In this document: positions 1 through 64,000 of the stretch, one piece after another
How the letters are laid out: each line of letters begins with the position of its first letter
How positions within the stretch are numbered: position 1 is the stretch's first letter
Assembly: GCA_902806085.1 (NCBI GenBank)
Contig: CADCVH010000101.1
Span: forward strand, 1-64,000
Reading direction: 5' to 3'
Origin: an uncultured Rubrobacteraceae bacterium
GTDB taxonomy: Bacteria; Actinomycetota; Rubrobacteria; Rubrobacterales; Rubrobacteraceae
Length of the DNA stretch: 64,000 bases
Program-made: the position numbers and the translations under genes
Notes under the pieces: generated by a model
The model's database searches: none
Seen by the model: the letters and a program-made list of their open reading frames with translations, nothing else
What the model was told of the DNA's origin: nothing

Positions 1-2
1 CC

Positions 3-119
3 GAGGCCGTCAACGCCACGGTCATCGGCCTCGACGAGGCCCCGCAGGGCTACGAGGACTTCGACAAGGGCGCCGCCAAGAAGTACGTCCTCAACCCGCA
101 CGGCATGATCCCCGCCTAA
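3..119 (+). CDS. Formaldehyde dehydrogenase, C-terminal end (partial)
   Basis: Only the last 38 codons are present; the gene enters from the left edge and stops with TAA at 117-119. The tail, ending KKYVLNPHGMIPA, matches from memory the C-terminus of glutathione-independent, zinc-dependent formaldehyde dehydrogenases of the medium-chain alcohol dehydrogenase superfamily, which oxidise formaldehyde to formate with NAD+. No catalytic or zinc residues lie in this piece, so the call rests on family resemblance of a short segment. It fits the neighbourhood: fdhD and a formate-type carrier follow, and a methanol dehydrogenase lies at 39.9 kb. A strong terminator follows directly. Confidence 0.6.
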   Translation, partial: EAVNATVIGLDEAPQGYEDFDKGAAKKYVLNPHGMIPA

Positions 120-142
120 AAGGACGGACATCCGAGCGACTT

Positions 143-175
143 AAGAAGGGCCGGATCTCTCCGGCCCTTCTTCTT
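143..175 (+). terminator. Rho-independent terminator after the formaldehyde dehydrogenase
   Basis: AAGAAGGGCCGG (143-154) pairs perfectly with CCGGCCCTTCTT (161-172) around a 6-nt loop and is followed by CTT. It separates the left-edge gene from the Uma2 gene. Confidence 0.85.
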
Positions 176-225
176 GCCTGTGGGTGGCTATAGAATTGGG
201 CTTCGGGCGTCGAAGAAGGTGTTGG

Positions 226-867
226 ATGGAAACGGCAAGGATCCCAGCCGAGCAGAAAGTAATCCTCCACAACGTGAGTTGGGGGACTTACGAGCGGCTG
301 ATGGAAGAGCGTGGAGAGAGCCGGGTGCCGCGGTTCGCCTACGATCGAGGAGAGCTTGAAGTAATGAGCCCGCAGGCCGAGCACGAGTCGATCAGCCATG
401 TGGCGGCCTTGCTGGTCGAGGTGTTGGCCGAAGAGATAGGCATCGACGTGTACGGTCTCGGCTCCACGACCTTCAAGCGTGAGGACCTCGGACGCGGCTT
501 CGAGCCGGATCAGTGCTTCTACATCGAAAGCTGGGAACTTGTTCGTGGAAAGGAAAGGCTGGTCCTCACGGTCGATCCACCGCCGGAGTTGGTGATCGAG
601 ATAGACATCACCAGCCCATCACTGAACAAGCTTCCGATCTACGGGCGGCTCGGCGTGCGGGAAATTTGGCGCTACGACGGGGAAAGGATGCGCATTCTCG
701 GCCTAGGAGAGGACGGATACGTCGAGCGCACCACAAGCCTCGCCCTGCCGCCTCTCACAGACGACGTTCTCACGCGCTTCGCCCGGGAAGGCATTGCCCT
801 CAAACGCAGGGCCTGGATGCACGCGGTTCGCGAGTGGGCGCAGAGCAACGCCGGGACATACGGCTAA
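226..867 (+). CDS. Uma2 family protein (putative PD-(D/E)XK endonuclease fold)
   Basis: The 213-residue product has the Uma2/DUF820 pattern: an N-terminal segment ending in YDRGELEVMSP, then HESISHVAALLVE, a central FEPDQCFYI, and PPELVIEIDITSPS followed by KLPIYGRLGVREIWRYD. The acidic residues of FEPD and of VIEID, with the following Lys, are what the family uses as its nuclease-like core. The cellular role of Uma2 proteins is poorly known; they are multiplied in cyanobacteria and some actinobacteria. ATG 226 is chosen because GAAGAAGGT lies 5 nt upstream; an in-frame start at 184 lies only 9 nt after the terminator and lacks a site. The stop overlaps the convergent gene by 4 nt (CTAA). Confidence 0.85.
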   Translation: METARIPAEQKVILHNVSWGTYERLMEERGESRVPRFAYDRGELEVMSPQAEHESISHVAALLVEVLAEEIGIDVYGLGSTTFKREDLGRGFEPDQCFYIESWELVRGKERLVLTVDPPPELVIEIDITSPSLNKLPIYGRLGVREIWRYDGERMRILGLGEDGYVERTTSLALPPLTDDVLTRFAREGIALKRRAWMHAVREWAQSNAGTYG

Positions 868-1082
868 GGCTCCTGCCCGCGCCTGACCCTGTACCCCATC
901 TCTTGCAGCCGGGCCATGAGCCACAACTCCGCCGCCTCCTCGTCGCCGCCGACGTACCTGAGGGGCACGGTCATGGCCTGCTCGGGGCCGAGGCCGCCGA
1001 ACCGGACGGTTATGGCCTCCTCGTCGCGGGAGACCTCGGCCCGCGGGTAGCGGTCTACGTTCGGCAGGCCTGTGAGCCTCAA
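864..1082 (-). CDS. Small hypothetical protein
   Basis: A 72-residue product with no family I recognise. It is acidic in the middle (SRDEEAITVRFGG) and ends in a basic tail. The call rests on its position in the gap between Uma2 and fdhD, its codon pattern, and its end: the TAG shares the tetranucleotide CTAA with the TAA of the Uma2 gene. The region 1083-1169 between it and fdhD would hold both divergent promoters, but I see no convincing -35/-10 pair. Confidence 0.5.
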   Translation of the reverse strand: MRLTGLPNVDRYPRAEVSRDEEAITVRFGGLGPEQAMTVPLRYVGGDEEAAELWLMARLQEMGYRVRRGQEP

Positions 1083-1169
1083 CGGTTCGTCCTCTCCTGC
1101 AACATGCCGGGCATCGTAGCATCTACCCCCTGCTAAACTTGGCGACGTGGTTCGGATACGGAGAGACAG

Positions 1170-2030
1170 ATGCTAGAGAAGACCGGCAAGGCCCGGAGCG
1201 GGAGCAAGACGAAGACGCGGGTTCGGGTCGTCGAGGACGGCCGGGCGCGCGTGAAGTCGGACTACCTCGCGACCGAGGAGCCGATGGAGATAAGGCTCGT
1301 TACGGGCGGCAAGAGGCAGACCGTCGCCGTCACGATGCGCACCCCGGGGGCGGACTTCGAGCTGGCGGCCGGGTTCCTCTACGGGGAGGGCATCGTCTCC
1401 TCGCGGGAGGAGATAAAGAAGATCAGCTACTGCGTCGATGCCGACGTGGACGCCGAGCAGCGCTACAACATCGTGAACGTGGAGCTCAGGGGCGCCCGCG
1501 AGTACGACCTGCGTTCTTTAGAGCGCCACTTCTACACCACTAGCGCCTGCGGCGTGTGCGGCAAGGCGAGCCTGGAGCAGTTGGAGTTGCGCGGCTGCCC
1601 GGTCGTGGGGACGGGGCCGGAGGTCTCCGCGGAGACGATCTACTCGTTGCCGGGGAAGCTCCGGGAGGCGCAGGGCCTCTTCGAGGCGACGGGCGGGCTG
1701 CACGCGGCGGCGCTCTTCGACGCCGGGGGGAGCCTGCTGGCGCTGCGCGAGGACGTGGGCAGGCACAACGCGACGGACAAGCTCGTCGGGTGGGCCTTGC
1801 TCGAAGACAGGCTGCCGCTCTCGGAGAACGTGGTCATGGTCAGCGGGCGGAGCTCGTTCGAGATCCTGCAGAAGTGCCTGACGGCAGGTGTTCCCATCGT
1901 GTGCGCCGTCTCCGCGCCGAGCAGCCTCGCCGTGGACGTGGCGAGGGAGTTCGGGATGACGCTCGTCGGGTTCCTGCGGGGGGGGCGGTTCAACACATAC
2001 GCCGGTTTTGATAGGATTCTCGCCGGATAG
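1170..2030 (+). CDS. fdhD: Formate dehydrogenase accessory sulfurtransferase FdhD
   Basis: FdhD takes sulfur from a cysteine desulfurase and sulfurates the molybdenum bis-MGD cofactor before insertion into formate dehydrogenase. The 286-residue protein has the family landmarks: TEEPMEIRL near residue 35, the CGVCG motif with the sulfur-carrying cysteines at 127 and 130, the cofactor-binding stretch REDVGRHNATDKL near 194-206, and SGRSSFEILQK near 226. The ATG has GGAGAGA upstream. No formate dehydrogenase structural gene lies in the window, so the client enzyme must be elsewhere. The next gene, an oxalate/formate-type carrier, fits formate handling. Confidence 0.95.
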   Translation: MLEKTGKARSGSKTKTRVRVVEDGRARVKSDYLATEEPMEIRLVTGGKRQTVAVTMRTPGADFELAAGFLYGEGIVSSREEIKKISYCVDADVDAEQRYNIVNVELRGAREYDLRSLERHFYTTSACGVCGKASLEQLELRGCPVVGTGPEVSAETIYSLPGKLREAQGLFEATGGLHAAALFDAGGSLLALREDVGRHNATDKLVGWALLEDRLPLSENVVMVSGRSSFEILQKCLTAGVPIVCAVSAPSSLAVDVAREFGMTLVGFLRGGRFNTYAGFDRILAG

Positions 2031-2153
2031 GGTACAGAGAGCGCCAGACGATCCGGCCGGAGAGGCCGGCGGCGGGGATTAAGGGGAGGCTTCAGGAGGG
2101 AACATCCGCAGTCGTGTTCGTTCACGGTACTTCGATGACGAGGGAGGAATCCA

Positions 2154-3428
2154 TTGGCAAGCCAGGCGGCAAGTAGTTCGGGCGGCGGAAACAGGGTAGT
2201 CATAGCGATAGCGGGCGTGGTCATGCAGGTCGCGCTCGGGGCGGTCTACGCCTGGAGCGTGTTCCGCGACCCGCTGGCGGAGGCTTACGGCGGCGCCTCG
2301 GCGACCGCGGTCAACACGACGTTCAGCATCACGATCTTCACGCTCGGGTTCGCCGCCTTCGCCGGCGGCTTGTGGATGGGCCGCTCGGGGCCACGCATCG
2401 TGGCGCTCACGGCGGGGGTGCTGTACGGGCTCGGGATCTTCCTGGCGAGCTTCGCCGAGGGCAGCCTGGTTCTGCTGTACCTGACGTACGGCCTGATCGC
2501 CGGCGCGGGCATCGGGCTCGGCTACATCGTGCCGGTCGCCACGCTCATCAAGTGGTTCCCCGACAAACGCGGGTTCATAACGGGCATCGCCGTGGCGGGT
2601 TTCGGCGGCGGGGCGTTCGTGACGGCCTTTGTGGCCCGGAGCCTCGTCGCGTCATCCGGGCCGTTCTCGGCCTTCGCCATCCTCGGCATCATCTACCTGA
2701 TCATGGTCGTCGGCGCCGCGCTGTTCATGAAGAACCCGCCGGAGGGCTACCGTCCGCCGGGGTGGGAGCCGGAGGAGAGCGGCGCGGGCGGCGGCGTCAG
2801 GGCGGACTACGACCTGGGCGGCGCCCTCAAGACCTGGCAATGGTTCGCGCTGTGGGCGCTCCTGTTCCTCAACGTCACGGCCGGCATCGCCATCATCACC
2901 GAGGCAGCGCCGATAGCCGCGGAGATCTCGGGCGTCAGCGCCACCGTCGCCGCCTCGCTCGTGAGCATAATCTCCGTCGGTAACGCCCTGGGCCGGTTCT
3001 TCTGGGCCTGGCTCTCGGACGCCATCGGCCGCAAGTGGGTCTTTTTCGTGATGTTCCTCTTGCAGGCGGTGCTCCTCGTGCTCCTGCCGTTCGTCGGCGC
3101 GCCGTTCGTGCTGCTCGCGATACTCAGCTTCATTATCGTCTCGTGCTACGGCGGCGGATTCGGGACGATGCCCGCGTTCAGCGCCGACTACTTCGGGCCG
3201 ACGAACGTCGGGAAGATCTACGGCCTCATGCTCACCGCCTGGAGCTTCGGCGGCGTCCTCGGCCCGTTGCTGATCTCGCGCGTGATCGACTCGACCGGCT
3301 CGTACTCGCTGGCCTTCTTTATCCTCGCCGGGATCCTCGCCGCCAGCGCGATCGTCGCGTTTATCGTCCGCCCGCCGAGGCGCGGCTCGGAGGCCGGCGT
3401 CCCCCAGGCCGAAGGGGCCAGGGCGTAA
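2154..3428 (+). CDS. MFS transporter, oxalate/formate antiporter (OFA) family
   Basis: A 424-residue polytopic membrane protein with about 12 hydrophobic segments in two halves separated by a hydrophilic loop around residues 195-220. The opening, MQVALGAVYAWSVF, and the later KWFPDKRGFITGIAVAG are typical of OFA-family permeases, which exchange small carboxylates such as oxalate and formate. Substrate cannot be read from sequence; the fdhD gene upstream makes formate or a related acid plausible. The start is TTG 2154, fixed by AGGGAGGAAT just upstream; no ATG lies near. A strong terminator follows. Confidence 0.85.
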   Translation: MASQAASSSGGGNRVVIAIAGVVMQVALGAVYAWSVFRDPLAEAYGGASATAVNTTFSITIFTLGFAAFAGGLWMGRSGPRIVALTAGVLYGLGIFLASFAEGSLVLLYLTYGLIAGAGIGLGYIVPVATLIKWFPDKRGFITGIAVAGFGGGAFVTAFVARSLVASSGPFSAFAILGIIYLIMVVGAALFMKNPPEGYRPPGWEPEESGAGGGVRADYDLGGALKTWQWFALWALLFLNVTAGIAIITEAAPIAAEISGVSATVAASLVSIISVGNALGRFFWAWLSDAIGRKWVFFVMFLLQAVLLVLLPFVGAPFVLLAILSFIIVSCYGGGFGTMPAFSADYFGPTNVGKIYGLMLTAWSFGGVLGPLLISRVIDSTGSYSLAFFILAGILAASAIVAFIVRPPRRGSEAGVPQAEGARA

Positions 3429-3451
3429 GGTACACCGGGTCAGAACCACCC

Positions 3452-3488
3452 GAACCCCCCGCGCCCTCGGGCCGGGGGGTTCTCTTTT
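3452..3488 (+). terminator. Rho-independent terminator after the OFA transporter
   Basis: GAACCCCCC (3452-3460) pairs with GGGGGGTTC (3474-3482) around a GC-rich loop and is followed by TCTTTT. Confidence 0.85.
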
Positions 3489-3532
3489 GCCGGCCGCACT
3501 TCGCGCGTTCGCCTACGCCGAAGCGTATACGC

Positions 3533-3561
3533 TTGACTGTATAGAAAGCATCCCATATAGT
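3533..3561 (+). promoter_or_regulatory. Sigma70-type promoter of the DUF485-symporter operon
   Basis: TTGACT (3533-3538), a 17-bp spacer and TATAGT (3556-3561) form a near-consensus housekeeping promoter. Expected transcription start is near 3568. An in-frame ATG at 3560 falls inside the -10 box and therefore cannot be used. Confidence 0.8.
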
Positions 3562-3595
3562 GCCAATTCGTTCGGGAAAGGGCGAAAGGAGCAGG

Positions 3596-3916
3596 GTGCA
3601 GAGCGAGAACGAGTGGGTTCGCGTAGAGCGAACCTCGGCCTTCAAAGAGTTGATCAAAAGCAAGAGGGCCTTCATCATACCGGCGACGATCTTCTTCATG
3701 CTCTTCTACTTCGGGTTGCCGTTTCTGGCGGCGTTCACGACGGTGTTGAACGTGAAGGTGATCGGCCCGCTCACGCTAGCGTACATCTACGCGTTCGCGC
3801 AGTTCGCGATGACCTGGATCATCATGCACCTCTACGTCAGCCGGGCGAACAAGTGGGACGACCTGGTGGAGCGGGCGCGGGTAGAGGCCGCGGGCGAAGG
3901 CGGAGGGGGGCGCTAG
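3596..3916 (+). CDS. DUF485 family membrane protein
   Basis: A 106-residue protein with two hydrophobic helices (from IIPATIFFMLFYFGLPFL and YIYAFAQFAMTWIIMHLYV), the DUF485 arrangement. In many bacteria a DUF485 gene (yjcH-like) directly precedes an acetate or other monocarboxylate symporter of the sodium/solute symporter family, as here, and the two are thought to be functionally linked. The start is GTG 3596, chosen because AAAGGAG ends 4 nt upstream and the promoter rules out the ATG at 3560. The next gene starts 1 nt after this stop, so the two are translationally linked. Confidence 0.88.
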   Translation: MQSENEWVRVERTSAFKELIKSKRAFIIPATIFFMLFYFGLPFLAAFTTVLNVKVIGPLTLAYIYAFAQFAMTWIIMHLYVSRANKWDDLVERARVEAAGEGGGGR

Positions 3917-3917
3917 C

Positions 3918-5540
3918 ATGAGCGATCAAGCGATATCCATCATCTTCTTCATCGCTATCATCGCGCTGACGCTCGGCATCACGGCCTGGGCGTCGCGCAA
4001 GAACACGGGCACCGACAGCCACTACGTGGCCGGTGGTCAGATCAAGGGCTGGCAGAACGGGCTCGCTATCTCCGGCGACTACCTCTCGGCGGCGTCGTTC
4101 CTGGGCATCGCGGGGGCCATCGCCCTGGGCGGCTTCTCTGGCTTCTACCTCTCGATAGGCTTCCTGGTCGCGTACCTCGTGGTGCTCCTGCTCGTAGCCG
4201 AGCCCTTGCGGAACATGGGCAAGTACACCCTGGCGGACATGCTCGCCAGCCGCTTCAACACGAGCAGCGTCCGCTCGGTGGCCGCCCTGAGCACCATAGC
4301 GATAAGCATGTTCTACATGATCGCGCAGCTCAACGGCTCGGGCGCGCTCGTCGGGCTCTTGCTCGGCCTCCCGTACTGGCTCTCGGTCATCGTCATCGGC
4401 ATCCTGATGACGGTGTACATCGTGATCGGCGGCATGGTCGCGACCACGTGGATCCAGATCATCAAGGCCGTGCTGCTCATAGCAGGCACCGTGACCCTCT
4501 CCGTCCTCGTGCTCGCCCGCTACGGGTTCAACCCCTTGGCGCTCTTCGCGGCGGTCGAGAACGACATAGGTAGGGAGGCCCTGGTCCCGCCGCCGCCCAG
4601 CACCCTGGTCGCCGGGCTCGACGTGATCTCCTTGAACATAGCCCTCGTGCTCGGCACGGCGGGCCTGCCGCACATCCTGATCCGGTTCCTCACCGTCCCC
4701 GACGCGAAGACCGCCCGCTCCTCGATCGTCGTGGCTACCTGGATCATCGGCCTCTTCTACCTGCTCACGCCCGTCCTCGGGTATGGTGCCGCGCTCATCG
4801 TCGGCCAGGGCGCCATCTCCGACGCGAACGCGGCGGGCAACCTCGCCGCCCCGCAGCTCGCAGAGGCCCTGGGTGGCCCGATCTTCTTCGCCTTCATCTC
4901 GGCGGTCGCCTTCGCCACCATCGTGGCCGTCGTCGCCGGGCTCGTCGTCGCCGCCTCGAGCGCCTTCGCCCACGACTTCTACACGAACGTCATCCGGGGC
5001 GGGCAGGCGACCCAGGAGGAGCAGTTCCGCGCCGCGCGCTACGCGGCGGTCGGCATCTCGGTGGCGGCCATACTGCTGGCCCTGCCGGCGGAGAGCTTCA
5101 ACGTGGCGTTCCTGGTGGCCCTCGCCTTCGCGGTGGCCGCGAGCGCGAACGTGCCGGTGATCCTGCTGACGATCTTCTGGAAGAGGTTCAACACCACGGG
5201 CGCCGTTACCGGCATGCTCGTCGGCCTGATCTCCGCCGTGGTGCTCGTGATCCTCAGCCCGAACGTGCTGACCGGCCCCAACCCCGCGCCTCCGGCCACC
5301 CCGATCGTACCCATCGACTACATCTTCCCGCTGAAGAGCCCGGCCCTGATCTCCGTGCCTCTGGGCTTCCTGGGCTGCTACCTCGGGACCATCCTCGGCG
5401 GCCGCGGCGCCGAGCGCGAGCGCGAGCAGGGCCTCCAGGTCTCCTACGACGAGATCCGGGTCCGCGCCAACACCGGCTTCTCGAACATAGAGGATGAGAT
5501 CAAGGAAGCCGCCCCGGAGACCGGGCAGCGCACCTCGTAA
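3918..5540 (+). CDS. Sodium/solute symporter (SSS), acetate-permease (ActP)-like
   Basis: A 540-residue integral membrane protein with about 13 hydrophobic segments. Conserved SSS features are visible: an early SHYVAGGQIKGWQNGLAISGD, then YLSAASFLGIAGA, and GLPHILIRFLTVPD near residue 250, which is characteristic of the acetate/monocarboxylate branch. The charged C-terminal tail is cytoplasmic. Such proteins import acetate, propionate or pyruvate with Na+ or H+. The DUF485 partner immediately upstream supports the ActP-like assignment. Exact substrate is not determinable from sequence. Confidence 0.9.
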   Translation: MSDQAISIIFFIAIIALTLGITAWASRKNTGTDSHYVAGGQIKGWQNGLAISGDYLSAASFLGIAGAIALGGFSGFYLSIGFLVAYLVVLLLVAEPLRNMGKYTLADMLASRFNTSSVRSVAALSTIAISMFYMIAQLNGSGALVGLLLGLPYWLSVIVIGILMTVYIVIGGMVATTWIQIIKAVLLIAGTVTLSVLVLARYGFNPLALFAAVENDIGREALVPPPPSTLVAGLDVISLNIALVLGTAGLPHILIRFLTVPDAKTARSSIVVATWIIGLFYLLTPVLGYGAALIVGQGAISDANAAGNLAAPQLAEALGGPIFFAFISAVAFATIVAVVAGLVVAASSAFAHDFYTNVIRGGQATQEEQFRAARYAAVGISVAAILLALPAESFNVAFLVALAFAVAASANVPVILLTIFWKRFNTTGAVTGMLVGLISAVVLVILSPNVLTGPNPAPPATPIVPIDYIFPLKSPALISVPLGFLGCYLGTILGGRGAEREREQGLQVSYDEIRVRANTGFSNIEDEIKEAAPETGQRTS

Positions 5541-5564
5541 CACCCGGACACCCCGCACCGCCCG

Positions 5565-5598
5565 GAGCCCCCGCCTTCACCGGCGGGGGCTCCTCTTG
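5565..5598 (+). terminator. Rho-independent terminator after the symporter
   Basis: GAGCCCCCGCC (5565-5575) pairs perfectly with GGCGGGGGCTC (5582-5592) across a 6-nt loop; CTCTTGT follows. Confidence 0.85.
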
Positions 5599-5627
5599 TA
5601 TGCTCACCCCGAGATGGGCGCCTGCCC

Positions 5628-6122
5628 ATGGACATAACGGTCCGGCACGCGGAACCCGCCGACGCGGCGGCCCTGCGCCGCCTCTTCGAGGCCCGCTCCG
5701 TCGTTACCGGCACTTTGCAGCTTCCCTTCCCGAGATCGAGCCTCTGGCAAGGGCGTCTTCAGCACGCGCCGGAAGGCCTCTACCAACTGGTCGCCTGCGC
5801 AGAAGGCGAGGTCGTCGGCAGCCTGACCCTGCAAACCTCCCCGACCCGCCCGAGGATACGCCACGTCGGCAGCATCGGCATGGCCGTGCGCGACGACTGG
5901 CAGGGAAAGGGCGTCGGAACGGAGCTTATGCGGGCGGTGCTGGATCTAGCAGAGAACTGGCCGAACCTCACCCGCGTCGAACTCGAAGTCTACGCGGACA
6001 ACGCGGCCGGCATCGTCCTCTACGAGAAACTCGGCTTCGAAAGAGAAGGAACCCACCTCCGCTACGCCTTCCGCGACGGCGAGTACGTGGACGCCTACTC
6101 CATGGCCCGCGTCAAGGACTGA
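5628..6122 (+). CDS. GNAT family N-acetyltransferase
   Basis: A 164-residue acetyl-CoA-dependent acetyltransferase. The order of motifs is the usual GNAT one: IGMAVRDDWQGKGVGTELM near residues 83-101 holds the acetyl-CoA pyrophosphate loop (Q/RxxGxG/A), followed by helix and the LEVYADNAAGIVLYEKLGF motif near 127-145. The N-terminal part (TGTLQLPFP) resembles the YhhY/AaaT group that acetylates amino acids, but the substrate cannot be assigned. It stands alone between a terminator and a gap of 191 nt. Confidence 0.88.
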   Translation: MDITVRHAEPADAAALRRLFEARSVVTGTLQLPFPRSSLWQGRLQHAPEGLYQLVACAEGEVVGSLTLQTSPTRPRIRHVGSIGMAVRDDWQGKGVGTELMRAVLDLAENWPNLTRVELEVYADNAAGIVLYEKLGFEREGTHLRYAFRDGEYVDAYSMARVKD

Positions 6123-6313
6123 AGGCCCGAAGCAGACAGGCTACGCGCTCGGCCAAGGACGTCGTCTCCAAGCCCCAGACATCGCCGCTGCGGCCGGATC
6201 TCCTCTTCGAGGTGTTCCTTTTATGGAGCGCGAGGGTAGCGGCCTTTGCCAGACATGTGTACCGCGAACGTTGGTATGCTTACTCCGCGGGCGGCGAGGG
6301 GAGGAGCGACGGG

Positions 6314-7852
6314 ATGAACGGTGCGGAAAGCCTGGCCAGGACGTTGACCGGGGCCGGGGTGGAGGTCTGCTTCGCCAACCCCGGCACCTCCGAGATGCAC
6401 TTCGTCGCGGCCCTCGACAGGGTCGAGGGGCTGCGCTGCGTGCTCGGGCTGTTCGAGGGCGTGGTGACGGGTGCCGCCGACGGCTACGCGCGAATGGCGG
6501 ACAAACCCGCCTCGACCCTGCTGCACCTTGGCCCCGGGCTCGCCAACGGCCTCGCCAACATCCACAACGCGCGACGCGCCAACAGCCCGATGGTCAACAT
6601 CGTCGGCGACCACGCGACCTACCATAAGGAGTACGACGCGCCGCTAACCTCCGACGTAGAGGGCGTGGCCCGGCCCTTCTCGCACTGGGTAAAGACCTCG
6701 ACCGACAGCGGCTCGGTCGCCGGCGATGGTGCCGCGGCCGTGGCCGCGGCGCTGGCGCCGCCGGGGAGGGTCGCGACGCTGGTACTGCCCGCTGACGCCT
6801 CCTGGGAGGACGCCGACGGGCCCGCGCCGCGTCCGCCGGTCGAGGCGCGCGCCGCCGTGGCGCCCGAGGCCATCGCCGCCGCCGCGCGGACCCTGCGCTC
6901 CGGCGAGCCTACCGTCCTGTTCTTGAGCGGCCCCGCCCTGCGCGAGCCCGGGCTGACGCTCGCCGGCCGGATCGCCGCGGCCACGGGCGCGCGGCTCGTC
7001 GCCCAGACCCACAACGCGCGGGTGGAGCGCGGCGCCGGCCGCGTCGCCGTCGAGTTCCTGCCCTACCCCGTGGACGAGGCGCTCGCGGCCCTCTCCGGCA
7101 CGGGCCACCTGCTGCTCGTGGGGGCGAAAGCGCCGGTGGCGTTCTTCGCCTACCCCGGCAAGCCGAGCGAGTTGAGCCCAAAGCAATGCGAGGTCCGCCT
7201 GCTCGCCACCCCCGGGCAGGACGTCGTAGGGGCGCTCGGGGCCCTCGCCGACGAGCTCGGCGCGCCGCAAGGGGCGGCCCTCCAAGCCCCGGCGACGCCG
7301 TCCCCGGGCGGCCCGCTCACCGTCGACGCGGCGGCCGCGGCGGTCGGGTCCCTGCTGCCGGAGGACGCGATCGTCGTGGACGAAGCGCTCACGGCCGCGT
7401 CCGCGTTCATCTCTCGGACGCGGGGCGCGGCCCCCCACGACTACCTCCAGATCACCGGCGGCGCGATCGGTATAGGTCCGCCGCTAGCCACCGGCGCGGC
7501 CATCGCGTGCCCGGACCGGAAGGTGGTCTGCCTGCAAGCCGACGGCAGCGCGATGTACACGGTGCAAGCCCTGTGGACGCAGGCGCGCGAAAGTCTCGAC
7601 GTCACCACCGTTATCCTCGACAACCGATCCTACGCGATCCTCAAAGGGGAGCTGGCAAACGTGGGCGCCGCCGACGCCGGCCGAAAGGCCCACAGCATGA
7701 TGGAGCTCGACCGTCCGGCGCTAGACTGGGTCGCCCTGGCCCGCGGGATGGGCGTGGAGGCGGGACGCGCCGAGACGATGGAGGAGTTCCACCGCCAGCT
7801 CAATGCCGGCCTACGCTCGCAGGGTCCGTACCTGATCGACCTCGTGCTGTAG
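6314..7852 (+). CDS. Thiamine pyrophosphate-dependent enzyme, acetolactate synthase/benzoylformate decarboxylase-like
   Basis: A 512-residue protein with the three-domain TPP-enzyme layout. The N-terminal pyrimidine-binding domain carries the activating glutamate (E48 in GLFEGVVTGAADGYAR), a central domain spans about 180-320, and the C-terminal pyrophosphate domain has ADGSAMYTVQALW near 408 and DNRSYAIL near 437, the metal-binding GDG...N pattern with A replacing the first G. Annotators usually label this group acetolactate synthase large subunit, but no small subunit or ilv gene is adjacent, so a 2-keto-acid decarboxylase is equally possible. ATG 6314 has AGGGGAGGAG upstream; the frame is open far upstream, but the first 5' stretch overlaps the acetyltransferase. 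Confidence 0.85.
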   Translation: MNGAESLARTLTGAGVEVCFANPGTSEMHFVAALDRVEGLRCVLGLFEGVVTGAADGYARMADKPASTLLHLGPGLANGLANIHNARRANSPMVNIVGDHATYHKEYDAPLTSDVEGVARPFSHWVKTSTDSGSVAGDGAAAVAAALAPPGRVATLVLPADASWEDADGPAPRPPVEARAAVAPEAIAAAARTLRSGEPTVLFLSGPALREPGLTLAGRIAAATGARLVAQTHNARVERGAGRVAVEFLPYPVDEALAALSGTGHLLLVGAKAPVAFFAYPGKPSELSPKQCEVRLLATPGQDVVGALGALADELGAPQGAALQAPATPSPGGPLTVDAAAAAVGSLLPEDAIVVDEALTAASAFISRTRGAAPHDYLQITGGAIGIGPPLATGAAIACPDRKVVCLQADGSAMYTVQALWTQARESLDVTTVILDNRSYAILKGELANVGAADAGRKAHSMMELDRPALDWVALARGMGVEAGRAETMEEFHRQLNAGLRSQGPYLIDLVL

Positions 7853-7882
7853 CGGGATCGGGCTCTGGGCCCAAAGAGAGAA

Positions 7883-7914
7883 CCCACCGTCGCTGGTCTT
7901 TCCGCGACGGTGGG
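7883..7914. terminator. Hairpin between the TPP enzyme and the OsmC gene
   Basis: CCCACCGTCGC (7883-7893) pairs with GCGACGGTGGG (7904-7914). There is no T-run, but its position between two converging genes suggests a bidirectional transcription end. Confidence 0.5.
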
Positions 7915-7954
7915 CACGTGGAGGCCTATTCCGTGGCCTTCTAAAAGGCCGAAC

Positions 7955-8392
7955 CTAGTCGAGGGTGGCGTTTACCTGTATGTCCACGTTGCCGCGCAGG
8001 GCGTTGGTGACGGGGCAGGCCTGGTCGGCCTGCTCGACGGCCTGCTGGAAGCCGTCGGCGTCGAGGCCGGGGACGCGGCCGTGGACGTCGAGGGTCTCGG
8101 TCGTGATCTTTAGGCTACCCATGTCGAGCACGCAGGTGGCGCTGATCCTGAGCTCCTCGGCGTCGTTGCCGCCCTCGTGGAGCACGTTGGAGAGCGCCAT
8201 CGCGTAGCAGCTCGCGTGGGCCGCGGCGATGAGCTCCTCCGGGGAGGTGTTGCCGTTCGGGTTCTCGGTACGGGTGGCGAAGCTGACGTTGGCCCCCGTC
8301 CACGCCCCGCTGCTCGCCAGGTCAAACGTGCCCGAGCCGCTCTGCAAGTCGCCGTTCCAAACCACTTCCGCGCGTCGTTCCGCAGTGGGCAT
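7955..8392 (-). CDS. OsmC family peroxiredoxin
   Basis: A 145-residue thiol peroxidase of the OsmC/Ohr family, which reduces organic hydroperoxides in the cytoplasm. The redox cysteines are visible: C62 in AAHASCYAMAL and C126 in DQACPVTNAL, at the usual spacing; the NTSPEELIAAAHASC block is diagnostic of OsmC. The start is ATG 8392 because AGGAG lies 7 nt upstream; in-frame sequence extends upstream to 8449 but without a site. It lies downstream of the isochorismatase-like gene on the same strand with a gap of 78 nt. Confidence 0.93.
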   Translation of the reverse strand: MPTAERRAEVVWNGDLQSGSGTFDLASSGAWTGANVSFATRTENPNGNTSPEELIAAAHASCYAMALSNVLHEGGNDAEELRISATCVLDMGSLKITTETLDVHGRVPGLDADGFQQAVEQADQACPVTNALRGNVDIQVNATLD

Positions 8393-8470
8393 TAATGTTC
8401 TCCTATCTGTTTTTACGAATGATACGTCGTGCATCCTACCCGGGATCACCGGCGTCTAATCTCCCATCGG

Positions 8471-9124
8471 CTACCCGTCGCGTGCGGCCTCCTCCATCTT
8501 GCTCCGGTAGGCCTCCGGGTTTTCCTCTTCCAGGCGCACGGCCCCCGTGGTTGTGATGGTCCCGTTGAACAGGAAGGCCGTCTGGCGGAGGGAGGACTCG
8601 AGGTCGAACGGGTCGAGGGCCGAGGTCGCGTCTTTGGGAATGACGACGTCGTACCAGCGCAGGGCCGCGCTCGCCGCCGTGTAGTGGACACAGATGTTGG
8701 CGACCGTGCCGCACACGACGACCGTCTTCGTGTTCCAGAGCCTCAGGAAATGGTCGAGGTGGGTGCCGTAGAACGCGTCGTAGCGGACCTTCCGGATCAC
8801 GAGCTCGTCCTCGCGCGGCGCGAGCTCATCGACTATCTTCCAGCCCCACGACCCTTCGCGGGCGTGCTCGGGCCAGATGTCCCACTCCGGGTCGCCCTCC
8901 GTGTGCGTGTCCTGGGTAAAGACGACCTTCGTCCCGGCCAGACGGGCGCCATCCAGCAGGCCCCGTATAGCCGGGATCGTGCCCTCCGCGTCGGGGACGA
9001 GGAGCGAGCCGCCCTCCTTCACGAAGTCGTTCTGCATATCCACCACGACGAGGACGGTCCGCGCCGGGTCTAGCCGGACCTCCCCGCGGACTTCGTACTG
9101 CGGCACCTCGACGGTGTGGGCCAT
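8471..9124 (-). CDS. Isochorismatase family cysteine hydrolase
   Basis: A 217-residue alpha/beta cysteine hydrolase. The catalytic triad is readable: D29 in VLVVVDMQNDF, K112 in IRKVRYDAF, and C145 in GTVANICVHYTA. The family includes isochorismatases, nicotinamidases, N-carbamoylsarcosine and ureidoacrylate amidohydrolases, and the substrate is not predictable here. The TTTGAVRLEEENP tail is typical of the short single-domain members. The start follows a GAGGTTCC site. It is the first gene of a short minus-strand pair with OsmC. Confidence 0.88.
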   Translation of the reverse strand: MAHTVEVPQYEVRGEVRLDPARTVLVVVDMQNDFVKEGGSLLVPDAEGTIPAIRGLLDGARLAGTKVVFTQDTHTEGDPEWDIWPEHAREGSWGWKIVDELAPREDELVIRKVRYDAFYGTHLDHFLRLWNTKTVVVCGTVANICVHYTAASAALRWYDVVIPKDATSALDPFDLESSLRQTAFLFNGTITTTGAVRLEEENPEAYRSKMEEAARDG

Positions 9125-9186
9125 AGGAACCTCCTCGGTATCGCGGCGTCTACCCGCAGTTTACTACCGTCTCCGGGAGGCCCGCC

Positions 9187-9747
9187 CTAGCGCTCGAAGT
9201 AGAACACGTCGAGTCCGGCGTAGTAGTTGGTGGCGGCCGGGTTCTTGCCGGTGACGGTAAGCGTGAGCGTGTGGGAGCCTCTCTGCAGCCGCACCTTGCC
9301 GAAACTCAAGGGTTCGGTCTTCTGGGCCGTGGGGTTGTAGGCGTCGAAGGGTACCCCGATCTCCCTGCCGTCTATGGCGAGCTGGTAGGTGCCGTAGTCC
9401 GGTGCCCGCGTCAAGACGGCCGAGAAGTCGTAGGCCCCGCCGTCCGGCACCACGAAGCTTCGGCCCCCGACCGTGAACGTGTCCCCGGCCTTCGTCGACC
9501 GGAAGAGGAGTTGCGCGTCGCCGGACCAGGAGATTCCGCAGCAGTTCCCCTGCGCCCTCAGAGAAGCAGTCGCGGCCTTCGTCTCCTGCAGCGACTCCGC
9601 CTCGTAGACGAGCGTGTCCGCGGTCTGCGCCGGCGCCTTCGCGGGAACCAGCGCCAGGACGAGCGCCGCGGCGAGCAGCGTCGAGAGCAAGACCAGCCAC
9701 GGGCAGGCCCGTTCTTTCGGAGAAGGCCTGGCGTTACGGTAGATCAT
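9187..9747 (-). CDS. Secreted protein with a carbohydrate-binding-like beta-sandwich
   Basis: A 186-residue exported protein: basic N-terminus, hydrophobic segment WLVLLSTLLAAALVLALV and a likely signal peptidase site after APAQTA. The mature part opens with YEAESL, and ends with DVFYFER; YDFSAVLTRAPDYGTYQLAIDG and RLQRGSHTLTLTVTGKN are the pattern of CBM6/CBM35-type or DUF2961-associated ligand-binding domains. A CC pair (NCCGISW) may form a disulfide. No enzymatic domain is present. TAAGGAGG precedes the ATG. It follows phoD copy 1 by 84 nt on the same strand and may be co-transcribed. Confidence 0.7.
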   Translation of the reverse strand: MIYRNARPSPKERACPWLVLLSTLLAAALVLALVPAKAPAQTADTLVYEAESLQETKAATASLRAQGNCCGISWSGDAQLLFRSTKAGDTFTVGGRSFVVPDGGAYDFSAVLTRAPDYGTYQLAIDGREIGVPFDAYNPTAQKTEPLSFGKVRLQRGSHTLTLTVTGKNPAATNYYAGLDVFYFER

Positions 9748-9831
9748 CCCTGTTTCCTCCTTACGGCCCCGAGAATCGCGGACGCCCCCGGGGCTCTTCG
9801 GCGGCCAAGAAGCTGACGGCTGATAGCTAAA

Positions 9832-11553
9832 TCAGCGGCGCCTGCGGCCCCTGCGGTCGGCCTCTTCTTGGGCCTCGATCCTCTCGACGTCGGATTCGAT
9901 GGCCGCCGAGGAGACCCTGGTGCCCCGGGCATCGTTCACGTCCACCGGCACGAGGCCCGGGTTGCCGGCCTCAGTTATGAAGGAAGCGCGGGTGTAGACC
10001 GGGGCCCCCGGCTGCTTGATGTACGGCAGGACGCGGTAGTCCGTCCGCCACTGCTCTGGCGTCAGCGTGCAGCGCACGTAGCCACGCTGGCCCTGGAAGA
10101 ACTTTATGTGCGGGTTGTTCGCGACGGTGGCCTGCTGGCCCGGGCTTGTGTCGGCGCCGTCGCCGCCGGAGGTCACGGCGGCTCCGACGAACTCGACGCC
10201 GAAGGTCTCGGAGGCCTGGTCGTCGTAGTTCGCTTTGAGGTCGCACGCCCAGTTGTTGTGCACGTCGCCCGTTAGGACTACAGGGTTCCGGACGTTTCTA
10301 TCCAGGATGAAGTTCGAGATCCTGTCCCGCGAGCCCACGTAGCCGTCCCAGGCGTCCATGGCGACGCGCTTGCCGGGCCCCAGGTCGAAGTCGCGCTGGG
10401 CGAAGAAGACCTGCTGGGCGAGCACGTTCCACGTTGCCCCCGAGCCCGCGAGGCCGTCGAGCAACCAGCGCTCCTGTGCCTCGCCCGTGAGCGTGCGGGC
10501 CGGGTCCAGGCTCCCCGCGTTAGGCGGGACGGTGCCGCCAGACTGGTCGTCGCGGTACTGGCGGGTGTCCATGACGTTGAACTCGGCCAGGTTGCCGTAG
10601 GTCAGGCGGCGGTAGAGTTGCATATCCGGGCCCGTCGGCATCGAGGTCATTCTTAGCGGCATGTGCTCGTAGTAGGCCTGGTAGGCCGCCGCGCGGCGCC
10701 GGATAAACGCGGCGACGGACTGGTTTCCCTCCGGGATCTCGTCTGCGTAGTTGTTCTCGACCTCGTGGTCGTCCCAGGTGACCACGAACGGGAAGGCCGC
10801 GTGCGCCGCCTGAAGGTCCTCGTCGGTGCGGTACTGGGCGTGGCGGTTGCGATAGTCCGGTAGCGACCAGACCTCCGGCCCCGAGTGCGTCCTGACGTTA
10901 CCCCCGTTGGCGACGTACTGGTTCGGCCCGTACTCGTAGATGTAGTCCCCGAGGTGCACGACGAGGTCGAGCTGCTCCTGCTCGGCCATCCTGCGGTACG
11001 CCGTGTAGTATCCGTGCTCGTACATCTGGCACGAGACGAACGCGAAGCTCATCCCGGCAAGGCTCGACCCCAAGGCCGGCGCCGTCTTCGTCCGCCCCGT
11101 TGGAGAGAGTTCCGGGCCCGCCTTGAAACGGTAGAAGTACTCGCCCGCCGGGTTCAGGCCGCCGACCTCGACGTGTACAGAGTGGGCCAGCTCGGGGTAG
11201 GCGAACTCCATCCCTTCCCGGACCACGTTGGCGAAGGCCTCGTCGGTGGCGACCTGCCACTGTACGGGGACCTTCTTCTCCGGCATACCGCCGCCGTTCA
11301 GCGGATCCGGGGCCAGGCGCGTCCAGAGCACGACGCCATCCGGCAGCGGGTCGCCCGAGGCGACGCCCAACGTGAACGGGTAGTCCGAGAAGCGTGGCCG
11401 CGCCCAGACTTTATCCGTGAACGGCCCGTAGCCGAAGATGAGCGCCGCCGCACTTGCACCGCTCAGTTTCACGAACGTCCTGCGGTCGATCTCGCCCATG
11501 CGAGAGAGCGCCTCCGCGCGCCGCTGCTCCCAGTTGCCCCGAATCGCCAACAT
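9832..11553 (-). CDS. phoD: PhoD-type alkaline phosphatase, Tat-exported, copy 1
   Basis: A 573-residue phosphodiesterase/phosphatase of the PhoD family, using Ca and Fe to release phosphate outside the cell membrane. The Tat signal is DRRTFVKLSGASAAALIFG near residue 20. The PhoD_N domain follows (FTLGVASGDPLPDGVVLWTRL), then the metallophosphatase core with VSCQMYEHGYYTAY, HLGDYIYEYG, TWDDHEVENNYAD, MDTRQYRDDQ and VLTGDVHNNW. ATG 11553 and the adjacent TTG 11550 are both possible: the GGGGGG site is better spaced for TTG, and copy 2 starts with TTG at the same place. Tandem with copy 2, separated by 217 nt. Confidence 0.93.
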   Translation of the reverse strand: MLAIRGNWEQRRAEALSRMGEIDRRTFVKLSGASAAALIFGYGPFTDKVWARPRFSDYPFTLGVASGDPLPDGVVLWTRLAPDPLNGGGMPEKKVPVQWQVATDEAFANVVREGMEFAYPELAHSVHVEVGGLNPAGEYFYRFKAGPELSPTGRTKTAPALGSSLAGMSFAFVSCQMYEHGYYTAYRRMAEQEQLDLVVHLGDYIYEYGPNQYVANGGNVRTHSGPEVWSLPDYRNRHAQYRTDEDLQAAHAAFPFVVTWDDHEVENNYADEIPEGNQSVAAFIRRRAAAYQAYYEHMPLRMTSMPTGPDMQLYRRLTYGNLAEFNVMDTRQYRDDQSGGTVPPNAGSLDPARTLTGEAQERWLLDGLAGSGATWNVLAQQVFFAQRDFDLGPGKRVAMDAWDGYVGSRDRISNFILDRNVRNPVVLTGDVHNNWACDLKANYDDQASETFGVEFVGAAVTSGGDGADTSPGQQATVANNPHIKFFQGQRGYVRCTLTPEQWRTDYRVLPYIKQPGAPVYTRASFITEAGNPGLVPVDVNDARGTRVSSAAIESDVERIEAQEEADRRGRRRR

Positions 11554-11585
11554 GCCCCCCGTAACTCGTCTCAACGCCGCCGCAA

Positions 11586-11651
11586 AGCATAGCAACGGAC
11601 CTTTCGAGATAGGTTTCAGGCCCGTAAGTTCTGCTTTAAGGAAAGGTTAAA
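11586..11651 (-). promoter_or_regulatory. phoD copy 1 upstream region with phased repeats (candidate Pho box)
   Basis: Read on the minus strand from 11650: TTAACCTTTCC, TTAAAGCAGAAC, TTACGGGCCTG, AAACCTATCTC, four TTA/AAA-headed units at 11-12-bp spacing, then a -10-like TATGCT at 11591-11586, about 33 nt before the start codon. The same arrangement precedes phoD copy 2. Tandem TTAACA-like repeats at 11-bp period are what PhoP response regulators bind in other Gram-positive bacteria; binding here is inferred. Confidence 0.55.
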
Positions 11652-11680
11652 TGCCACGTGTGGCGACCAGACCTTCCGCG

Positions 11681-11710
11681 CCACGCTGCCGCCACGTGGC
11701 GGCAGCGTGG
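11681..11710. repeat. Perfect 30-bp palindrome with a trailing direct repeat
   Basis: CCACGCTGCCGCCAC (11681-11695) is followed immediately by its exact reverse complement (11696-11710), and GGCGGCAGCGTGG is then repeated directly at about 11709-11721. It lies between the two phoD genes. It may act as a transcription end for copy 2 (no T-run) or as a protein-binding site. Confidence 0.7.
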
Positions 11711-11770
11711 CGGCAGCGTGGGGGCAGTCTCTTCGGCACTGTCCCACCTATGGATCGGTCGAAGGTGTTC

Positions 11771-13480
11771 TTACTGGCCGGCCTCCCTCTGCGTCCGCGC
11801 CCTATCGCCTTCGAGTTGCGGCGCCTGCTGCGCGGCGACCGGCACCTGCTGCTGGCCGGCCGGCTGGACGCCGGGGTTGCCGTTCTCGACGACAAAAGAG
11901 GCCCTCGTGAAGACTCTCGACCCCGGCTGGGACACGTAGGGGACGACCCGGTAGTCGGCCTGCCAGGTCTCCGGCGTGATGCGACACCGCACGTACCCGC
12001 GCTGGTTGTTGAAGAACTTGGTGTGCGGGTTCTCGGCCAGTATCTGGGACGTGTCGGCCCTGACGTCGGAGCCGTCGCCGCCGGAGGTGATCGAGGTGCC
12101 CACGAACTCCGATCCGACCGTGGCCGAGCCCGGGTTGTCGAAGTCGTCCTTGATGTCGTTGGCCCAGTTGGCGTGGACGTCGCCGGTTATGACGACGGGG
12201 TTGAGGCCGGAACGGGCCGCGAAGAAGTCGACGAGCCGGTCGCGCTGGCCCGCGTAGCCGTCCCAGGCGTCGGGGTTGATGCCGACATCCGCGCCGACCC
12301 TCACGTCCTGCTGCGCGAAGAAGACCTGCTGCGCCAGCACGTTCCAGCGGGCCCCGGAATCGGCGAGCCCGTCCAGGAGCCACTGCTCTTGCTGGCGGCC
12401 GGTCATGGTGCGGTTCGGGTCCCGGGACTCCTCGCTCGGCGGGGTGTTGAAGCGGTCGCCGTTGGGCTGGTCGTCGCGGTACTGGCGGGTGTCCATGACG
12501 TTGAACTCGGCCAGGTTGCCGTAGGTCAGGCGGCGGTAGAGCAGCATGTCGGGCCCCCGCGGCACGGAGGAGCGCCGGAGGGGCATGTGCTCGTAGTAGG
12601 CCTGGTAGGCCGCCGCGCGACGTTGCAGGAACGCTTCCTGGGACTGGCCGGCCTCGGGGACCTCGTCTGCGTAGTTGTTCTCGACCTCGTGGTCGTCCCA
12701 GGTGACCACGAACGGGAACGTCGCGTGGGCTGTGCGCAGGCTCGGATCCGTGCGGTAGAGGGCGTGCCGGTTGCGGTAGGCCCTCAGCGTCGTGATCTCC
12801 GGCCCGTCGTGCTGGCGCACGTTGCCCCCCGGGGCGCGGTACTCGTTGACGCCGTACTCGTAGATGTAGTCCCCGAGGTGCACGACGAAGTCGAGGTCCT
12901 CCTCGGCCATCCTGGCGTACGCCGCGAAGTACCCGTGCTCGTACTGCTGGCACGAGGCGAACGCGAAGCTCATCTCCCCGACGGAGCTGCCGAACTGGGG
13001 CGTCGTCTTGGTACGGCCCACCCGGCTCGTCGCCGAGCCCGCCCTGAACCTGTAGTAGTAGACGCGCCCCGGCAGCAACCCTCCGGCCTCGACGTGGACC
13101 GAGTGCGCCAGCTCCGGCCGCGCGTACGCCGTACCGCTCCGGACGATCCGCCGAAAGTCCTCGTCCGCCGCGACCTCCCAGCGCACCGCGACGGTCTGGT
13201 TCGGCATCCCGCCGCGTCCGTCCCCGGCCAGCGGCTCGGGGGCGAGGCGCGTCCACAAAACCACGCCACTCGGGAGCGGGTCCCCGCTGGCCACCCCGAG
13301 CTTGAACGGGTAGGCCGAGAACGTCGGCTGCGCCCAGACCTTCTGCGTGAACGGCCCGTAACCGAAGATGAGCGCCGCGGCCCCCGCGCCACTCAACTTC
13401 ACGAAAGTCCGGCGGTCGATCTCGCCCATGCGAGAGACCGCCTCGACGCGCCGCTGCTCCCAATTGCCCCGAATCGCCAA
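11771..13480 (-). CDS. phoD: PhoD-type alkaline phosphatase, Tat-exported, copy 2
   Basis: A 569-residue paralogue of the neighbouring phosphatase, with the same order: Tat signal DRRTFVKLSGAGAAALIFG, PhoD_N domain starting FKLGVASGDPLPSGVVLWTR, then SCQQYEHGYFAAY, HLGDYIYEYG, TWDDHEVENNYAD, MDTRQYRDDQ and VITGDVHANW. The C-terminus is glutamine-rich, unlike copy 1. The start is most likely TTG 13480, preceded by GGGAGG; ATT occurs where copy 1 has ATG, which supports TTG as the real start in both. The two genes and their upstream regions are clearly a tandem duplication that has since diverged. Confidence 0.92.
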   Translation of the reverse strand: MAIRGNWEQRRVEAVSRMGEIDRRTFVKLSGAGAAALIFGYGPFTQKVWAQPTFSAYPFKLGVASGDPLPSGVVLWTRLAPEPLAGDGRGGMPNQTVAVRWEVAADEDFRRIVRSGTAYARPELAHSVHVEAGGLLPGRVYYYRFRAGSATSRVGRTKTTPQFGSSVGEMSFAFASCQQYEHGYFAAYARMAEEDLDFVVHLGDYIYEYGVNEYRAPGGNVRQHDGPEITTLRAYRNRHALYRTDPSLRTAHATFPFVVTWDDHEVENNYADEVPEAGQSQEAFLQRRAAAYQAYYEHMPLRRSSVPRGPDMLLYRRLTYGNLAEFNVMDTRQYRDDQPNGDRFNTPPSEESRDPNRTMTGRQQEQWLLDGLADSGARWNVLAQQVFFAQQDVRVGADVGINPDAWDGYAGQRDRLVDFFAARSGLNPVVITGDVHANWANDIKDDFDNPGSATVGSEFVGTSITSGGDGSDVRADTSQILAENPHTKFFNNQRGYVRCRITPETWQADYRVVPYVSQPGSRVFTRASFVVENGNPGVQPAGQQQVPVAAQQAPQLEGDRARTQREAGQ

Positions 13481-13527
13481 AATGGTCCTCCCGTAGCTTG
13501 CCTCAACATTGCCTCGACACCGTGGCA

Positions 13528-13593
13528 AGCATAGCAACGGGCCTTTCGAGATAGGTTTCAGGCAGGTAAGTTTTGCTTTAAACGTGGGTTAAA
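13528..13593 (-). promoter_or_regulatory. phoD copy 2 upstream region with phased repeats (candidate Pho box)
   Basis: Minus strand from 13592: TTAACCCACGT, TTAAAGCAAAAC, TTACCTGCCTG, AAACCTATCTC, then GCTATGCTT with TATGCT at 13533-13528. The layout matches the copy 1 region unit for unit, while sequence between repeat heads differs. Confidence 0.55.
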
Positions 13594-13635
13594 GGAACTT
13601 CGCGGCATCGGTGGAGGCGTTTGGGACGGTTCCGG

Positions 13636-14484
13636 CTACTTCCCGCGCCGGAGGACGGGCAGGACCTCCCCGATCACCAGCGCGGAGAGGATGAGGGCCG
13701 CACCGAATATTTGCACGGCGACGAGCCTGTCGCCCGCGAGCCAGTAGCCGAAGAGGGCCGCGAAGACGGGCTCCATCGTAAGGATGATGGCCGTCCGCGC
13801 GGCCGGTATCCTCTGCTGCACCGTCGTCTGGACCAGGAAGGCCCCCGCGGAGGCGAGAAGCCCCGTGACGAGCAGCGCGACCCAGACCTCGGGCGGCGGG
13901 AGGGAGACGGGGGCGAAGAAGGGCCAGGCCAGGACGAAGAGAAGGGCCATCGCGAGGATCTGGGCGAGCGTTAGCCCGCCGGCGTCGTGGGAGGCGGCGT
14001 ACCGGGAGAGGAGGGCTATGTGAAGCCCGAGGGCCGCCGCGCAGAACAGGGTGAGCAGGTCCCCCCAGTTGGCGCCCTCGGGCCCGCCGCCGGCCAAAAG
14101 CACCATCCCGGCGAGGCTCAAGACGACCGCCACGACGACCTGCCGCGCGGCGCTCGCGCCGAAGAGGAGGCGATCGGCCAGGGGGGCGAAGACGACGAAG
14201 AGGCCGGTGATGAGGCCCGAGTTTGTCGGTGTGGTGAAGAGCAGCCCCGTCGTCTGGAACAGGTATCCCGCCGCCAGCACCACGCCGATGCCACCGCCGA
14301 CGAGCAACGAGCTTCGGGTGAGCCTGCGGGCGTAGATCGGGGCGAGCGCGGCCCCGGCCAGCGCGAACCTGACGGCCAGGAAGGGCAGGACGCCGTAGAG
14401 GGCGATCGCGTCCTGCACGACGACGAACGTCCATCCCCACACGGCGGTGACGGCGACGAGCAGGAGGGTGTAGATCAGGCGCAC
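13636..14484 (-). CDS. DMT superfamily transporter, EamA family
   Basis: A 282-residue membrane protein with ten hydrophobic helices formed by two EamA repeats. The first repeat has WGWTFVVVQDAIALYG and GLLFTTPTNSGLITGLFVVF, the second ends with GAFLVQTTVQQRIPAARTAIILTMEPVFAALFGYW, a conserved EamA signature. Members export amino acids, drugs or other metabolites; the substrate is unknown. It is the last gene of the minus-strand run that starts with the acetyltransferase at 17374, 27 nt after the SIS gene. Confidence 0.9.
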   Translation of the reverse strand: MRLIYTLLLVAVTAVWGWTFVVVQDAIALYGVLPFLAVRFALAGAALAPIYARRLTRSSLLVGGGIGVVLAAGYLFQTTGLLFTTPTNSGLITGLFVVFAPLADRLLFGASAARQVVVAVVLSLAGMVLLAGGGPEGANWGDLLTLFCAAALGLHIALLSRYAASHDAGGLTLAQILAMALLFVLAWPFFAPVSLPPPEVWVALLVTGLLASAGAFLVQTTVQQRIPAARTAIILTMEPVFAALFGYWLAGDRLVAVQIFGAALILSALVIGEVLPVLRRGK

Positions 14485-14511
14485 GGCCGCCAGTCTACCT
14501 GCGAAATCCTC

Positions 14512-15591
14512 CTACAACCGGCCCGAAACGTCGGCCTTCGCAAAGCGCGGGTCCTCGGCGCGAAAGCTGTCAGGGTTCGTCCCGCGCGCGAGCGCGAGGT
14601 GGTAGGTGAACAGTTGAAGCGGAACGAGGCAGGTGAGCGCGGCGAAGGGTTCGGGCACGGAGGGAACGGAGAGGCGGGAGCCGTCCGGTGCGTCCCCCGC
14701 GCCGTCGTCCACGACCAGTACCGCGGAGCCCACCCCCGCGGCGAGCCCGGCTATTTCGAGGGTGCGTTCCCGCGCCGGTCCCCCGGGGGCTATCAGGACG
14801 AAGAGGTCTTCGGCCTCGACGCACTGGAAGGGGCCGTGGAGCATCGTTTCGGTGGGCAGGCCCTCGGCCTGGAGGTAGGAGGTCTCCTTGATCTTGAGCG
14901 CCGTCTCGGCCGCCGTCACCGCGTTCGGCCCGCCCCCAACGAGCCAGATCCTGCGCCGGTCCAAGTGCTCTCCGGCAAGACCCGCCGCCCCGTCTTCGGT
15001 GCCCAGCGCCGCCCGCAGCGCGGCCGGAACCTCGTCTTGCAGCAGCCCGGCGCCCAGCGTCTCCCTGCCGGCCCGGTGGCGTCCGAGCCGGCCCGCGAGT
15101 AGCGCCAGGACGGCGACGGCGCCCGCGTAGCTGACCGTGTGCGCCGCAGATCTCTCCTGGGCCACCGTCCGGAACACGAAGTCCACGTCGGGCGTCGGGG
15201 CGTCGCCTTCGCCGGTTATGAGGGCGGTCTTGCAGCCCACCTCCCGGGCGCGCCCGAGCGCGAGGGCCGTGTAGCGCTTGGTGCCGCGGTGGCTCACGGC
15301 GACCACGCAGTCCTCGGCCGCGAGCTCCGGTCCGTAGAGCGCGAAGTCGAAGGAGTGGAGGGCCCGTACGTCTATCCCCCCGCCGTAGAGGCGGAAGAGG
15401 TGCTCCCCGACGAGCGCCGCGTGGTGGGAGGTGCCGATGCCGACGAGGAAGAGCCGCCGGCAGGAGGCGGCCCCGGCCGCGAGCCGGTCGGCGGCGTCTT
15501 CGTTGCGCCGCGCGGCGCGGGCGAAGGCTTCGGGCTGGGCCTGGATGGCGTCGTGCATGTGGTACGGGTGTTCCCGTCGCTGGTTCTCCAT
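14512..15591 (-). CDS. SIS-domain protein (GlmS isomerase-domain-like)
   Basis: A 359-residue protein with two sugar-isomerase (SIS) domains and no glutaminase domain. The first has LFLVGIGTSHHAALVGEHLF near residues 47-66 and VVAVSHRGTKRYT near 96-108, the second has IWLVGGGPNAVTAAETALKIKE near 215. The PTETMLHGPFQC and the C-terminal DPDSFRAE-like NPDSFRAEDPRFAKAD stretch resemble GlmS/AgaS proteins, which isomerise or deaminate phosphosugars. Substrate is not assigned. The first SIS lacks the usual SxSGET (it reads SHRGTK), so activity may be altered. Confidence 0.82.
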   Translation of the reverse strand: MENQRREHPYHMHDAIQAQPEAFARAARRNEDAADRLAAGAASCRRLFLVGIGTSHHAALVGEHLFRLYGGGIDVRALHSFDFALYGPELAAEDCVVAVSHRGTKRYTALALGRAREVGCKTALITGEGDAPTPDVDFVFRTVAQERSAAHTVSYAGAVAVLALLAGRLGRHRAGRETLGAGLLQDEVPAALRAALGTEDGAAGLAGEHLDRRRIWLVGGGPNAVTAAETALKIKETSYLQAEGLPTETMLHGPFQCVEAEDLFVLIAPGGPARERTLEIAGLAAGVGSAVLVVDDGAGDAPDGSRLSVPSVPEPFAALTCLVPLQLFTYHLALARGTNPDSFRAEDPRFAKADVSGRL

Positions 15592-15613
15592 GAGGCTCCT
15601 TTCGGTGGCAGGA

Positions 15614-16225
15614 TCAGGCTTGCGTGATGGGGATGTACCCCGGTTGCGCCGCGACGCGGCCGATCCAGGCCCTAACGGCGGGGTAATCGGCGAGATCGAA
15701 GCCGCCCTCGTGGGCGACGTGGGTGTAGGCGTAGAGGGCGATGTCCGCGACTGAGTAGCGCCCGCCGACGAAGAAATCTTTGCCCGTCAGGTGCCCCTCC
15801 ATGACCCCTAGCGCGTCGCGGCCCAGCTTGCGTTTGGCCTCCAGGGCGAGCCGCCGCTCCTCCGTCATCTCCAGCCCGTAGACGTGGAGCCAGGCGCGGG
15901 GCACGGCGATGTTGGGCTCGTGGCTGTACTGCTCGAAGAACATCCACCGCAAGACCCGGGCGCGCTCCAGCCGCCCGTCGGGCAAGAACGGCGTGCCTTC
16001 CGCGAGGTAGAACAGGATCGCGTCGGACTCCGCCAGGAACTCGCCGTCGTCGGTCTCGAGCACCGGGATGCGGCCGTTTGGGTCGATGTTCTCCAGAAAC
16101 CCCGGCGTGCGGGTCTCGCCGCGGCCCGTGTCGTACTCGATCCGCTCGAACGGGATACCGAGCTGCGTCAGCAGGAGCCGGACCTTGTACCCGTTGCCCG
16201 AAACGAGGTTGTCGTGCAGGATCAT
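15614..16225 (-). CDS. Glutathione S-transferase family protein
   Basis: A 203-residue GST: thioredoxin-like N-terminal domain (MILHDNLVSGNGYKVRLLL, then NPNGRIPVLETDD with the cis-proline, and ESDAILFYLAE) and an all-helical C-terminal domain ending RVAAQPGYIP. An S-N-G active-site region replaces a classical Tyr or Ser position. Actinobacteria such as Rubrobacter generally use other thiols, so the cofactor is open. ATG 16225 overlaps the DUF1272 stop as ATGA, implying translational coupling. Confidence 0.9.
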   Translation of the reverse strand: MILHDNLVSGNGYKVRLLLTQLGIPFERIEYDTGRGETRTPGFLENIDPNGRIPVLETDDGEFLAESDAILFYLAEGTPFLPDGRLERARVLRWMFFEQYSHEPNIAVPRAWLHVYGLEMTEERRLALEAKRKLGRDALGVMEGHLTGKDFFVGGRYSVADIALYAYTHVAHEGGFDLADYPAVRAWIGRVAAQPGYIPITQA

Positions 16226-16401
16226 GCCGCCCCCCGCCGAGGCCGGGGCACCAGTTCGCCGCCGCAGTTGGGACAGACGCGGTCCATGCCGGCCGCGCAA
16301 CCTTCGCAGAACGTGCATTCGTGGCTGCAAATAAACGCAGATCCGGCCTCGTGGAGACCCTCGCCGCACCGTTCGCAACCGCCTCTCATCTCCAGGCTCA
16401 C
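16222..16401 (-). CDS. DUF1272 zinc-ribbon protein
   Basis: A 59-residue protein with the DUF1272 pattern CERC, ICSHECTFC, C, and VCPNCGGELV: eight cysteines and a histidine that should bind two zinc ions. Function of the family is unknown. The start is GTG 16401, overlapping the TAG of the cupin gene (TAGTG); the stop overlaps the GST start (ATGA). It thus sits tightly inside an operon of detoxification-type genes. Confidence 0.85.
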   Translation of the reverse strand: MSLEMRGGCERCGEGLHEAGSAFICSHECTFCEGCAAGMDRVCPNCGGELVPRPRRGAA

Positions 16402-16751
16402 TACCCCTCCTCTCCGCCCTCGGGTCCGTAGAAGACGACCCACACGACGAGGTCGTCTGTGAAATTTTCGAATCGGTGCTCGACGCCGGCCGGGACGAAC
16501 AAGGCGTCGCCCGGACCGAACGGGTGACGGTTCGGCCCGTTCACGAACTCGCCTTCTCCGCCGACCACGAAGTACAGCTCGTCCCTTGTGTGGGGCTCTT
16601 GCGGATCTCGCCCGCGGGGGGCATAGACCTCGACCTCCATGCTCCCGTGCTCCAGCACCTTCGCGAACCGTTCCCCGTCCCTGCCGGGAAGCCGTTTGAG
16701 GGCCTCCGAGACCGTGGCCCGAGCCCCGCGGGCTCCCGTTTTTTCGCTCAT
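16401..16751 (-). CDS. Cupin domain protein
   Basis: A 116-residue single-domain cupin. The metal-binding motifs are partly visible: EPHTRDELYFVVGGEGEFVNG corresponds to cupin motif 1 (H, then E) and PAGVEHRFENFTDDLVVWVVF to motif 2 with its histidine. Ligand and function are unknown. The ATG 16751 overlaps the TGA of the upstream acetyltransferase (ATGA). Confidence 0.85.
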   Translation of the reverse strand: MSEKTGARGARATVSEALKRLPGRDGERFAKVLEHGSMEVEVYAPRGRDPQEPHTRDELYFVVGGEGEFVNGPNRHPFGPGDALFVPAGVEHRFENFTDDLVVWVVFYGPEGGEEG

Positions 16752-17374
16752 CGCGCCTCCCTCTCTTTCTCCGGGATGTTCCCCAGCCGCCGCCGGAGGT
16801 TCGCCCTTACGTCCGGCCAGTCGTCGTCGGTGATGCTGTAGTAGGCGGAGTCGCGGACGCTGCCGTCGGGCAGGAGCATGTGTCTGCGGAAGACGCCCTC
16901 GAACTCCGCCGGGAGGGCCTCCATCGCGCCCCGGGAGCGTTCGTTGCGCCGGTCGGTCTTGAGCTCGACCCTCATGCAGCCGAGGCGTCCGAAGGCGTGT
17001 TCCAGCATCAGCAGCTTGGCCTCGACGTTCGCGCCCGTCCCCCAGCGCGAAGGCGCGAGCCAGGTCCACCCGATCTCGAGCCCGCGATGCTCCGGACGCA
17101 GCGCGAGGAAACGGGTGCTGCCGATGGGTTCCCCGGTCCGGGCATCGAGGGTGGCGAACGCGCCTTCTACCCCGTCCTCCGAACGGCCGATGGCGTCTTG
17201 TATCCACCGGTGGAACTCCTCGCGGCCCCGGCCCGCGCCGTATTGCATCCAGCGCCAGATCCCCTCGTCCTCGGCCGCCCGGAAGAGCCCTTCTTCGTGC
17301 CGCACCGCCAGCGGCTCCAGACGCACGATCCCGCCCTCAAGGACTTCCGTCAGGTTCTCCCACACGCCAATCAC
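16748..17374 (-). CDS. GNAT acetyltransferase, RimJ/RimL-like
   Basis: A 208-residue acetyltransferase of the RimJ/RimL/COG1670-type. Landmarks are IVRLEPLAVRHEEGLFRAA at the N-terminus, GLEIGWTWLAPSRWGTGANVEAKLLMLEHAF around 103-132, and RVELKTDRRNERSRGAMEAL. It is the first gene of a translationally coupled run: GNAT, cupin, DUF1272, GST, then SIS and EamA. The start is GTG 17374 preceded by GGGGAAGG. The divergent MocR-type gene begins 246 nt away and could regulate this operon. Confidence 0.88.
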   Translation of the reverse strand: MIGVWENLTEVLEGGIVRLEPLAVRHEEGLFRAAEDEGIWRWMQYGAGRGREEFHRWIQDAIGRSEDGVEGAFATLDARTGEPIGSTRFLALRPEHRGLEIGWTWLAPSRWGTGANVEAKLLMLEHAFGRLGCMRVELKTDRRNERSRGAMEALPAEFEGVFRRHMLLPDGSVRDSAYYSITDDDWPDVRANLRRRLGNIPEKEREAR

Positions 17375-17619
17375 CCCTTCCCCAGGCTAAACAAGCCCCA
17401 CAACGCCTCGGGCCGCCAACGCACCGGCCCGCCCCTGACCATCCTGGGCAGACGCCGGGTCCTCTCGAAGCCCATCTTCTTCATGAGATCCGCGCCCTCA
17501 TCGACACCGCGCGGACCCCTCGAACGTCCATGCCGGCCATGTTAGGCACGATGCGGACCCCCTGCCAGATCCATTACCATGTATCTCGACCAGACCATTG
17601 AGATCGGGGGTTCGGGCGG

Positions 17620-19101
17620 GTGGCAAAGAGGGCGGCGGAGGTGCCGGCGTGGATGGCGTTGGACCCCCTCTCCGGCACGCCGTTTTACCGGCAGCTCTAC
17701 GAGGGGCTGCGGGCTGAGATCCTTTCGGGCCGGCTACCCGCGGGGGCGCGGCTGCCCTCGACGCGGGCGGTGGCCGCGGAGCTCGGGGTCTCCCGCACGA
17801 CCGCGGTCGCGGCCTTCGACCAACTGCTCTCGGAGGGTTACCTCCAGGGCAAGACGGGCTCGGGCACGTACGTTGCCCCTTCCATTCCGGACGATCTGCT
17901 CGGCGTACGGGGCGGGGCGCGCGCGGAGGCCGGTCCGTCCCGCGACGGGCACGCGTTGAGCCGCCGCGGGGCGACGATGGCGGCGACACAGACGTCGGTG
18001 GCGAGGGACCGGGGGGCTCCCCGCGCTTTCAGGCCCGGGGTTCCGGCGCTTGAGGAGTTCCCTTTTGGGGTGTGGCGGCGGTTGGTCGGGAGGGTGTGGA
18101 GGAGGCCCGCGACGGGCCTGCTCGGGTACGGGGAACCGGCGGGGTACGGTCCTCTGCGGCGCGAGATCTCGGACCACCTCGGCCCGGCGCGGGCGGTGAG
18201 GTGCGAGCCAGGGCAGGTGATAGTCGTCTCGGGCTCCCAGCAGGCGCTTGACCTCTGCGCGCGGGTGCTCCTGGACCCGGGTGAGGTGGCCTGGGTCGAG
18301 GATCCGGGCTACCGGGGCGCCAGGGCCGCTCTTATCGGCGCCGGCGCCGCGCTCGCGCCCGTGCCCGTGGACGCCGAAGGGCTGGACGTGGCCGCGGGCG
18401 TGGGGCTGGCCCCCCGCGCGCGGCTTGCTTGCGTGACGCCCTCGCACCAGTACCCGCTCGGGGTGACGATGAGCCTCGCCAGGCGGTTGGAGCTTCTTCG
18501 CTGGGCGGGGCGCTCTTCCGCCTGGGTGCTAGAGGACGACTACGACTCCGAGTACCGTTACTCCGGCCGGCCGCTCGAGGCGTTGCAGGGGCTGGACACG
18601 GAGGGCCGCGTCATTTACGTCGGCACCTTCAGCAAGGTCCTCTTTCCGTCGCTCAGGCTCGGCTACCTCGTCGTCCCGCCGGACCTCGTCGACGCCTTCA
18701 CCGCGGCCCGCGAGCTCTCCGACCGCCAACCGCCCGGGACGGAACAGGCCGTGCTCGCGCACTTCATGGCGGAGGGACACTTCGCCCGCCACCTCCGCCG
18801 GATGCGCTCCCTCTACGCCGAACGGCAGGCCCTGCTCATCGAGGAGGCCGGCAAACGACTCCCGGGCCTCCTGGACCTCCCGCCCGCGGGCTCCGGCATG
18901 CACCTCGTGGGCCGGCTGCCCGCTAACAGGGACGATCGCGAGGCATCACGCCGCGCCGCCGAACGCGGCGTGGAGGCTCCCCCGGTCTCGCTCTACGGCC
19001 GGCCGCCAGGCGGTCGCGGCGGCCTCCTGCTCGGCTACGCGGCCGTCGGGGAAGACGGGATCCGGCAGGGCGTCCGCCGCCTCGCGGGGGCACTCGAATA
19101 G
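17620..19101 (+). CDS. MocR/PdxR family transcriptional regulator (GntR HTH plus aminotransferase domain)
   Basis: A 493-residue chimera: an N-terminal winged helix (FYRQLYEGLRAEILSGRLPAGARLPSTRAVAAELGVSR near residues 20-60) and a C-terminal fold-type I aminotransferase domain. The PLP lysine is in TFSKVLFPSLRLGY near 337-350, and the DDYDSEYRY motif near 305 is typical of MocR proteins. Such regulators sense PLP or an amino-acid/PLP adduct and often control pdx genes or transporters next to them; no pdx gene is present here. GTG 17620 is the start. The 246-nt divergent region toward the GNAT-cupin operon is the obvious target. Confidence 0.92.
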   Translation: MAKRAAEVPAWMALDPLSGTPFYRQLYEGLRAEILSGRLPAGARLPSTRAVAAELGVSRTTAVAAFDQLLSEGYLQGKTGSGTYVAPSIPDDLLGVRGGARAEAGPSRDGHALSRRGATMAATQTSVARDRGAPRAFRPGVPALEEFPFGVWRRLVGRVWRRPATGLLGYGEPAGYGPLRREISDHLGPARAVRCEPGQVIVVSGSQQALDLCARVLLDPGEVAWVEDPGYRGARAALIGAGAALAPVPVDAEGLDVAAGVGLAPRARLACVTPSHQYPLGVTMSLARRLELLRWAGRSSAWVLEDDYDSEYRYSGRPLEALQGLDTEGRVIYVGTFSKVLFPSLRLGYLVVPPDLVDAFTAARELSDRQPPGTEQAVLAHFMAEGHFARHLRRMRSLYAERQALLIEEAGKRLPGLLDLPPAGSGMHLVGRLPANRDDREASRRAAERGVEAPPVSLYGRPPGGRGGLLLGYAAVGEDGIRQGVRRLAGALE

Positions 19102-19276
19102 GCATCAAGCGTCGAAGCAGGCTTCAGGTGTCAGGCCCCAGGCTTCGGGGAACATAAACACGAAAGTTTGGTGCAAGAGCGTTACAACCGGCGATGGTTC
19201 TCGTGGGGACGTCTACCGTCAAACAGGAAAGCTGGCGGCTCATACCCGAAACCCGAAGCCCAAAAAAGGAGCGAAC

Positions 19277-20074
19277 GTGGCGGAGAGCAGGAACTTTGGC
19301 GTGTCGATGTGGTACAGGGAGCTCGGCGAGGGGGCGGGGGACCCGCTGCTGCTGCTGCACGCTTTTCCGCTCAACGGGAAGATGTTCGAGCCCCAGATAG
19401 AAGCCCTCTCCGCCGAGCGGCGCGTGATCCTGCCTGACTTCCCCGGTTTCGGGCGCTCGCCGCGTACGCCGGCCCAGCCGGACGTGGGCTACTACGCGGG
19501 GTGCGTGCGGGGTTTGTTGGACAGGCTGGAGATACCGCGCGTCGTGCTCGGCGGCGTCTCGATGGGCGGGTACGTCGCCTTCGAGTGCGTGAGGTCTTTT
19601 CCGGGGAGGATCTCCGGCCTCGTCCTCGCCAACACCCGCCCCGACGCGGACTCCGAGGAGATCCGGTCCACCCGCAAGGCGATGGCCCTAAAGGTAGCCG
19701 AGAGAGGCATCGGCGTCCTCCCCGAGGTCCAGATGGAGCGCCTCCTCTCCCCCCACACGCGCGAGAACGACGACGGGCTGGTCGAGAAGGTACGCGCCAT
19801 CATCCTGGAGAACACGCCGGACGGCGCCGTCGCCGCCCTCGGCGCCATGCGCGAGCGCCCGGACTCGACCGCGACCCTCGGGGAGATAGCCGTCCCCACC
19901 CTCGTCGTCGGCGGCGAGGACGACACCATCTCCTCCCCTGGGGTCATGGGCGAGATGGCCGGAAAGATCCCAGGCTCGCGCCACGTGACCCTCCCCAACG
20001 CCGGCCACCTCTCGAACCTGGAAGACCCGGACGGCTTCAACGAGGCCGTGAAAGAGTTCCTGGCGGAACTGTAG
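19277..20074 (+). CDS. Alpha/beta-fold hydrolase
   Basis: A 265-residue hydrolase. The nucleophile serine is in LGGVSMGGYVAFE (GxSxG), the oxyanion region is LLLHAFPLNGKMFEPQ, the acid is likely in VVGGEDDTISSP and the histidine in NAGHLSNLEDP. These features fit the esterase/3-oxoadipate enol-lactonase-like group. The start is GTG 19277, 5 nt after AAAAAAGGAGC. The 175-nt gap upstream holds no gene I can support. Confidence 0.9.
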   Translation: MAESRNFGVSMWYRELGEGAGDPLLLLHAFPLNGKMFEPQIEALSAERRVILPDFPGFGRSPRTPAQPDVGYYAGCVRGLLDRLEIPRVVLGGVSMGGYVAFECVRSFPGRISGLVLANTRPDADSEEIRSTRKAMALKVAERGIGVLPEVQMERLLSPHTRENDDGLVEKVRAIILENTPDGAVAALGAMRERPDSTATLGEIAVPTLVVGGEDDTISSPGVMGEMAGKIPGSRHVTLPNAGHLSNLEDPDGFNEAVKEFLAEL

Positions 20075-20100
20075 GCGCCGTTCGGGTAGAATCCAGCCCC

Positions 20101-20967
20101 GTGACTACCCTCGTTCACGTGTCAGACCTGCACTTCGGGCGGCCCGCCGTCGCGGAGCGGCTCGACGCCCTGAGAGAGTTTATCGAGGACCTGGGTCCCG
20201 ACGGCATCGCTATCTCCGGCGACCTGACGCAGCGGTGCACGAACAGGGAGTTCTCGCAGGCGAGCGCCTACCTGGGTTCGCTGCGCGAGGTGGCGCCCTA
20301 CGTCGTCATCCCGGGCAACCACGACATCCGCTGGCTCGGGGCGGTGGCCCGGAACCTGGGCTTCGCGGGGCTGCTGCGCAAGGGGGCCCACAACTTCAAG
20401 TACTCCCGGTACCGCAGGCACATCTCGGAGAACCTGAGCCCCTCGCTGGAGGTGCCGGGTGCCGTCATAGCGGGCCTGAACACGGCGCACGGCATCTCGC
20501 GCGGGTCGCTTACGAAACGGTTTCGGGACCTCGGCGTGATCGGGCACGTCAAGCACGCGGATATACAGCGGGTAAGGGCTGCCTTCGAGGCGGCGGACCC
20601 CGAGGCGGCCAGGATCGTCATGATCCACCACAACCCCATCCGCGGCGAGCTCTCAGGCCGCCACGGCCTGGCGAACACCGAGCAGGCCCTCCACTCCTTC
20701 TCGGACCTCGGCACGGAGCTCATCCTCTGCGGCCACGACCACCAGGACGCCGTCCACACGATAGAGAAGGGCGCCCACGGCCTCGTCATCTCGACCGCCG
20801 GCACCATCTCCAACCGCATCAAACCCGGCCGGGCCTCCTCCTTCAACCTCGTCGAGATAGACGGGGACAACCTCCGCATCATCGCCCACTCCTGGAAGAA
20901 GGAAGCGGGCTTCGTCCCCTCCGAAGACCGGGTCTTCCCCAGGCGCACCCTCTCGCGCCCCACCTGA
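20101..20967 (+). CDS. Metallophosphoesterase (calcineurin-like)
   Basis: A 288-residue two-metal phosphoesterase. The five motifs are clear: HVSDLHFG near residue 7, GIAISGDLTQR near 40, VVIPGNHDIRW near 71, MIHHNPIRG near 169, and LCGHDHQDAVHT near 212. They fit cAMP-phosphodiesterase (CpdA)/YfcE-like proteins, but the substrate is unknown. GTG 20101 is 26 nt after the hydrolase stop, and the two genes are probably co-transcribed. Confidence 0.9.
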   Translation: MTTLVHVSDLHFGRPAVAERLDALREFIEDLGPDGIAISGDLTQRCTNREFSQASAYLGSLREVAPYVVIPGNHDIRWLGAVARNLGFAGLLRKGAHNFKYSRYRRHISENLSPSLEVPGAVIAGLNTAHGISRGSLTKRFRDLGVIGHVKHADIQRVRAAFEAADPEAARIVMIHHNPIRGELSGRHGLANTEQALHSFSDLGTELILCGHDHQDAVHTIEKGAHGLVISTAGTISNRIKPGRASSFNLVEIDGDNLRIIAHSWKKEAGFVPSEDRVFPRRTLSRPT

Positions 20968-20988
20968 CCCACAGGGCGGTCCCGACTG

Positions 20989-20994
20989 TATAAT
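20989..20994 (+). promoter_or_regulatory. Consensus -10 box (TATAAT) before the 70-residue gene
   Basis: A perfect TATAAT at 20989-20994 with a weak -35 (CTGACC or TGACCC about 18-19 bp upstream). Expected start of transcription is about 21001, giving a 30-nt leader for the gene at 21031. Confidence 0.5.
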
Positions 20995-21030
20995 CCGGCG
21001 CAGAGGCGACCCGTCACGGAAGGGAGCACC

Positions 21031-21243
21031 ATGTGGAGCAGACTGACCCGCGGCGGCGACGGACTACCCCGCGAGAAAGTGGACGCCATAGTGCGCCTGA
21101 TCGACCAGTACCTCTCAGAAGAGGCGAGCCTGCGCAACCTCCAGTCGGACAAGCAGACCATCCACCCCCGCGACCTGCCCCCGGACAAACGCGAGGCGCT
21201 CATAGGGGAGATCTTCGATGTCCTCAAGGACGCGCAGAGGTAG
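21031..21243 (+). CDS. Small hypothetical protein, probably helical
   Basis: A 70-residue charged protein (REKVDAIVRLIDQYLSEEA, LPPDKREALIGEIFDVLKDA) that should form two or three helices. No family is recognised. It has its own promoter-like TATAAT and a good ribosome site (GGAAGGGAG), so it is likely a real, separately expressed gene. Confidence 0.65.
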   Translation: MWSRLTRGGDGLPREKVDAIVRLIDQYLSEEASLRNLQSDKQTIHPRDLPPDKREALIGEIFDVLKDAQR

Positions 21244-21314
21244 GTTTCAAGCACGGCGCTTCGCGCCCTTCGGCACGCCCCTCCGGGGCTTTCAGCGGTC
21301 GGCTTCTGTAGCGG

Positions 21315-22139
21315 TTAGTCGACCCGGGGCGGGCCCTGTTTTATGCGGCGGCGGAGGTCTTCTGGGGCGTTGGGCGGGGTCCAGGGGGATTCGATCCACC
21401 ACGTCGCCCCCGCCTCGGCGTAGGGACGCACCATCGAGGCCGCCGCCTCCGGATCTTCGCCCGGCGTCTGGCCCTCCCACACGATGTCGAAGGCGCCGGT
21501 TTTTCCCCTTCCCTCCGCGTACTCCCTGATCCCCCGGATCGTCTCCGGCGTGACGCCTGACGACGTTCCTGTCGTGGCCGCCAGCACGCCGTCGTAGCGC
21601 AGCGCGCGGTTCATGGACCTCTCGCTCGGCCAGGCGCCGACCACCCAGATCGGGACGCGCGGCCTCTGCACCGGCCTCGGCAGGAACGTCATCTCCTCCA
21701 GCCGGTAGTGCTCGCCCTCGTAGGAGAACGGCTCCCCGCTCCACAGGCCGGTCAGGATCTCTAGCCCTTCGTCCAACCGTTGCGCCCGGATCTTCCTGTC
21801 CAGCGGCTCCCCCACCTTCGAGAAGCCCCCATCGTCCACCGCGCCCAGCCCGACCGGCAGCACCAACCTTCCGCCAGAGAGGTGGTCCAGGGTCGTCGTC
21901 TCGCGGGCGAGCTTCCACGGCCTGCGACGGGCCGGGGGAGTGAGCATGGCCCCGATACGGACCCTCTCCGTTCGCATCGCCATCGCGGCCATCACCACCC
22001 ACGGGTCGTAGGTGTCCATCTCCCCGATGGCAACGCCGTCCCAATAGAACGCGCCGTCCCAAGCCGCCTCTTCGGCCTCGTGCGCGAGATCCGCAACCTC
22101 GCGCGGACCCCCGGTCGGGATCAAAAACCCGTAACGCAA
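21315..22139 (-). CDS. LLM-class flavin-dependent oxidoreductase
   Basis: A 274-residue luciferase-like TIM-barrel enzyme using reduced FMN or F420. Landmarks are RYGFLIPTGG, GAFYWDGVAI, RVRIGAMLTPPARRRPWKLARETTTLDHLSGGRLVLPVGLG near 65-105 and the PRVPIWVVGAWP strand near 168. Substrate is unknown; in actinobacteria many of this group bind F420. The start is TTG 22139, fixed by GGAGAGGAGG 5 nt upstream; an in-frame ATG at 22220 would add 27 residues without support. Confidence 0.88.
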   Translation of the reverse strand: MRYGFLIPTGGPREVADLAHEAEEAAWDGAFYWDGVAIGEMDTYDPWVVMAAMAMRTERVRIGAMLTPPARRRPWKLARETTTLDHLSGGRLVLPVGLGAVDDGGFSKVGEPLDRKIRAQRLDEGLEILTGLWSGEPFSYEGEHYRLEEMTFLPRPVQRPRVPIWVVGAWPSERSMNRALRYDGVLAATTGTSSGVTPETIRGIREYAEGRGKTGAFDIVWEGQTPGEDPEAAASMVRPYAEAGATWWIESPWTPPNAPEDLRRRIKQGPPRVD

Positions 22140-22277
22140 CGCCGCCTCCTCTCCCCACGCCGCCGGATAAAACCCCGGCACAGCCAACCCGAGTGTACGC
22201 CGCCCCCGCGCACCCCCCAACGACAGAAACGATAGACCACCCGAAAAATCCCCTCCTCTTGTATAGGGGAGGGGGGT

Positions 22278-22748
22278 ATGTTAGAAAGGGGTTGGCGTTG
22301 GAAGTCTCGGGGTCGGGGTCGTGCGGTGGCTGGGACGAGAGGGCAGGGTTTCGCGGGGAAGACTCCGGCGGCGGGCGGCTTCCTCCCGGTGTGGGAGCCT
22401 GGCAGGGCCTTCGTCTTGCTGGTCGTGGTGGCGTTGTTCTTCTGCCACGGGGCCTTCGGCTACGCGCACCAGTCGCCCCCGGCCGACGCGCAGGCGGCGC
22501 ACGTCGCCCATGTGGCGGGCGGCCACGATTCTGGGCCGGATCGGGCCCCCGGCGAGGCCCACGTGGGGGGCGCCTACTTCGCGACGCTGCTCGCGCTGTT
22601 CTTCGGGACGATCCTGTTGCTGGGCGGCAGGGCACGGGCGTCCACGAGGCTCCCGGCTCCGGCGACGCGGAATCGCGTCCGCTGGGCCCGGATCTCCTTT
22701 CCCCCACGCGGACCCACGCTCTCCTCCCTGCAGGTGCTCCGGCTCTAG
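22278..22748 (+). CDS. Small membrane protein with a histidine-rich loop
   Basis: A 156-residue protein with two hydrophobic segments (FVLLVVVALFFCHGAFGYA near 45-63, and YFATLLALFFGTILLLGG near 100-117) joined by a loop rich in histidine (AAHVAHVAGGHD). Both termini are basic. No family is recognised. It lies 56 nt before the DUF305 lipoprotein gene and the DUF4396 gene, so a role in metal or copper handling is a reasonable guess from context only. Confidence 0.55.
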   Translation: MLERGWRWKSRGRGRAVAGTRGQGFAGKTPAAGGFLPVWEPGRAFVLLVVVALFFCHGAFGYAHQSPPADAQAAHVAHVAGGHDSGPDRAPGEAHVGGAYFATLLALFFGTILLLGGRARASTRLPAPATRNRVRWARISFPPRGPTLSSLQVLRL

Positions 22749-22804
22749 GCCGCCCGTCTCGCAAGGACGGATGGGAGACCACAGAACAGAGATAGGAGCT
22801 TCGG

Positions 22805-23503
22805 ATGAAGCACCGAACGAGACTCGCGCTGGCCGGTTTGCTGTCGGCGGTCGCATTAGCTCTCGCGTCCTGCGGAGGAGCAGGCGGGGGCACCGGGAGC
22901 ATGGACCAAGGCGGCGACGAAAAGGGGGGTTCAGGCGCCGCGGGTGGCGCAGAGGCCGCCGGGATGAAGGGCATGGAACACGGCTCGGGCGGAGCGACCT
23001 CAGGGAGGCTGATGCAAGACGGCAGATACTCCGACGAGCGGTTCATCGACGAGATGGTTCCGCACCACCAGGGCGCCGTGAAGATGGCGGAGGTGGCGCT
23101 AGAGAACGCCGAGCACGAGGAGGTAGAGCGGCTCTCGGAGAACATCGCATCCACGCAGAGAGAGGAGATAGAGAAGCTAAAGACCATAAAGCGGGAGGAG
23201 TTCGGCACCTCCGAGGTTCCGATGCAGATGGGCGAGGGCGAGATGGAGGATATGGGCATGACGGATCCGCGGGCCCTCGCCCGTCGCGAACCGTTCGATG
23301 AGGCGTTTATCGAGGCCATGATCCCGCACCACCGGTCGGCCATAGAGATGGCCGAGGTGGCCCGAAAGAAGAGCGACAACCCGCGCATAAGGGAGTTGTC
23401 CGGGAACATAATCGACGCGCAGGAGCGCGAGATCTCGCAGATGCGGACCTGGCGCGAGAGTTGGTATCCGCGGGATCGGAAAGGAGCGGACGATGCACGG
23501 TAG
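22805..23503 (+). CDS. DUF305 family lipoprotein
   Basis: A 232-residue secreted lipoprotein: signal peptide with lipobox LASC (Cys about residue 22), a low-complexity Gly/Met/His linker, then two DUF305 (ferritin-like) helix pairs seen as DEMVPHHQGAVKMAEVALE near 81 and EAMIPHHRSAIEMAEVARKK near 176. The paired PHH motifs and many methionines suggest metal binding; DUF305 proteins are frequent in copper-resistance loci. The gene overlaps the DUF4396 gene by 11 nt. Confidence 0.9.
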   Translation: MKHRTRLALAGLLSAVALALASCGGAGGGTGSMDQGGDEKGGSGAAGGAEAAGMKGMEHGSGGATSGRLMQDGRYSDERFIDEMVPHHQGAVKMAEVALENAEHEEVERLSENIASTQREEIEKLKTIKREEFGTSEVPMQMGEGEMEDMGMTDPRALARREPFDEAFIEAMIPHHRSAIEMAEVARKKSDNPRIRELSGNIIDAQEREISQMRTWRESWYPRDRKGADDAR

Positions 23504-23954
23504 CGGAACTTCCCTGAACAGGCTGGCCTTCAGCGCGACGGCGCACTGCCTGACCGGGTGCGCCATAGGCGAGGTGCTTGGGGTGGTGATCGGGACCGCC
23601 CTCGGCTGGGGCAACTTCGCCACGATAGCGCTGGCGATCGTGCTGGCGTTCTTCTTCGGCTACCTGCTGACGATGCTGCCGCTGCTGAGGTCCGGCCTCG
23701 CCCTCGGGGCGGTCCTGCCGCTGGCCTTCGCCTCGGACACGCTCTCGATCACCGTCATGGAGATCGTGGACAACCTCATCCTTCTCGTGATCCCCGGGGC
23801 GATGGAGTCGGGCCTCGCGAGCCTGCTGTTCTGGGGGAGCCTCGCGTTCGCGCTGGCGGTGGCCTTCGTGGCCGCGTTTCCGGTCAACCGCTATCTTATC
23901 GCCCGCGGCAAGGGCCACGCCGTGGTCCACCAGCACCACGAGCATAAGAGCTAG
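23493..23954 (+). CDS. DUF4396 family membrane protein
   Basis: A 153-residue polytopic membrane protein with about four helices. The opening HCLTGCAIGEVLGVVIGTALGW is the DUF4396 signature, and the C-terminus HAVVHQHHEHKS is histidine-rich, so a metal link is likely. Start ATG 23493 has AAAGGAG upstream, inside the end of the DUF305 gene. These three genes (22278-23954) form a probable operon ended by a hairpin. Confidence 0.88.
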   Translation: MHGSGTSLNRLAFSATAHCLTGCAIGEVLGVVIGTALGWGNFATIALAIVLAFFFGYLLTMLPLLRSGLALGAVLPLAFASDTLSITVMEIVDNLILLVIPGAMESGLASLLFWGSLAFALAVAFVAAFPVNRYLIARGKGHAVVHQHHEHKS

Positions 23955-23965
23955 CGGCAATCGAC

Positions 23966-23998
23966 GGAGGGGGTTCGAGGAGTTCCCGAACCCCCTCC
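23966..23998. terminator. Hairpin after the DUF4396 gene
   Basis: GGAGGGGGTTCG (23966-23977) pairs with CGAACCCCCTCC (23987-23998), a perfect 12-bp stem. No T-run follows in either direction, so factor-independent termination is uncertain; it lies between converging genes. Confidence 0.55.
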
Positions 23999-24036
23999 GC
24001 AACATCCCGCGGCGACGGGCTCTTCGTCGACCGGCT

Positions 24037-24825
24037 CTACCGCTTCCTACGGAGGAGCCAGACCAGGAAGACGAGCGCGCCGGCGAGGGCGAGCACGGGG
24101 GTGAGCCGCTCGAGGGGCGCGCCCTGGTCCGTGGCCCCGGGTACCTTCGCCTCCTCGGCCGGCCTCCGGCGAGGAGCGTCTTGCATGGTCGGCCGCCGGG
24201 TCGAGGTGGTTGGGGCCCCCGCGGCGGCCCCCGAAGGGCTGGAACCGGCGACGATGGCGCCCTCCACGGTCCCGCCGGCGACGGCGGGGCCCTCACCGCT
24301 GATGGTCGTGCTCCCCGGGGCGGGCTGCGTCCGCGAGCCGTTTTCGGGGGCGGGTTCGGCGGCGGCCTCCCCGGTGCTCGCGCCGGAGATCTCCCGCTCC
24401 AGGCAGGCGGCGAACTGGTCGAGCATCCTGGCCGCCACGTCCTGGGCTATGCCGCTACCAAATTGGGCCGCCCGACCGGTGAGCTCCATGTCCGTCTCGA
24501 CGTTGACCTTCGTGTTCTCGCCCTCTTCGTGCAGCGTGGAGACGATGGTGGCGGAGGCGGTCCCCTGGCCGCGGGCGTCGCGGCCGGTGGCCTGGAGGAC
24601 GGCGCGGTGGTTGGCTTCGTCGGCCTCCTCGAACTTTACGGTGCCCTCGTAGCTGGCGGAGAGCGGGCCGATCCTGACCACGATCGTGCCGGCGTACTCG
24701 CCGTCGCCCGTCTCCTCCGTCAGGGAGGCCCCCGGGAGGCACGGGGCGATCCTCTCCAGGTCGAGCATCGTGTTCCACGCCCGCCCTATCGGGGTGCCCA
24801 CCGTGAACTCGTAGTTGATCTTCAC
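24037..24825 (-). CDS. CoxG/SRPBCC family protein, second copy, membrane-anchored
   Basis: A 262-residue protein with a CoxG-type START-like domain (MKINYEFTVGTPIGRAW, APCLPGASLTEETG, GQGTASATIVSTL, RAAQFGSGIAQDVAARML) over residues 1-150, a low-complexity linker rich in Ala/Gly/Pro, and a C-terminal transmembrane helix with RRKR at its end. CoxG binds the membrane and tethers aerobic CO dehydrogenase to it in Oligotropha-type systems. It is paralogous to the gene at 25525-26283, which ends the cox operon. This copy has its own transcription unit. Confidence 0.88.
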   Translation of the reverse strand: MKINYEFTVGTPIGRAWNTMLDLERIAPCLPGASLTEETGDGEYAGTIVVRIGPLSASYEGTVKFEEADEANHRAVLQATGRDARGQGTASATIVSTLHEEGENTKVNVETDMELTGRAAQFGSGIAQDVAARMLDQFAACLEREISGASTGEAAAEPAPENGSRTQPAPGSTTISGEGPAVAGGTVEGAIVAGSSPSGAAAGAPTTSTRRPTMQDAPRRRPAEEAKVPGATDQGAPLERLTPVLALAGALVFLVWLLRRKR

Positions 24826-25067
24826 CGCGCCTCCTTCTTCTACCCCATCTTATGGCCGCATCCACGCCGGCCGAATCGGCAACCTCGCACGGCCTCCGCC
24901 CACCGTCCGGGACCGTCACCAGCGCGGGCCGTCGGGCCGCGAGAACCCGGTCACCCCGCCGGGATTCGGCACCCGAAACCCACCGTCGTACCAAATGTTC
25001 CTGCGCCGGGAGGGAAGTAGGAGTATAAAGCAAGGTGTAATAGCACCACCGGGGAAGGAGGGCACGC

Positions 25068-25370
25068 GTGCCAATACGGGGCAGAAGACCCGAAGACGAG
25101 CAGCCCCTGTTCAGGGCGGTCAACGAGCAGCGTTTGATCGGTCCGGTCGGCGGGGCTCAGAGGAGCCAGGAGGAACCCCGCGGGGCGGAGGGGACGCAGA
25201 CGGCCCCTCAAGCGGAGGGGGACGGCCAGGGGGAGACGGGCCCGATAGCCAGGGCGGTGGACAGGGCCCAGGAGAACAACTGGGTGTACCCCTCCATGGC
25301 GAACAAGGCCAGAGAAACGGGCCTGCTGCAGAGGGCGGACGAGATCCTGAGCAGGTTGACCGGCAAGTAG
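25068..25370 (+). CDS. Hypothetical protein, low-complexity N-terminus
   Basis: A 100-residue protein. Residues 1-60 are glutamine/glutamate/glycine-rich and probably disordered; the end (ARAVDRAQENNWVYPSMANKARETGLLQRADEILSRLTG) looks folded and helical. No family recognised. The start is GTG 25068 with GGGGAAGGAGGG upstream. It lies alone between the two coxG-like genes and is followed by a strong bidirectional terminator. Confidence 0.6.
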   Translation: MPIRGRRPEDEQPLFRAVNEQRLIGPVGGAQRSQEEPRGAEGTQTAPQAEGDGQGETGPIARAVDRAQENNWVYPSMANKARETGLLQRADEILSRLTGK

Positions 25371-25409
25371 GCCCGCGTCCTCTGGCGAGGGGCGCGAACC
25401 TTCGGGCAA

Positions 25410-25447
25410 GACAGAGGACGCCGGGGTCAGCCCCGGCGTCCTCTGTC
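25410..25447. terminator. Long perfect hairpin, bidirectional terminator
   Basis: ACAGAGGACGCCGGGG (25411-25426) pairs exactly with CCCCGGCGTCCTCTGT (25431-25446) over a TCAG loop; one more G-C pair at 25410/25447 makes 17 bp. It ends both the plus-strand small gene and the minus-strand cox operon. Confidence 0.85.
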
Positions 25448-25524
25448 CTCGTAGTTCGGGGTTACTACCGCGCCGGTTCGCAGGTGGCCGGGGTCGCGCT
25501 CTTCGGCCCGGCCGGCCGCGAACC

Positions 25525-26283
25525 CTAGAACCTCAGGCGTATCTCGAACTCGCCACGACCCTTGATGGGGCTGTCGACCGACGACCTGCCGCCCCCGCTT
25601 CCGCTTCTTAGCAGCCGGATGACGAGCAGCAGGGCGACGGCGCCTACCACCAGGGGTATCGCCGGCTTGATCCGGCCAATAACCGCGTCCCGGCCCGCCT
25701 CGCCGAGGTCGAGCGCCTCGACGTCCTCTTCCTGCCGGGCGCCACCTTGCTGGGCGGCCTGGGGCTGGCCCTCCCCGGCCGATCCGTTCGCGGACGGTGC
25801 GGCCCCCGACACGTCCGCCCCCCGCGAGGCCCCCCCGTTCACGATCTCCTCCTCCAGGCAGTCGGCGAACCGGCCTAGAAGCTTCTCGGAGACCTGCTGC
25901 TGGATGCCCTGGCCGAACTGCGCCGCGCGGCCGGTGATCTGCATATCCGTCTCGACGCTCACCCGGGTGCCGCCGTCTCCCGCGTCGTGCAGGGTGGAGG
26001 TGATGGTGGCGGAGGCGGTCCCCTGCCCCCTGGCGTCCTTGCCGTCCGCCCTGAGGACGGCGCGATGGGCGGATTCGTCGGCCTCCTGGATCTTGACCGT
26101 GCCCTTGTACTGCTGGGTGACGGGCCCGAGCTTGACCTTCATCGCCCCATCGTACTCGCGGTCGCCCGTCTCCTCCGTCAGGGAGGCCCCGGGGAGGCAG
26201 GGGGTGATCCGCTCCAGGTCGAGCAGCACGTTCCAGACGTCTTCCACCGGCACGTCGACCGTAAACTCGTTGTTCAGCTTCAT
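25525..26283 (-). CDS. coxG: CO dehydrogenase accessory protein CoxG
   Basis: A 252-residue SRPBCC-domain protein. The domain spans about residues 1-150 (MKLNNEFTVDVPVEDVWNVL, PCLPGASLTEETGDREYDG, GQGTASATITSTLHD, RAAQFGQGIQQQVSEKLL). A glutamine-rich linker, a transmembrane helix (IPLVVGAVALLLVIRLLRSG) and a charged tail follow. In CO-oxidising bacteria CoxG attaches CO dehydrogenase to the inner membrane. It is the last gene of the operon; its ATG overlaps the TGA of the MocA-like gene (TGATG) and AAAGGAG lies 5 nt before it. Confidence 0.92.
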   Translation of the reverse strand: MKLNNEFTVDVPVEDVWNVLLDLERITPCLPGASLTEETGDREYDGAMKVKLGPVTQQYKGTVKIQEADESAHRAVLRADGKDARGQGTASATITSTLHDAGDGGTRVSVETDMQITGRAAQFGQGIQQQVSEKLLGRFADCLEEEIVNGGASRGADVSGAAPSANGSAGEGQPQAAQQGGARQEEDVEALDLGEAGRDAVIGRIKPAIPLVVGAVALLLVIRLLRSGSGGGRSSVDSPIKGRGEFEIRLRF

Positions 26284-26915
26284 CAGTCTCTCCTTTGACG
26301 GATCGCCCCACCACGCCCGGAAGCCGCCAGCTCCTCCTCCAGGCGCCGCAGGTCCTCCACAGTGTCCACGTCGGCCGGGTCCGCTACGTCATCGCAAGGC
26401 ACCTCCGTTACCAGTTCCGGGTGGCGCGCGAGGACGGCCCTCGCCCCCCTGTCCCCCGACATCTCGCGCCCCAGGAGCGGCCAGACCTCCCTGGCGAAGA
26501 GCGCCGGGTTGCGCGGCTCCCCGCCGTAGGTGGCCACCGCAACCCGCGCCCCGCCTTCAAAAGCCTCGACGAGCCGCCCCACCGCCCCGGCCCCAACGAG
26601 CGGCTGGTCCCCCAGGACGACGACCGCGGCGCGGGATCCCGGCGAGCAGGCTTTCAGGCCCGCGCGCACGGAGGTAGACATCCCCTCCGCCCAGTCGTGG
26701 TTTTCGACCACGCGGGCCCCGTGTGCGGTACTTACCTCGCGCAACCTTTCCCCTTCGGTTCCGACCACCACGATTGTCTCATCCACCGGCGCCCCGCGCA
26801 GCCCGGCCAGGGTCGCCCCGATGAGGGTTTGCCCCCCGAAAGGTGCCAATAGCTTCCCGCCCCCGAATCGGCTCCCCGAGCCGGCCGCGAGCACGACGGC
26901 CGAGACTCCGCTCAC
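26283..26915 (-). CDS. Molybdenum cofactor cytidylyltransferase-like NTP transferase (MocA-type)
   Basis: A 210-residue nucleotidyltransferase. The NTP-binding loop is VVLAAGSGSRFGGGKLLAPFGG at residues 6-27, the metal-binding segment is VVVLGDQPLV near 96, and GEPRNPALFAREVWP near 130 is characteristic of MocA-type enzymes. MocA transfers CMP to molybdopterin, making the MCD form used by xanthine dehydrogenase-family enzymes including CO dehydrogenase. Its position between xdhC and coxG supports this role. ATGA overlap with the upstream xdhC gene. Confidence 0.9.
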   Translation of the reverse strand: MSGVSAVVLAAGSGSRFGGGKLLAPFGGQTLIGATLAGLRGAPVDETIVVVGTEGERLREVSTAHGARVVENHDWAEGMSTSVRAGLKACSPGSRAAVVVLGDQPLVGAGAVGRLVEAFEGGARVAVATYGGEPRNPALFAREVWPLLGREMSGDRGARAVLARHPELVTEVPCDDVADPADVDTVEDLRRLEEELAASGRGGAIRQRRD

Positions 26916-27769
26916 CGCGAGTCTCGGGCCGCACCGGCCGCCTCCCGTCTCGCGTCTTCGGCATCCGGCGAGTCGGCCACGTCCGGGTCGGGGGCGTGGA
27001 TCGGGCCGGACCGCTCCGTGAGACGCCCGCCCGTATGCCCCGTGCGAAACGCGATGACCTCCGCGGCTATCGCCACCGCCGTCTCCTCAGGGGTGCGGGA
27101 CCCGATATCCAAACCGATCGGGCTGCTGACGCGCCCCAACTGCTTCTCCGAGACCCCCTCCTCCTTGAGGCGCGCGGTGCGGTTGTTGTGCGTGCGGCGG
27201 CTCCCCATAGCCCCGATGTATCCCGCCTCCGTATCAAGCGCCGCCTTGAGGACCGGCACGTCGAACTTGGGGTCGTGCGTGAGGACGCAGATGACGCTCC
27301 GCCCGTCCACCTCGGCCGTCTTGAGGAACTCGTCGGGCCAGGCGACGACCACCTCGTCGGCGGAGGGAAACCGATCGCGCGTGGCGAAGACGGCCCGGGC
27401 GTCGCAGACGATCACGCGGTAGCCCAGGAACTTGCCGATCCTGGCGACGGCGGAGGCGAAGTCTATGGCCCCGAAGACGTACATCTTGGGCGGCGGGGCG
27501 AAGCTCTGTACGAAGACCGCCACGTCCTCCATGCGGCGTTGCCCGCGCGGCCCGAAGTGGCGCGTCTCGGTCTTGCCGCCCTCCAGAAGCCCGCGGGCCG
27601 CCTCGACTATAGCCCGGTCTAGATCTTCGTTGCCCGCGCCGCCCTCGTGGTCGTCGGGCGTGACGAGCAGCTTGCCGCCCAGGGAGGCCTCCGGGCCTTC
27701 TATGACCGTCGCGATGGCGACCGGCGACTGTTCCCGAAGCAGGGCGTGCCAGCGGGCGAGCAGGCTCAC
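26912..27769 (-). CDS. XdhC family protein (two-domain; CoxF/CoxI-like)
   Basis: A 285-residue XdhC protein: the N-terminal XdhC/CoxI domain is short (SPVAIATVIEGPEASLGGKLLV) and the C-terminal Rossmann domain is complete (MYVFGAIDFASAVARIGKFLGYRVIVCDARAVFATRDRF near 95-133, VLTHDPKFD, YIGAMGSRRTHNNR, PIGLDIGSRTPEETAVAIAAE). XdhC binds molybdopterin cytosine dinucleotide and helps sulfuration and insertion into the large subunit. ATGA overlaps link it to the genes on both sides. Confidence 0.92.
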   Translation of the reverse strand: MSLLARWHALLREQSPVAIATVIEGPEASLGGKLLVTPDDHEGGAGNEDLDRAIVEAARGLLEGGKTETRHFGPRGQRRMEDVAVFVQSFAPPPKMYVFGAIDFASAVARIGKFLGYRVIVCDARAVFATRDRFPSADEVVVAWPDEFLKTAEVDGRSVICVLTHDPKFDVPVLKAALDTEAGYIGAMGSRRTHNNRTARLKEEGVSEKQLGRVSSPIGLDIGSRTPEETAVAIAAEVIAFRTGHTGGRLTERSGPIHAPDPDVADSPDAEDARREAAGAARDSR

Positions 27770-28080
27770 CAGTCCACCCTCTCGACGAAGATGTGGATGA
27801 CCCCGCCGCAGGTGAGGCCCACCCCGAACGCCTCATCATCCGAGATGCCGTAGGAGAGGAGCTTCGGCGTGCCGCTCTCTATGGCCGCCATCGCCTCCTC
27901 GTAGACCGCGGGCTCCACGCACCCGCCGCTCACGGATCCGACGACCTGGCCGTCCTCGCTGATGGCCATCGAGGTGCCGGGCCCGAGCGGCCCGCTCCTC
28001 TCGACCTTGACGACGGTCGCAAGCGCCGCCTTCTTGCCCTCTTCCTTCCAGCCCGCCACCTTATCCACGACCGGGTTCAA
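27766..28080 (-). CDS. XdhC/CoxI N-terminal-domain protein
   Basis: A 104-residue protein equal to a stand-alone XdhC_CoxI domain: KKAALATVVKVERSGPLGPGTSMAISEDGQVVGSVSGGCVEPAVYEEA is the family core, and GVGLTCGGVIHIFVERV ends it. The SGGCVE and CGG cysteines are conserved. With the neighbouring gene it makes up the two-piece XdhC system seen in many cox clusters. Overlaps ATGA on both ends. Confidence 0.9.
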   Translation of the reverse strand: MNPVVDKVAGWKEEGKKAALATVVKVERSGPLGPGTSMAISEDGQVVGSVSGGCVEPAVYEEAMAAIESGTPKLLSYGISDDEAFGVGLTCGGVIHIFVERVDW

Positions 28081-28337
28081 GGCGCGCCTCCTTCCCTAAA
28101 ATCCTGCCTGTCAAGCCTCCAGCGGAGCACCCCGTAAGTGCCGCCGGCGAACCTCATCCCGAGCTTCTCCAGGACCCTGATCGAACCGTGCTCGCCCCGT
28201 AGCGTCTCGGCCTTTACCGCCGCGACCTCCGGACGCGAGAAGGCCAGCAGGGGCTCGAGGCCCTTCTTGCCGTTCAGGACCGTCGCCAGGAGCGAAGGCC
28301 CGCAGGGTATAAGCTGGAGGTTCTCCGCCTCGATCAT
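28077..28337 (-). pseudogene. Internally deleted GNAT acetyltransferase relic inside the cox operon
   Basis: An 86-codon open frame. Its start (MIEAENLQLIPCGPSLLATV) is the usual N-terminus of a RimJ/RimL-type acetyltransferase and its end (FSRPEVAAVKAETLRGEHG then SIRVLEKLGMRFAGG) is the usual C-terminus, but the roughly 90 residues between, holding the acetyl-CoA site, are missing, with the joint near residue 31-32 (EPLLAFSRP). The frame is preserved, so a small protein may still be made; its stop overlaps the start of the XdhC-domain gene (ATGA), which may be why the frame is kept. An unrelated small protein is less likely given both ends match. Confidence 0.7.
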
Positions 28338-28371
28338 TTGCCCGCCTCGCCAGGGATCATATCCGATGCCC

Positions 28372-28407
28372 GCGTCTCCGCCTGCGTCTCCGCCCGCGTC
28401 TGCGGGG
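28372..28407. repeat. Short tandem repeat between coxE and the GNAT relic
   Basis: GCGTCTCCGCCT, GCGTCTCCGCCC and a degenerate GCGTCTGCGGGG follow each other at 12-bp period in the 92-nt gap inside the operon. Possibly replication slippage at the deletion site. Confidence 0.6.
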
Positions 28408-28429
28408 ATAGGCCGGGGGTCGGAACGGG

Positions 28430-29578
28430 TCAACGCGCGCCACCCAGATCCTGCCCGGAGGCCCCGGCGACGGCGTAGGCCAGCTCTTGCAGGCTCTCGA
28501 AGTTGTGGCCGGAGAGAAAAACGTCGACGTAGGGGAGCGCCGCGGCCATCCCGCGGGCGAGCGGCTGGTAGCCGGGGGCGGCCTTCAGGGGGTTCACCCA
28601 GATGACGCTGTGGGCGAGGCGGTGGATGCGCCGCATCGCGTCCGCGAGCACCTCCACGTCCCCGCGGTCCCAGCCGTCGGAGAGCAGGACCACGACGGCA
28701 CCCCGGGCCATCCCGCGCTGGCCCCACACGTCCACGAACTCTTTTACCGTGTCCCCGAGCCGGGTCCCCCCGGACCAGTCCTCTATCGCCTTTGAAGCCT
28801 CCCGCAGCGCCCGGTCCGGGTTGCGGGTCGCAAGCTCGCGGGTGACGCGCGTGAGCCGGGTCCCCATTACGAAGGCCTCGACCGGCTCGCCCGAGGCCAC
28901 GCCCGCGTGCATGAACCTGAGGAGCGCCCGGCTGTAGGAGGCCATCGAGCCCGAGACGTCGCAGAGGAGCACGACCCGGCGGGGCCGGTCCCTGGCCTTG
29001 CGGTAACGATGACGCATCGGCTCCCCGCCGGTGCGCATCGCGCCCCGCAGGGTCCTTCTCTGGTCGTGGCGGCCCCTGTGGGCGGGCTCGAGGCGCCGCG
29101 AGCGCTTCATGGCCCCCGAGAGGCGCATGTCCGCCATTAGCCTGTAGAGCTCCGCGAACTCCTCGGGCGTGCAGTCGGCGAAGTCCTTTCGCCGCAGCAC
29201 GTCCACGGGGCTGTAGCGGAGCCTCACGGCCTCGTCGCCCCTCTCGTCTCTCTCGGCGCTCTTCTTGGGCGGCTGCACGGAGTCCGGGGAGAGACGGATC
29301 GAGAACGTGTTCCCCGGCGGGTCGGGGACCTTGAGGCCCTCCTTTCCCTCCCAGAACACCTTGAAGGCCCTCTCGTACACCTCGAAGTCCTCCGGGCGGG
29401 AGCACAGCGTCACCCGGCCGGCCCAGTACACGTCGTCGCGGTTGCCCACGTCGAGCTCCTCCAGGGCCGTGGCGAAACCGACCACCCGGTCCGGGCCCGC
29501 CGCGAGCCCGGCCCTCCGCAGCAGACGCCCGAAGGCGACCGCCATCCGGAGCATCGGGGGTTGCGTCCCGGTCGCCAC
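28430..29578 (-). CDS. coxE: VWA domain protein CoxE
   Basis: A 382-residue protein with a C-terminal von Willebrand A domain: the MIDAS motif DVSGSM is at 207-212, and LLSDGWDRGDVEVLADAM near 305 gives the last metal ligand. The N-terminal half is charged, with an arginine-rich stretch before the VWA domain. CoxE works with the MoxR-type ATPase CoxD in building the Mo-Cu active site of CO dehydrogenase. GTG 29578 overlaps the TAG of the ATPase gene (TAGTG); ATG 29554 is an alternative start eight codons in. Confidence 0.92.
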   Translation of the reverse strand: MATGTQPPMLRMAVAFGRLLRRAGLAAGPDRVVGFATALEELDVGNRDDVYWAGRVTLCSRPEDFEVYERAFKVFWEGKEGLKVPDPPGNTFSIRLSPDSVQPPKKSAERDERGDEAVRLRYSPVDVLRRKDFADCTPEEFAELYRLMADMRLSGAMKRSRRLEPAHRGRHDQRRTLRGAMRTGGEPMRHRYRKARDRPRRVVLLCDVSGSMASYSRALLRFMHAGVASGEPVEAFVMGTRLTRVTRELATRNPDRALREASKAIEDWSGGTRLGDTVKEFVDVWGQRGMARGAVVVLLSDGWDRGDVEVLADAMRRIHRLAHSVIWVNPLKAAPGYQPLARGMAAALPYVDVFLSGHNFESLQELAYAVAGASGQDLGGAR

Positions 29579-30504
29579 TAACTCCCCGCGAGGAGGTTCA
29601 GGGACTGAACCAGAACCCTCTGCTGATCCTCGTGGTACTTCAAGACCGAGCCCATGGTCGCCTCGATCATGCCCTCGTCGAGCTCCTTCGCCCCAAGGGC
29701 CACCAGGGCCTCGGTCCAGTCCAGGGTCTCGGCCACACCCGGCGGCTTGTAGAGGTCCATCCCGCGCAGGCGTTGCACGGCGCGGGCCACCTGGCGGGCG
29801 AGCCTCTCCTCGGCTTCGGGGACCCTCAGGCGCACGATCTCGACCTCCCGCTCCATGTCGGGGTGGTCTATAAAGAAGTAAAGGCAGCGGCGCTTGAGGG
29901 CGTCGTGGACCTCGCGGGTGCGGTTGGAGGTCAGGATGGCGACCGGCGGACGCTCGGCCCTCACGGTCCCGATCTCGGGGATGGTCACGGAGTAGTCGGA
30001 CAGGATCTCCAGCAGGTACGCCTCGAACTCGTCGTCGGCCCGGTCCACCTCGTCTATGAGCAAGACAGGAGGAGCCTCTCCGTGGTGCTCGATGGCCTGC
30101 AGCAGCGGCCGGTTTACGAGGAACCGGCGCGTGTACAGCTCGTCTTCCAGGCGCGAGCGGTCTTCGCCGGCCGTGCCGAGCGCCTCGGCCGTGCGGATGT
30201 GGAGGAGCTGGCGGGCGTAGTCCCACTCGTAGACGGCCTGGTTGACGTCTATGCCCTCGTAGCACTGCAGACGGATCAGGGGCGTCCGGAGCATCCGGCT
30301 GAGGACCTTCGCCACCTCGGTCTTGCCGACCCCGGCCTCGCCCTCCAGGAAGAGCGGCTTCTGCAGCTTCAGGGCCAGGAAGATCGCCGTCGCCAGCCCC
30401 TCGCCGGCCAGGTAGCTCCCCTCGCGCAGCCTCTCGCGCATCTCCCCGGAACGCGAAACGCCGGGGGGCAAGGCCCCCCGGCGTCCGTTTGCGGCTTCGC
30501 TCAA
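29578..30504 (-). CDS. MoxR family AAA+ ATPase (CoxD-like)
   Basis: A 308-residue AAA+ ATPase. Walker A is GEAGVGKT at 55-62, preceded by KPLFLE; the MoxR signature IRLQCYEGIDVNQAVYEWDYARQLL follows at about 76-100; Walker B is VLLIDEVDRADDEFEAYLLEIL near 148-169 and sensor 1 is VAILTSNRTREV. CoxD is needed for maturation of the CO dehydrogenase active site (known from Oligotropha). It overlaps coxM by ATGA. A second MoxR/VWA pair is encoded at 41361-43901. Confidence 0.93.
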   Translation of the reverse strand: MSEAANGRRGALPPGVSRSGEMRERLREGSYLAGEGLATAIFLALKLQKPLFLEGEAGVGKTEVAKVLSRMLRTPLIRLQCYEGIDVNQAVYEWDYARQLLHIRTAEALGTAGEDRSRLEDELYTRRFLVNRPLLQAIEHHGEAPPVLLIDEVDRADDEFEAYLLEILSDYSVTIPEIGTVRAERPPVAILTSNRTREVHDALKRRCLYFFIDHPDMEREVEIVRLRVPEAEERLARQVARAVQRLRGMDLYKPPGVAETLDWTEALVALGAKELDEGMIEATMGSVLKYHEDQQRVLVQSLNLLAGS

Positions 30505-31352
30505 CGCCCCAGGGCTTCCTCAACGGCCCGCTGGGTAAACACCCGCGCCAGGTGGCGCCGGAACTCGGCCGAGGCCGCGTCGTCGGAGGAGGGGTTAGTG
30601 CCCTCGTCGGCGGACTGGGAAGCCTCGGCGACGGCGTCGGGGCTCGCCCCGGAGAGGGCCTGCTCGACGGCGGCAGCCCGGATGGGCGTGGCGCCCATGC
30701 TGGTGAGCGCGATGCGGGCCGAGCCGATGGAGCCGTTGGAGCGCTCCACGACGGCCGCAACCCCAACCGTCGCCCAGTCCTGCGAGCGGCGGCTGAACTT
30801 CTTGTAAGACCAGCCGGTGCCGGGGGCGAGCTTGGGAACCCGGATCTCCGTCACCACCTCCTGCTCGCCGAGGTCGGTCATCATGTAGTCCTGGAAAAAG
30901 TCCGCGGCCTCGACGGTCCGCTCGCCCTGGGGGCCCTTGATCGTCAACTCCCCCTCTAGCGCCGTGATGACGCTCGGCATGTCGCCGGAGGAGTCGCCGT
31001 GGGACAGGGTGCCGCCTAAAGTTCCGCGGTGCTGGACCGACGGGTCACCCAGGAGCCCCGCGGTCCAACCCACGATGCCGCAGTGCTCCTTGACGAGATC
31101 GTTGAAGAGCAGGTCGCGGTGGCGGGTCATGGCGCCTATGGCGAGGTGGTCGCCCCCGTCGCGCACGTAGCGCAACTCCTCCAGGCGGCCGAGATCGATG
31201 AGGACCGTGGGGGCGGCCAGCCTGAGGCGCATGATCGGGATAAGGGAGTGCCCGCCCGCGAGCAACTTGGAATCCTCGCCGTGTTGGCCGAGCAAGTCTA
31301 TGGCGTGGTCGACGGACTCCGCGACCTCGTAGTCGAAGGCCATCGGGATCAT
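30501..31352 (-). CDS. coxM: CO dehydrogenase medium (FAD-binding) subunit
   Basis: A 283-residue flavoprotein of the CoxM family that passes electrons from the iron-sulfur subunit to quinone via FAD. FAD-binding motifs are LLAGGHSLIPIMRLRLA near 31-47 and GTLGGTLSHGDSSGDMPSV near 112-130; the C-terminal CO_deh_flav_C domain runs from about 170. Order S-L-M differs from the classic M-S-L. Start ATG 31352 shares a base with the TAA of coxL (TAATG). Confidence 0.93.
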   Translation of the reverse strand: MIPMAFDYEVAESVDHAIDLLGQHGEDSKLLAGGHSLIPIMRLRLAAPTVLIDLGRLEELRYVRDGGDHLAIGAMTRHRDLLFNDLVKEHCGIVGWTAGLLGDPSVQHRGTLGGTLSHGDSSGDMPSVITALEGELTIKGPQGERTVEAADFFQDYMMTDLGEQEVVTEIRVPKLAPGTGWSYKKFSRRSQDWATVGVAAVVERSNGSIGSARIALTSMGATPIRAAAVEQALSGASPDAVAEASQSADEGTNPSSDDAASAEFRRHLARVFTQRAVEEALGR

Positions 31353-33871
31353 TACGCGTCACCCCCCTGCTTGATGCCGGCGGCACTTGCCCCGAGCGAG
31401 GCGTCCTCCTGCCGGTCGCCCGACTGCAGCCCTTGCGCGTTCTGGATGGCCTTCCAAACCCGCATCGGCGAGGCTGGCATGTCTATGTGCCTGATCCCCA
31501 TCGGCGAGAGCGCGTCCACCACGGAGTTGATGACCGCCGGCGGCGCGCCGATGGTCCCGGCCTCGCCCACACCCTTGACCCCGAGCGGGTTGCTCGGCGA
31601 AGGCGTCACGGTCCGGTCCAGGGTGTAGTTCGGCAGCTCAGGCGCGCCCGGGATCATGTAGTTCACCATCGAGGCGGTCAGGAGGTTGCCCTCCTCGTCG
31701 TAGATGACCCCCTCGTAGAGGGCCTGGGCGATGCCCTGCGCGAGGCCGCCGTGGAGCTGGCCGTCGACGATGGTCGGGTTGATGACCGGCCCGCAGTCGT
31801 CCACGGCGATGTAGTCGCGGATCTTCACGGCGCCCGTCTCGGTGTCTACCTCGGTGACGCAGATGTGCGCGCCGAACGGGAAGGTGAAGTTGGGCGGGTC
31901 GAAGGTCATCGTCTCGTTGAGCGTCGGCTCCATCCCTTCGGGGAGGTCGTTCCCCAGGTAAGCGGCTCCCGCGACGTCCCCGATGCCGACGTTCTGGTCC
32001 GGCGAGCCGGCCACGCTGAACTTTCCGCCCTCGAACTCTATGTCTTCCTCGGCCGCCTCGAGCATGTGCGCGGCGATCTTCTTGCCCTTCTCGATCACCT
32101 TGTTGGCCGCGTGGTACACCGCGATGCCACCAACGGCGAGGCTCCGCGAGCCGTAGGTGTCGCGACCGAAGGGAACGGTGCCCGTGTCGCCGTGCAGGAC
32201 CTCGACGTCGTCCGGCGTGACGCCGAGGACATCGGCGGCGATCTGGGACCAGCTCGTCTCGTGGCCCTGGCCGTGGGGCGAGGTGCCGGTGGCGACCTCG
32301 ACCTTGCCCGTAACGAGCATCCTGACGCTGGCGACCTCCCAGCCGCCGCCGCCGATCCCGAGCCCCGCGAGGGCATGTGAGGGCCCGAGGCCGCAGATCT
32401 CGGTGTACGTCGAGAACCCGATGCCGAGCTGGACCGGATCGTTCGCCTCGCGCCTGCGGCGCTGCTCCTCGCGTAAAGACTGGTAGTCGGCGAGCTCTAC
32501 CGCCCGGTCGAGCGCCGCCTGCAGGTTAAAGGAGTCGTACATCAGGCCGGCCGGGTTGGCCGTCGGCTCGTCAAACGGCTCGTAGAAGTTCCTGCGCCGG
32601 ATCTCGGCCGGGTCCATGTCCAACTCGCGGGCCAGGGAGTCCATGGCCCTCTCGATGGCGTAGCAGGCCTCGGGCCGCCCGGCTCCGCGGTAGGCATCGG
32701 TAGGCGTCAGGTTGGTGAAGACGCCCTTGATCTCGATGGAGAACGCGTCGAAGGTGTAGACGCCGGGGAACATCGCCGCCCCGCTGATCGCGATGACCGG
32801 GGTCAGGAGCTGCAGGTAGGCGCCCATGTCGTCGAGAAGCTTCACCCGCATCCCGAGGATCTTGCCGTCGCTATCGGCGGCGAGCTCGACGTCCTGGATC
32901 TGGCCGCGCCCGTGGATGGTCGCCTGGTAGTTCTCCGAGCGGTCCTCGACGAACTTGACGGGGGTGCCCAGCCTCTTCGCGAGCACGACGGCCAGTATCT
33001 CCTCGCGGTAGATGTTCAGCTTGGAGCCGAACCCGCCGCCCACGTCGGGCGCGACGACCCGGATCTGGTTCTCCGGTATCCCCGTGGCCAGGGAGATCAC
33101 GATCTTGGCGAGGTGGGGCACCTGGGTGGACGTGTAGATGACGTACCCATCGTGCCCCGGGTCGGGGTAGGCGACGGACGCCCGCGGCTCGATGGCGGTC
33201 GGTAGCAGGCGCTGCTGGATGTAGCGCTCCTTGATGACCACGTTGGCCCGCCGGAAGGCCTCGTCGGTGTCCCCCTGCCCCTGCACCTCGGGCCCCCGGA
33301 TCTCAGCACCCGCGTCCCCGGGGTCGTCCGTCCGGTCGAAGAGCTCGTCCGTGTTCCCGACGTTCGCCGTGTAGGTGAAGCACTCGTTGGTCCCGAAGTC
33401 CTCGTGCACGAGCGGGGAGCCCTCTTTCAGGGCGTCCTCCATGTTCACCACCGCAGGCAAGGGCTCGTAGTCCACCTCGATAAACTCCAGGGCGTCCTGC
33501 GCGGCGTAGCGGTCGCTCGCCACCACCACCGCCACCACGTCGCCCACGTGGCGCACCTCGTCCGTGACGATGGGCGGGAAGAAGGGGGTCTTCTGCTCCT
33601 CGGTGACCACCGCCGCGCACGGCACGCCGCCGGGCCACTCCTCCGCGAGGTCGGCGCCCGTGAAGGCCGCGACGACGCCGGGCCTCTCGAGCGCCGCCGA
33701 GACGTCGAGCTTCGTCACCTTCGCCCGGGCGAAGGGGCTCCTGAGCATGGTCATGTGAACCATGCCGGGCAGCTTGATGTTGTCGGTCCAATTGGCCTTC
33801 CCGGTTACGAGGTTCGGGTCCTCCTTGCGGGGTATCCCGTTCCCCATGTAGCGTTCCGGTGCCTGGGTCAC
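31352..33871 (-). CDS. coxL: Molybdopterin large subunit of CO dehydrogenase, form II type
   Basis: An 839-residue member of the xanthine oxidase large-subunit family. Molybdenum-domain motifs are PDVGGGFGSKLNIYREEILA near 275-294 and a late VKGVGEAGTIGAPPAV near the C-terminus with the active-site glutamate. The active-site loop is AYRGAGR at 393-399, which is the form II signature; true form I enzymes have AYRCSFR with the copper-binding cysteine. Form II enzymes are less certain CO oxidisers and some act on other substrates. An extra acidic insert lies at about 180-203. The maturation genes (moxR, coxE, xdhC, coxG) follow in the operon. Confidence 0.93.
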   Translation of the reverse strand: MTQAPERYMGNGIPRKEDPNLVTGKANWTDNIKLPGMVHMTMLRSPFARAKVTKLDVSAALERPGVVAAFTGADLAEEWPGGVPCAAVVTEEQKTPFFPPIVTDEVRHVGDVVAVVVASDRYAAQDALEFIEVDYEPLPAVVNMEDALKEGSPLVHEDFGTNECFTYTANVGNTDELFDRTDDPGDAGAEIRGPEVQGQGDTDEAFRRANVVIKERYIQQRLLPTAIEPRASVAYPDPGHDGYVIYTSTQVPHLAKIVISLATGIPENQIRVVAPDVGGGFGSKLNIYREEILAVVLAKRLGTPVKFVEDRSENYQATIHGRGQIQDVELAADSDGKILGMRVKLLDDMGAYLQLLTPVIAISGAAMFPGVYTFDAFSIEIKGVFTNLTPTDAYRGAGRPEACYAIERAMDSLARELDMDPAEIRRRNFYEPFDEPTANPAGLMYDSFNLQAALDRAVELADYQSLREEQRRRREANDPVQLGIGFSTYTEICGLGPSHALAGLGIGGGGWEVASVRMLVTGKVEVATGTSPHGQGHETSWSQIAADVLGVTPDDVEVLHGDTGTVPFGRDTYGSRSLAVGGIAVYHAANKVIEKGKKIAAHMLEAAEEDIEFEGGKFSVAGSPDQNVGIGDVAGAAYLGNDLPEGMEPTLNETMTFDPPNFTFPFGAHICVTEVDTETGAVKIRDYIAVDDCGPVINPTIVDGQLHGGLAQGIAQALYEGVIYDEEGNLLTASMVNYMIPGAPELPNYTLDRTVTPSPSNPLGVKGVGEAGTIGAPPAVINSVVDALSPMGIRHIDMPASPMRVWKAIQNAQGLQSGDRQEDASLGASAAGIKQGGDA

Positions 33872-33886
33872 TGCAAGCGCCTCCTT

Positions 33887-34351
33887 CTAACTCGTCTGGC
33901 CGGCGGCCTGCTGCACGGCCTTGACGATGTTTTCGTAACCGGTGCAGCGGCAGTAGTTGCCCTCGAGGGCCTCCCGGATGTCTTCCTCGTTCGGGTTCGG
34001 GTTCTCCTTGAGGTAGCTCACGGAGGCCAGGATCATGCCGGGCGTGCAGTACCCGCACTGCAAGGCGTGGTTCTCGTGGAACGCCGTCTGCATGGGGTGC
34101 CAATCGCCGTTGGTCTGCAGGCCCTGAACCGTCGTGATCTCGTGCCCGTCGGCCTGCACCGCGAACAGCGTGCACGACTTGACCGACTCCCCGTTCAACA
34201 ACACGGTGCACGCCCCGCAGTTGGAGGTGTTGCACCCGACCATCGTCCCCGTCAGGTTCAAACCCTCACGCAAGTAATGCACCAGGAGCAACCGAGGCTC
34301 GACCTCATGCTCGTAGGTGACGCCGTTTACGTTTACCTGAATCCTTCGCAC
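33887..34351 (-). CDS. coxS: CO dehydrogenase small (2Fe-2S) subunit
   Basis: A 154-residue protein with two [2Fe-2S] sites: the ferredoxin-like cluster ligands C40, C45, C48, C60 (VGCNTSNCGACTVLLNG) and the helical-domain ligands C99, C102, C134, C136 (QCGYCTPGM, NYCRCTGYE). First gene of the cox operon. The start is GTG 34351 because GGGAGAGAACAG precedes it and the family starts at this point; an ATG at 34405 would add 18 unsupported residues. Confidence 0.94.
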   Translation of the reverse strand: MRRIQVNVNGVTYEHEVEPRLLLVHYLREGLNLTGTMVGCNTSNCGACTVLLNGESVKSCTLFAVQADGHEITTVQGLQTNGDWHPMQTAFHENHALQCGYCTPGMILASVSYLKENPNPNEEDIREALEGNYCRCTGYENIVKAVQQAAGQTS

Positions 34352-34451
34352 CTGTTCTCTCCCTTCCCCACGACTTCCCCACACCCAAGGCCAGACGCCG
34401 CTCACCCTAAGGCAGTCTTCCTCACCGCCACCGGGCCGCCGTCAACGGGAT

Positions 34452-34481
34452 CACATACAGCACACTTTCCTTGCCGTACAA
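34452..34481 (-). promoter_or_regulatory. Candidate promoter of the cox operon; 34352-34708 gap
   Basis: On the minus strand TTGTAC (34481-34476), an 18-bp spacer and TATGTG (34457-34452) form a moderate promoter with a start near 34445. The whole 357-nt gap between coxS and the divergent HTH gene holds no gene. At 34595-34606 it contains ATTGTAGTAACA, the same 12-mer found upstream of the methanol dehydrogenase; on the minus strand this reads as TGTTACTACAAT with a second possible -10 (TACAAT). Confidence 0.35.
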
Positions 34482-34708
34482 GGCGATTCTATGCCCTTTT
34501 CCCCTTTCTTGCCGAAGTGCGGGCAGTGTAGCACAGGCCGCTTTCTCCGCGCTCCGCAGCCCGCGCCAACCACACCACCGTGTCGAACCGTAGCATTGTA
34601 GTAACAACCGCGCAACGGGCGCCTACGGGACGGTTTATTCGGTCGCGGTCGCGGGCAGACTGTAGAGCCTGCGGGCGGTCGGGGAGGCCTCGAATATGAT
34701 GGAGGGTT

Positions 34709-35038
34709 TTGGATCCGGAACCCATGCTCGAAGCGTTGGCGGGTTCGGCGGACTTGCGTCCTTTTCGGGAGTTGATCGGGCGCGTCGAGGCCCACGACAG
34801 CGGGCACAACAGCGACCTGATCCGGACCCTGCGGGCCTTTTTCGCCGCCAACGCCAACGCGAGCGAGGCGGCCGACCGGCTCTACCTGCACCGCAACAGC
34901 CTCCCCTACCGGCTGGCGCGCGTGCAGGAGCTTACCGGGCTAGACTTGAAAGACCCCCGGGCGCGGCTCGCGCTGCAGCTCGGGCTGCTGGCGACCACAA
35001 CCGAAAGGAGCAGCAAAGATGAAGTTGAGCACCCGTAA
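34709..35038 (+). CDS. PucR-type HTH protein lacking the sensor domain
   Basis: A 109-residue protein whose residues 36-98 are a PucR C-terminal helix-turn-helix (DLIRTLRAFFAANANASEAADRLYLHRNSLPYRLARV then ELTGLDLKDPRARLALQLGL). Normal PucR regulators are 400-550 residues with an N-terminal sensor; here only about 35 residues precede the HTH. TTG 34709 follows GGAGGG. Divergent from coxS and overlapping the Mop gene by 20 nt, it is a candidate regulator of the cox operon or of molybdate homeostasis. Whether it is a minimal regulator or the remnant of a longer one cannot be decided here. Confidence 0.78.
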   Translation: MDPEPMLEALAGSADLRPFRELIGRVEAHDSGHNSDLIRTLRAFFAANANASEAADRLYLHRNSLPYRLARVQELTGLDLKDPRARLALQLGLLATTTERSSKDEVEHP

Positions 35039-35237
35039 CCGGCTACCCGGCACTATCACGGAGATAGTCAAGGGCGAGGCCGCCGCGAAGGTCTCCCTGC
35101 AAGTAGGCGACAACCACATGGTCGCCCTCATAACCCGCGAGAGCGCCGACGAACTCGGCCTCGAGGTCGGCACGCAGGTAACGGCCCTCGTGAAGGCCAC
35201 CGACGTCATGGTCCTGACCGACGAGGGGCTTGCCTAG
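35019..35237 (+). CDS. Molybdenum-pterin binding protein (Mop/TOBE domain)
   Basis: A 72-residue single TOBE domain: STRNRLPGTITEIVKGEAAAKVSLQVG and VALITRESADELGLEVGTQVTALVKATDVMV are the classic Mop pattern. Such proteins oligomerise and store molybdate or tungstate in the cytoplasm. It overlaps the end of the PucR-type gene and lies convergent to modB, so it forms part of a molybdenum supply module for the adjacent CO dehydrogenase. Confidence 0.93.
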   Translation: MKLSTRNRLPGTITEIVKGEAAAKVSLQVGDNHMVALITRESADELGLEVGTQVTALVKATDVMVLTDEGLA

Positions 35238-35255
35238 GGCCATCAGCAGGTAGCC

Positions 35256-36095
35256 TCAAGCCTCGTAATCGACCGCCCTCTTCGTCAGGTATCTGACGGT
35301 CAGGATCACGGCGAAGGCGAAACCGAGGACCAGCACGGAGAGGGCCACGGCCGCGTCGATGTTGCCCTGGAACTCGGCGAAGATGGCGAGCGGGACGGTC
35401 TGGGTGACGCCCCGGAAGCTGCCGGCGAAGACGATGGTCGCCCCGAACTCGCCCAAGGCGCGCGCCCAGGCCATCATCGCCCCGGAGATCAGGGCCGGAA
35501 ACGCCAGCGGCACCGTCACCCTGGCGAAGGCCGAGAGGCGGTCCGCCCCGTCCACCAGGGCCGCCTCTTCCACGTCCCGCCTGACCCCGGCGAAGCCCAC
35601 GGCGGCCTGGCGCACGTAGAAGTGGCCGGCGACGAAGACCTCGGCTATGACGACCGCCGCTGTTGTGAAGGTGACGGTCACGCCGAAGACCTGCAGGTGC
35701 TGGCCCACGAGCCCGAACCGGCCGAAGGCCAGCAGCAGCGCGATGCCGGCGGCGGAGGGCGGGAGCACCGCCGGAATGTCCACCAGGGTTTCCACGATCC
35801 GCTTTCCCGGGAACTCGGCGCGGGCCAACACGTAGGCCGCGGGCGTCCCGACGGCGAGGATGATCCCCATCGAGATCGAGGTGGTCTTGATGCTCAGGAG
35901 CAGCGCGTCCCGCGCCACGGGAGACGCCATCGCCCGCCACGAATCCTCGCTTACGGTCCAGATGACGAGGCTCAAGATGGGCAGGCTGATGAACCCCGCG
36001 AGCAACGCAAGCGCGGTCACGGCCAGCCCGGAGGCAAGCGTGTCGCCCGACCCGGGGCGCCGGGAGAGCCGGCCGTCCTTGCCCCGCCTCATCAA
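35256..36095 (-). CDS. modB: Molybdate ABC transporter permease
   Basis: A 279-residue membrane permease with about six helices and the ABC loop RRDVEEAALVDGADRLSAFARVTVPLAFPALISG, containing the EAA motif. LVDIPAVLPPSAAGIALLLAFGR is typical of ModB/CysT permeases. It overlaps modA (ATGA). No modC ATPase gene lies nearby, so the ATP-binding subunit is either encoded elsewhere or shared with another importer. Confidence 0.9.
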   Translation of the reverse strand: MMRRGKDGRLSRRPGSGDTLASGLAVTALALLAGFISLPILSLVIWTVSEDSWRAMASPVARDALLLSIKTTSISMGIILAVGTPAAYVLARAEFPGKRIVETLVDIPAVLPPSAAGIALLLAFGRFGLVGQHLQVFGVTVTFTTAAVVIAEVFVAGHFYVRQAAVGFAGVRRDVEEAALVDGADRLSAFARVTVPLAFPALISGAMMAWARALGEFGATIVFAGSFRGVTQTVPLAIFAEFQGNIDAAVALSVLVLGFAFAVILTVRYLTKRAVDYEA

Positions 36096-36919
36096 GCCGC
36101 GGGCTTAAATCCCCATTTATCCAGCACGCGCTGGCCCTCCTCGCCCGTTACGAGATCCACCCACTTCCGCGCGATATCCGGGTCCCTGGCGTCTTTCAGG
36201 GCGGCTATCGGGTACGTCGCGGTTATGTTCAGGCCCGGCGGTATGGGCACCACCTCCACCCGATCCCGGACGTCGGGCGTAAAGTCGCTGGCGTAGCCGA
36301 ACGTCGCGTCGGCGTCCCCCACGACCACCCGGTTGACGGAGGCCCGCACGTCGGCCTCCCGCGAGACGACGTTTGAGAGCACGTCCTTCTCGAAACCGGC
36401 CCCGTACTCCTCGTCGGCCTTGCCGAGTATCTCCAGCGCGTAGTCCGCCGCCGGCACCCCTTTTTCGGCCAGAACGAGCTTGACGCCGGGCTTGGCCAGG
36501 TCCCCGAAATCCTGTATGCCCGCCGGGTTGTCCTTCGGGACCATCACCACCTCGCGGTTCTTGACAAATACCTCCGGCTCCCCACGGACGAGGCCGTCCC
36601 TTGCCGCGGTATCCATCTCCTCCTCGGAGGCGGAGGCGAAGACGTCGGCGGGGGCGCCCTGTTGGATCTGGGCGAGCAACGTGGAGCTGGATTCGAAGCT
36701 CTGGCGCACCTCGACGCCCGGGTTCTGCTCCTCGAACGTCTTCGCCAGCTCCCCGAAAGCGTCCGTGAGCGAAGACGCCGCGAGCACGGTCAGCGTGCCT
36801 CCTCTACCACCACCGCCGGCGCTTCCCTCGGCGCCCCCACTACACGCTACCGGGCCGATCAGCATCAACAGGACTCCCGCGAGTACGGCGAACCTCGGCC
36901 GAATCGGACCCACCTTCAA
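36092..36919 (-). CDS. modA: Molybdate-binding lipoprotein
   Basis: A 275-residue extracytoplasmic binding protein. The N-terminal signal ends in a lipobox (GPVAC, Cys at about 26) followed by a Gly-rich linker; the mature part begins LTVLAASSLTDAFGELAK, the ModA hallmark, with further ligand contacts in QQGAPADVFASASEEEMD and VVGDADATFGYASDF. TTG 36919 is the start, with GGAGAGAGGGT upstream and no ATG near. First gene of the modAB unit. Confidence 0.92.
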   Translation of the reverse strand: MKVGPIRPRFAVLAGVLLMLIGPVACSGGAEGSAGGGGRGGTLTVLAASSLTDAFGELAKTFEEQNPGVEVRQSFESSSTLLAQIQQGAPADVFASASEEEMDTAARDGLVRGEPEVFVKNREVVMVPKDNPAGIQDFGDLAKPGVKLVLAEKGVPAADYALEILGKADEEYGAGFEKDVLSNVVSREADVRASVNRVVVGDADATFGYASDFTPDVRDRVEVVPIPPGLNITATYPIAALKDARDPDIARKWVDLVTGEEGQRVLDKWGFKPAA

Positions 36920-37282
36920 CTACCCTCTCTCCGGAACATTGCAAGACCTCCTAAGCCTTCGGGACACAGGCCTCCATACTAAGGCTCGGTGGGAACGTGG
37001 TCTTTGTGCAACGTGCACAGACTTTCGGCCGGTGATTTCGTTTGTGGCGTGCATGCGTTCTGTAGGATCCGCCCGAGGTTGTAAGTGAAATGTCGGTAAA
37101 CCGTGCGCCTCCTTGCCAGTAACCCCCGGGCGGAGAGCTGCGATTAGCGTTTTCTGCGTGGCCGCACGTAGAATGACTGCTATGGTCATCGCCATCCAAA
37201 TGACCTTCCTCCCGCACACCACTCTCGGATTCGAGGTCCGAAACCATGTCGGATACGGCGGTATGCGCTGGCTGGCGGGCGT
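36920..37282. other. 363-nt gap upstream of modA and the VOC gene
   Basis: No gene is supported. It holds GTGCAACGTGCAC (37006-37018), an inverted repeat with 5-bp arms that could be an operator of modAB, and the left arm of the inverted repeat that flanks the VOC gene (37062-37082). A short open frame upstream of modA (ATG near 36932, six codons) overlaps its ribosome site and may be chance. Confidence 0.4.
37062..37082 (+). repeat. Left arm of a 21-bp inverted repeat flanking the VOC gene
   Basis: GTAGGATCCGCCCGAGGTTG(T) here is the reverse complement, with one mismatch, of ACAACTTCGGGCGGATCCTAC at 37675-37695. The two arms are about 590 bp apart and enclose exactly one gene. Confidence 0.75.
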
Positions 37283-37636
37283 ATGACCGGCGGCGCCATC
37301 ACCCACCTCGTCGCCGGCGTCCCGGTTTCGGACCTCGACGCCGGAATCGACTGGTACGCGCGCTTCTTCGGCCGCGAGCCGGACCTGCGCGTCGGTGAAG
37401 AGATCCTCTGGGACGTCGACGAGCACGCCACGCTGTTCATCGAGCCGGACCCGGCGCGGGCCGGCAGCGGCCGGATCACGCTCGCCGTCACGGGCCTGGA
37501 CGCCTTGCTCCAGCGCCTCGCCGGGCAGGGCATCGGGCACGAGCCCGTCGAGACCTACTCCAACGGTGTACGGCAGGTGAAGGTCCCCGATCCGGACGGC
37601 AACGCGCTCGCGTTCGCCGAGCTTCCGGGCGCCTGA
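37283..37636 (+). CDS. VOC (glyoxalase/bleomycin resistance) family protein
   Basis: A 117-residue single VOC domain: ITHLVAGVPVSDLDAGIDWYARFFGREPD at the start, ILWDVDEHATLFIEPDP in the middle, and QVKVPDPDGNALAFAEL at the end, where the glutamate is a likely metal ligand. Substrate unknown. The gene lies between two arms of a 21-bp inverted repeat. The start follows a weak site (GGCGGGCGT). Confidence 0.85.
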   Translation: MTGGAITHLVAGVPVSDLDAGIDWYARFFGREPDLRVGEEILWDVDEHATLFIEPDPARAGSGRITLAVTGLDALLQRLAGQGIGHEPVETYSNGVRQVKVPDPDGNALAFAELPGA

Positions 37637-37674
37637 TCGAACCGATCAGGAATTTTCTACGCAACCCGTGCTGA

Positions 37675-37695
37675 CAACTTCGGGCGGATCCTACG
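37675..37695 (+). repeat. Right arm of the 21-bp inverted repeat
   Basis: ACAACTTCGGGCGGATCCTAC; 20 of 21 positions match the reverse complement of 37062-37082. Similarity does not extend clearly beyond 21 bp. Confidence 0.75.
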
Positions 37696-37784
37696 CATTC
37701 GGAACACCGGACCGGATGACGGACCGCTAGCCGACCGGCGGTTATTATTATGGTCTACATATAAACCGCAGAGAGGAGCAGCCG

Positions 37785-38261
37785 ATGGGCGAGAGAACAG
37801 GGCTAAGACAGGACCTCAGGACGGAGGTGGAGAGGCTCGTCGCCTCGGAGGCGCCGGACGAGGAGGCGCTGAACGAGGCGGTGCGGCTGGTGCACGACGC
37901 GCACCCGTCCTGGAACTGGAGCGGCATCTACCTGATGAAGGGCGGCGTGCTCGTGCTGGGACCGAGCACCGCGCCGGCGGACCACGACCGGATCGAGGTC
38001 GGGGAGGGCGTCTGCGGGACGGCGGTTGCCGAGGACAAGAACCAGGTCGTCGAGGACGTGCGCGAGGTCGAGAACTATCTGGCCTGTTCCATCCACACCC
38101 GCTCGGAGATAGTCGTCCTGATCCGGCACGGAGGGGAGGTAGTCGGCCAGTTCGACATCGACTCCGACACGGTCGGCGCGTTTACCTCGGAAGACGAGGC
38201 GCTGCTGGAGGATCTCGCCGGCGTCGTAGCCCCGCGCGTCGCCTCCCTCGCCGGTTCCTAA
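37785..38261 (+). CDS. GAF-domain free methionine-(R)-sulfoxide reductase-like protein
   Basis: A 158-residue single GAF domain. SWNWSGIYLMKGGVLVLGPS, the cysteine at 77 in GEGVCGTAVAEDKNQVVEDV and that at 101 in YLACSIHTRSEIVVLI match fRMsr enzymes, which reduce free methionine-R-sulfoxide with a disulfide intermediate; the third cysteine of the E. coli enzyme is absent, as in many bacterial homologues. A -10-like TATAAA lies just upstream within the inverted repeat GCGGTT...AACCGC (near 37738-37770). Its TAA overlaps the convergent thioesterase gene (CTAA). Confidence 0.85.
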   Translation: MGERTGLRQDLRTEVERLVASEAPDEEALNEAVRLVHDAHPSWNWSGIYLMKGGVLVLGPSTAPADHDRIEVGEGVCGTAVAEDKNQVVEDVREVENYLACSIHTRSEIVVLIRHGGEVVGQFDIDSDTVGAFTSEDEALLEDLAGVVAPRVASLAGS

Positions 38262-38716
38262 CCGGCGAGTATCTTTTCGAGCGCGGACCGCATCTCTTGC
38301 GGGAGGGGGGTCGCTTTGCGGCCCTCGCGCTCGACGTAGACGTGGACGAAGTGGCCCTGGGCGGCGGCGGTTTCGGCGTCGTTTTTGAAGAGCCCGATCT
38401 CGTACCGCACGCTGCTTCGCCCCAGACGCGCGACGCGCAGCCCCGCGTGGACCGTATCCGGAAAGGTAACAGGCTCGAAGTAGCGGCACTGGGTCTCGAC
38501 GACGAGGCCGATGACCGGGCTCCCCTGGATGTCCAGCACGCCGGTCCGGATCAGGTACTCGTTCACGACCGTATCGAAGTAGGAATAGTAGACGACGTTG
38601 TTGACGTGGCCGTAGACGTCGTTGTCCATCCAGCGCGTCGCGATGGTCAGGAAGTGGGGATATCGATCCCGCGTCCGTGGGGCCTCCCTGACAGCATCCC
38701 GACCCGCCTCTCCCAA
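38258..38716 (-). CDS. Acyl-CoA thioesterase, 4-hydroxybenzoyl-CoA thioesterase family
   Basis: A 152-residue hot-dog-fold protein. TRWMDNDVYGHVNNVVYYSYFDTVVNEYL near residues 27-55 carries the catalytic aspartate (D in MDNDVYGH), and CRYFEPVTFPDTVHAGLRVARLGRSSVRYE is the second family block. Such enzymes hydrolyse acyl-CoA or acyl-ACP thioesters. The stop overlaps the convergent gene by four bases. Confidence 0.9.
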   Translation of the reverse strand: MGEAGRDAVREAPRTRDRYPHFLTIATRWMDNDVYGHVNNVVYYSYFDTVVNEYLIRTGVLDIQGSPVIGLVVETQCRYFEPVTFPDTVHAGLRVARLGRSSVRYEIGLFKNDAETAAAQGHFVHVYVEREGRKATPLPQEMRSALEKILAG

Positions 38717-38768
38717 AGCCGCCCCCGACCCTCCGCTTGCCGTAACGAACCCGGCCTATGCTACAGGA

Positions 38769-39545
38769 TTACGGCGCGGTTCCCGGGCGGCACCAGACGC
38801 CGAGCTCGACGGGGTCCACGGAGAGCTCGTTGTAGTGCTGGTAGCGCTCCGGATGGAAGTACGCCTCGACGGCCTCGGCCGGTTCTTCGCCGGTGACGCA
38901 GGTGATGCGCCGGATCTTCAGTACCGGCACGCCGGCCGGTATCTCAAGCAAGCCCGCGACGTCCTCGTCGGCGGTCGCCGCCCCGATCCACTGCCGCGCG
39001 TGCTCTATCCTGCGGCCGGTCCTCTCCTCCAGGAGCCGGCTCAGGGAGACGGTCCCGTAGTCCGCGTCCTCGAGGGCCGGGAAACGGCCGATCGGCAGGT
39101 ACGAGTCGCACACGAAGATCGGGCGCTCGTCCGCCAGCCTGAGACGCCGCACGAACAGCACCCTCTCGCCCACCTCGACGCCGAGCCGCGCCGCCACCTC
39201 CTCGCCGGCGGCCCGCTCTTCCCGCGAGACGAGCCGGGCACCCGGCCTGTACCCCCAGCGCTCGATCTCCTCGGAGAAGCTGTGCAAATACGCCAGGTTG
39301 GACCGCAACCTGGGGCTCGCGAGAAAAGTCCCCCGCCCCGGCTCCCGCCGCACGAGCCCCTGCCGCCTGAGCTCGTCCAGCGCCCGCCGCGCCGTCGTTC
39401 GGCTCACCCCAAACTCCGCCACGAGGTCGGCCTCGCTCGGCAACCTGTCGCCAACCCCGACCTCCCCGGACTCGATGCGCCCCGTCAAACCCAGCAGGAT
39501 CTGGTGGTACAAAGTCCCCGCGCTCGATCGTGACAACGGCCGCAT
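38769..39545 (-). CDS. GntR family regulator with UTRA ligand domain (HutC subfamily)
   Basis: A 258-residue regulator: winged HTH (YHQILLGLTGRIESGEVGVGDRLPSEADLVAEFGVSRTTARRAL near residues 13-57) and a UTRA effector domain from about 90 on. ATG 39545 is chosen because a promoter (TTGACA, 17 bp, TACAGA) lies so close that transcription should start at or next to this ATG; the in-frame TTG at 39581 is inside the -35 box. The gene would then be leaderless. Divergent from the methanol dehydrogenase gene, whose upstream region has tandem repeats, it is the prime candidate for its regulator. Confidence 0.9.
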   Translation of the reverse strand: MRPLSRSSAGTLYHQILLGLTGRIESGEVGVGDRLPSEADLVAEFGVSRTTARRALDELRRQGLVRREPGRGTFLASPRLRSNLAYLHSFSEEIERWGYRPGARLVSREERAAGEEVAARLGVEVGERVLFVRRLRLADERPIFVCDSYLPIGRFPALEDADYGTVSLSRLLEERTGRRIEHARQWIGAATADEDVAGLLEIPAGVPVLKIRRITCVTGEEPAEAVEAYFHPERYQHYNELSVDPVELGVWCRPGTAP

Positions 39546-39552
39546 ATAACCA

Positions 39553-39581
39553 TCTGTAGCATCAAAGTATTGTTGTGTCAA
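39553..39581 (-). promoter_or_regulatory. Promoter of the GntR gene, implying a leaderless mRNA
   Basis: Minus strand: TTGACA (39581-39576, perfect -35), 17-bp spacer, TACAGA (39558-39553). The start of transcription is expected at about 39546-39545, which is the A of the ATG. Confidence 0.6.
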
Positions 39582-39689
39582 TCTTCACGGTTAACCCCCG
39601 TCGTCACCCCCGTCAACGGTAGCGCGGCGCCGACGCCGGTGCTATAAAGCACGCCCCGGCTTCCGGTCGCTAGACCCGGCACAAGCAGG

Positions 39690-39734
39690 CTGTTATATTG
39701 TAGTAACAGCTATAGTAACAGCTATAGTAACAGC
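39690..39734 (+). promoter_or_regulatory. 12-bp tandem repeats upstream of methanol dehydrogenase (candidate operator)
   Basis: TAGTAACAGCTA occurs at 39701, 39713 and (10 of 12 bases) 39725, an exact 12-bp period. CTGTTA (39690-39695) and TAACAG (39704-39709) also form an inverted repeat across the first copy. TATAGT occurs in copies two and three and could serve as -10. The gap 39546-39892 holds no gene. Confidence 0.65.
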
Positions 39735-39892
39735 TTCCGGAGTAGGGGACCGGGGCGCCCGCCAAGGGAACGATCCGGCCTTCGGGAAAGGGCCGCGGAG
39801 GGGGGGTGAGGAGCGAGGAGAGGGTTTAGGGGGACGCTTTTCGGCGTCGCGTGCGTCTTGCAGGGGTAAGGGGAAAGGAGCGGGTAGGCTTT

Positions 39893-41284
39893 ATGGATCT
39901 TTCGAGGGTTCTCGAGTTTCCGGTAAAGGAGTTCTTCAAGCAGCCCAGGTCGTTGCTCGGCGCGGGGGCCTACGAGAACGCCGGCCCCGAGGCGGCGGCG
40001 ATGGGGCTCAAGCACGTGTTGTTCGTGACGACGGGGCTCAGGGGCACCGGCATCATCGACGAGTGCAAGACCAACTTCGAGAACGCGGGCGTCTCGGTCT
40101 CGGTCTACGACAAGGTCGAGACCAACCCGAAGGACTACAACGTGATGGACGCCTACAAGGCGTTCAGCGAGTCCGAATGCGACGGCTTCGTCTCGATAGG
40201 GGGCGGCAGCCCGCACGACACGACCAAGGGTGCGAGGGTAGTTGCGGCCCACGACGGCAGGAACATAAACGAGTTCCAGGGCGTCAACGCTTCGGAGAAG
40301 CTCGAGAACCCGCCGCACATCGCGATCAACACGACCGTGGGGACGGGCTCTGAGACGACGCCGGCCGCCGTCATCACGGACCTCTCATCGGAGAACGCCC
40401 CGCACAAGTGGGTTGCTTTTGACCGGGCGATGACGACGACGCTCGCCATCAACGACCCCGTGCTCTGCATGACCCAGCCGCCGGAGTACGTCGCCTACAC
40501 GGGCTTCGACACGATAGCCCACGGTTCCGAGGCCTACGTCGGGCGGGTGCAACACCTCTCCTGCACGCCGGTGGCGCTCGAGGCCGTCAGGATGGTGACG
40601 GAGAACCTGCGCGAGGCCACGTACAACCCGAAGAACTTCAAGGCCATGGAGGGGATGGTCTGGGCGCAGTACATGGCCGCACAGGCGTTCAGCTCCGCCT
40701 TGCTCGGAATACTCCACTCCCTCTCGCACGCCGTCTGCGCCTACTACGACATCCACCACGGCCTCAACAACGGCATCGGTATTGCCAGGGTCTGGACGTA
40801 CAACCAGCCGGCGGCGGTCGAGAAGTACGCGGACATCGCGACGGCGATGGGCGAGGACACGAGCGGGATGAACCCCGTGCAGGCCGCCGACCAGGCCATA
40901 GACGCCGTGATCCGGCTGGCCAAAGACTGCGGCATCCCCGAGAACTGGGGCCAGGTCTCCGAGTACCCGAAGACGCGCATGGGCAAGGGCTACTACGAGG
41001 GCAAGTCCTCCGGCCCCATCCAGAGCGACGACGACGAGCTGCAGAAGATGGCCGAGCACATGATGAACGACCTCTGCACGCCGGGTAACCCGCGCGACCT
41101 CACCGTCGATGGCGCCAAGGAGGTCCTGCGCGACTGCATGTACGACCCGATGGAGCGCAAGACCTCCAACGGCTACCGCCAGAACATCTGGGGCGCGGCG
41201 CCGGCGATGGGCCGCCGCCTCCACGGCTACGAGGGCCGCGGGGAATCCCCCGGCGCCGGCCGCGAGCCCGCATCGACGCCGTAA
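39893..41284 (+). CDS. Iron-type alcohol dehydrogenase, nicotinoprotein methanol dehydrogenase (Mno/Mdo-like)
   Basis: A 463-residue member of the type III (Fe/Zn) alcohol dehydrogenase family. The nucleotide-binding part has SIGGGSPHDTTKGARVV near 104-120 and NTTVGTGSETTPAAVI near 150-165; metal ligands are expected in AYTGFDTIAHGSEAYV and in GILHSLSHAVCAYYDIHHGLNNGI (several His near 272-290). Sequence style fits actinobacterial methanol:NDMA oxidoreductases, which oxidise methanol to formaldehyde with tightly bound NAD(P). It is about 40 residues longer than I recall for Mno. ATG 39893 follows AAAGGAGCGGGTAGG. The MoxR/VWA pair downstream may act in its maturation. Confidence 0.85.
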   Translation: MDLSRVLEFPVKEFFKQPRSLLGAGAYENAGPEAAAMGLKHVLFVTTGLRGTGIIDECKTNFENAGVSVSVYDKVETNPKDYNVMDAYKAFSESECDGFVSIGGGSPHDTTKGARVVAAHDGRNINEFQGVNASEKLENPPHIAINTTVGTGSETTPAAVITDLSSENAPHKWVAFDRAMTTTLAINDPVLCMTQPPEYVAYTGFDTIAHGSEAYVGRVQHLSCTPVALEAVRMVTENLREATYNPKNFKAMEGMVWAQYMAAQAFSSALLGILHSLSHAVCAYYDIHHGLNNGIGIARVWTYNQPAAVEKYADIATAMGEDTSGMNPVQAADQAIDAVIRLAKDCGIPENWGQVSEYPKTRMGKGYYEGKSSGPIQSDDDELQKMAEHMMNDLCTPGNPRDLTVDGAKEVLRDCMYDPMERKTSNGYRQNIWGAAPAMGRRLHGYEGRGESPGAGREPASTP

Positions 41285-41301
41285 GGCAAGGGAACAGGCG
41301 G

Positions 41302-41331
41302 GGGCGGGCTACGTGTCCGCTCCCGCCCTTT
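41302..41331 (+). terminator. Weak hairpin between methanol dehydrogenase and moxR
   Basis: GGGCGGG (41302-41308) pairs with CCCGCCC (41322-41328), followed by TTT. It may reduce readthrough into the moxR/VWA pair rather than stop it. Confidence 0.4.
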
Positions 41332-41360
41332 GACGAAGCTCACATTTCAGAAGGAGCATT

Positions 41361-42359
41361 TTGTTCGAGAGCATCGAAGAAGTCAGGGAGAGGTTAGCCG
41401 CGCAGGAATACGTCTCCGACGCGCGGCTGGCGACCGTGGTCTTTCTGGCGACGCGCCTGGGCAAGCCCGTCCTCGTCGAGGGGCCGGCGGGGGTGGGGAA
41501 GACCGAGCTCGCGAAGTCGCTCGCGGGGGCGGCGGGGAGGGACCTGATCCGGCTGCAGTGCTACGAGGGTCTCGACGAGGCAAAGGCCCTCTACGAGTGG
41601 GAGTACAGCAAGCAGCTCCTCTACACCCAGGTATTGCGGGAGAAGATCGGCGAGGTCCTCAAGCCGGCCAAGGACCTCAGCGAGGCCGCGGAGATCCTGC
41701 GCGGCCAGGAGGACACCTTCTTCAGCGAGAACTTCCTGGTCGAGCGCCCGATCCTGCAGGCGCTTCGTTCGGAAGAATCCTCCGTGCTCCTGATAGACGA
41801 GATAGACCGCGCGGACGAGGAATTCGAGGCGTTCCTGCTCGAGTTCCTCTCGGACTTCCAGGTCTCCATACCGGAGATAGGCACCGTAAAGGCAAAGGCC
41901 CCACCAGTCGTCATCCTTACCTCCAACCGCACCCGCGAGCTCTCCGAAGCCCTCAAGCGCCGCTGCCTGCACCTCCAACTCGGCTACCCGAGCGGCGACG
42001 TCGAGCTCGAAATAGTGCGCCTCAAGGCCCCGGGCATCGGCGAAGCCCTCTCCGAGGAACTCGTCAGGACCATCCAGGGTATAAGGGAGCTCGACCTGCG
42101 CAAGGCGCCGAGCATCGGCGAGACGCTAGACTGGGCCCAGAGCCTCGTAGTCCTCAACGCCAAAGACCTCTCCAAAGACCTGATCGAGAGCACGATCAGC
42201 GTGATCGCCAAGCACGACCGCGACGCCGAGAAGATGCTAGACCACCTCGGCGTGAACGCCGCCGAAACCAAGCACCTCGGCCAGACCGAACCGACCGGCG
42301 AGAACCCGTCCGAGGCGATGTACGAGATGCACCGCTCCGCCCACAAGCACGCGCACTAG
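41361..42359 (+). CDS. MoxR family AAA+ ATPase, second copy
   Basis: A 332-residue AAA+ ATPase close in pattern to the CoxD-like gene: Walker A GPAGVGKT at 41-48, LIRLQCYEGLDEAKALYEWEYSKQLL next, Walker B VLLIDEIDRADEEFEAFLLEFL near 141-162, sensor VVILTSNRTREL. The C-terminus is histidine-rich (HRSAHKHAH). TTG 41361 follows AAGGAG. With the next gene it forms a MoxR/VWA chaperone pair, here attached to methanol dehydrogenase rather than to CO dehydrogenase. Confidence 0.93.
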   Translation: MFESIEEVRERLAAQEYVSDARLATVVFLATRLGKPVLVEGPAGVGKTELAKSLAGAAGRDLIRLQCYEGLDEAKALYEWEYSKQLLYTQVLREKIGEVLKPAKDLSEAAEILRGQEDTFFSENFLVERPILQALRSEESSVLLIDEIDRADEEFEAFLLEFLSDFQVSIPEIGTVKAKAPPVVILTSNRTRELSEALKRRCLHLQLGYPSGDVELEIVRLKAPGIGEALSEELVRTIQGIRELDLRKAPSIGETLDWAQSLVVLNAKDLSKDLIESTISVIAKHDRDAEKMLDHLGVNAAETKHLGQTEPTGENPSEAMYEMHRSAHKHAH

Positions 42360-42371
42360 CGGGGTCGTCGC

Positions 42372-43901
42372 GTGGACACCGTAATCAACGACTTCGTCCA
42401 GGTCCTGAGGGACCACCGCCTCAGGGTCTCCCCCGCCGAGAGCATCGACGCCCTGAATGCTTTACAGAACACCGGCATCGGGGAGCGCGAGACCGTGAAG
42501 GACACCTTGCGGGCTACGCTCGTAAAGAACGGGGAGGATGCCGGCACCTTCGACCGGCTCTTCGACCTGTTCTTCTCGATGCGGCCCGTGGTGGAGAAGC
42601 CGGGGGCGCGGGTGAGGGGTCACGACCACGATCACGACCACGGCCCGCCGCCGGCGCGGCTGGAGCTCGGGGAGGAGGCAGGCGGGCAGAAGCCCGACGA
42701 CGCGGGGCACACCCACGACAAGGACGAGTCGACGGAGATGCGCCGGTTCTTTGAAGAGGAGCGGATGCGTCCCTCCAACGACGTGCACGGGGACGCCGAG
42801 CGGATGCGGCTCTCGATGTTCTCGCAGGAGTTGATCCTGAACCGCAAACCGGGTGCTATGGAGAGCGCCCTCCAGCGCCTCACCTACCACATGCGCCTCC
42901 GCCGCTCGCGCAACATGTTCAACCCCGGCGGCCTCGTGCCGAACCCCGGCGGCGAGGAGATACCGCTCGACGTCTCCGCGGTCGACCTCGAAGACCTCAT
43001 CGGGCACCTGCACGAGCTTGAAGTGGACGAGGCGATAGTCGAGCAGCTGGAGGCCCAGGCAGAGAACATCCTGAAAGGTCTGCCTGAGCTCATAAAGCAG
43101 ATGCAGCGGCGGGACAAGCTCTTGAAGAAGGACGCCGGGGACGACTCGGAGGTGCGGCGGCGGGCTTTGCGGAAGATGCTGCGGTTCTCGGCCTCCGAGC
43201 AGCGGGAGATGGAGGCGGCGGTGCGAAGGATCGCGCGCAGGATCCAGGGCGCCCGGACCCGGCGCCTCAAAGAAGACCGCATCGGGCGCATCAGCGTGCC
43301 CCACACCCTGCGCCACAACGTCCGCTACGAGGGCGTCCCGTTCGACCCCGTGCTCCGCAGGAAACGCGAAGGCAAGCCGCGTGTAGCATTGTTATGCGAC
43401 ATTAGTTTGAGTACCCGGAACCTGGCGCGGTTCTGGCTGCACATGATCTACCAGATGCAGTCCCTGTTCTCGAAGGTGAGGACGTTCGTGTTCGTCGCGG
43501 ACGTGGCCGAGGTTACGCAGGTTTTGGAGGAGCACGACATGAACCGGGCGGTGGACGAAATCTTCTCGGGCCGCATCATCGACGCCGACGTGAACAGCGA
43601 CTTCGGCAAGGCCGCGGGCCAGTTCCGCGACGGGTTCCTGCCGACCATAAACCACCGCACGACCGTCGTGATCCTGGGCGACGGCCGCAACAACGGCAAG
43701 TGGGCCAACCCCCAGGCGCTCGAAGAGATCTCGCAGCACGCCCGCCAGGTCGTCTGGATCACGCCGGAGCCCCGTTGGGGCTGGTCTTTGGGCTCCTGCG
43801 ACATGCCCCTCTACGAGCCGATCTGCGACCGCGTCGAGGTCGTCCGTACCGTCGAGCAACTCGGGGGTGTGGCCGAGGGCCTCATCAAAGCCCGGGCGTG
43901 A
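42372..43901 (+). CDS. VWA domain protein, CoxE-like, with histidine-rich insert
   Basis: A 509-residue partner of the MoxR ATPase. The C-terminal VWA domain has the MIDAS motif DISLS (in ALLCDISLSTRNLARFW) and a late VVILGDGRNNG. Around residues 84-113 there is a metal-binding-looking insert (GHDHDHDHG and GHTHDKDE) not present in the cox copy. A charged helical region links the two. GTG 42372 is the start. The insert suggests storage or delivery of a metal ion, for example for the neighbouring metal-dependent dehydrogenase; this is inference. Confidence 0.88.
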   Translation: MDTVINDFVQVLRDHRLRVSPAESIDALNALQNTGIGERETVKDTLRATLVKNGEDAGTFDRLFDLFFSMRPVVEKPGARVRGHDHDHDHGPPPARLELGEEAGGQKPDDAGHTHDKDESTEMRRFFEEERMRPSNDVHGDAERMRLSMFSQELILNRKPGAMESALQRLTYHMRLRRSRNMFNPGGLVPNPGGEEIPLDVSAVDLEDLIGHLHELEVDEAIVEQLEAQAENILKGLPELIKQMQRRDKLLKKDAGDDSEVRRRALRKMLRFSASEQREMEAAVRRIARRIQGARTRRLKEDRIGRISVPHTLRHNVRYEGVPFDPVLRRKREGKPRVALLCDISLSTRNLARFWLHMIYQMQSLFSKVRTFVFVADVAEVTQVLEEHDMNRAVDEIFSGRIIDADVNSDFGKAAGQFRDGFLPTINHRTTVVILGDGRNNGKWANPQALEEISQHARQVVWITPEPRWGWSLGSCDMPLYEPICDRVEVVRTVEQLGGVAEGLIKARA

Positions 43902-44440
43902 GGGTGGAGAAGACGGAAGACCCGCCCTTCTCCCCCACCGACCCTTTCCGCTTCTGCCCGGCCGACGGGACGCGGCTAGAAGGCCCGCGCCCGAGCGGGG
44001 GCGCCTCCTGCCCCCTCTGCGGCCGGTCGTGGTACCGCAACCCGGCCCCGGCGGTCGGGGCCGTGATCGTGGACGGCGGCAGGGCCCTCGTGACCGTCCG
44101 CGCCCGCGACCCGGAGAAGGGCCGCCTGGACCTGCCCGGCGGCTTCCTGGAGCCCGGGGAACACCCGGCGGACGGGATCGTCCGGGAGGCGCGCGAAGAG
44201 CTGGGCGTCGAGCTGGAAGTGGACCCGACGCCCATCCTCCTTGCCCCCCACACCTACGGCCCGGAGGGGACCTGGGTGCTGGCCATCGGCTTCCGGGCCC
44301 GCATCTCGGGCGGGGAGCCACGGCCGGCCGACGACGTCGCGGCAATACGCTGGATCTCCGCCGACGACCTCGACACGGCGGACTTCGCCTGGGAGCACGA
44401 CCGCAGGGCGATCCGTACGGCGCTCGAAGGCCGGGACTAG
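43898..44440 (+). CDS. NUDIX hydrolase with N-terminal zinc ribbon
   Basis: A 180-residue protein. The zinc ribbon is FCPADGTRLEG and CPLCGRSWYRNP in the first 48 residues; the Nudix box is GGFLEPGEHPADGIVREARE followed by ELGVEL near residues 83-108, matching GX5EX7REUXEEXGU. These proteins resemble NADH pyrophosphatase (NudC)-like hydrolases but are shorter. Start GTG 43898 overlaps the TGA of the VWA gene (GTGA), so it belongs to the methanol dehydrogenase-linked operon. Confidence 0.9.
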   Translation: MRVEKTEDPPFSPTDPFRFCPADGTRLEGPRPSGGASCPLCGRSWYRNPAPAVGAVIVDGGRALVTVRARDPEKGRLDLPGGFLEPGEHPADGIVREAREELGVELEVDPTPILLAPHTYGPEGTWVLAIGFRARISGGEPRPADDVAAIRWISADDLDTADFAWEHDRRAIRTALEGRD

Positions 44441-44536
44441 ATGCCCCGCGGAGGCCCGAACCGCGCACTCGGCCTCCGGCCGTCGGCCTCGGTCCGATCA
44501 CGAACGGAGGGGTTCTGCGGCGCCTTCGGGGGCGGG

Positions 44537-44848
44537 TCAGCCCGGGGGGACGCGGGCGAACGTGTCCGGGTTCGGGCCGGTGCGGCCGTCCTCGCCCCGG
44601 TCGAGCGCGGAGATCGCGTCCATGTCGCCGGGATCGAGCCCGAAGTCGAACAACCCGAAGTTCTCCTTCATGCGCGAAGGCGTCACCGACTTCGGGAACA
44701 CGATGGCGCCTCGCTGGATGTGCCGCCGCAAGGCGACCTGCGGCGGCGTCTTGCGGGCCTTCTCGGCGATCTGGGTGATGGTAGGCTCTTCGAGCACCCC
44801 GCCCTGCGCGATCGGCGACCACGCGTTCCCCGTGGCGCTCCATGACAT
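44537..44848 (-). pseudogene. Aldo/keto reductase, C-terminal fragment
   Basis: A 103-codon frame equal to the last third of an aldo/keto reductase: AWSPIAQGGVLEEPTITQIA, then IQRGAIVFPKSVTPSRMKENF with the NADPH-binding Lys-Ser, and GEDGRTGPNPDTF at the end. The first two-thirds, including the catalytic Tyr/Lys/His, are missing; upstream sequence is taken by the Fur-type gene. The frame is open, but no functional enzyme can result. Confidence 0.85.
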
Positions 44849-44916
44849 GGGGTCGACACTTGCGCCGGTGTTTGGCTTCTGCCAATAATTCGCATGTGGG
44901 AGCGAGAGGATATCCG

Positions 44917-45351
44917 GTGGAGGCCTTGCACGAGCGTGGGGTGCGGGTCACGCCGCAGAGGGCCCACATCTGGCGGGTGCTGGTCGAGACCGGGGACCAC
45001 TTCACGGCGGAGGGCATCCGGGAGAGGGTGGGGGGTTTTTTGCCGGGCCTGGAGCTCTCGACGGTCTACCGCTCGCTGGAGGCCCTGCGGGCGGCGGGGC
45101 TCGTATCGGAGAGCCGCCTGCCCGGGGAGCCGAAGGTCTTCGAGGCCCGTCCGGCGTCGCACCCGCACCTCGTGTGCGACGGTTGCGACCGTATCCTCCA
45201 CCCCGACCCGGAGGTAGGACGCCGGATGATGGAGGCGCTAGACGCCGACGCGGGCGGCTTTGTGGTGCGAGAGTTGCACGTAATGGCCCGGGGGATCTGC
45301 GCCGAATGCGCCGGCGGGGGCGAAGGCGCGGCGGGTTCGTCCATGGCCTGA
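44917..45351 (+). CDS. Fur family metalloregulator (Nur/Zur-like)
   Basis: A 144-residue Fur-type repressor: winged HTH with VTPQRAHIWRVLVETGDHFTAEGI and LELSTVYRSLEALRAAGLV, then metal-binding HPHLVCDGCDRI (CxxC 87-90) and a second CxxC (CAEC, 128-131) that holds structural zinc. It directly precedes a NicO-type nickel/cobalt transporter, which makes Nur (nickel) or Zur function more likely than iron sensing. GTG 44917 has AGAGGA upstream; a start at 44842 is possible but overlaps the aldo/keto relic. An inverted repeat TTGGCTTCTGCCAA near 44873-44886 might be its own operator. Confidence 0.88.
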   Translation: MEALHERGVRVTPQRAHIWRVLVETGDHFTAEGIRERVGGFLPGLELSTVYRSLEALRAAGLVSESRLPGEPKVFEARPASHPHLVCDGCDRILHPDPEVGRRMMEALDADAGGFVVRELHVMARGICAECAGGGEGAAGSSMA

Positions 45352-45388
45352 CGGAACGGCCAGGCAACACGAGCGAGAGGAGGGGTGA

Positions 45389-46138
45389 GTGGGAGCGGTA
45401 GACGGCTGGCTAGAAGGCTTCATGCACGGCCCGGCGAGCCTGGGCACGATACTCTTGATAAGCGCGCTTCTCGGGCTGCGCCACGCCACTGACCCGGACC
45501 ATCTGGCTGCGGTAACCACGCTCATAGCCTCCGAGGAGGACCGGGGCGGGATGGAAAAGGCAGGCCTGATGGGCCTCCTGTGGGGCGCGGGGCACGGCAC
45601 GGCGCTCGTGTTCATCGGGCTGCCGCTGGTGGTCTTCAACCGTTACCTGCCGGAGGCCGTGCAGCGGGTCGCTGAGACCTTGATCGGGGCGATAATAATC
45701 CTCCTCGCCGTGAGGCTGCTCCTGCGCTGGCGGCGCGGCCTCTTCCACGTCCACGCCCACTCCCACGACGGCGAGACGCACCGCCACGTCCACTCCCACG
45801 CGCGCGAGGAGGCCCACGAACACGCCCACGCCGGACGGACGCCCCTCGGGGCCTACGGGGTGGGACTCGTGCACGGCATCGGGGGCTCGGGCGGGCTCAC
45901 GCTCCTGCTCCTGTCCACCATCTCGGACAAGGCCCAGGCCGCCGGCGCGCTGCTGCTCTTCGCCGCCGGCACCGCCGCCTCCATGGCGCTGCTCTCCACG
46001 GCCTTCGGCCTGGCCATAGCGGGGGGGCCCGTCGGGCGAAATTTCGAGAGGGTCGCGCCGGTGCTCGGCGTGCTCGGCGTGGCGTTCGGGGTGTGGTACG
46101 CGCTCGGCGCTTTGGGGATGGTGGTTTATCCGTTTTAG
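45389..46138 (+). CDS. NicO/UreH family nickel/cobalt transporter
   Basis: A 249-residue membrane protein with six or seven helices. The metal-recognition motif HX4DH is at residues 32-38 (RHATDPDHLAAVTTL) and a large histidine-rich loop (HVHAHSHDGETHRHVHSHA then HEHAHAG) follows near 110-140; GVGLVHGIGGSGG is the second conserved motif. It imports or exports Ni2+ or Co2+. GTG 45389 follows GAGAGGAGGGG. Order fur, nicO, DUF4242 suggests one metal-responsive unit. Confidence 0.9.
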   Translation: MGAVDGWLEGFMHGPASLGTILLISALLGLRHATDPDHLAAVTTLIASEEDRGGMEKAGLMGLLWGAGHGTALVFIGLPLVVFNRYLPEAVQRVAETLIGAIIILLAVRLLLRWRRGLFHVHAHSHDGETHRHVHSHAREEAHEHAHAGRTPLGAYGVGLVHGIGGSGGLTLLLLSTISDKAQAAGALLLFAAGTAASMALLSTAFGLAIAGGPVGRNFERVAPVLGVLGVAFGVWYALGALGMVVYPF

Positions 46139-46200
46139 CAGGTAGCCTTCAACCGCCAAGCAAGCAAACAGGACCGGGAGGTCCGGAGAGAGAGGACGCA

Positions 46201-46476
46201 ATGCCCAAGTACGTGATCGAGAGGGAACTGCCGGGGGCCGGAGACCTATCGGCTGAGGAGCTGCAGGGTATCTCGCAGACCTCCTGCAGCGTGCTCAACG
46301 ACATGGGCCCGCAGATACAGTGGGTCCAGAGCCAGGTAACGGACGACAAGATCTACTGCACCTACATCGCCCCGAACGAGGCCATGATCCGCCAGCACGC
46401 CGAACAAGGCGGTTTCCCGGCCAACAAGGTCTCCGAGGTTCGCTCGACCATCGACCCGACGACCGCGGAAGCGTAA
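46201..46476 (+). CDS. DUF4242 family protein (SCO4226-like, possible nickel binding)
   Basis: A 91-residue ferredoxin-like fold protein with the DUF4242 pattern MPKYVIERELPGAGDLSAEE and KIYCTYIAPNEAMIRQHAEQ. A Streptomyces coelicolor homologue, SCO4226, has been described as a nickel-binding protein, which agrees with the NicO transporter and Fur-type regulator just upstream. ATG 46201 has GAGAGAGGA before it. Confidence 0.85.
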   Translation: MPKYVIERELPGAGDLSAEELQGISQTSCSVLNDMGPQIQWVQSQVTDDKIYCTYIAPNEAMIRQHAEQGGFPANKVSEVRSTIDPTTAEA

Positions 46477-46559
46477 GGGGGCCCGGAAAACCCTGCCGCG
46501 CCCCTGGCGGGTGGTTCGCGAAGTTCCGCGGTTCTCGCGGCGTCCCTACGCCGGCGGTT

Positions 46560-46838
46560 TCAGTAACGGCTCGTGAACCACCTCTGCCACTTCCACCAGG
46601 GGACGTACACCGTGACGTTGCCGGCGGGCCAGGGCATGGATACGGCGGGACGTCCCTCCTTCTTCGCGTTCCGGTACTCCGCCTCCGTCGCCACCCAGAT
46701 CACGACGCCCCCCCGTTCGTAGGAGAGGGGGCCGGAGACGGCCCGGAAGCCGTGCAGCGTCTCGCCGTTCTCGGCGAGCAACTCCACCTGCTGGCCCGGG
46801 TCCGGCACGAGGGGCGGTCTGTTCTTTCCAAACGTCAT
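46560..46838 (-). CDS. Hypothetical protein
   Basis: A 92-residue protein with many tryptophans at its C-terminus (PWPAGNVTVYVPWWKWQRWF) and a beta-rich body (VELLAENGETLHGFRAVSGPLSYERGGVVIWVAT). It could be an SH3-like or small beta-barrel protein; no family recognised. Codon pattern and conserved-looking composition support a gene. The 210 nt upstream to the phosphoesterase gene hold repeated TTTTGGGTT-type sequence and nothing else I can name. Confidence 0.55.
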   Translation of the reverse strand: MTFGKNRPPLVPDPGQQVELLAENGETLHGFRAVSGPLSYERGGVVIWVATEAEYRNAKKEGRPAVSMPWPAGNVTVYVPWWKWQRWFTSRY

Positions 46839-47049
46839 CTACACCGGCCACGTCCGTGAGGGGTTTCGCGTCCCGCAGATTCTACCCGCCACCGCCGCGC
46901 TCGAAGCCTCGGTTTTGGGTTCTGAGGTTCCAGGCTTTTGGGTTTTGTGGTTATCGCTGCGGCCTGCGGCCTCCCCGCAGGCCACCGTAAGATTCAAAGG
47001 CCGGAGCGTGTGCCTGTAGGCCCGAAGCCTAAAACCTCGATGCCCCGCT

Positions 47050-47889
47050 CTACGCTTGCGGCGGGCGGAGGGTTAGCGCGGTGATCTCGGGCCTGCACCC
47101 GAACCGCAACCGCGCGTGGACGGTCCCGAGCCCCCTGTTGGTGTAAAGCAGCATCCCCCCAACCTCGTGCAGCCCGCGGGTGTAGCGCTGCGAGAAGGGT
47201 GGCAGAACCGCCTTTCCCAGGAGGGGAACCCGCACCTGCCCGCCGTGGGAATGCCCTGAGAGCTGCAGGTCGAAGCGCCCGGTCGCGGCGGCGACGTCGG
47301 CGAAGTCCGGCTCGTGGGCGAGCAGGATGGCCGCGCCGTTCTCCGGCAGCTTGCGCAGGACCAGGTCCAGGCGGCTACGGCCCTCCATCACGTCGTCGAT
47401 GCCGGCGACGTGGAGCTCCGCGCCGCCCCGTCTCAGCGTCAGGGCGTCGTTGACCAGTTCCGTGAGGCCGGCCTCCCGGATGCAGCGCCGGATGAGCTTC
47501 GCGTCCGTCAGGTAGTCGTGGTTGCCCAGGACGGCTACCACGCCGTCTGGTGCCGAGAGGTCGCGCAACGCCCCGACGAGCGTCTGCGTGTCCAGGCGCC
47601 TCGGGGAGTAGCTCGCGAAGTCGCCGGTGACGGCGATAAGGTCGGGGCGCTCCGCGTTGACCATCCGCGCAACGCGTCGCAGGCGGGCGGGTTTCGACCA
47701 GTCGTCCAGGTGGAGGTCCCCGATCTGGACGACCCGGTATCCGTCGAACTCCGGGGCCAGCCGGGGCAGCGCAAGCCCCAGACGAACCACCTCCAGCCGG
47801 CGGGGCTCCACTTCCCTGGCGTACAGCAACCCGCCCGCGCCCAGGAGCGCCGCGGCGGCGAGCCGGCGGGCGCGCCCCCGTTCCGGCAC
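47050..47889 (-). CDS. Metallophosphoesterase, YkuE-like
   Basis: A 279-residue phosphoesterase with an N-terminal hydrophobic anchor (AAAALLGAGGLLYA). Metal motifs: VVQIGDLHLDDWS near 53-65, VTGDFASY near 84, AVLGNHDYLTDAK near 119, LLAHEPDF, and LSGHSHGGQVRVPLLG near 210. Members of this group act on UDP-linked or lipid phosphates near the membrane. Three nucleotides separate it from the NAD(P)-binding gene upstream, so they form an operon. Confidence 0.9.
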   Translation of the reverse strand: MPERGRARRLAAAALLGAGGLLYAREVEPRRLEVVRLGLALPRLAPEFDGYRVVQIGDLHLDDWSKPARLRRVARMVNAERPDLIAVTGDFASYSPRRLDTQTLVGALRDLSAPDGVVAVLGNHDYLTDAKLIRRCIREAGLTELVNDALTLRRGGAELHVAGIDDVMEGRSRLDLVLRKLPENGAAILLAHEPDFADVAAATGRFDLQLSGHSHGGQVRVPLLGKAVLPPFSQRYTRGLHEVGGMLLYTNRGLGTVHARLRFGCRPEITALTLRPPQA

Positions 47890-47892
47890 CCG

Positions 47893-48543
47893 CTAGAGCC
47901 CCTCCAGCGCCTCCCGGATCGGCCTCTCTCCGGCCAGGATCTCGAACGTCTTACCGGACGTGTTCGGCGACTCCAGCGCGGCGGCGAAGGTCGCGGCCAC
48001 GTCTTCGCGGGGGATCTCGCCGTAGCGCCCGAGGGACCCCGCCGCGTCGATCCTGCCCGTCCCGTCCTCGTCCGTGAGCCTGCCGGGACGGATGACCGTC
48101 CAGTCCAGCCCGCTCTCCCGCAGCCGCCCGTCGGCCCGCCCCTTGGCCCGCAGGTAAGGCCGCATCGCCTCGTCGCGGTCCTCCGGGTCGCCGGCGCCCA
48201 TCGAGGAGAGCATCAGGTAGCGGCCCGCCCCGTTCTTCTCGGCCGCCTCCACGAGCTTCGCCGCCCCGCCGAAGTCCATAGTCTCCTTGCGGGCGTTTCC
48301 GCTGCCCGGACCGGCCCCGGCGGCGAACACTACCGCGTCGCAGCCCGCGACCGCCTCCCCGATGGCCCCATCGACCTCTTCGGTCTCGAGGTCCACGAGC
48401 ACGGCCTCGGCGCCATCCGCCTCCACGTCGGGCAACTGCTCCTCTCTCCGAACGAGGCCCCTGACCTCGTGCCCGTTCCCCACCAGCATCCGCACCAGGT
48501 GCCTCGCCGTCTTGCCCTGCGCCCCCGCCACCAGTACCTTCAT
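47893..48543 (-). CDS. NAD(P)-binding protein of the atypical SDR (YwnB/NmrA-like) group
   Basis: A 216-residue Rossmann-fold protein: KVLVAGAQGKTARHLVRMLVGNGHEVRGLVR at the N-terminus binds the dinucleotide, GCDAVVFAAGAGPGS follows, and RYLMLSSMGAGDPED and DWTVIRPGRLTDEDGTG complete the atypical SDR pattern. The usual YxxxK is replaced by YLRAK. Function is unknown; likely a reductase or redox sensor. Confidence 0.88.
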   Translation of the reverse strand: MKVLVAGAQGKTARHLVRMLVGNGHEVRGLVRREEQLPDVEADGAEAVLVDLETEEVDGAIGEAVAGCDAVVFAAGAGPGSGNARKETMDFGGAAKLVEAAEKNGAGRYLMLSSMGAGDPEDRDEAMRPYLRAKGRADGRLRESGLDWTVIRPGRLTDEDGTGRIDAAGSLGRYGEIPREDVAATFAAALESPNTSGKTFEILAGERPIREALEGL

Positions 48544-48610
48544 GCAATCTCCCTCGTTAGCCTTTTCCGCACAGTCTATTGCCTGCTCTGGCCCGTGACC
48601 GCCTTCCCAC

Positions 48611-48616
48611 TATACT
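48611..48616 (+). promoter_or_regulatory. -10 box of the interrupted restriction-modification gene
   Basis: TATACT at 48611-48616 lies 6 nt before ATG 48623, so transcription should start at or next to the ATG; there is no room for a ribosome site. A weak -35 (CTGGCC) is 17 bp upstream. Another likely leaderless gene. Confidence 0.5.
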
Positions 48617-48622
48617 TATCCT

Positions 48623-49072
48623 ATGCCGGATACGGACCCAACTGGTCGCCCCCACCGCAACCACGGCCTCTTCTCAGATCACTACCTGAACGTCACGCCG
48701 CCCGGGCGGCCGGACTGGCAGGCGCTCGCCGGGGAGGCGAACGTGGTGCTAGCAGAGATCTCGCGCGTCCTCGACGCCCACGCGCCGAGCCAGAACGAGG
48801 CCCAGACCGAGGAGGACCTCGTCAGGCCCGTGCTCCGCGCCCGCGGCCACGAGGGAACCTACGAGGTGCAGCCCGCCCTCGCCACCCCCGAAGGCACCAA
48901 GCGCCCGGACTACGTCTTCTACCGGGACGCGGCCTCGCGGGATGCCAACAAGGACCTGAGGCTAACGGACGATCTGCTGGCGGGAAGCTCCTTCGCCGTC
49001 GGGGACGCGAAGTTCTGGGAGAGGCCGCTGGACGCCTCGCTGAAGACCGCGAACCGAGACGCTTTCTCGAAC
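48623..49072 (+). pseudogene. Type IIG (Eco57I-like) restriction-modification enzyme, 5' fragment
   Basis: 150 codons of the N-terminal part of a large single-chain restriction-methyltransferase. The sequence LFSDHYLNVTPPGRPDW, then SQNEAQTEEDLVRPVLRARG, RPDYVFYRD and FAVGDAKFWERPLDASL matches the family's nuclease-like N-domain (PD...D.K: the acidic residues of RPDY and GDAK). The family normally continues DPFSNKNPSYQ...; here the reading ends after RDAFSN at 49072 and element sequence begins. The frame stays open to 49156 by chance. The continuation NKNPSYQTAFYVQHAG is found at 62766. Confidence 0.85.
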
Positions 49073-50718
49073 GGCAAAGATTCCGAGTACAAAAGCGCGC
49101 CGCTTACCTCTATCCCCTCCAGCGTCGGCGTGACTTCCAGCTTGAGCAACCTGTAGACCTCCGACTTCTCCTCCGGAGCGAGTTCATCGAGGCCACGGAC
49201 CACGGCCTCCGAGCGTAAGGCGAGCACGGCCTCCTTGTCTTGGACGAGCTCCTCTACCCTTCGCCGCCGCTCGGAGAGGTTAGCGAGTTCGGTTTGCGCC
49301 AAGGTCTTCGCGCGCTTCAGCTCTTCGAGCTTGTCCGCGAGTTCGTTCATGGTCATGAGGCCGGACGCCTGCTGTTCCTGGTAGGCCGCCCTTAAGCGGG
49401 CGCACTCGCTAACCTTGCCTAGGAGGATCTCCGATTCCCGGTCCGGGCCGTCCGCGCGCCAGGACGCCTCCTGCTCTATCAGGCGGTCCATGCCGGCGGC
49501 GAGCTTCTGCGGGTCCTTCAAGAGTCCGCTCACGAGCTCCCACACGTCGGCCTCCAGCCTTTCCGCCCGGATCATCTTCTGCTGGCAGTCGCGGGAGCGG
49601 TCGCGACGGCCACGGCAGAAGTAGTAGTGGTAGACGCGCCCCTTCGAGGCGTTGGCCCTGACGGTGTGCGTGCCCATGAGTATGCCGCACGAGCAACGGA
49701 CCATCCCGCGCAGCTCCCACGGCCGCGCCAGGTGCTTGCGCTCGGGAGCCCTGTGGGCGGCCATGCGCTCGCGGGCCTCCTCAACCGTCTCGCGGGAGAG
49801 CAGCGGGCTCGACGGGACGGGGACGGCGATCCACTCGTCCTTGTCTCGCGGGAGGTAGCGGGTCCTCTTGCGCGAGGGCCCATCCGGGACGTAGCTCGTC
49901 TTCTTCTCGTGGCGGTTCCACCAACGCACGCCGTAGTTCTCGCCGGGCTCCAGTCCAGCCGCGACGCTCGGTGAGACGAGAGCCCGCACCTCCTCGCAGG
50001 AGTGCGGTAGGTAGATGTCGCTCATAACCACGCGCTTTATGACGTCCCTGCGCCACGTCTGGCCGCCGCGCGGGGCGGGCACGCCGAGCGTGTAGAGCCT
50101 GCCTTGTATCGCGTTGGGGCCGAGTCCCTTGGAGGCCATACGGAAGATGTCCACCACGGTCCCCATCTCTCCCTCATGGACCACGAGGCCGTCCCTGGTG
50201 TCGTTGTAGCGGAAGCCGTAGGGCGCCTTCATGGTGGGGACTATCTTCCCCTCTCGCGCTTTCTGGAGCTTGCCACGGCGGGTCCTCTTGGCTATGTCCT
50301 GCTTCTCCAACTTCGCCACCCCGCGCCGGATGTAGCGCATGAACTCGCCCATCGGCGAGTCGTCGCCGGAGTCGTCGAGGGACCTAAGCTCCGTCCGGTT
50401 GTCCTCGAAGAGGGAGCGCAGGTACTCGTAGTGCCAGGGTTCGCGACTGATGCGGTCGAGGTCCTGCGCGAGCACCACGGACACCCCGCCGCCGGCGACG
50501 AGCTCCCGCACGCGGTCCATCCCGGGCCGCTCCAGGCTCGCGCCGGAGTAGCCGGCGTCCGTGACCCCTTCGAGGACCTCATAGCCCTCAGTGGCCGCAT
50601 GCGAGCGCAGGGCTTCCATCTGCTGGGCGAGGGAATAACCGGAGCGGGCCTGCTCGTCCGTCGAAACGCGGGCGTAGAGGACGGCCTTCTTGGGGCCGCG
50701 GCCGTTCGTGTTCGGCAC
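48919..50718 (-). CDS. Large serine integrase
   Basis: A 599-residue recombinase. The resolvase domain starts KAVLYARVSTDEQARSGYSL with catalytic Ser19; VVLAQDLDRISREPWHYEYL follows; the recombinase domain starts near 165 (KAPYGFRYND); a zinc ribbon has CSCGILMG and YFCRGRRDRSRDC; a long coiled coil covers about 430-520. It catalyses integration and excision, needing no host factors apart from a directionality factor for excision. Only residues 1-549 are encoded by the element: the last 50 codons are antisense to the disrupted restriction-modification gene. In the circular form the protein would end LPLMNSHDYKRTLRFRALLS and be 581 residues long. Confidence 0.95.
   Translation of the reverse strand: MPNTNGRGPKKAVLYARVSTDEQARSGYSLAQQMEALRSHAATEGYEVLEGVTDAGYSGASLERPGMDRVRELVAGGGVSVVLAQDLDRISREPWHYEYLRSLFEDNRTELRSLDDSGDDSPMGEFMRYIRRGVAKLEKQDIAKRTRRGKLQKAREGKIVPTMKAPYGFRYNDTRDGLVVHEGEMGTVVDIFRMASKGLGPNAIQGRLYTLGVPAPRGGQTWRRDVIKRVVMSDIYLPHSCEEVRALVSPSVAAGLEPGENYGVRWWNRHEKKTSYVPDGPSRKRTRYLPRDKDEWIAVPVPSSPLLSRETVEEARERMAAHRAPERKHLARPWELRGMVRCSCGILMGTHTVRANASKGRVYHYYFCRGRRDRSRDCQQKMIRAERLEADVWELVSGLLKDPQKLAAGMDRLIEQEASWRADGPDRESEILLGKVSECARLRAAYQEQQASGLMTMNELADKLEELKRAKTLAQTELANLSERRRRVEELVQDKEAVLALRSEAVVRGLDELAPEEKSEVYRLLKLEVTPTLEGIEVSGALLYSESLPFEKASRFAVFSEASSGLSQNFASPTAKELPASRSSVSLRSLLASREAASR
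49043..49095. other. Predicted attL of the 13.7-kb element
   Basis: Host half: the codons for RDAFSN up to AAC at 49070-49072. Element half: 49073 onward, with the arm TACAAAAG at 49088-49095, 16 nt from the AA dinucleotide 49070-49071. Only AAC is shared with attR. Orientation and symmetry with CTTTTGTA at attR support the position. Confidence 0.75.
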
Positions 50719-50720
50719 GG

Positions 50721-50918
50721 TTAGCCCCTTATTAGTTCGGCGGGTTCTACTCCGAGGGCTGTGGCGAGTTTTCGGATGGTCTCCGGGTATGCGCCGCCCC
50801 TGTCATTTTCGAGCTTGGAGATCACGTTTCTATGAACGCCACTCTCGGAGGCCAAGTCACCGATCAGCCAAAGCCGTCGGCTTCTCAGTTTGCGGAGCTT
50901 CTGCCCATCTACTTCCAT
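50721..50918 (-). CDS. XRE family HTH protein
   Basis: A 65-residue, single-domain Cro/CI-type repressor (DGQKLRKLRSRRLWLIGDLASESG, VHRNVISKLENDRGGAYPETIRKLATALG). It ends 2 nt before the integrase gene and is co-transcribed with it from the leftward promoter. The ATG 50918 is preferred because the family begins here; TTG 50954 would add 12 residues. It is the obvious candidate for binding the interlocked promoters just upstream. Confidence 0.88.
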   Translation of the reverse strand: MEVDGQKLRKLRSRRLWLIGDLASESGVHRNVISKLENDRGGAYPETIRKLATALGVEPAELIRG

Positions 50919-50970
50919 CAACGCCTGTGTACTGATTTCGCACCCCTTAGTCAAAATTAAGTGTATACAT

Positions 50971-51011
50971 AGTATAAACTAGTTGCATACCGTGTGCAAT
51001 GCGCGTATACT
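50971..51011. promoter_or_regulatory. Interlocked divergent promoters (element switch region)
   Basis: Rightward: TTGCAT (50983-50988), 17 bp, TATACT (51006-51011). Leftward: TTGCAC (50999-50994), 17 bp, TATACT (50976-50971). The two overlap so that polymerase can occupy only one. GTATAC occurs at 50963-50968 and 51005-51010 as a possible repressor half-site. Confidence 0.75.
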
Positions 51012-51089
51012 GCCCGTGTTGGACAAAAGAAGAGGCCCCGCAGGAGGTGCAACTCCCCGGGACCCGGCCCACATCCTTAAGGAGGAACT

Positions 51090-51407
51090 GTGGACACCAA
51101 GAGTCTAGCCCAGGACGGGCGCTCCCGTTTCGTCGATCCCGAGTTCTGCCGCGAGCTTTCCGAGCTCACCGGCATCGAGCTCGGCACGCTCTCTTCGGTC
51201 TTCGCCGGCGAGCGCAGGAACATCGTCCTCGACGCCGTGAAGACCGTGGTCGCCGAGAACCTCGACAAGGTCCCCGAGGCCTGGACGGAGATCCTCCGCG
51301 AGCGCGCTAAGGCCGAAGGGCTCGGGGAGTACCGGCCCGGCTACTGGGACGGTTACGAGCTCACCTGGGAGCACAACGAGCACCTTCGGAGGGTTGGGAG
51401 GCTCTAG
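51090..51407 (+). CDS. Hypothetical protein, first rightward gene of the element
   Basis: A 105-residue protein with no recognised family. The N-terminal half (FVDPEFCRELSELTGIELGTLSSVFAGERRNIVLDAV) reads like a short helical, possibly HTH-like, unit; the C-terminus is charged. The start is GTG 51090 behind AAGGAGG. Its position immediately after the switch promoter suggests an early regulator or excision factor; this is inference. Confidence 0.65.
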   Translation: MDTKSLAQDGRSRFVDPEFCRELSELTGIELGTLSSVFAGERRNIVLDAVKTVVAENLDKVPEAWTEILRERAKAEGLGEYRPGYWDGYELTWEHNEHLRRVGRL

Positions 51408-51455
51408 TACCGACCGTATCATTCGCCGATGAACAGGCAGAGGGGCCCGCCAAAC

Positions 51456-51502
51456 GCGCGAACGTTCGCGCATTCCGAAACGGCCAGCGCTGGCCGTTTT
51501 GT
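51456..51502 (+). terminator. Two perfect palindromes; the second a terminator
   Basis: GCGCGAACGTTCGCGC (51456-51471) and AAACGGCCAGC/GCTGGCCGTTT (51478-51499) are perfect; the second is followed by TG after TTTT and should end transcription after the gene at 51090. The first may be an operator for the next gene. Confidence 0.65.
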
Positions 51503-51526
51503 ACCGACGACGAGTAGAGGAGAAGC

Positions 51527-52234
51527 ATGACGAAGCACACCGAGACGGCCGGACTTTCCTACCCCACGCCCGTAGCCCGCATCCTCGCGGAGCTCGCCGG
51601 GTTCCGGGGCGACGACTGGATGCGCCTCGCGTCCGACCTTACCGACCTCGCGGGCGGCGCCTACGGGGAAGAGGCCCGCGACTGGCTCCACGCCGAGATC
51701 ACCGACACGCACGAGAAGGCCGACGACTGGACCAAGCCGGCGCCGGCGCCCAAGCTCATGCACGATATCGCGGAAGGGCTCGCCCTCGACGACCGCCAGA
51801 GGATGAGGCTCGCGATGGTCTTTTCCTACGGCTCGGAGGAGGGTCCGTCCCCGAACCCGGCCGACGCCCCCCACACGGACGAGGAGATCAGGCGCAACGT
51901 GGAGGCCGGCACGGCCGCGCTGAGGAACACCGCCTTCGGCGAGGTCGTCTGCGAGCTTCTGGAGAAGCGGGGCATCGAGGTTTCCCCGTTCCGGTGCGGC
52001 AAGACCGCCGAAGAGGCCGGCCTCGACGGCTGGGCGTTCATCAACCGCATGGCGGACACCGACAACGACGAGTTGTATGGTCTCAGCGGCCTCGAAGATA
52101 GGCTCGACTTGGAGGAGGGCGAGATGTGGGATATCGCCCGCGCCTACGCCTACGAAGTCCGACCGGGCGAGCGCGTGGCGCCGGACAAGGCCACGCGCGG
52201 CCGGAACGCGGCACGTCGGGTCAACCCCCGATAA
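51527..52234 (+). CDS. Hypothetical protein of the element
   Basis: A 235-residue acidic protein with no recognised domain. Segments such as DDWMRLASDLTDLAGGAYGEEARDW and NVEAGTAALRNTAFGEVVCELLEKRGIEV look helical. ATG 51527 follows GAGGAG. Likely a cargo or early function; nothing in the sequence allows more. Confidence 0.6.
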   Translation: MTKHTETAGLSYPTPVARILAELAGFRGDDWMRLASDLTDLAGGAYGEEARDWLHAEITDTHEKADDWTKPAPAPKLMHDIAEGLALDDRQRMRLAMVFSYGSEEGPSPNPADAPHTDEEIRRNVEAGTAALRNTAFGEVVCELLEKRGIEVSPFRCGKTAEEAGLDGWAFINRMADTDNDELYGLSGLEDRLDLEEGEMWDIARAYAYEVRPGERVAPDKATRGRNAARRVNPR

Positions 52235-52432
52235 TGCGCCGCCACCACGGGCGCCTCGCGCCCGCGTCAGAGCCCCCGGAGAGGGCCGCCGGCCTGCGAC
52301 CATAGCCGCCGCCCATTGGCAACAGCCGGGCCGGGTATCCTTCGGGGCGTCCCGGCCCCCGGACGTTTGTGCGGCGGTTGAGTATGGGTAGAAGGCGGGT
52401 GCAGGCACACGAACCTAACGGAGGGGCAAAAG

Positions 52433-52651
52433 ATGACCGAACAGTCTAGGCAGCCCAAGGACAAGAACTACAACCTCATCGCCGTGCTCTACCACTCTTC
52501 GGACAACGTCGAGTCGCTCAAGACCTACATCCAGGATGCCGAACAGGACGGCGACCAGGAGCTCGCGCAGTTCTTCAACGGCATCCTCGAGAACAACTTG
52601 AAGGCAGCCCAGCAGGCCAAGGAGATGCTCGTGCCCCGCATCCAGGGCTAA
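52433..52651 (+). CDS. Small helical protein
   Basis: A 72-residue acidic protein (NYNLIAVLYHSSDNVESLKTYI, QDAEQDGDQELAQFFNGILENNLKA) that should form a two- or three-helix bundle. The style resembles small ferritin-like or DUF-type helical proteins of actinobacteria but I cannot name a family. GGAGGGG precedes the ATG. The 198 nt before it contain no gene. A terminator follows. Confidence 0.65.
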   Translation: MTEQSRQPKDKNYNLIAVLYHSSDNVESLKTYIQDAEQDGDQELAQFFNGILENNLKAAQQAKEMLVPRIQG

Positions 52652-52677
52652 CAAGAGTAGCCTAGGTGGGTACTATC

Positions 52678-52711
52678 GGGCCGGGGTCCTTCGGGGCTCC
52701 GGCCCTTCTCG
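52678..52711 (+). terminator. Rho-independent terminator
   Basis: GGGCCGG (from 52678) pairs with CCGGCCC (to about 52706) around a GTCCTTCGGGGCT-type loop, followed by TTCTC. Confidence 0.65.
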
Positions 52712-52846
52712 CGTACACGCGTTCGGGGGCACGCTTCTTGGGGCCGGTCTGTGTTGCAAGCCGACGAGAGCGCCGCTGACAGGAGCGACCACCCCGTCGA
52801 GGGGTTAACATGCAGCGACGCGGGAAAGCGACCAGGGAGGGCGACG

Positions 52847-53119
52847 ATGGCGAGACCCGATGATTGGATAGATCAGACCGTGATTATGGGAACTGACATG
52901 TACGGGGATGACACGGTGGGCACGCTGGAGGAAGTGAACGACAGGGGCGTGGTCGTTCGGCACGGGATAGTCGAGGTCGAGTCTGAGGTGGTCGAGTTCG
53001 AGGCCGATCCCGAGGGCGAGGTGGTCGAGATCGAGTCCGAGATCGAGGGCGAGCCCGAGCGACAGTCCATCTTCTACCCCTGGGCCAAGGTCAACTGGAT
53101 GTACCACCCGGAGGAGTAG
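52847..53119 (+). CDS. Small acidic hypothetical protein
   Basis: A 90-residue, strongly acidic protein with a repetitive centre (EVESEVVEFEADPEGEVVEI) and a conserved-looking end FYPWAKVNWMYHPEE. The ATG 52847 follows GGGAGG; an upstream in-frame TTG at 52751 lacks a site. Function unknown. It is the last rightward gene before the structured RNA region. Confidence 0.6.
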   Translation: MARPDDWIDQTVIMGTDMYGDDTVGTLEEVNDRGVVVRHGIVEVESEVVEFEADPEGEVVEIESEIEGEPERQSIFYPWAKVNWMYHPEE

Positions 53120-53144
53120 CGGGTAGGTCCCCATACGGTGTAGA

Positions 53145-53694
53145 AAAGCGCGAGTTTCAGGAGCCGGTTAGCCTGACAGCAGTCTACTACCCGGCCTTCT
53201 CGCTCCAGGCGTCGTCGGGTGCGTGGCTGTGTGCCTGACCCTCTACTACAGCTTCGCCCGCTGCACGTACGGTAGAGGTGCACGGTGACGACCGTGCACC
53301 CGAGTGTTATGGTCGAGATAAACCTGCTTCGGAACCCTGGAGGGGGGATAAAGTGCCCGAAGCAGGTTTTAGTATTGTGCCACCGGCATGGTTGCATGCC
53401 GGATACGGTTCCGTTAAGAAGTGTTGCTCCTGGCGCCTCGGCTTGCAAGAGATGTGCCGTTCGGCCGATGCACCGCACCTTCTGCCCCTTGTAGGGTGTC
53501 CCCGAAGATCGGGAGAGGACCCATCCCCCCTAGGGTCCATCCCACGTCTTCTCTCAGGCCGGGCCCCGGCTTCATTACCCATCGACTACCTACACCCGGG
53601 CCCGGCTTTTTGCCCTGCCCCCGATCCTATCGTCTGGGCTTCCTGGCTTGTTAGCGCCTACCCTGCTGGTGCGTCCAGTACGGGGGAGGGGGGT
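53145..53694 (-). ncRNA. Candidate large structured non-coding RNA (about 550 nt)
   Basis: The 640-nt gap 53120-53759 holds no credible gene but at least ten local helices. Pairs (plus coordinates): 53150-54/53199-203; 53163-67/53191-95; 53206-10/53233-37; 53240-46/53272-78 with inner 53247-52/53260-65; 53277-86/53291-300 (10 bp, tetraloop); 53320-32/53357-69 (13 bp); 53383-90/53395-402 (8 bp, tetraloop); 53438-42/53464-68; 53501-05/53509-13; 53517-22/53533-38; 53558-66/53598-606 (9 bp). One inner pair is G-U on the minus strand but A-C on the plus strand, favouring minus transcription. A promoter-like TTGACG/TATAAG lies at the 5' end and GCTTTTCT follows the last helix. Ornate large RNAs such as GOLLD and ROOL occur in phages; membership is not established. 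Confidence 0.55.
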
Positions 53695-53729
53695 CTTATA
53701 CCCCCTCCGAAAACACGTCAACCGTGCAA
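53680..53729 (-). promoter_or_regulatory. Repeated promoter element, copy 1 (upstream of the structured RNA)
   Basis: Minus strand: ACGGTTGACGTGTTTTC, GGAGGGGG, TATAAG, ACCCCCCTCCCCCG. -35 TTGACG 53721-53716, 15-bp spacer, -10 TATAAG 53700-53695. GGAGGGGG and CCCCCCTCC form an inverted repeat around the -10. Copy 2 lies 727 bp away before groES. Confidence 0.55.
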
Positions 53730-53759
53730 CCCCTAAGAGCCGGGCCTCATGCTGCCTGA

Positions 53760-53972
53760 CTACCTCTCCGGCGCGGTGTCCCAGTAGACGCCTGTGACCC
53801 AAGAACCGCTGGCGTTCGTGGTGGTGGCGCTCACCAGCCGCCATCCGTGTGCGCTCCCCTCGTCGAGAGCGCGCTGGACGCTTTGCTGGTGGCTCTTCTG
53901 CCTCATCTCGCCCGAGACGATCTCCACGGTGTACCGCCCCGGCGGCTGGCTTTGGGCGCTTCTCTCGGACAT
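53760..53972 (-). CDS. DUF4177-like small protein
   Basis: A 70-residue protein: RYTVEIVSGEMRQKSHQQSVQRAL, then GSAHGWRLVSATTTN and GVYWDT. The alternating strand-helix-strand pattern with GWRLV is like DUF4177 proteins, of unknown function. The start ATG 53972 follows GGGGAGG; an in-frame upstream start at 54002 is less likely. It is transcribed toward the structured RNA. Confidence 0.65.
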   Translation of the reverse strand: MSERSAQSQPPGRYTVEIVSGEMRQKSHQQSVQRALDEGSAHGWRLVSATTTNASGSWVTGVYWDTAPER

Positions 53973-54047
53973 CCTGCCTCCCCGGATCGGGTTACGGACC
54001 ATCCTACGACCCCGGTCCTCGCTCCTGCCGAGACCGTATCCTTCCCG

Positions 54048-54314
54048 TTAGCCTTCGACTACGCCCAGTATGTCGTCGGCGTCCACTATCAGGTGATCCT
54101 CCCCTTCTACTTTCACCTCCGTCCCCGAATACTTGGCCAGCACCACCACATCCCCGGCGCTCACCTTCACCTCGTCGGAGGCGCCCACCGCGACGACCTC
54201 GGCCGTCTGCGGCTTCTCCCTGGCCGTGTCGGGCAGGACGATCCCGCTGGCGGTCTGTTCCTCGCGCTCGATCATCTTGACCAATGCTCTAGCCCCGAGC
54301 GGCTTCAACTTCAT
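54048..54314 (-). CDS. groES: GroES co-chaperonin, orphan
   Basis: An 88-residue GroES: MKLKPLGARALVKMIEREEQ at the start, then TASGIVLPDTAREKPQTAEV containing the mobile loop, and GDVVVLAKYSGTEVKVEGEDHLIVDADDILGVVE. It is somewhat shorter than the usual 95-100 residues. No groEL follows, so it must work with the host GroEL; phages such as T4 encode their own co-chaperonins to fold capsid protein. AGAGGAAAG precedes the ATG and the repeated promoter element lies 110-140 nt upstream. Confidence 0.92.
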   Translation of the reverse strand: MKLKPLGARALVKMIEREEQTASGIVLPDTAREKPQTAEVVAVGASDEVKVSAGDVVVLAKYSGTEVKVEGEDHLIVDADDILGVVEG

Positions 54315-54407
54315 CTGCTTTCCTCTCGTGTGGCTTCGTTGGACCGGCACAAAGGTAACGGTTGGGCTCCGATCTATCAACGAAGCGGCCGCTACTCCGG
54401 CAGTTAC

Positions 54408-54455
54408 GGGGGGAGGGAGGTCTTGTATCCCCTCGGAAAACGGGTCAACCGTCCG
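54408..54455 (-). promoter_or_regulatory. Repeated promoter element, copy 2 (upstream of groES)
   Basis: Minus strand: ACGGTTGACCCGTTTTC, CGAGGGGA, TACAAG, ACCTCCCTCCCCCCG. -35 TTGACC 54448-54443, 15-bp spacer, -10 TACAAG 54427-54422; the same order and spacing as copy 1, with GAGGG/CCCTC around the -10. Confidence 0.55.
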
Positions 54456-54508
54456 TCTTCTCCGAGATTGCGTCACATGGCAGGCGTGGTCGAGTTTTCG
54501 CGCGTCGC

Positions 54509-54826
54509 TTACGCGTCTATCTCGGCGATAAAGATCGACGCCCCTCCGGTGGCGAAGTTCGGGATGTCCGCGGACGCCGCCTGCCCTTCGGGTGAGGACA
54601 TGCCGCTATGCAATTGCTCCATGTCCTCGAAGTACCCCTCGAATATGCGGTAGTAGGGCGGCTCGCTCCCGTCCTCGCTCCCGTCGGGGGTGGCGACGGC
54701 CTTGGCCACCTCGTACCTGATCAGATTGGGCATCTTTCGGACCATGGGCATGTGGGTGACGGCGTAGTAATCTTCGAAGGCGCCTCGACGACCCGGGCAC
54801 CTGTAGAGCACCGTGAGCTTGACCAT
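54509..54826 (-). CDS. EthD family protein
   Basis: A 105-residue dimeric alpha-beta barrel protein: MVKLTVLYRCPGRRGAFEDY followed by YAVTHMPMVRKMPNLIRYEV is the EthD signature, with H in THMP, and SPEGQAASADIPNFA near the end. EthD proteins take part in or assist redox steps such as ether degradation, often with no clear role. In this element it appears to be cargo. The 150 nt upstream hold no gene. Confidence 0.88.
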   Translation of the reverse strand: MVKLTVLYRCPGRRGAFEDYYAVTHMPMVRKMPNLIRYEVAKAVATPDGSEDGSEPPYYRIFEGYFEDMEQLHSGMSSPEGQAASADIPNFATGGASIFIAEIDA

Positions 54827-54976
54827 GGGGACCCCCTTCTACAATCGAACCCTTTCAGGGGGTAAGGGTGCCACACGGCGCCTACTTGGGTCCCATCCAG
54901 CCGAGCGCGCGGAAGTGGCCTCCTCTGCAGTACGCATACGTGCAGTAGCGTCGTAGGAAGTCGCAAGGGTGCGTGA

Positions 54977-55447
54977 CTAAAATTGCCAGCCTAAGCGGTC
55001 CAAGAACCCCTCTACATTTGTGCAATCGACACCGAAATGTTCGCACACGTTAGGTATCTTAGCCGCATGGGGTCTGTGGGCTTCCTCTGCAATCACACAC
55101 CCTCCTTGTACCCGGGCACAGGCTACAATGAAAGGATCTGCCACGGTTGAGCCTCGGAGACGTTGAGTTTCACCCACGAGCGTAAGGAAGTGTGGAACCC
55201 GGAAGATTTCCGCCACGAATGCCATTTCGGCCGAATTGGGCTTTAGAAACGCAGCGCGACGTTCTTTTGCCCAGTCCATAAGCCACGTGGGGCGGACCAC
55301 ACTTTCCATCTCGTTGTAGACCTCGCTGACAGACACCACCATTCCAGCACCTATCGCCTCGTTGAAGTTGTCCCAGAACGTTGGGAAGCGTTCCGGGTAG
55401 TAATTCTCCAACACCCGGAAACTGTTGGTATCGAAAACGTAGGGCAT
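54977..55447 (-). CDS. DUF4411 PIN-like toxin
   Basis: A 156-residue PIN-fold protein. YVFDTNSFRVL carries the first acidic residue, VSVSEVYNEMES the second (E), TVADPFIVACARVQGG the third (D); these make the metal-dependent RNase site. DUF4411 proteins are paired with XRE-ImmA (COG2856) proteins as toxin-antitoxin modules, as here. The gene follows its partner by 6 nt and shares its promoter. Base composition of 54977-56617 is lower in G+C than the surroundings. Confidence 0.88.
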   Translation of the reverse strand: MPYVFDTNSFRVLENYYPERFPTFWDNFNEAIGAGMVVSVSEVYNEMESVVRPTWLMDWAKERRAAFLKPNSAEMAFVAEIFRVPHFLTLVGETQRLRGSTVADPFIVACARVQGGCVIAEEAHRPHAAKIPNVCEHFGVDCTNVEGFLDRLGWQF

Positions 55448-55453
55448 AGAAGG

Positions 55454-56617
55454 TCAGCTAGAAGCTCGCCGAAGGTACTGTTGTTCAAGAGCGGGTAGGT
55501 TGCGTGCTTTCACGCCCAGCATTTCGGCGAGCCGTTGCTCAGAGATTCCTCCCTGATGGTAGCGTCCGAGCGCAAGGCCCAAGTATTTGTCGCCTAAGTA
55601 CGACGCTCGGGTTGCATAGTAATCTCCACCGGAACCCTTAGAACGGCTCTCGTACTCTTGGTTCCATTGCATCGTCAGATCCTCGTAGAGGTTACTCGAA
55701 ACACGACCGCCGTCGAGGAAGCGGCGCAGTATCGTTTCGCGGCTAACTTTATACACCCGCGCCAAATCCTGGATGAGATCTACATCTGGAGGCACCTGAC
55801 CGACTCGGATCCAGAAATCTTCTTCCGGCACCAATACCTCAGCCGCAAACTGATTACAAAATACCTCGATGCGCCTCATCTCATTCTCTAGAGTACTTAT
55901 GTAATCATCATCCACTTTGGTAACGCCGCTGGTGCGCAGCAGAAGGTGGGCTAGCTCATGAAAGAGTGTGAAGATTTGGCGCACTGCAGCAGAACTGTTA
56001 TTGATATAGATAACTGGAAACACCGCGTCGTACAAGCAGAAGCCAGAAACCTCTTTCTGTCTGAAACTGTTCTTGAAGACGTAGATGCCGGCGTCCTCGA
56101 TCAGCGTTCTGCACTCCTTGAACCAATCAGAGGCTGAAGAACTCTGCGGCCTCGCTTCGACTTCTAATCCTAAATAGTGGCGGGTTCTGGCCGCCACGTC
56201 TGACGCTGAATCTTGCGGACGCACGGCAACGTCGTCGAGGATTCTGCGCTCCGCCGGGTTCGCGTCACCGTTGAGTTCGTAGAGGAACAGCTGGAACGCT
56301 CGGGCCCCTCTGAGCTTGTAGCGGGTGTCGGCGTTGAGTCCGCTAGCTTCGGGGGTGGGCAAAGTCCTGAAAGAGCGTTCCGGTCCCGGTTCATCCGGCG
56401 GTTCGGGAAAAAAGAACAACGCCAGTGGCCGTTTGAACAACTTATATGCAAGGGTTTCCAGTTGCGCGTAGGTCGGAGCAGAGTCGCCTGCTTCCCAACT
56501 CTCTATATCCGACGGATGTTTCTTCAGCCGATCTGCGACCTCAACCGCGGAGAGTCCAGCCTGTCGTCTAGCCCACGCGAGAACCTTAGGGTTGATTCCC
56601 GAAACTGCTTCTACCAT
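55454..56617 (-). CDS. XRE-ImmA/IrrE family metallopeptidase (antitoxin of the DUF4411 pair)
   Basis: A 387-residue protein: N-terminal HTH (NPKVLAWARRQAGLSAVEVADRL at 9-31), FFFPEPPDEPGPERSFRTLP linker typical of the family, and a zinc-peptidase domain with FHELAHLLLR and the third ligand in NQFAAEVLVPEEDF. Such proteins repress and probably counteract the PIN partner. ATG 56617 starts the operon with a weak ribosome site, and a good promoter lies 50 nt upstream. Confidence 0.9.
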   Translation of the reverse strand: MVEAVSGINPKVLAWARRQAGLSAVEVADRLKKHPSDIESWEAGDSAPTYAQLETLAYKLFKRPLALFFFPEPPDEPGPERSFRTLPTPEASGLNADTRYKLRGARAFQLFLYELNGDANPAERRILDDVAVRPQDSASDVAARTRHYLGLEVEARPQSSSASDWFKECRTLIEDAGIYVFKNSFRQKEVSGFCLYDAVFPVIYINNSSAAVRQIFTLFHELAHLLLRTSGVTKVDDDYISTLENEMRRIEVFCNQFAAEVLVPEEDFWIRVGQVPPDVDLIQDLARVYKVSRETILRRFLDGGRVSSNLYEDLTMQWNQEYESRSKGSGGDYYATRASYLGDKYLGLALGRYHQGGISEQRLAEMLGVKARNLPALEQQYLRRASS

Positions 56618-56667
56618 GAACCCCAGCCAAACGACTTCACTACACGAACATGAGCTATCCTTAACCC

Positions 56668-56696
56668 ATTGTAGGGGTACACAGGACTAGCGCCAA
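56668..56696 (-). promoter_or_regulatory. Promoter of the toxin-antitoxin operon
   Basis: Minus strand TTGGCG (56696-56691), 17 bp, TACAAT (56673-56668); expected start near 56661, giving a leader of about 45 nt. Confidence 0.65.
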
Positions 56697-56765
56697 GTAC
56701 CGAAACCAAGAGCGCGTCACCGGCGCCCATAGACACTCTTTCCTGCTCTAGCATAACGGGTTCCA

Positions 56766-56915
56766 TTAGCGGATTACCCGCACGGTGCCCCTGGGCCGCC
56801 GCGAGGTCGCGCCCCAGCAGGCCATCGCCACGGCGAGGACGAGGTCGTCGTGGTCCGAGTCGACCCAGTGCTCGAAGGAGACGTGCGCCGTCTTCGGGTT
56901 CTGCGCGGCTGGCGC
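56766..56915 (-). pseudogene. C-terminal fragment resembling terminase-like or related phage proteins
   Basis: Directly after the TGA of the next gene, the same frame stays open for 49 codons and reads TAHVSFEHWVDSDHDDLVLA then VAMACWGAT before TAA at 56766. HDDLVLAVAMA.W is the familiar end of large phage or plasmid proteins (terminase-like). No start codon precedes it, so it is a relic or the result of readthrough. Confidence 0.5.
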
Positions 56916-57197
56916 TCATTCGGAGAGGTCCTCGACGGGGGCGACGATGTCCGTCCACGCGGCCGAGTAGAACGACCGGCTCCACTCGGGGTCGGGCGAC
57001 TCGGCCGCTGCCACCCCGAGCGGGTGGTGCGGCACGTCCTCGCCTTTGAGTCGTCTCATGTTCGTCATGAACGATTCCTGCAGCGCGCTTTGCGGGAAGC
57101 GCCTGACCGTGCCGTCCTTTTGCGGGACGAGCACCATCTCCCCTTCGGCCTCCTTCTCCAGGCGCCTGATTCGGTCCTTAAGCCCCACCGCTCTCAC
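56916..57197 (-). CDS. Hypothetical protein of the element
   Basis: A 93-residue charged protein (VGLKDRIRRLEKEAEGEMVL, VPQKDGTVRRFPQSALQESF) of unknown family; similar short coiled-coil starts are common in phage and plasmid genes. Start GTG 57197. It overlaps the end of the frameshifted gene upstream by 20 nt. Confidence 0.6.
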   Translation of the reverse strand: MRAVGLKDRIRRLEKEAEGEMVLVPQKDGTVRRFPQSALQESFMTNMRRLKGEDVPHHPLGVAAAESPDPEWSRSFYSAAWTDIVAPVEDLSE

Positions 57198-57517
57198 ACG
57201 CCCCCGCGCCTAGGTTGATGCCCGAGACGGCCTTGCTCAGGAAGGGCAGGCCGCTGCCCTTCTCCAGGAGGGCGCCAGGGTCGTGCTCGTGGGCGAAGAT
57301 CCGGAGGATGCCCGCGGGCGTCTCGTGGTGGCCTCCCTCGCCGGTCTCCACGGCCCACTCGTGGACGATGTATGGACCAGCCTGGCCCCGCGAGCTCGAG
57401 GGCCACGGACAGGGGGACGTCCGCCCTGCCCTCGACGAACCGCACGGGCCCCGAAGGCCCCAGGTACGTGACGCACTTCTCGCCGCCGGGCTTCGCCAGC
57501 GTCACCAACTCGTCCAC
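57178..57517 (-). pseudogene. Frameshifted small gene of the element
   Basis: The frame from GTG 57517 (AAAGGAG site) reads DELVTLAKPGGEKCVTYLG and PVRFVEGRADVPLSVALELAG, then loses sense; the +1 frame then reads GQAGPYIVHEWAVETGEGGH, ETPAGILRIFAHEHDPGALL and KGSGLPFLSKAVSGINLG to TAA at 57178. The +1 part has no start codon. Removing one G from the GGGG run at 57386-57389 restores one continuous reading of about 112 codons. Either a recent mutation, a sequencing error or programmed frameshifting. Function unknown. Confidence 0.7.
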
Positions 57518-57558
57518 GATGCTCTCCTTTGGTCGGTTCTTTTTTGTCCCGTGAATGT

Positions 57559-58122
57559 TCACGCGCACCCGTCGCGGTGCGCCGTGAGGTCCGCGCGGGT
57601 GAGCCCGGGGAAATGGGACCGGACGGAGCGGGGCGAGGCCCCGCTCGATAGCTCCTCGTCTATGGCGCCCCGTTCGGGGTGCTCGCAAACGGGGCACGCC
57701 TTCCGCCGGGCCCCCGCCGGCCGTCCGGACGAGTAGCGCACCCGGTAGTGCCTCTTGCGCTCCGGGGGGTCCAGGGCGGCCATCTCGACGCACGCGGCGA
57801 GGGCCTCGTCCGACTGTGGCCCCGTGGCCGCCACGGTGATTACCTCGCCCCGGTAGAAGCGCACCCACAGCTCGCGCCCGCCCTGCGTCCACCGTCCCCC
57901 GTCCGTGAGCTGGAGGTGCCCGGCCTCCGCGTGCTCCACCCAAACCGAAGCGTCGAGGCGGGTGAGGGCCCGCAAGATCCACGCCGCCGAGCGGCAGCTA
58001 AGGCCGTCCGGGTCGCGCGCCAAGAAGCTCGCACGCTCGGCGTCGGCCGGCGGCGGGACCCCCGCGGCGTCCCCTATCCGGCCCTCGAAGGTCCCGCCCC
58101 TCCGGACGTCGTTCCCCCTCAC
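57559..58122 (-). CDS. Hypothetical protein with C-terminal zinc-finger-like motif
   Basis: A 187-residue protein. The C-terminus has CPVCEHPERGAIDEELSSG and, after a predicted helix, LTAHRDGC, a CxxC...HxxxC arrangement seen in recombination-directionality or DNA-binding accessory proteins. The middle (WILRALTRLDASVWVEHAEA) is not recognised. The start GTG 58122 overlaps the upstream TGA (GTGA). Confidence 0.65.
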   Translation of the reverse strand: MRGNDVRRGGTFEGRIGDAAGVPPPADAERASFLARDPDGLSCRSAAWILRALTRLDASVWVEHAEAGHLQLTDGGRWTQGGRELWVRFYRGEVITVAATGPQSDEALAACVEMAALDPPERKRHYRVRYSSGRPAGARRKACPVCEHPERGAIDEELSSGASPRSVRSHFPGLTRADLTAHRDGCA

Positions 58123-58403
58123 GCCCCCAACCTCTCCGCCGCGGCCTCGTGCTCGGCCACGAGCGCGGCGAGGGCGCGTCTCAGAGACTCCGCCTGGCCC
58201 CGGTGGTACTCGCACCACTCCGCCCGCCGCTCGGCCTGCAGGCGGGCGAAATAGGCCCGTTCGGATTCCATGAACACCTCCTCGGCCGGCCTCTCCCCCT
58301 GGTCCGTCACGCGCCGGTCGTGGCGCTTCTCTATGAGGCGGTTCAACTCGCCCTCGACGCTTTCGCCGCGGCCTATCTCCCAGCCTTCCTTCGGTAATCT
58401 CAC
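58119..58403 (-). CDS. Hypothetical coiled-coil protein of the element
   Basis: A 94-residue, highly charged helical protein (ELNRLIEKRHDRRVTDQGER, QAESLRRALAALVAEHEAAA). Unknown family. GTG 58403 follows AAAGGAGG and overlaps the TGA of the gene before it; the stop overlaps the gene after it. It is one of a series of translationally coupled genes from 60291 to 57559. Confidence 0.65.
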   Translation of the reverse strand: MRLPKEGWEIGRGESVEGELNRLIEKRHDRRVTDQGERPAEEVFMESERAYFARLQAERRAEWCEYHRGQAESLRRALAALVAEHEAAAERLGA

Positions 58404-58738
58404 GCCGCGCCTCCTTTCCTTCGACCGCCCGCCAACGCGACGACGGACGGGTAGCAGTCTTTGGTGGGGAAGTCGTGCCACTCGTCCCCGATAGGGTCGT
58501 ATAGGGACGTGTAGCCGGGGTAACAGCTCGGCCTGGCCCGGAAGCGGCGGCCGTCGTCTTCGGGCTCCCTTCGTGTCCGAGAGAGGAAACCCAAGAGGGC
58601 CGGCTTGCACTCCACCAGCGCCGCTCGGTCCTCTTCGGTGAGCACACCGGCGGGAGCATCGACGCGGAGCGCGTCCCCGTCGGCTTCGAGGTTCACGCCC
58701 CTGGCTTTCAGGCCGTGATAAAGCTTCAGGGCGTTCAC
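58400..58738 (-). CDS. TubC-like docking-domain protein
   Basis: A 112-residue protein whose first 50 residues (LKLYHGLKARGVNLEADGDA, LRVDAPAGVLTEEDRAALVE) match the TubC N-terminal docking fold, common in small phage and plasmid proteins next to primase or helicase genes. The rest, with YPGYTSLYDPIGDEWHDFP, is unknown. Coupled to the helicase gene by ATGA. Confidence 0.75.
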   Translation of the reverse strand: MNALKLYHGLKARGVNLEADGDALRVDAPAGVLTEEDRAALVECKPALLGFLSRTRREPEDDGRRFRARPSCYPGYTSLYDPIGDEWHDFPTKDCYPSVVALAGGRRKGGAA

Positions 58739-60291
58739 AGAACAAGCTCCTCTCGCTCGGATTTTCTTTCTGCCGCGTATAGGGTCGAGGTTTCGGCAGA
58801 ATGAATCTGTTCATCACGGGTCGGTGTCCCTTCTGGCACCGCCGACCCGTGTGTTTGCTTTCTGCCGGGAGGGATGGGGGTTTCGGCAGAAAGAAAGTGC
58901 CGGAAAGGATCGCCCTTCTTGCCCCCCCCTATCCTCGTGACCGTGCCCGCCTGTAGTAGCTTCGAGAGCGCGGCCTGCGAGGACGTGCGCTTGACGTCCT
59001 GCTCCTTGAGCTTGTCGGTGAGTTCGCCCGTCGTCATGGCGTTGTCGGGCTTGGTGGGTAGGGTCTCCCTGATCGCCTGCGCGGCCTCCTCTTCGGCGAA
59101 CGCGCTGGCGTCTCCGAGGGACCTATAGCCGTCGGGGGTCAGTTCTATGACGAGCTTGTCGGGGGTCTCGTCGAAGCGGCTCAGGCTCTCTAGCACCCGC
59201 ACCGTGGGTCGCGTGTTGCCGTCCCCGCGGCGTATCGAGAGGATCACGTCCACGGCGCCGCCGAATGCGGAACTGCCCCGGGCTGACTCTCCGACTTCCC
59301 CTCCGCCCTTGCGCTCGTGGCGGGTGAGGAGGACCCCGAGACCCCGCGCCGCGGCCTTCTGTAGGGGCCCCATCGCCTCCTGCGCGGCCCCCGCGTTGTT
59401 CTCGCCGTCGCCCCTGATGCCCGCGAACTGCCCGAGCGTGTCGGTTATCAGGAGCTCCGCTCCGACCTCCAGGGCTTTCTCCACAGCCAAGGCCGCCACC
59501 TCCGGCCATGCGAGCGCGGCGACGTCGTGCCAGAAGAGGACCAGCAGGTCCTCACAGTCCGTCAGCCCGGTCCGCTCTAGGACCTTCCTGAAGCTCGTAG
59601 GAGACTGCTCCGTGAGCATGAGCACCTTGGTTCGCCTCGTAGGCTCCCCCATGAACGTAGAGCCGGATACGACGCTCTTGAGCATGTGCGAGACGAACGT
59701 CGTTTTGCCGCCGGCCTTGATCTTGCCGTCAAGTTCGGTTATCGCGCCCACGGCCACATAGGGCGGGACTATCCACTCCGTCTTATCAGGCGTGAGAGCC
59801 GCGACTTCTCGGGCCGTCCTGAACGCGATAATTCGTTCTGCCGGAACCTCTTCCTTAAGGGCGGCGGAATAAATCTTGGCCACCTTGCCGGCCTCGATCT
59901 CTGGCGCCGGAGCGTAGGTTTCCGCCTGCCTGGCCAGCGCCTTGCTTATGGTCGTACGCCTGTAGTCGGCCCGGTCGGTCCACTTGCGGCGGCACAACGC
60001 GGAACGGCGAAAGAGGCCGTCGATCTGTTGGGGGTCTTGCGTATAGAAGCCCAAGATGCCGAGTAAGGCGAGGTCGGCGCTGCTGGCATCGTGCCCGTAC
60101 TCCGTCGTGTCGCCGCGGTCGAAGAGGCGCTCGAACTTCGGAGCGTTCTTGGCCCTGCGGCACAGCCCGATAATCTCTTCGTCGCCCAGAATCGAGCTGA
60201 CGGGGCGTTGTACGTTCGTCCGCACTGGCTCGTCTTTCGGGGAGTGCTCCGCGTGCAGGCGCAGAAGCTCTTCGTTGCGCTCCTGGATCAC
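58735..60291 (-). CDS. RepA-like AAA ATPase/helicase with primase-associated N-terminus
   Basis: A 518-residue protein. Residues 34-120 (LGDEEIIGLCRRAKNAPKFERLFDRGD and ALLGILGFYTQDPQQIDGLFRRSALCRRKW) are the helical domain normally found right after a prim-pol domain in phage and plasmid primases. A RecA-type ATPase follows: Walker A GKIKAGGKTT at 189-198 and Walker B LLITDTLGQ near 283. The C-terminus has a winged-helix-like stretch (TTGELTDKLKEQDVKRTSSQ). It would unwind DNA for element replication. Start GTG 60291 overlaps the TGA of the primase gene (GTGA). Confidence 0.88.
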   Translation of the reverse strand: MIQERNEELLRLHAEHSPKDEPVRTNVQRPVSSILGDEEIIGLCRRAKNAPKFERLFDRGDTTEYGHDASSADLALLGILGFYTQDPQQIDGLFRRSALCRRKWTDRADYRRTTISKALARQAETYAPAPEIEAGKVAKIYSAALKEEVPAERIIAFRTAREVAALTPDKTEWIVPPYVAVGAITELDGKIKAGGKTTFVSHMLKSVVSGSTFMGEPTRRTKVLMLTEQSPTSFRKVLERTGLTDCEDLLVLFWHDVAALAWPEVAALAVEKALEVGAELLITDTLGQFAGIRGDGENNAGAAQEAMGPLQKAAARGLGVLLTRHERKGGGEVGESARGSSAFGGAVDVILSIRRGDGNTRPTVRVLESLSRFDETPDKLVIELTPDGYRSLGDASAFAEEEAAQAIRETLPTKPDNAMTTGELTDKLKEQDVKRTSSQAALSKLLQAGTVTRIGGGKKGDPFRHFLSAETPIPPGRKQTHGSAVPEGTPTRDEQIHSAETSTLYAAERKSEREELVL

Positions 60292-60794
60292 GCCGGCTGA
60301 CCCGTGAAGGTAAAAAACCTCTCGATGCCGTAGATCTCCACTCGTGGGCGCTTGATGGGCGTCGGGACCTTGCCCTTCACGATGACATGCACGCCTCGGC
60401 TAGACGGGGAGAGCTCGGCGTAAGAGTTCAGACTCTCGATGATCTCCGATGCCCAGGACTCGATCTCGCCGGTTCGCGGATCCCTGCAGCCGTCCAGGTC
60501 CACCCCCACGTAAGGGTCGCCGCTGCAGAAGACGAATCCGACGCCGCTGTATTCACCGGTCTCGTAAGCCCCGAACACCTTATCGAAGGGGCTCCAAGTG
60601 AGGAGGTCCGTGCTGGAAGCCTTTCGCTCGTTGCGAGGATCGTGGGGATGCTTCGTCCACTTCTCGCCGCTGCGAGCGTACTTCCAGGCGACCCATTGGG
60701 GCCGGAGTTTGAGTTCGTCGGGGATGCCGTCTGGCGATACTGCCAGGGGCTCCGGCGGCCTATCCTGTACAATTGGTTGAGGCGCGAGAGTCAT
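60288..60794 (-). CDS. Primase-polymerase (prim-pol) N-terminal domain protein, split
   Basis: A 168-residue protein with the prim-pol-like pattern: IPDELKLRPQWVAWKYARSG, then YSGVGFVFCSGDPYVGVDLDGC with the metal-binding acidic residues near 110, SYAELSPSSRGVHVIVKGKVP and EIYGIERFFTFTGQP at the end. Homologues usually continue straight into the helical domain that here begins the next gene. The break is a GTGA overlap, so the two halves should be made together by coupled translation. ATG 60794 has GAAAGG upstream. Confidence 0.85.
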   Translation of the reverse strand: MTLAPQPIVQDRPPEPLAVSPDGIPDELKLRPQWVAWKYARSGEKWTKHPHDPRNERKASSTDLLTWSPFDKVFGAYETGEYSGVGFVFCSGDPYVGVDLDGCRDPRTGEIESWASEIIESLNSYAELSPSSRGVHVIVKGKVPTPIKRPRVEIYGIERFFTFTGQPA

Positions 60795-60954
60795 GCACAG
60801 ACCTTTCTTTCGCGTCGTTGGGGCGGCTTTCGGGGGCCGCCTCTTTTTTTTGCACGGTATCGAGAATGAGCTTGTACACGGAGGCGAGAGAAGCCAATTC
60901 GCCCTCGGCCGTGGTGTCTGGACGTGGGGCGTAAGCGATAGTCGGCTTAGACAC
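60760..60954 (-). CDS. Small protein upstream of the primase
   Basis: A 64-residue protein (SKPTIAYAPRPDTTAEGELA, SLASVYKLILDTVQKKEAAP). I recall similar short frames placed before primase genes in other actinobacterial elements but cannot name a family. GTG 60954 overlaps the end of the MerR-like gene by 8 nt, and the stop overlaps the primase start, so it is embedded in the coupled series. Confidence 0.6.
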   Translation of the reverse strand: MSKPTIAYAPRPDTTAEGELASLASVYKLILDTVQKKEAAPESRPNDAKERSVHDSRASTNCTG

Positions 60955-61162
60955 CGAGGACCTCTTCGGGCTGTTTGAGTTTCCGGGGACGACTGCCAAC
61001 ACCCATATTTCTGAGCAAGGCTACGTCGAAGTCGGTGTAGATCCGACCGTTGAAGTCGCGGCGCGCGGGCGGGATACGGCCTTGCCACTCCAACATCCTG
61101 AGATGCTGGGGGCTGACGTTGAGACGTTTAGCAGCTTCGCTGATGTGCATCACGCTGTCCAT
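60947..61162 (-). CDS. MerR-like HTH protein, possible excisionase
   Basis: A 71-residue protein with the MerR/Xis winged HTH: MHISEAAKRLNVSPQHLRML then EWQGRIPPARRDFNGRIYTD. No effector domain is present. Proteins of this size before replication genes act as excision factors or activators. Start ATG 61162, with a TATAAG-type -10 about 25 nt upstream in an AT-rich stretch. Confidence 0.82.
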   Translation of the reverse strand: MDSVMHISEAAKRLNVSPQHLRMLEWQGRIPPARRDFNGRIYTDFDVALLRNMGVGSRPRKLKQPEEVLGV

Positions 61163-61221
61163 GTAGGCACAGCGTAAACCGCATACTTATAGGTAAAAAG
61201 ATGCGAAGAATTGCGCGGAGT

Positions 61222-62175
61222 TTATTGTCCCCTATATTGGTCTAGCAGTTCTCTTCCAAGCTGTACATGTGCCTTAGCAGATCGTGCAGAATCGAGTGCG
61301 AACTCTTCAGCCAGTCGCTTATGCGTCCACGTTCGTCGCCGCCTGTCCGTTTGGTCTGGAAAATTGTGGCGGTCGTGTAGGACAGCGCATTGCACGGCGG
61401 TGAGCTCATCCCGCTTCTTTCGTCCAGTAGTCGGTCCTGTTTCGCGCCGGGTAGAAAGGGCCTTATATGCTGACTCGATATCTTCTCGCCTATGGTAGGG
61501 CTGCACGTCTATAAGAGGGCGTGATTCGTTAGCATGTAGCCGCTGTTTCCAGCGCTCGAAGAGTTCCGGCCTTTCCTCCTTGATGTCCCCGACCGCTTCT
61601 TCAGTAGTCACGCCTTGAGGATGAACGTACTTCTCGAGGAGGGCCGTCAACAAGCCTTCGTAGTACTCCACGCACGTTGCTTCTACTTGGTTGCTATCGC
61701 GTCGCCACACAATCGGTGAAGCAAACATCTCATACTGGCTGCGGGGAATGGTATGCGGGTAGTCCCACATGAACGACTCCGCAAAATCCTCTAGCCGAGT
61801 TTCGGGTGGATCGAAGAGCACGCACATAGAGAGAAAAATGTACCATCCTGTGACTATATACTCGTGATCGCGAGCCTCTTCGGGAACAAGTGCCTTATAA
61901 AGACCCCCCAAGTCATTGACCCACACTTGGAAGGTTGTATGCCATCGCTCCGCTTGCTCCGCAAACTCTGTCCCAGGCGGCGAGCTGAGCGACTCGGGAG
62001 TGTACACAGAACGAGGATGCGGAGGAGGCAGCTGGGTTTGGGCCTCGATCTCCCAGCGTCTACGCATGTCCCTAACATGCTCCCATGCCACTCCGCGCGC
62101 GAGAAAGATATCCAACACTAGGCGGCGCTTCGCCTGTTGCACCCGGGCTTCCCCTGACGAAGGTAGGCTCTTCAT
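61222..62175 (-). CDS. Hypothetical protein of the element
   Basis: A 317-residue protein without recognised domains. It contains several Trp/Tyr-rich helices (EYIVTGWYIFLSMCVLFDPP) and a basic C-terminal part (TGRKKRDELTAVQCAVLHDR). Its G+C content is clearly lower than the host genes, suggesting foreign origin. It follows the XRE gene by 23 nt, as an operon. Confidence 0.7.
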   Translation of the reverse strand: MKSLPSSGEARVQQAKRRLVLDIFLARGVAWEHVRDMRRRWEIEAQTQLPPPHPRSVYTPESLSSPPGTEFAEQAERWHTTFQVWVNDLGGLYKALVPEEARDHEYIVTGWYIFLSMCVLFDPPETRLEDFAESFMWDYPHTIPRSQYEMFASPIVWRRDSNQVEATCVEYYEGLLTALLEKYVHPQGVTTEEAVGDIKEERPELFERWKQRLHANESRPLIDVQPYHRREDIESAYKALSTRRETGPTTGRKKRDELTAVQCAVLHDRHNFPDQTDRRRRTWTHKRLAEEFALDSARSAKAHVQLGRELLDQYRGQ

Positions 62176-62198
62176 TGGCCCGCGCTTCCCCCTATCCT

Positions 62199-62594
62199 CT
62201 ATCTGCCCGCACGCGGCGTCCCAGCTTCTCCGAACTGCCGCACGATACCCAGGACCATCTCCTTATCGCGCCCGGGCAGGCGCGAGCTTTCCCGGGTTAT
62301 GGCCCGGACAAGATCGTCTCTCAGCGCTGCCACGAGGTCGCCGTCAGGCCCCGCATTTGACCCACCAGCGAGGTCCTCCTCGAACCACAGTGCTGGCGGA
62401 AAGTCCATCGCCGCGGCTATGGCCCCCATCTTGTCGTAGCCCGGGCTCTCTATTCGGCCCTTGAGGAGGTTAGTGACGTAGGAACGGTGTACGACACCGT
62501 CTGTGGCCTTCGCGAGTTCAGCGCCGCTCCACCTGCGACCGTCCGGGTGACGGTAAGCGTCTAGTAGGCGCTCGAACTTCTCCGCGATATGCAT
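62199..62594 (-). CDS. XRE family regulator, rightmost gene of the element
   Basis: A 131-residue protein with an HTH in AEKFERLLDAYRHPDGRRWS, GAELAKATDGVVHRSYVTNL and LKGRIESPGYDKMGAIAAAM. ATG 62594 is chosen for its GGGAG site 8 nt upstream; ATG 62609 is five codons earlier. It may keep the element silent or control the gene at 61222. The AT-rich stretch 62610-62668 upstream should hold its promoter. Confidence 0.82.
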   Translation of the reverse strand: MHIAEKFERLLDAYRHPDGRRWSGAELAKATDGVVHRSYVTNLLKGRIESPGYDKMGAIAAAMDFPPALWFEEDLAGGSNAGPDGDLVAALRDDLVRAITRESSRLPGRDKEMVLGIVRQFGEAGTPRAGR

Positions 62595-62668
62595 TTGGCC
62601 GACTCCCATCGCCTTTCTCGGAGTTGTCGGATATATGATACTGTTGATCGTGTAGTTTAATTCATATC

Positions 62669-62768
62669 TCACGCGCTAACCAACTCCACCTGGCTCGCGC
62701 TTCCGGCTTCCGTACTCAGAAGCGCGCGGAACCGCAGCGTTCTTTTGTAGTCGTGAGAGTTCATCAAC
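62669..62768 (-). other. Displaced native 3' end of the integrase gene
   Basis: Read leftward from AAC 62768-62766 and joined to the integrase frame at 49072, this stretch encodes LMNSHDYKRTLRFRALLSTE and AGSASQVELVSA followed by TGA at 62669. It has no function in the integrated state but gives the integrase its own C-terminus in the circular form. It also explains why this end holds no other gene. Confidence 0.75.
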
Positions 62769-62795
62769 AAGAACCCGAGCTACCAGACCGCCTTC
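62742..62795. other. Predicted attR of the element
   Basis: Element half: arm CTTTTGTA (62742-62749), 16 nt, then AAC (62766-62768). Host half: AAGAACCCGAGCTACCAG from 62769. Joined to attL this rebuilds attP (arms 16 nt on either side of AA) and attB (TTCTCG-AAC-AAGAACCCG). Confidence 0.75.
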
Positions 62796-62822
62796 TACGT
62801 GCAGCACGCCGGCACGGCGTAG
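62766..62822 (+). pseudogene. Restriction-modification gene, continuation after the element
   Basis: Eighteen codons, NKNPSYQTAFYVQHAGTA, then TAG at 62820-62822. NKNPSYQ is the conserved continuation of FSN in Eco57I-type enzymes. The expected next motif (WGILTNGR) is absent in all three frames, so the gene was truncated by a further event and excision of the element would not restore it. Confidence 0.8.
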
Positions 62823-62892
62823 GGGCGACCTTTACTTGCGCCGATTCGGACGCCCGACGGCACGATCTGACGAGAAACGTGCGCCCGGGCGC

Positions 62893-63938
62893 CTAACCGG
62901 GACGCTTCCCGAGCAGGTCGTCCACCTTCCTCGTGGCCTGCCTCAATTCTACAAGGAAGGCCGGCCTGAGCGGGCTTCGCTGTTTCCACCATCCTCAAGC
63001 TCGCCGCCCTCGACGTTGAGGCCCGAGAGCTTCTTTCCGATTGACCAGCCGACGGAAAAGGCACCCGGATAGGGGCGGCGCGTCTGTTGCGACGGAGCGT
63101 CGGCCTGTTAGGGTTCGCCCACGAACTCTATGTCCGGCAAGTACGCGCGCCTGGCGATGGTCGGAGGCGTGTCGTCCCCAAACACAATGTGCAGGTCCAA
63201 AAGAAGGCCCGCGATCCCTGTACGGAAGCAGTTGAGCAAGGCCCCGAGCGTGGCGTAGCCGCCGCGCATGACAGTTTCCTTCGAGTGCGCTTGCTGCGTG
63301 TCCCGTACGGCCCGTATCCGCTTGAAGTGATCCCACCGCTGCTGGTTATTCTTGTCCAGCTTCTTTCCGCCCGTCATAGCGGGTATCCACTCGTTCACCC
63401 TCTTGTCGAAACCGACCTTCTGGTGCTTGTTGTCTACGAGCGTCTTATCTGGGTTTTTTCTGTTGTACGCTGCCACTTTCGCCCCCAAGTACGCTTCGAC
63501 GCTGCCCACCCCGTTCGACGCGCACGAGAGAAGGTTCGTGTAGACGCCAGTTTCGATGCTCCGCTCCAAATCCTCAACGGCCTGGTCGAAAAGTGCCCAG
63601 TAGGGAGCGGTGTGGAACCAACCTGATTCGCCTCCCAAGTCGTGCTCGTGCCCCGTCGAGTCCGTGTACCTGGTGTACCCGCTGTCCCCGGCGTGGAACG
63701 TCTAACCGCCGCCGATAAGGTTCTCGAAGGGCAGCTGCGCGTCCTTCTTGCGGCACTCCAACTGCACGTCGTTGAAATTTCTGCCCTGCTCGGCGAAGAA
63801 CCGCTTCACGTCACCGTCCGTTCTGAAACGGTAGCCGTAGTGCCGTTGGAACGAGTCGCTCCCGTGCTTAGCCATCGCCATGATAAAGTCGTGCGCCGCT
63901 CTGCGGGTCCGCTTGTCCTTGACGCGATACACAGCCAT
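62893..63938 (-). pseudogene. Degenerate gene with internal stops, HEPN-like motif
   Basis: From ATG 63938 one frame reads VYRVKDKRTRRAAHDFIMAM to FENLIGGG, meets TAG at 63702, continues in frame (TFHAGDSGYTRYTDSTGHEH) for 198 codons to DIEFVGEP and TAA at 63108, then stays open for 52 codons to TAG at 62949; a shifted frame ends in VELRQATRKVDDLLGKRPG at 62893. Two in-frame stops and a frameshift indicate decay. The piece VRDTQQAHSKETV has an R-x5-H spacing as in HEPN RNases, which is only suggestive. A downstream TTG at 63638 could still start a 176-residue product. Confidence 0.55.
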
Positions 63939-64000
63939 GACGGGATTGTATCGGAGCCGCCGAGGGTTCTCCTCATGCTTTGGAAGCCACGAGCGACTCC

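Follow-up and report, generated by a model that had tools for sequence, protein, structure and literature searches.

A candidate multi-copy family of C-rich-loop small RNAs and its apparently lineage-specific promoter in Rubrobacteraceae

The locus and its setting

The window analysed here is a 64,000-nt stretch of DNA from an uncultured Rubrobacteraceae bacterium, whose actinobacterial genome (G000) amounts to 4.41 Mb. A gap at 53120-53759 lies inside an integrated element, which encodes a large serine recombinase on the minus strand (48919-50718; Pfam Resolvase, 1.4e-30, with Recombinase and Zn_ribbon_recom) together with XRE regulators, an IrrE-type peptidase, a DUF4411 protein, groES and an NrS-1-polymerase-domain/AAA protein. 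The gap had been described from its letters as gene-free and rich in stems, and indeed no credible gene was found there and several strong local stems were confirmed. Some of these stems are not conserved, as exemplified by the perfect GGTGCACGGT/ACCGTGCACC stem at about 53278-53302, which is broken in the homologue of genome G004. The segment 53120-53185 is best assigned to the convergent neighbour gene rather than to an RNA, because it recurs jointly with the 3' part of that gene at contig C98 (L003; 88% over 188 nt). Resolvase genes are found near relatives of the RNA described below also in L060, L075 and L077. In these three loci and the window, the RNA is antisense to a pair of an XRE gene and a large serine recombinase gene and is situated 1-3 kb upstream of that pair, which suggests that integrative elements carry the RNA along with them.

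A predicted small RNA gene on the plus strand

The conserved unit of the gap appears from its sequence to be a gene for an RNA of ~108 nt, here called A, on the plus strand at 53504-53612, with a promoter and a terminator of its own. It was delineated by its fold, by matches of a plus-strand covariance model (R2) and by covariation. The predicted transcript starts at about 53504 with a 5' hairpin (53504-53551) that in the predicted fold carries a six-C apical loop, AUCCCCCCUA (53523-53532); in alignment A4 its helices 1-3 have 82, 89 and 73% of cells paired, respectively, with double changes. A UCUC linker leads to a terminator hairpin, GCCGGGCCC...GGGCCCGGC, the hairpin proper occupying 53556-53606 and a UUUUU tract 53607-53611 (53556-53611 in all; 86% of A4 cells paired). 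Thus the sequence features of an intrinsically terminated sRNA gene, namely its own promoter, discrete hairpins, a U-tract terminator and no ORF, are all present in A. Most top-scoring copies have the C-run in their loop, and U-rich tails are clear in the window, L065 and L150 and weaker (UUC) in many other copies. In L150, which belongs to another genus (G017), the operator described below and TAACAT are followed by a hairpin-terminator of classical form, GCTGGACGTCC-GCCTCCCCCG-GGACGTCCAGC-TTTTT, with a C-rich loop.

Fold, strand and scale

The preliminary description had proposed one large structured RNA of 640 nt read from the minus strand. When the whole 581-nt region was folded as one RNA, its advantage over shuffles was small whichever strand was read (minus strand, z -1.96; plus strand, z -2.07). 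Significant structure in the gap is local, residing in A (z -4.95 on the plus strand vs -2.91 on the minus strand) and in a hairpin called B (53369-53320; z -5.26). Non-Watson-Crick cells in the A stems read as G-U 43 times on the plus strand vs 18 on the minus strand in alignment A3, and 21 vs 9 times in A4, so that the strand assignment is reversed by both fold z and G-U counts. The earlier claim that the gap holds a candidate structured RNA therefore stands in another form, with A and a separate ~50-nt unit, B; the place was right, and strand, size and nature are corrected.

A promoter-like sequence noted earlier at one end of the gap was confirmed on the minus strand at the high end, 53682-53725. 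It is a 44-nt repeat, TTGACG-N15-TATAAG-ACCCCCCTCCCCC, that lies on the far side of A and is directed into the region, and a second copy (86% identical) lies at 54409-54452 (-) upstream of groES; the exact pattern has 2 matches, with 0 expected. Further copies exist elsewhere, and in L077 and L067 the repeat lies 3' of A. The form TTGAC-N-GTTTTC-GAGGGG-TANAAG-CCCCCCTCCCCC, whose 15-nt spacer is conserved, is also seen in L007-L010, L012 and L015, some of these copies belonging to other genera. A Toprim/AAA replication-type gene of mobile elements is often close by, and in one case (L008) the sequence forms an inverted pair. The conservation is unusually long for a promoter. A single structured minus-strand RNA of ~500-640 nt starting from this repeat would be in keeping with the direction in which the repeat points, with its position 3' of A in the two loci above and with the presence of covariation in the region. 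On the other hand, the covariation is limited to the A unit, there is little conservation of stems other than those of A and B, the repeat is absent from most A copies, and Rfam searches were negative. Together with the whole-region z on the minus strand, the G-U counts and the explanation of the block with the highest sequence conservation as a DNA element (operator and -10) rather than RNA, these points make such a large transcript most improbable.

Homologues and covariation

When the own genome was searched at the DNA level, further partial copies of the region came to light, and a copy in a sister species is 77% identical over 279 nt. At E<=0.1, the core covariance model gives up to 10-16 matches per genome within the genus, with a single clear case outside it, in another genus, and R2 finds 9 copies in G000, 12 in G002, 3 in G003 and 4 in G004 (E<=0.01). 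In the plus-strand alignment A4 of 11 copies, 84.7% of cells are paired and 7 pairs are doubly changed, and its covariation score is exceeded by only 3 of 500 shuffles and is lower on every slide; a minus-oriented set of 31 copies reproduces these helices, double changes being present in 20 of 24 pairs, none of 500 shuffles being as good and sliding abolishing the signal. These alignments were partly fitted to the structure, and their copies are related to each other. The compensatory changes, which had been named in advance as a check on homologous regions, and the sliding control indicate that this part of the window belongs to a real, multi-copy structured family. The family, its structure, promoter, distribution and neighbours were all computed in this way from the genomes.

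Rfam, the other check proposed, gave no match in the whole window at the gathering score, no meaningful match in the region at E up to 10, and nothing relevant in homologous loci except a c-di-GMP-II riboswitch near one copy. Strict queries of phage records and IMG/VR also returned no match. The suggestion of a possible new RNA class is therefore reasonable, and the multi-copy C-rich-loop small RNAs of Rubrobacteraceae would form a new family. The riboswitch (c-di-GMP-II-GAG; L004 1123-1210, contig C102 of the own genome; 44.7 bits, above gathering) is a near neighbour of a further A copy, and PAS/EAL-type signalling genes are also in its vicinity. In G002, A-type modules stand in tandem at a distance of about 165-180 nt (L060 567-884; L061 2334-2668).

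Not all copies appear intact from their sequences: the -10 is lost in some, for example those at C69 and L073, and the C-run is missing in others, for example L071 and L076. The copies are many, dispersed and divergent, some of them are truncated, and serine recombinases lie near several, as would be expected if they were decaying non-autonomous mobile repeats with structure devoid of RNA function. This is very unlikely, since copies with no more than 73-80% identity retain the exact operator/-10 spacing, the compensatory changes and the C-rich loop, and since in other genera this promoter stands before unrelated genes and drives them.

Operator and promoter

Upstream of A on the plus strand lies a palindromic operator, ATGTGCC-GTTC-GGCCGATGC (53452-53471), and the same 20-mer shape with a variable N4 is found at all A copies and upstream of secreted-protein and exopolysaccharide genes. 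A -10 hexamer, TAGGGT (TANNNT; 53492-53497), identified by spacing comparison and pattern searches, follows 20 nt after the operator, a distance kept (with a few cases of 18-19) in most copies that retain the -10. The general form is ATGTGCC-N4-GGCCGATGY, then TANNNT after 19-20 nt. Because this operator/-10 promoter precedes conserved hairpins and no gene in the window, A is taken as a plus-strand RNA gene.

On the minus strand the same element reads as the most conserved block, GCATCGGCCGAA-N-GGCACAT, which occurs alone in all six species tested, where it is antisense to and upstream of secreted-protein genes. On the strand of these genes, the block has the make-up of a promoter with a palindromic operator. 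The first covariance model (R1) had been built on the minus strand, where the block GCATCGGCCGAACGGCACAT seemed to be a third hairpin (P4) with weak pair counts; that reading was dropped when the solo copies upstream of secreted genes revealed the operator on the opposite strand. The solo motif was also considered as a target site in 5' UTRs, which is ruled out by its fixed distance to the -10. Some operator sites and degenerate copies stand directly upstream of secreted-protein genes (L070, L078), which would suit a cis-acting, riboswitch-like leader of a downstream gene. However, no plus-strand gene follows A in the window, a terminator hairpin with U5 forms the 3' end of A, a convergent gene faces several copies, and solo sites keep the promoter only and not the hairpins, so that a cis-acting role is distinctly unlikely.

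The operator followed after 19-20 nt by TANNNT has 27 matches in 39 family genomes (in 15 genomes of 7 genera), and a reversed-pattern control has 0 matches in the same 39 Rubrobacteraceae genomes. Among 296 genomes from the phylum, there are 22 matches, all in the 27 Rubrobacteraceae genomes and none in the 269 non-family actinobacterial genomes. As judged from these pattern searches, the promoter type is peculiar to the Rubrobacteraceae lineage. A generic sigma-70/terminator scan found nothing because it is blind to promoters without -35 and to large-loop terminators. Variant operators, ATCACTC-ATTT-GAGGGATGC or ATCCTCC-AAWT-GYGGTATGC, precede copies in L065, L069, L060 (731-884), L061 (2513-2668), L016 and L067, in several loci with similar spacing to TANNNT, and perhaps reflect paralogous regulators of different specificity. 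LuxR-type or response-regulator genes adjoin operator sites in L080 and L088 and are regulator candidates. The operator resembles those of BldM and BldM-WhiI in Streptomyces, with TGnnCC-type half sites around a 4-bp centre (TGTGCCGTTCGGCCGA here; group II operator TGnnCCGnnCGGGTGA, PMC4125116), although the centre is variable here and the likeness is no more than a resemblance.

Hairpin B

B (53320-53369, minus strand) is a candidate second small RNA with a 13-bp stem and the loop GCACUUUAUCCCCCCUCCAGGGUU, which reads UUUAUCCCCCCUCC in the minus-strand RNA; both stem and loop are conserved in L077 of G004. A putative -10, CACAATACT (53371-53379, minus strand), was read from the sequences and corresponds to TACAAT in L016 and L067. 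Hairpins resembling B, with the loop UUaCCCCC(C)UCCU, U-rich tails and a TANNNT -10 just upstream, are located beside A in L016, L067 and L075, and L019 carries the same hairpin as L016. In L016 and L067 the variant operator ATCCTCC-AAWT-GYGGTATGC lies 18-19 nt before the TACAAT of the B-like hairpin, and B in the window is without the standard operator. B is probably transcribed from the minus strand, its strand being less certain than that of A.

Read from the plus strand, B in the window and in L077 is likewise preceded by a TANNNT box and has a U-rich tail. Plus-strand B would expose GGAGGGGGGAUAAA, in which AGGGGGGAU is a perfect 9-nt complement of AUCCCCCCU in the A loop. The locus might accordingly comprise a small RNA and its own sponge, with plus-strand B imitating a ribosome-binding site and tuning A as a loop-loop decoy, but this is improbable. 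A kissing loop between AGGGGGGAU and AUCCCCCCU was also considered for the minus strand and rejected, being a consequence of the identical 9-nt loop sequence that A and B carry on opposite strands.

Regulon, proposed mechanism and targets

The genes behind the operator include Bac_transf (3-4 cases), WecG, RTX, Big_5, NlpC/P60 and a phytase with CBM96, and exopolysaccharide-initiating sugar transferases stand behind it in four species. Since the promoter of A also precedes exopolysaccharide glycosyltransferases and secreted proteins, A falls in an apparent extracellular-matrix regulon, most likely one peculiar to Rubrobacteraceae. This lineage-specific promoter would thus tie the new RNA family to exopolysaccharide and secreted-protein genes, and it offers a handle for finding the matrix regulon and its regulator.

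Our preferred reading, which we hold to be likely, is that A (plus strand, about 53504-53612) is a gene for a trans-acting antisense RNA, and very probably B (about 53369-53320, minus strand) a second one. Transcription, regulator, targets and effect are inferred as follows. A putative dimeric activator, perhaps of the LuxR/response-regulator type, would bind ATGTGCC-N4-GGCCGATGC and turn on a promoter that, from comparison of copies, has no clear -35. The same promoter type, as judged by computed co-occurrence, would drive glycosyltransferases of exopolysaccharide initiation and secreted cell-surface proteins, and A would be made together with this extracellular-matrix programme. According to prediction and covariation, A would fold so that its 5' hairpin exposes AUCCCCCCUA and its 3' end is set by the intrinsic terminator. 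Translation of target mRNAs would then be blocked by pairing of the C-rich loop with their G-rich ribosome-binding sites, as with 6C and B11 in mycobacteria; by this analogy, A and B are most likely C-rich-loop antisense sRNAs.

The leader of an operator-driven NlpC/P60 gene in the own genome pairs with the B loop at -26.2 kcal/mol (p 0.001) and with the A loop at -20.7 kcal/mol (p 0.006), both compared with random window segments. This was the one strong complementarity to a ribosome-binding site among nine regulon genes tried, and the NlpC/P60 gene is only suggestive as a target. Across all window genes, such complementarity is enriched, but this result was set aside because start codons had been picked by SD strength. 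The single strong match among nine genes would also fit a functional A that uses its C-rich loop to bind some other RNA or a protein instead; known actinobacterial C-rich-loop RNAs act on G tracts of ribosome-binding sites (PMC12395582), and a different partner is rather unlikely.

Comparison with known RNAs

The gap had been likened to GOLLD and ROOL, with which A shares the nature of a non-coding structured RNA in a mobile element. The likeness does not hold further: A is about one fifth of their size and on a different strand, conserved structure is confined to ~108 nt instead of extending ornately over several hundred nt, and no Rfam family matches in the window at the gathering score, nor do GOLLD and ROOL in the region at E<=10.

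The cuckoo/CcsR RNAs of alphaproteobacteria are multi-copy RNAs with C-rich anti-Shine-Dalgarno loops and are associated with a DUF1127 gene. CcsR1-4 form a tandem array (PMC10253847). A-type RNAs are likewise multi-copy sRNAs with putative anti-SD loops (CCCCCU/CCUCC), a likeness of design and not of descent, while they belong to another phylum, have an operator-based rather than an RpoH-type promoter and match no Rfam family. Among the neighbour genes listed for the copies, none stood out as DUF1127.

The closest analogues are the C-rich-loop RNAs of actinobacteria, which act on G tracts at ribosome-binding sites (PMC12395582, PMC9569102, PMC4046766). In 6C RNA/B11 (RF01066; Actinomycetota), as in A, about 100 nt form two hairpins, the last of which is the terminator, with a six-C run in a loop, whereas A has its own sequence, a promoter with a shared operator and several copies per genome. 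Two loops of about six C, typical of 6C, are not seen in A of the window, where the first loop is AUCCCCCCUA and the second has no C6 run; in L090 (about 2255-2340; G004:C132), the closest 6C look-alike in the set, both hairpins have CCCCCCUCCU loops. Membership of A and B in 6C was excluded by covariance-model search, none of the 39 Rubrobacteraceae genomes exceeding the gathering score of RF01066 (47 bits) and G000 having no match at E<=1, and the A family is regarded as analogous to 6C and not as a member. In mycobacteria, extra copies and mobile copies of 6C RNA are known (PMC9569102). B11 targets G tracts beside the ribosome-binding sites of lipooligosaccharide genes through the C-rich loop of its terminator, thereby controlling lipooligosaccharide synthesis and surface glycolipid genes (PMC12395582). 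If the preferred reading is true, an actinobacterial lineage that is deep and stress-resistant would realise the 6C-type strategy of C-rich loops with RNAs other than 6C, which mobile elements would carry and which would be linked to the cell-surface programme.
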